A DNA stretch of 5,471 bases from contig JALGZO010000592.1 of assembly GCA_025774865.1 (NCBI GenBank), positions 1 to 5,471 on the forward strand. The letters run 5' to 3'. Shown here in pieces: positions 1 to 5,471 of this stretch. Numbering within the stretch: the first letter of the stretch is position 1; every line of letters starts with the position of its first letter. The translations under genes and the position numbers were made by a program. The notes below the pieces were generated by a model that ran no database searches, was not told where the DNA came from, and worked only from the letters and a program-made list of their open reading frames with translations. This stretch comes from a bacterium (GTDB taxonomy: Bacteria > ARS69).

Positions 1-707
1 GTCGTGACATCGGGAAGCGTGACGACGAGAAGGTGGCTCGAAGGCGTTCGCGGCCGAAGCAACGATCGAAGACGGGCGGCGATGACTCGATAGTCCTCCG
101 CGAAATCGTCGGGCTCGGGAGGGCGGGCGGCCCCGACCATGCGGAAGGCCGAGAGGGCGTCATTGCCGCCGAGGAAGAGCACGATCCAGTTCGGATCGCG
201 GGCCGCGCCCTCGGCCGTCTCGATCGCGGTGAGACCCTCGGGGAGAAGGAACGAGCCGAGAACCCAGCCGGTGGACGCCTGGCCCGGCTGCGCTGACGAC
301 TGCCGCAGAACCTCACCAAGCGTCTGCCCTGGGACCGCGACGATGCTCCGCGCCTCACCCGCGTCGAAACGTGGTGGTCGCCGCCCGAGCGCCGGCAGCG
401 CGTTCCAGGGGAATCGCCACCCGTAGCCGAGCCCGCCCCGCGTCAGGTCCAGCATGTCGAGAGGGAACGGCTCCTCCAGGCGTGGGCGATCCGGCGCAAT
501 CCCGCACGCGCGCATGAATTGCGCCGCCCAGCCCTGCCCGGCCCAGTCGTCGCCGTGGGCGAAGAAGTACATGCCCGCCGTGATGCTGTCGCCCACGAAG
601 AGGATGTCCGTCGCCTGTTCGGGGAGCCGCTCGGGCCCGGATTCCGCCCGGGATTCCCCGCCCACCGCCAGCCCGACGAGGAGCGCCGCCAGCCTGAACG
701 CGCCCAA
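1..707 (-). CDS. SGNH/GDSL-family hydrolase, probably exported (3' end cut off by window edge)
   Basis: This minus-strand frame is open from a TTG start to the window edge, giving 235 codons. SGNH hydrolases are serine esterases, lipases or acyl/acetyl hydrolases; the substrate cannot be told here. Residues 37-45 read FVGDSITAG, the block I motif with catalytic Ser41. Residues 179-183 read LGGND, the block III motif with oxyanion-hole Asn182. Gly127 in VPGQT may be the block II glycine. The block V Asp-x-x-His should lie beyond base 1; the visible end, LVVTLPDV, is typical of the strand before it. Residues 4-17 are hydrophobic, followed by SRA-E, which fits a short signal peptide cleaved after residue 21, so the enzyme is likely periplasmic or secreted. 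The TTG start is supported by AGGAGG six bases upstream, an in-frame TGA at 734-732 and no ATG or GTG between them. The gene is divergent from the BlaI-type repressor gene. The family call is firm; the function is open. Confidence 0.86.
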   Translation of the reverse strand, partial: MGAFRLAALLVGLAVGGESRAESGPERLPEQATDILFVGDSITAGMYFFAHGDDWAGQGWAAQFMRACGIAPDRPRLEEPFPLDMLDLTRGGLGYGWRFPWNALPALGRRPPRFDAGEARSIVAVPGQTLGEVLRQSSAQPGQASTGWVLGSFLLPEGLTAIETAEGAARDPNWIVLFLGGNDALSAFRMVGAARPPEPDDFAEDYRVIAARLRSLLRPRTPSSHLLVVTLPDVT

Positions 708-713
708 GAAGCA

Positions 714-719
714 CCTCCT
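714..719 (-). promoter_or_regulatory. Shine-Dalgarno site for the SGNH hydrolase
   Basis: A perfect AGGAGG on the minus strand ends six bases before the TTG at 707-705. It is what decides this non-ATG start, because the frame is closed by TGA at 734-732 and has no other usual start codon in between. A GTG overlapping the end of this site opens a different frame that lacks the SGNH motifs. Confidence 0.75.
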
Positions 720-816
720 GGGCCCAGTGAATCACCTCGGCGGGCGGCCGTCGACGGAGCGCCGCCGGGTCAGCTCGAACGTTGTGCCCCCCGGGCTCGT
801 CTCAAAGGAGAGCCCC

Positions 817-845
817 TTGACGACTCAGACAAAGTGTCTTATATT
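817..845 (+). promoter_or_regulatory. sigma70-type promoter of the BlaI-like/M56 operon
   Basis: The -35 box is TTGACG (817-822) and the -10 box is TATATT (840-845), with exactly 17 bases between them. Each matches the consensus at five of six positions. Transcription would start near base 852, leaving a leader of about 22 bases before the ATG at 874. The -10 box sits in the only AT-rich patch of this GC-rich intergenic region. Two identical-armed palindromes lie in the spacer and over the start site, so binding by a repressor would block RNA polymerase. Inferred from sequence only. Confidence 0.8.
827..839. promoter_or_regulatory. Operator 1, palindrome AGACA-N3-TGTCT
   Basis: A perfect 13-base inverted repeat, AGACA-AAG-TGTCT, lies between the -35 and -10 boxes. 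The same arms recur 23 bp downstream. BlaI/MecI/CopY repressors bind dyads with an ACA/TGT core (TACA-N2-TGTA in classical members). This one keeps the core but has a three-base spacer and AG/CT flanks. It is the likely binding site of the repressor encoded just downstream, giving autorepression. Confidence 0.78.
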
Positions 846-848
846 CTC

Positions 849-863
849 CAGACACGCTGTCTG
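849..863. promoter_or_regulatory. Operator 2, palindrome CAGACA-N3-TGTCTG
   Basis: A perfect 15-base inverted repeat, CAGACA-CGC-TGTCTG, covers the predicted transcription start near 852 and abuts the ribosome binding site. Its inner 13 bases share both arms with operator 1, while the central three bases differ. The centres of the two dyads (833 and 856) are 23 bp apart, a little over two helical turns, so two repressor dimers would sit on nearly the same face. The outer arms CTCAGACA (824-831) and TGTCTGAG (858-865) are also perfect complements across the pair. Confidence 0.78.
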
Positions 864-873
864 AGGAGGGACG

Positions 874-1281
874 ATGGAAAAGCCCTGGGCGAAGCAGCCA
901 CGCCGGGAGGTCCCGGACGCGGAGCTCGCGGTCCTCAAGGTCCTCTGGGACCGCGGCACCGCCACGATCCGCGAGATCACTGACGTCCTCTACCCTCGCG
1001 GCGAGACGGCCCACTACGCCACGGTGCAAAAGCTGCTCGAACGGCTCGCCGCCCGCCGGTGCGTCGACCGCCGACGCGACGGGCGAGTGCACCGGTATTC
1101 GCCCACCGTCGAGCGCGACGACCTCATCCGGGACCGACTCCACGAGGCGGCGGACAAGCTGTGCGAAGGTTCGCTCACGCCGCTCCTCACGCAGCTCGTC
1201 GACGGTCGCCGCCTCGCCCCGGAGGAGATCGAAGCACTCCGCGATCTCGTCCGCCGACTCGACGAACGGGAGTCCCCATGA
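874..1281 (+). CDS. BlaI/MecI/CopY-family transcriptional repressor
   Basis: This 135-residue protein has the family's usual size and layout. Residues 14-40 (starting DAELAVLKVLW) are the first part of the winged helix-turn-helix. Residues 46-64 (AHYATVQKLLERLAARRCV) are the recognition helix region and resemble the family's T-V-x-x-L-L-x-x-L signature. Residues 65-77 form the wing, with the typical GRVHRYSP. Residues 82-131 are the helical dimerisation part with the common EGSLTPLL and LAPEEIEAL patterns. In known systems such repressors bind as dimers and are cleaved or released when the partner M56 protease is activated. The ATG follows GAGGAGGG by three to four bases. The stop codon shares ATGA with the M56 start, so the two are co-translated. 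It probably controls its own operon through the two upstream palindromes. Whether it also acts on the divergent SGNH gene is unknown. A link to beta-lactams is not supported because the partner lacks a penicillin-binding domain. Confidence 0.95.
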   Translation: MEKPWAKQPRREVPDAELAVLKVLWDRGTATIREITDVLYPRGETAHYATVQKLLERLAARRCVDRRRDGRVHRYSPTVERDDLIRDRLHEAADKLCEGSLTPLLTQLVDGRRLAPEEIEALRDLVRRLDERESP

Positions 1282-2831
1282 TGGAGACCTGGGGAAACCT
1301 CATCCTGTTCAACGCCGCGAGCGCCACGGTCCTCGCGGGAGTCGTCGCGATGATCGCGCCCCGGACGAAGCGACCCTCTCTCGTGCACGGCCTGTGGCTT
1401 CTGGTTCTCCTCAAGCTCGTGAGCGTGCCGGCGCTGGAGATTCCCTTGCTCCCGTCGATCGAGACTCTGCTCCCATCCGAGCCGCTGGTCGCGTCGGTCG
1501 GGCCGACTCTCGACGTGGTGTCGACCCCCGAGACAGTCGCGACGAAGCCGACGAATCCCGGACTCGGAGCCCGCGCGGCGCTCGTCCTCACCATGGCTCT
1601 CGGGGCGGCCGGCCTTCTGTCGCTCGCCGGCTGGCGTGTGCACCGGTTCCGCCGACTCCTGCGACACGCATCGGAAGCGCCACCGGGGCTGCAGCAGCGG
1701 GCGGCCCGGCTCGCCGCGGCGCTCGGTCTCGCCTACCCGCCGCCGATTCGCATCGTCCCCGACCGCATCCCGCCCGCCGTTTGGCCCGCACTCGGACGCT
1801 CTCAGATCCTCCTTCCCGCTCGATTGCTCGATCGGCTGTCGGCCGACGAGCTCGACACACTCCTCGCGCACGAGCTCGCTCACATTCGTCGGCGCGATCA
1901 CTGGGTTCGCCCGTTCGAGCTGCTGATCACCGCCTTCTACTGGTGGCACCCGGTCACGTGGTGGGCTCGCCGCAACTTGCGCCTCGCCGAGGAGAAGTCG
2001 TGCGACGAGCTCGTGCTGGACAGTTTGCCGGGTCACTCTCGTGCCTACGCCGAGAGCTTGCTGAAGACCGTCGAGTTCCTCTCGACGCGTGAAGATCGCA
2101 TCCCCGCTCTCGCCATCGGCGCCGGGGAAACACATCGCCTGAAGGAGAGAGTCGTCATGATCCTGAACCGTGAGATCGCCAGCCCGATCACGAGCCGAGC
2201 CCGCGTCGCGTTCGCCGCCGTGGCCCTTCTCGCAATGCTCGTCTCGCCCGCGTGGGTCGAGAGCAAGACCGCGCACGAACACCAGCCCGAGCACACGCGG
2301 GCAGAGAGAGAGTACGTCGCGAAGATGCTGGCCGTGCACCGGGAAGAGCTTCGTCTCGAAAGAGAGCTGCACGAGCTCCAGGCGAAGCGTTCCGAGCTCG
2401 AGCACGAGCTCCAGAGCGTGATGTTCCAGACTGAGCAGAAGCGCCTGAACGAGGAGGCCGAACAGCTGTTGGAGGCCGGCGAAGAGCTTCAGGCGGTGGA
2501 AGTGCGGCGGCACCTCGAGATGCTGCAACGGGAGGTAGCGCGCGATCTCGACTACCAACGCTCCGAGCTACTGCGGGGCCGCAAGCAAACGGATCTGGAG
2601 CTTCAGCTACGCGAGCTCGAGCTCTCGCGCGAGGAGATGATGGTGGAAGGTGAAGCAGAGCTCGCGCGGGAAGTCACGGAGAAGGCGTTGGCGGTGGAGC
2701 ACGCGCTCCAGGCGCTCCGGCTCGAGACGCTCGAAGCCGAGGTTCAGCGCAACCACGAGCGCCTCGAAATGGAGGCGGATCACCTCCGAGAAGAGGCCGA
2801 GAAAGCGGCCGCGGAAGCGAAAGCGGATTGA
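1278..2831 (+). CDS. BlaR1-like M56 membrane zinc metalloprotease with C-terminal coiled coil
   Basis: This 517-residue protein is the likely signal transducer for the upstream repressor. Hydrophobic segments at about 7-27, 37-55 and 99-119 precede a cytoplasmic protease domain (about 120-308), then a fourth segment at 309-327. HELAH (198-202) is the HExxH zinc site, and Glu239 in EEKSCDE is the likely third ligand. HRLKERVVMIL (286-296) matches the end of the M56 domain. Arg/Lys-rich stretches after segments 1 and 3 give the BlaR1 topology, with the C-terminus outside the cytoplasm. Residues 338-517 contain no Pro, Cys or Trp and are dominated by Glu, Leu, Arg and Ala in heptad-like order: a long coiled coil replaces the penicillin-binding sensor. 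The start at 1278 is chosen because ATGA overlaps the repressor stop and GGGAG lies five bases upstream; Met at 1281 is the alternative. A frame start further upstream at 1059 would lie inside the repressor gene. The signal sensed is unknown. Confidence 0.93.
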   Translation: MMETWGNLILFNAASATVLAGVVAMIAPRTKRPSLVHGLWLLVLLKLVSVPALEIPLLPSIETLLPSEPLVASVGPTLDVVSTPETVATKPTNPGLGARAALVLTMALGAAGLLSLAGWRVHRFRRLLRHASEAPPGLQQRAARLAAALGLAYPPPIRIVPDRIPPAVWPALGRSQILLPARLLDRLSADELDTLLAHELAHIRRRDHWVRPFELLITAFYWWHPVTWWARRNLRLAEEKSCDELVLDSLPGHSRAYAESLLKTVEFLSTREDRIPALAIGAGETHRLKERVVMILNREIASPITSRARVAFAAVALLAMLVSPAWVESKTAHEHQPEHTRAEREYVAKMLAVHREELRLERELHELQAKRSELEHELQSVMFQTEQKRLNEEAEQLLEAGEELQAVEVRRHLEMLQREVARDLDYQRSELLRGRKQTDLELQLRELELSREEMMVEGEAELAREVTEKALAVEHALQALRLETLEAEVQRNHERLEMEADHLREEAEKAAAEAKAD

Positions 2832-2841
2832 GGAGCGACCG

Positions 2842-4179
2842 CTACCCGAAGAAGCGCCCCACGTCCATCACGGTCACGGAAAGCATGAGCAAAAGGAGGA
2901 GCGCGAAACCGATCTGCTGCAAAACGATCTTCACCTTGATGGACGGTGGTCGCCGGGTCACGACCTCGACGGCGTAGAGCGCGAGGTGCCCGCCGTCCAG
3001 CACGGGAATGGGAAGAAGATTGAAGATCGCGAGCTGCGTCGAGATGCTCGCCATCGTCAAGATGAACGACCCGATCCCCCACCGCGCCGCCTCTCCGAAG
3101 ATCTCCGCCATGCGCACCGGGCCCCCGAGCCCGCCCTCGTCCTCACCCTGGAACAGCGCGTTGAAGATGAGGACCGGAATTCGCGGCAGCATCTGAAGCA
3201 CCATCCGCGTGAGCCACCAGGCCCGTTCCGCTCCCCGCCCGAGCGAGGCGACGACACCCAGCTTCTCCCTCTCGACCGATTGCTGGATCCCGATGCGGCC
3301 AACGGTGTCGGGCTCGCCCCCCTCACCGCCGATCGGAACCGCATCCGGAACGACCGTCGCCTCGAGCGTCTGCCCGCCCCGTTCCCAGGCGATCTCGATC
3401 TCCTCGCTGGGGTGGGCACGGATGATCTCCGCCATCGTCGTCCAGCGATCGACTTCCTCGCCGTCGAGCCGGACGACTCGGTCCCCGTTCCGGAGGCCCG
3501 CGTTCCACGCCGGACCGCCTCGGCGTACGTCCCCCACCGTTGCGAGCGCGAACGGCGCGACCCCGAGCGGTGATCGGTCGAAGCCGCCCTCGTCGCTCGC
3601 CTGCCCTCGCAACACGATCGGCTCACCCGCGCGTTCCACTTCGATCTCGAACTCTTCGCTGGCGCCCACGCGGACGAGCTCTTCGCCGAACCCCATCCAA
3701 TCCGCGACCGGGACTCCGTTCACGGCGCGGATTTCGTCGTCCACCTGGAACCCGATGCTCTCGGCGAGCGACTCCTCGGCCACGACGCCGACTCGGGTCG
3801 TCGAGATCGTCTCGAGACCGCTGAAGTAGACGACCGCGGCGAAGAGGAAGATCGCGAGCACGTAGTTCATGACCGGGCCGGCCAGGACGATGGCCGAACG
3901 GACGGCGACCGACTGCCCGAGAAACTCGTCGGGTAAATGCTCGAGCTCCTCCTCCGGATTGTCGCCGGCGAACTTCACGAAGCCGCCGAAGGGAATGGCG
4001 GAGATGGCGTACCTGGTGTCGCCACGCGTGAAGCCGAGGATCTCCGGGCCGAAGCCGATCGAGAACTTGAGAACGCGAACTCCCAGCCTCCGCGCGACCC
4101 AGAAGTGCCCCCACTCGTGAACGAGGACGAGCAGCGACAAGGCGAGGAGAAGGAAGAACATCGGCTGCAAGAAGCTCAT
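2842..4179 (-). CDS. rseP: RseP-family site-2 intramembrane zinc protease
   Basis: This 445-residue inner-membrane protease belongs to the M50 family, which cleaves transmembrane segments of anti-sigma factors and leftover signal peptides. HEWGH (21-25) in the first membrane segment is the HExxH zinc site. NLLPIPVLDGGH (387-398), with Asp395 as third ligand, is the conserved second motif. GFGP (42-45) and AGPVMNYVLA (100-109) are also typical. Two PDZ-like regions lie at about 128-195 and 207-280; the second has the clearer fold signature (GGPAWNAGLRNGDRVV). Hydrophobic segments fall near 1-20, 97-119, 369-389 and 420-440. The first PDZ lacks the usual AGL-x-x-GD wording (SIGFQVDDEI). The ATG at 4179-4177 is chosen because ATGA overlaps the dxr stop, AAGGA lies eight bases upstream, and the HExxH sits at the usual distance. 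The in-frame start at 4314 would add 45 basic, proline-rich residues inside dxr and is unlikely. Downstream of cdsA and dxr is a common position for this gene. The stop is TAG. Confidence 0.96.
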   Translation of the reverse strand: MSFLQPMFFLLLALSLLVLVHEWGHFWVARRLGVRVLKFSIGFGPEILGFTRGDTRYAISAIPFGGFVKFAGDNPEEELEHLPDEFLGQSVAVRSAIVLAGPVMNYVLAIFLFAAVVYFSGLETISTTRVGVVAEESLAESIGFQVDDEIRAVNGVPVADWMGFGEELVRVGASEEFEIEVERAGEPIVLRGQASDEGGFDRSPLGVAPFALATVGDVRRGGPAWNAGLRNGDRVVRLDGEEVDRWTTMAEIIRAHPSEEIEIAWERGGQTLEATVVPDAVPIGGEGGEPDTVGRIGIQQSVEREKLGVVASLGRGAERAWWLTRMVLQMLPRIPVLIFNALFQGEDEGGLGGPVRMAEIFGEAARWGIGSFILTMASISTQLAIFNLLPIPVLDGGHLALYAVEVVTRRPPSIKVKIVLQQIGFALLLLLMLSVTVMDVGRFFG

Positions 4180-5384
4180 GACACGTTTCCTTGGACTCGG
4201 ACTCCTCCGAGGCGGCCCCGGACGAGCTCGCGCGCCTCCTGGCGAGTAAACACGTCGATCTCGCGCAGGTTCTCGAGTGTCGGTGCGCCAGACGTGGCGC
4301 CGCGGCTCAGACACTCCTCAATGACGACCGGGATCTCCGGAAAGCCGATTTCGTGCTTCAGGAACGCCTCCACCGCGACCTCGTTCGCCGCGTTCAGGAC
4401 TGCCGGCGCCAATCCGCCGGCCTCACCCGCCTCTCGCGCCAGGCGCAGACAGGGGAAACGCTCGGGATCGGGCTCCTCGAAGGTGAGGGGGCCGCTGCGC
4501 ACGAGATCCAGCCGTGCCACCGGTGATGGTCGGCGTTCCGGATGGGTCAGAACGTACTGAATGGGCAAGCGCATGTCCGGGTCCGATATCTGAGCCATGA
4601 CCGAGAGATCGACGAATTCCACGAGCGAATGAACGAGGGATTGCGGGTGCACCACGACCTCGATGCGATCGTAGGGAACGCCGAAATACCAGTGGGTCTC
4701 GATGATCTCGAGCCCTTTGTTCATGAGCGTCGCCGAGTCCACCGTGATCTTGGGTCCCATCTCCCACGTGGGGTGGCTCAATGCGTCGGCCGGCTCGATG
4801 GAGGAGAAATCGGCCGCCGGTAGGCTCCGGAACGGTCCCCCCGAAGCGGTCAGGATCACGCGCTCGACTGCGGCTCGAGTGTTGCCGCGCAGACACTGAT
4901 GAATCGCCGAGAGCTCGCTGTCCAGCGGCAGCAACTCGACCGACCTTCGCGCCGCCGTCTCCATGATGAGCTCGCCCGCCACGACGAGCGGCTCCTTGTT
5001 GGCGAGAGCGACCGCCGTGCCCGCCTCCAGCGCCGTCAACGTGGGGAGGAGCCCTCGGCTCCCGACGAGACCGTTGACGACGAGCTCGATCTCCGGAAGC
5101 CGGGCAATCTCGCACATGGCGTCGGGACCGGCGAGCACTTCCGGGGCGAAAGGAGCGGACGCCAGCTGGTCCCGGAGCCGCCCGGCGGCGCCGACATCGG
5201 CGAGACCGACGATCCGCGGACGAAACTCGCGAACCTGCTCGGCCAGGGCCACCCCGTTGGAGCCGGCCGCCATGGCCTCGACGCGAAAGCGATCCGGGAA
5301 GTGGCGAATCACATCCAGGGTGCTGCGCCCGATCGATCCGGTCGAGCCGAGAATCGCGATCCGTTTCGGTTGGCCAGCGGTCAT
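4176..5384 (-). CDS. dxr: 1-deoxy-D-xylulose 5-phosphate reductoisomerase (Dxr/IspC)
   Basis: Dxr is the cytoplasmic enzyme that turns DXP into MEP with NADPH and a divalent metal, the first committed step of MEP-pathway isoprenoid synthesis and the target of fosmidomycin. At 402 residues it has the usual length. GSTGSIG (13-19) is the NADPH-binding loop, and ANKEP (128-132) is the cofactor/substrate segment. Asp155 and Glu157 in LPLDSE and Glu226 in MNKGLE are the metal ligands. ASGGPF (180-185), HPTWEMG (204-210), KITVDSATLMNKGLE (212-226) and HPQSLVHS (246-253) are the conserved active-site blocks. PDMRLPI (269-275) and LNAANEVAV (330-338) lie in the C-terminal part. Two oddities are Leu158, where almost all Dxr proteins have His directly after the metal-binding DSE, and DLS instead of DGS at 259-261. 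The ATG at 5384 overlaps the stop of a mini-ORF (TGATG) and has only a weak GGGA ten bases upstream, so its translation is probably coupled to upstream translation. The TGA shares ATGA with rseP. Confidence 0.97.
   Translation of the reverse strand: MTAGQPKRIAILGSTGSIGRSTLDVIRHFPDRFRVEAMAAGSNGVALAEQVREFRPRIVGLADVGAAGRLRDQLASAPFAPEVLAGPDAMCEIARLPEIELVVNGLVGSRGLLPTLTALEAGTAVALANKEPLVVAGELIMETAARRSVELLPLDSELSAIHQCLRGNTRAAVERVILTASGGPFRSLPAADFSSIEPADALSHPTWEMGPKITVDSATLMNKGLEIIETHWYFGVPYDRIEVVVHPQSLVHSLVEFVDLSVMAQISDPDMRLPIQYVLTHPERRPSPVARLDLVRSGPLTFEEPDPERFPCLRLAREAGEAGGLAPAVLNAANEVAVEAFLKHEIGFPEIPVVIEECLSRGATSGAPTLENLREIDVFTRQEARELVRGRLGGVRVQGNVS
4188..4192 (-). promoter_or_regulatory. Shine-Dalgarno site for rseP
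   Basis: AAGGA on the minus strand lies inside the last codons of dxr, eight bases before the ATG at 4179-4177. Together with the ATGA overlap it fixes the rseP start and suggests that rseP can be loaded independently as well as by termination-reinitiation from dxr. Confidence 0.6.
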
Positions 5385-5422
5385 CAGAGCATCGTCCCGG
5401 GGAAAGAGCCGTCGTGGGCCAT
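5384..5422 (-). CDS. 12-codon mini-ORF bridging cdsA and dxr (possible coupling peptide)
   Basis: The 38 bases between the cdsA and dxr reading frames hold a complete small frame, MAHDGSFPGTML plus TGA. Its ATG overlaps the cdsA stop as TGATG, and its TGA overlaps the dxr start as a second TGATG. No strong ribosome binding site precedes it; AAGG lies some way upstream within cdsA. It may simply let ribosomes finishing cdsA carry on to the weakly initiated dxr start. A chance open frame this short is quite possible, and no peptide function is proposed. Confidence 0.3.
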   Translation of the reverse strand: MAHDGSFPGTML

Positions 5423-5469
5423 CAGAAGACCGCGACCTTCAGGAAGTAATACAGGACGGGCGCGGCGAA
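5422..5469 (-). CDS. cdsA: C-terminal end of probable phosphatidate cytidylyltransferase (CdsA), partial
   Basis: Only the last 15 residues are inside the window, FAAPVLYYFLKVAVF followed by TGA (5424-5422). The 5' part lies beyond the right edge, and the two bases 5470-5471 belong to its preceding codon. The wording resembles the usual CdsA tail, in which an LDR-x-DS motif (not visible here) is followed by a hydrophobic F-x-AP-x-x-YY-x-L segment. CdsA makes CDP-diacylglycerol from phosphatidic acid and CTP in the inner membrane. The position directly upstream of dxr and rseP, on the same strand, matches the widespread uppS-cdsA-dxr-rseP order and is half of the evidence. The identification rests on a very short tail plus context. 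Confidence 0.72.
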   Translation of the reverse strand, partial: FAAPVLYYFLKVAVF

Positions 5470-5471
5470 CA

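Follow-up and report, generated by a model that had tools for sequence, protein, structure and literature searches.

A predicted periplasmic helical domain at the C-terminus of a BlaI-linked M56 protease

The best-known role of BlaI/M56 repressor-protease systems is the response to beta-lactams, and it is as a drug sensor that BlaR1 is known. The locus described here encodes an M56 protein that ends in a long, charged, helical region with no penicillin-binding motif, which raises the question of what such a protein reads. A reasonably probable answer is that the two genes form a self-regulated repressor-protease cassette in which the periplasmic helical domain reads a signal that is probably a protein.

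Gene layout, repressor and protease

The window, meaning the whole stretch of DNA analysed here, is one entire contig of the source genome (G000:C596) and is 5471 bases long. From left to right it carries part of an SGNH-hydrolase-like gene (minus strand), a BlaI-family gene and an M56 gene (both plus strand), and rseP and dxr (minus strand).

Left end of window, minus strand: SGNH-hydrolase-like gene, partial, named by sequence motifs without a family match
874-1281, plus strand: BlaI/MecI-family repressor, 135 aa (PF03965 E 8.5e-27; alignment to MecI chains)
1281-2831, plus strand: M56 (BlaR1-family) metalloprotease, 516 aa (open reading frame with PF05569 match)

The ATG of the M56 gene overlaps the blaI stop codon. 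An alternative start lies at 1278 (ATGATG), which explains why residue numbers in an earlier sequence-only reading of this DNA are one higher than those used here. The dxr and rseP genes overlap as an operon (2842-5384, minus strand) that converges with the M56 gene, leaving about 10 bases between the stop codons; RseP is an intramembrane protease tied to envelope stress in other bacteria. The source genome also carries another BlaI-M56 pair (L040:447-2212, plus strand) with a short, Cys-containing C-terminus, and a related genome, G002, has a pair resembling it (L037).

The repressor matches PF03965 over residues 15-127, covering positions 3-114 of the 115-position profile and with them both the winged helix and the C-terminal dimerisation region, and it aligns with MecI at E 3e-9. 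Staphylococcal BlaI is cut at N101|F102 (PMC9834060), and in the alignment to MecI chains this bond corresponds to Q107|L108 of the window protein.

The M56 protein matches PF05569 across residues 14-294 (E 6e-32; 111 bits against a cut-off of 31), which assigns it to the M56 peptidases. Its membrane and catalytic features are as follows.

1299-1631, plus strand: membrane segments 1-3 (residues 7-25, 34-52 and 99-117) and the loops between them, assigned by hydropathy maxima flanked by positive charge towards the cytoplasm
1869-1883, plus strand: HELAH zinc motif, residues 197-201, with HExxH invariant in seven M56 proteins
1992-1994, plus strand: E238 (Glu239 in the earlier numbering), invariant, third zinc ligand by alignment with BlaR1
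2112-2117, plus strand: A278-I279, at the alignment position of the bond where BlaR1 cleaves itself, residues differing
2205-2261, plus strand: membrane segment 4 (residues 309-327), leading from the cytoplasm into the periplasm, by hydropathy

The protease half had been described as intact, and the alignment bears this out: H197, E198, H201 and E238 are invariant across seven M56 proteins. The same proteins all keep R290, D242 and Y256, which align with Arg294', Asp246 and Tyr261 of BlaR1, interface or active-site residues in its cryo-EM structure (PMC9834060). BlaR1 cleaves itself at S283|F284 (PMC9834060). The corresponding pair is A-I in the window protein and A-T in its G002 orthologue, not S-F, and because these residues differ, activation may differ from that of BlaR1.

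Four hydropathy peaks with positive-inside flanks predict that both the N- and C-termini lie outside, in agreement with the BlaR1-like topology proposed earlier, which placed the C-terminal region beyond the cytoplasm. Since Omp85 proteins are encoded in the genome, the cell is taken to have two membranes, and "outside" would be the periplasm.

Composition, fold and conservation of the helical domain

The C-terminal region was described in the sequence-only reading as about 180 residues lacking Pro, Cys and Trp. The run comprises 180 such residues and has a chance probability of about 2e-10 at the combined frequency of these amino acids in residues 1-336. Its predicted helical structure divides as follows.

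2289-2828, plus strand: predicted periplasmic all-helical domain, residues 337-516 (COILS, structure predictions and a gapless 144-residue match to the G002 orthologue)
2298-2474, plus strand: predicted helix 1, residues 340-398, followed by a break at A399-G400-E401 (single-sequence prediction)
2484-2648, plus strand: predicted helix 2, residues 402-456, followed by a break at G457-E458 (single-sequence prediction)
2655-2825, plus strand: predicted helix 3, residues 459-515 (single-sequence prediction)

The domain has a net charge of -20, and residues 325-516 contain no Pfam match. The stated lack of penicillin-binding motifs also holds: beyond residue 325, SxxK, SxN and K[TS]G are all missing. 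Heptad-like patterning, which had been claimed as well, fared less evenly. COILS, run with a hand-entered matrix, exceeds p>0.9 in two stretches, at about residues 347-410 and 480-516, and drops in residues 413-470. Shuffled sequences of matching composition come close to these scores, 7 of 100 reaching the observed mean, and neither heptad nor hendecad order is significant in the three predicted helices of either orthologue or of both jointly (p 0.15-0.85). The coiled-coil score appears to be mostly composition; the shuffle and per-helix results therefore leave a region that is helical and charged by prediction, with regular heptads not demonstrated. As for an internal duplication, the best self-match offsets disagree between the orthologues (80 vs 66), and the idea was set aside.

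Predicted alone from a single sequence (residues 328-516), the domain forms three helices with a mean pLDDT of 91 and a pTM of 0.75. The full-length single-sequence prediction instead yields one unbroken helix (340-515), in a model whose protease part failed (mean pLDDT 53). That unbroken helix, together with the high COILS scores at both ends, would suit the rod of the earlier reading, a parallel coiled coil stretched out over about 26 nm that crosses the periplasm and responds to the spacing of the envelope or to strain in it. Such a rod is quite improbable, given that the isolated domain is predicted as three helices with higher confidence, that break residues A399 and G457 are kept in the G002 orthologue, that the COILS score falls in the middle of the domain and that heptad order does not exceed chance. 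A bundle of three folded-back helices is probably the better model, and the straight rod of the earlier reading the less likely one.

A Foldseek search against solved structures reached a best E of 1.2, and no sequence relatives of the domain were found among them. VIA gives a Z of 10.1 to PcsB and of 8-9 to PspA/Vipp1, whereas a score of about 13 is needed before a match between helical bundles points to anything beyond a shared layout. The structures compared (PspA/Vipp1, PcsB and BAR-like) thus appear to match as generic helical bundles only.

The family of the source genome is represented by five genomes in the collection. The helical domain has a single known orthologue, encoded at locus L005 of G002, a genome from a second genus; this orthologue too lies behind a BlaI gene and is 58% identical over the matched protease segment. 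Three of the five genomes give no match, and two of these three are incomplete. The helical domains of the two orthologues align without gaps over 144 residues at 28% identity, with a z of 8 against full shuffles and of 5.7 against shuffles that preserve the hydrophobic pattern. Because this gapless alignment stands above the shuffles, the domain is a conserved unit and not drifting low-complexity sequence. Within it, differences at the three codon positions number 67, 68 and 73 of 144, too saturated to be informative. The Pro-rich linker that precedes the domain is about 110 residues longer in G002. No relatives were found in viral contigs. Genome contigs yielded a single M56 relative, which comes from a Pirellulales MAG and whose C-terminus is unrelated.

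Directly upstream of the blaI-M56 pair in G002, on the same strand, is a membrane protein gene with a Ser/Thr kinase-like domain (L036:6041-7603, plus strand). The S. aureus kinase Stk1 phosphorylates BlaR1 (PMC9834060).

Operon promoter and proposed signalling

Three candidate control elements precede the blaI gene.

817-845, plus strand: sigma70-type promoter of the blaI-M56 operon, TTGACG-17-TATATT (10 of 12 positions match, against 0 expected from shuffled sequence)
827-839, no strand assigned: candidate operator 1, perfect dyad AGACA-AAG-TGTCT, within the promoter spacer
850-862, no strand assigned: candidate operator 2, perfect dyad AGACA-CGC-TGTCT, just 3' of the -10 element

The window contains two AGACA-N3-TGTCT dyads against 0.07 expected. 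The orthologous promoter in G002, TTGACA-17-TAGATT, has the same layout, with CAGACAGTCCGTCTTA in the place equivalent to operator 1 and CAGACAAGCCGACTGA as the counterpart of operator 2; its dyads are slightly degenerate and their arrangement is that of the window. Two perfect BlaI-type candidate operators kept in the orthologue thus lie in the operon's own promoter, and the simplest reading is autoregulation of blaI-M56.

In both genomes, the extended dyad pattern with at most one mismatch occurs only at the blaI-M56 promoter, and the dyad-pattern searches found no target genes beyond this operon. G002 has one more site with a perfect core (C248:19801), which lies more than 120 bases from any gene start. 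A wider regulon sought with CAGACANNNTGTCTNA was rejected: sites with two mismatches are as numerous as in a reversed-pattern control, and almost all that were examined are intragenic. Three sites upstream of genes in G000 (C74:6233, C75:19587 and C451:4554) are at chance level and are not claimed as targets.

The narrow distribution of the operator bears on the idea that beta-lactams still act on the protein, whether at another site or by way of a distinct partner that binds penicillin. G002 does have class A beta-lactamase-like matches, but the sole beta-lactamase match in G000 falls below its family cut-off, a near-perfect operator is seen nowhere else in either genome, and the penicillin-binding motifs are missing. 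A beta-lactam response is extremely unlikely on this evidence.

In the favoured reading of a self-regulated cassette, BlaI would occupy the two operators and hold the blaI-M56 operon repressed. The M56 protein would be a four-pass membrane protease with both termini outside and its zinc site towards the cytoplasm. Input would come through residues 337-516, three long acidic helices bundled in the periplasm, with the chain probably doubling back at 399-401 and 457-458. The signal would most likely be the binding or release of an envelope protein, or altered packing of the helical domain itself; a protein partner is suggested because the domain shows no pocket-like fold and presents a large charged helical surface. 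The signal would pass through segment 4 to the protease, which would cut the BlaI dimerisation region near Q107-L108 and lift repression. A bolder version, in which the bundle opens or extends under envelope stress and so switches on a site-specific cytoplasmic protease, would add a mechanical or protein-occupancy sensor to BlaI-type control, and is very doubtful.

M56 C-termini and known systems

The survey of M56 C-termini covered two other phyla (146 and 149 genomes), 386 genomes domain-wide and loci collected earlier, a sample that leans towards relatives of the window protein and is not a census. It comprises 83 distinct M56 loci, and in 78 of these the stretch also contains a BlaI gene. 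Among 82 C-termini, Pfam finds TonB_C in 8, as well as HEAT, M23, SLT, STN, thioredoxin, SnoaL and other domains; the 25 families listed, in which entries with a single member reach as far as E 1e-9, do not include a transpeptidase. By this survey, M56 C-termini appear to be exchanged freely, and one that does not bind penicillin appears ordinary. The claim that a coiled coil "replaces" the sensor is accordingly right about a helical, non-penicillin domain but too strong in its verb, because M56 C-termini swap freely and the penicillin sensor was not seen in the surveyed relatives.

Several of the surveyed proteins have other coiled coils at their ends; in the three helical C-termini compared by hhalign, no relation to the window domain was detectable. 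The window domain thus appears to be a small family of its own. No paper on coiled-coil M56 proteins was found in the literature.

Several other C-termini stand out. One M56 protein, which has a BlaI gene close to it, carries a fused M23 peptidoglycan-hydrolase domain (L008:1051-1578, minus strand). Another continues into TPR-like repeats and a thioredoxin/AhpC-TSA domain, a possible redox input (L156:1-1554, minus strand). HEAT repeats follow the fourth membrane segment in two (L137:1-1464 and L144:628-1533, both minus strand), and tandem helical repeats of the type GVTPEFIRELK occur in four (L006, L044, L045, L047). The C-termini of L149:2161-3120 (plus strand), L150:409-1368 (minus strand) and L152 resemble, on reading the sequence, an outer-membrane beta-barrel, in which case a single chain would span both membranes.

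The helical domain could instead be structural, holding an M56 dimer together or spacing it from the wall while the signal enters through the first extracytoplasmic loop, the membrane or a separate protein. In favour of this, BlaR1 forms a domain-swapped dimer (PMC9834060), a mycobacterial BlaR that has no sensor domain is yet reported to regulate BlaI (PMC5473688), and the window domain has no recognisable ligand fold. Its length, however, is kept without gaps over 144 residues beside a linker that varies by about 110, and the many binding-type domains exchanged at M56 C-termini suit an input role, so that a purely structural domain is fairly unlikely. The survey suggests a broader role for the BlaI/M56 pair, as a membrane signalling module of general use whose extracytoplasmic domains can be exchanged, drug sensing being one application. 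The cassette is well suited to testing this, since it combines a single repressor and a single protease with a defined two-dyad promoter and a compact helical domain as the putative input.

Within the domain-wide sample, the closest proteases outside the family are those of G567 and G597 (L133 and L134; E 2e-49 and 3e-40), whose C-termini are partly helical, with helical parts that show no detectable relation to the window domain. M56 proteins with a Pro-rich linker and an LGxKQ coiled coil from the phylum of G032 (L026, L048, L057, L063, L065 and L070) likewise adjoin BlaI and end in a charged helical coiled coil, but this helical part shows no detectable relation to the window domain (hhalign probability 0.2%). 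Mycobacterial BlaR (Rv1845c) and BlaI also form a BlaI-M56 pair without a penicillin sensor (PMC5473688); BlaR reportedly lacks any extracellular sensor domain, whereas the window protein has a helical domain of 180 residues. Together with the survey C-termini, this system indicates that M56 proteins without a penicillin sensor are known and common.

S. aureus BlaR1/MecR1 (PDB 8exp, 8exs) shares with the window protein a four-pass M56 fold with both termini outside, the HExxH motif with its Glu, the interface Arg and Asp, a BlaI/MecI partner and operator dyads in the promoter. Unlike BlaR1/MecR1, the window protein has a helical domain in place of a penicillin-binding sensor and does not conserve the autocleavage residues, and it scores 63.7 bits against the cut-off of 400 of the NCBIfam BlaR1 model NF000326, matching over residues 173-336 only. 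The locus is a standard BlaI/M56 module bearing a conserved, uncharacterised, putative input domain, and its proposed mechanism is that of BlaR1 with a different input.
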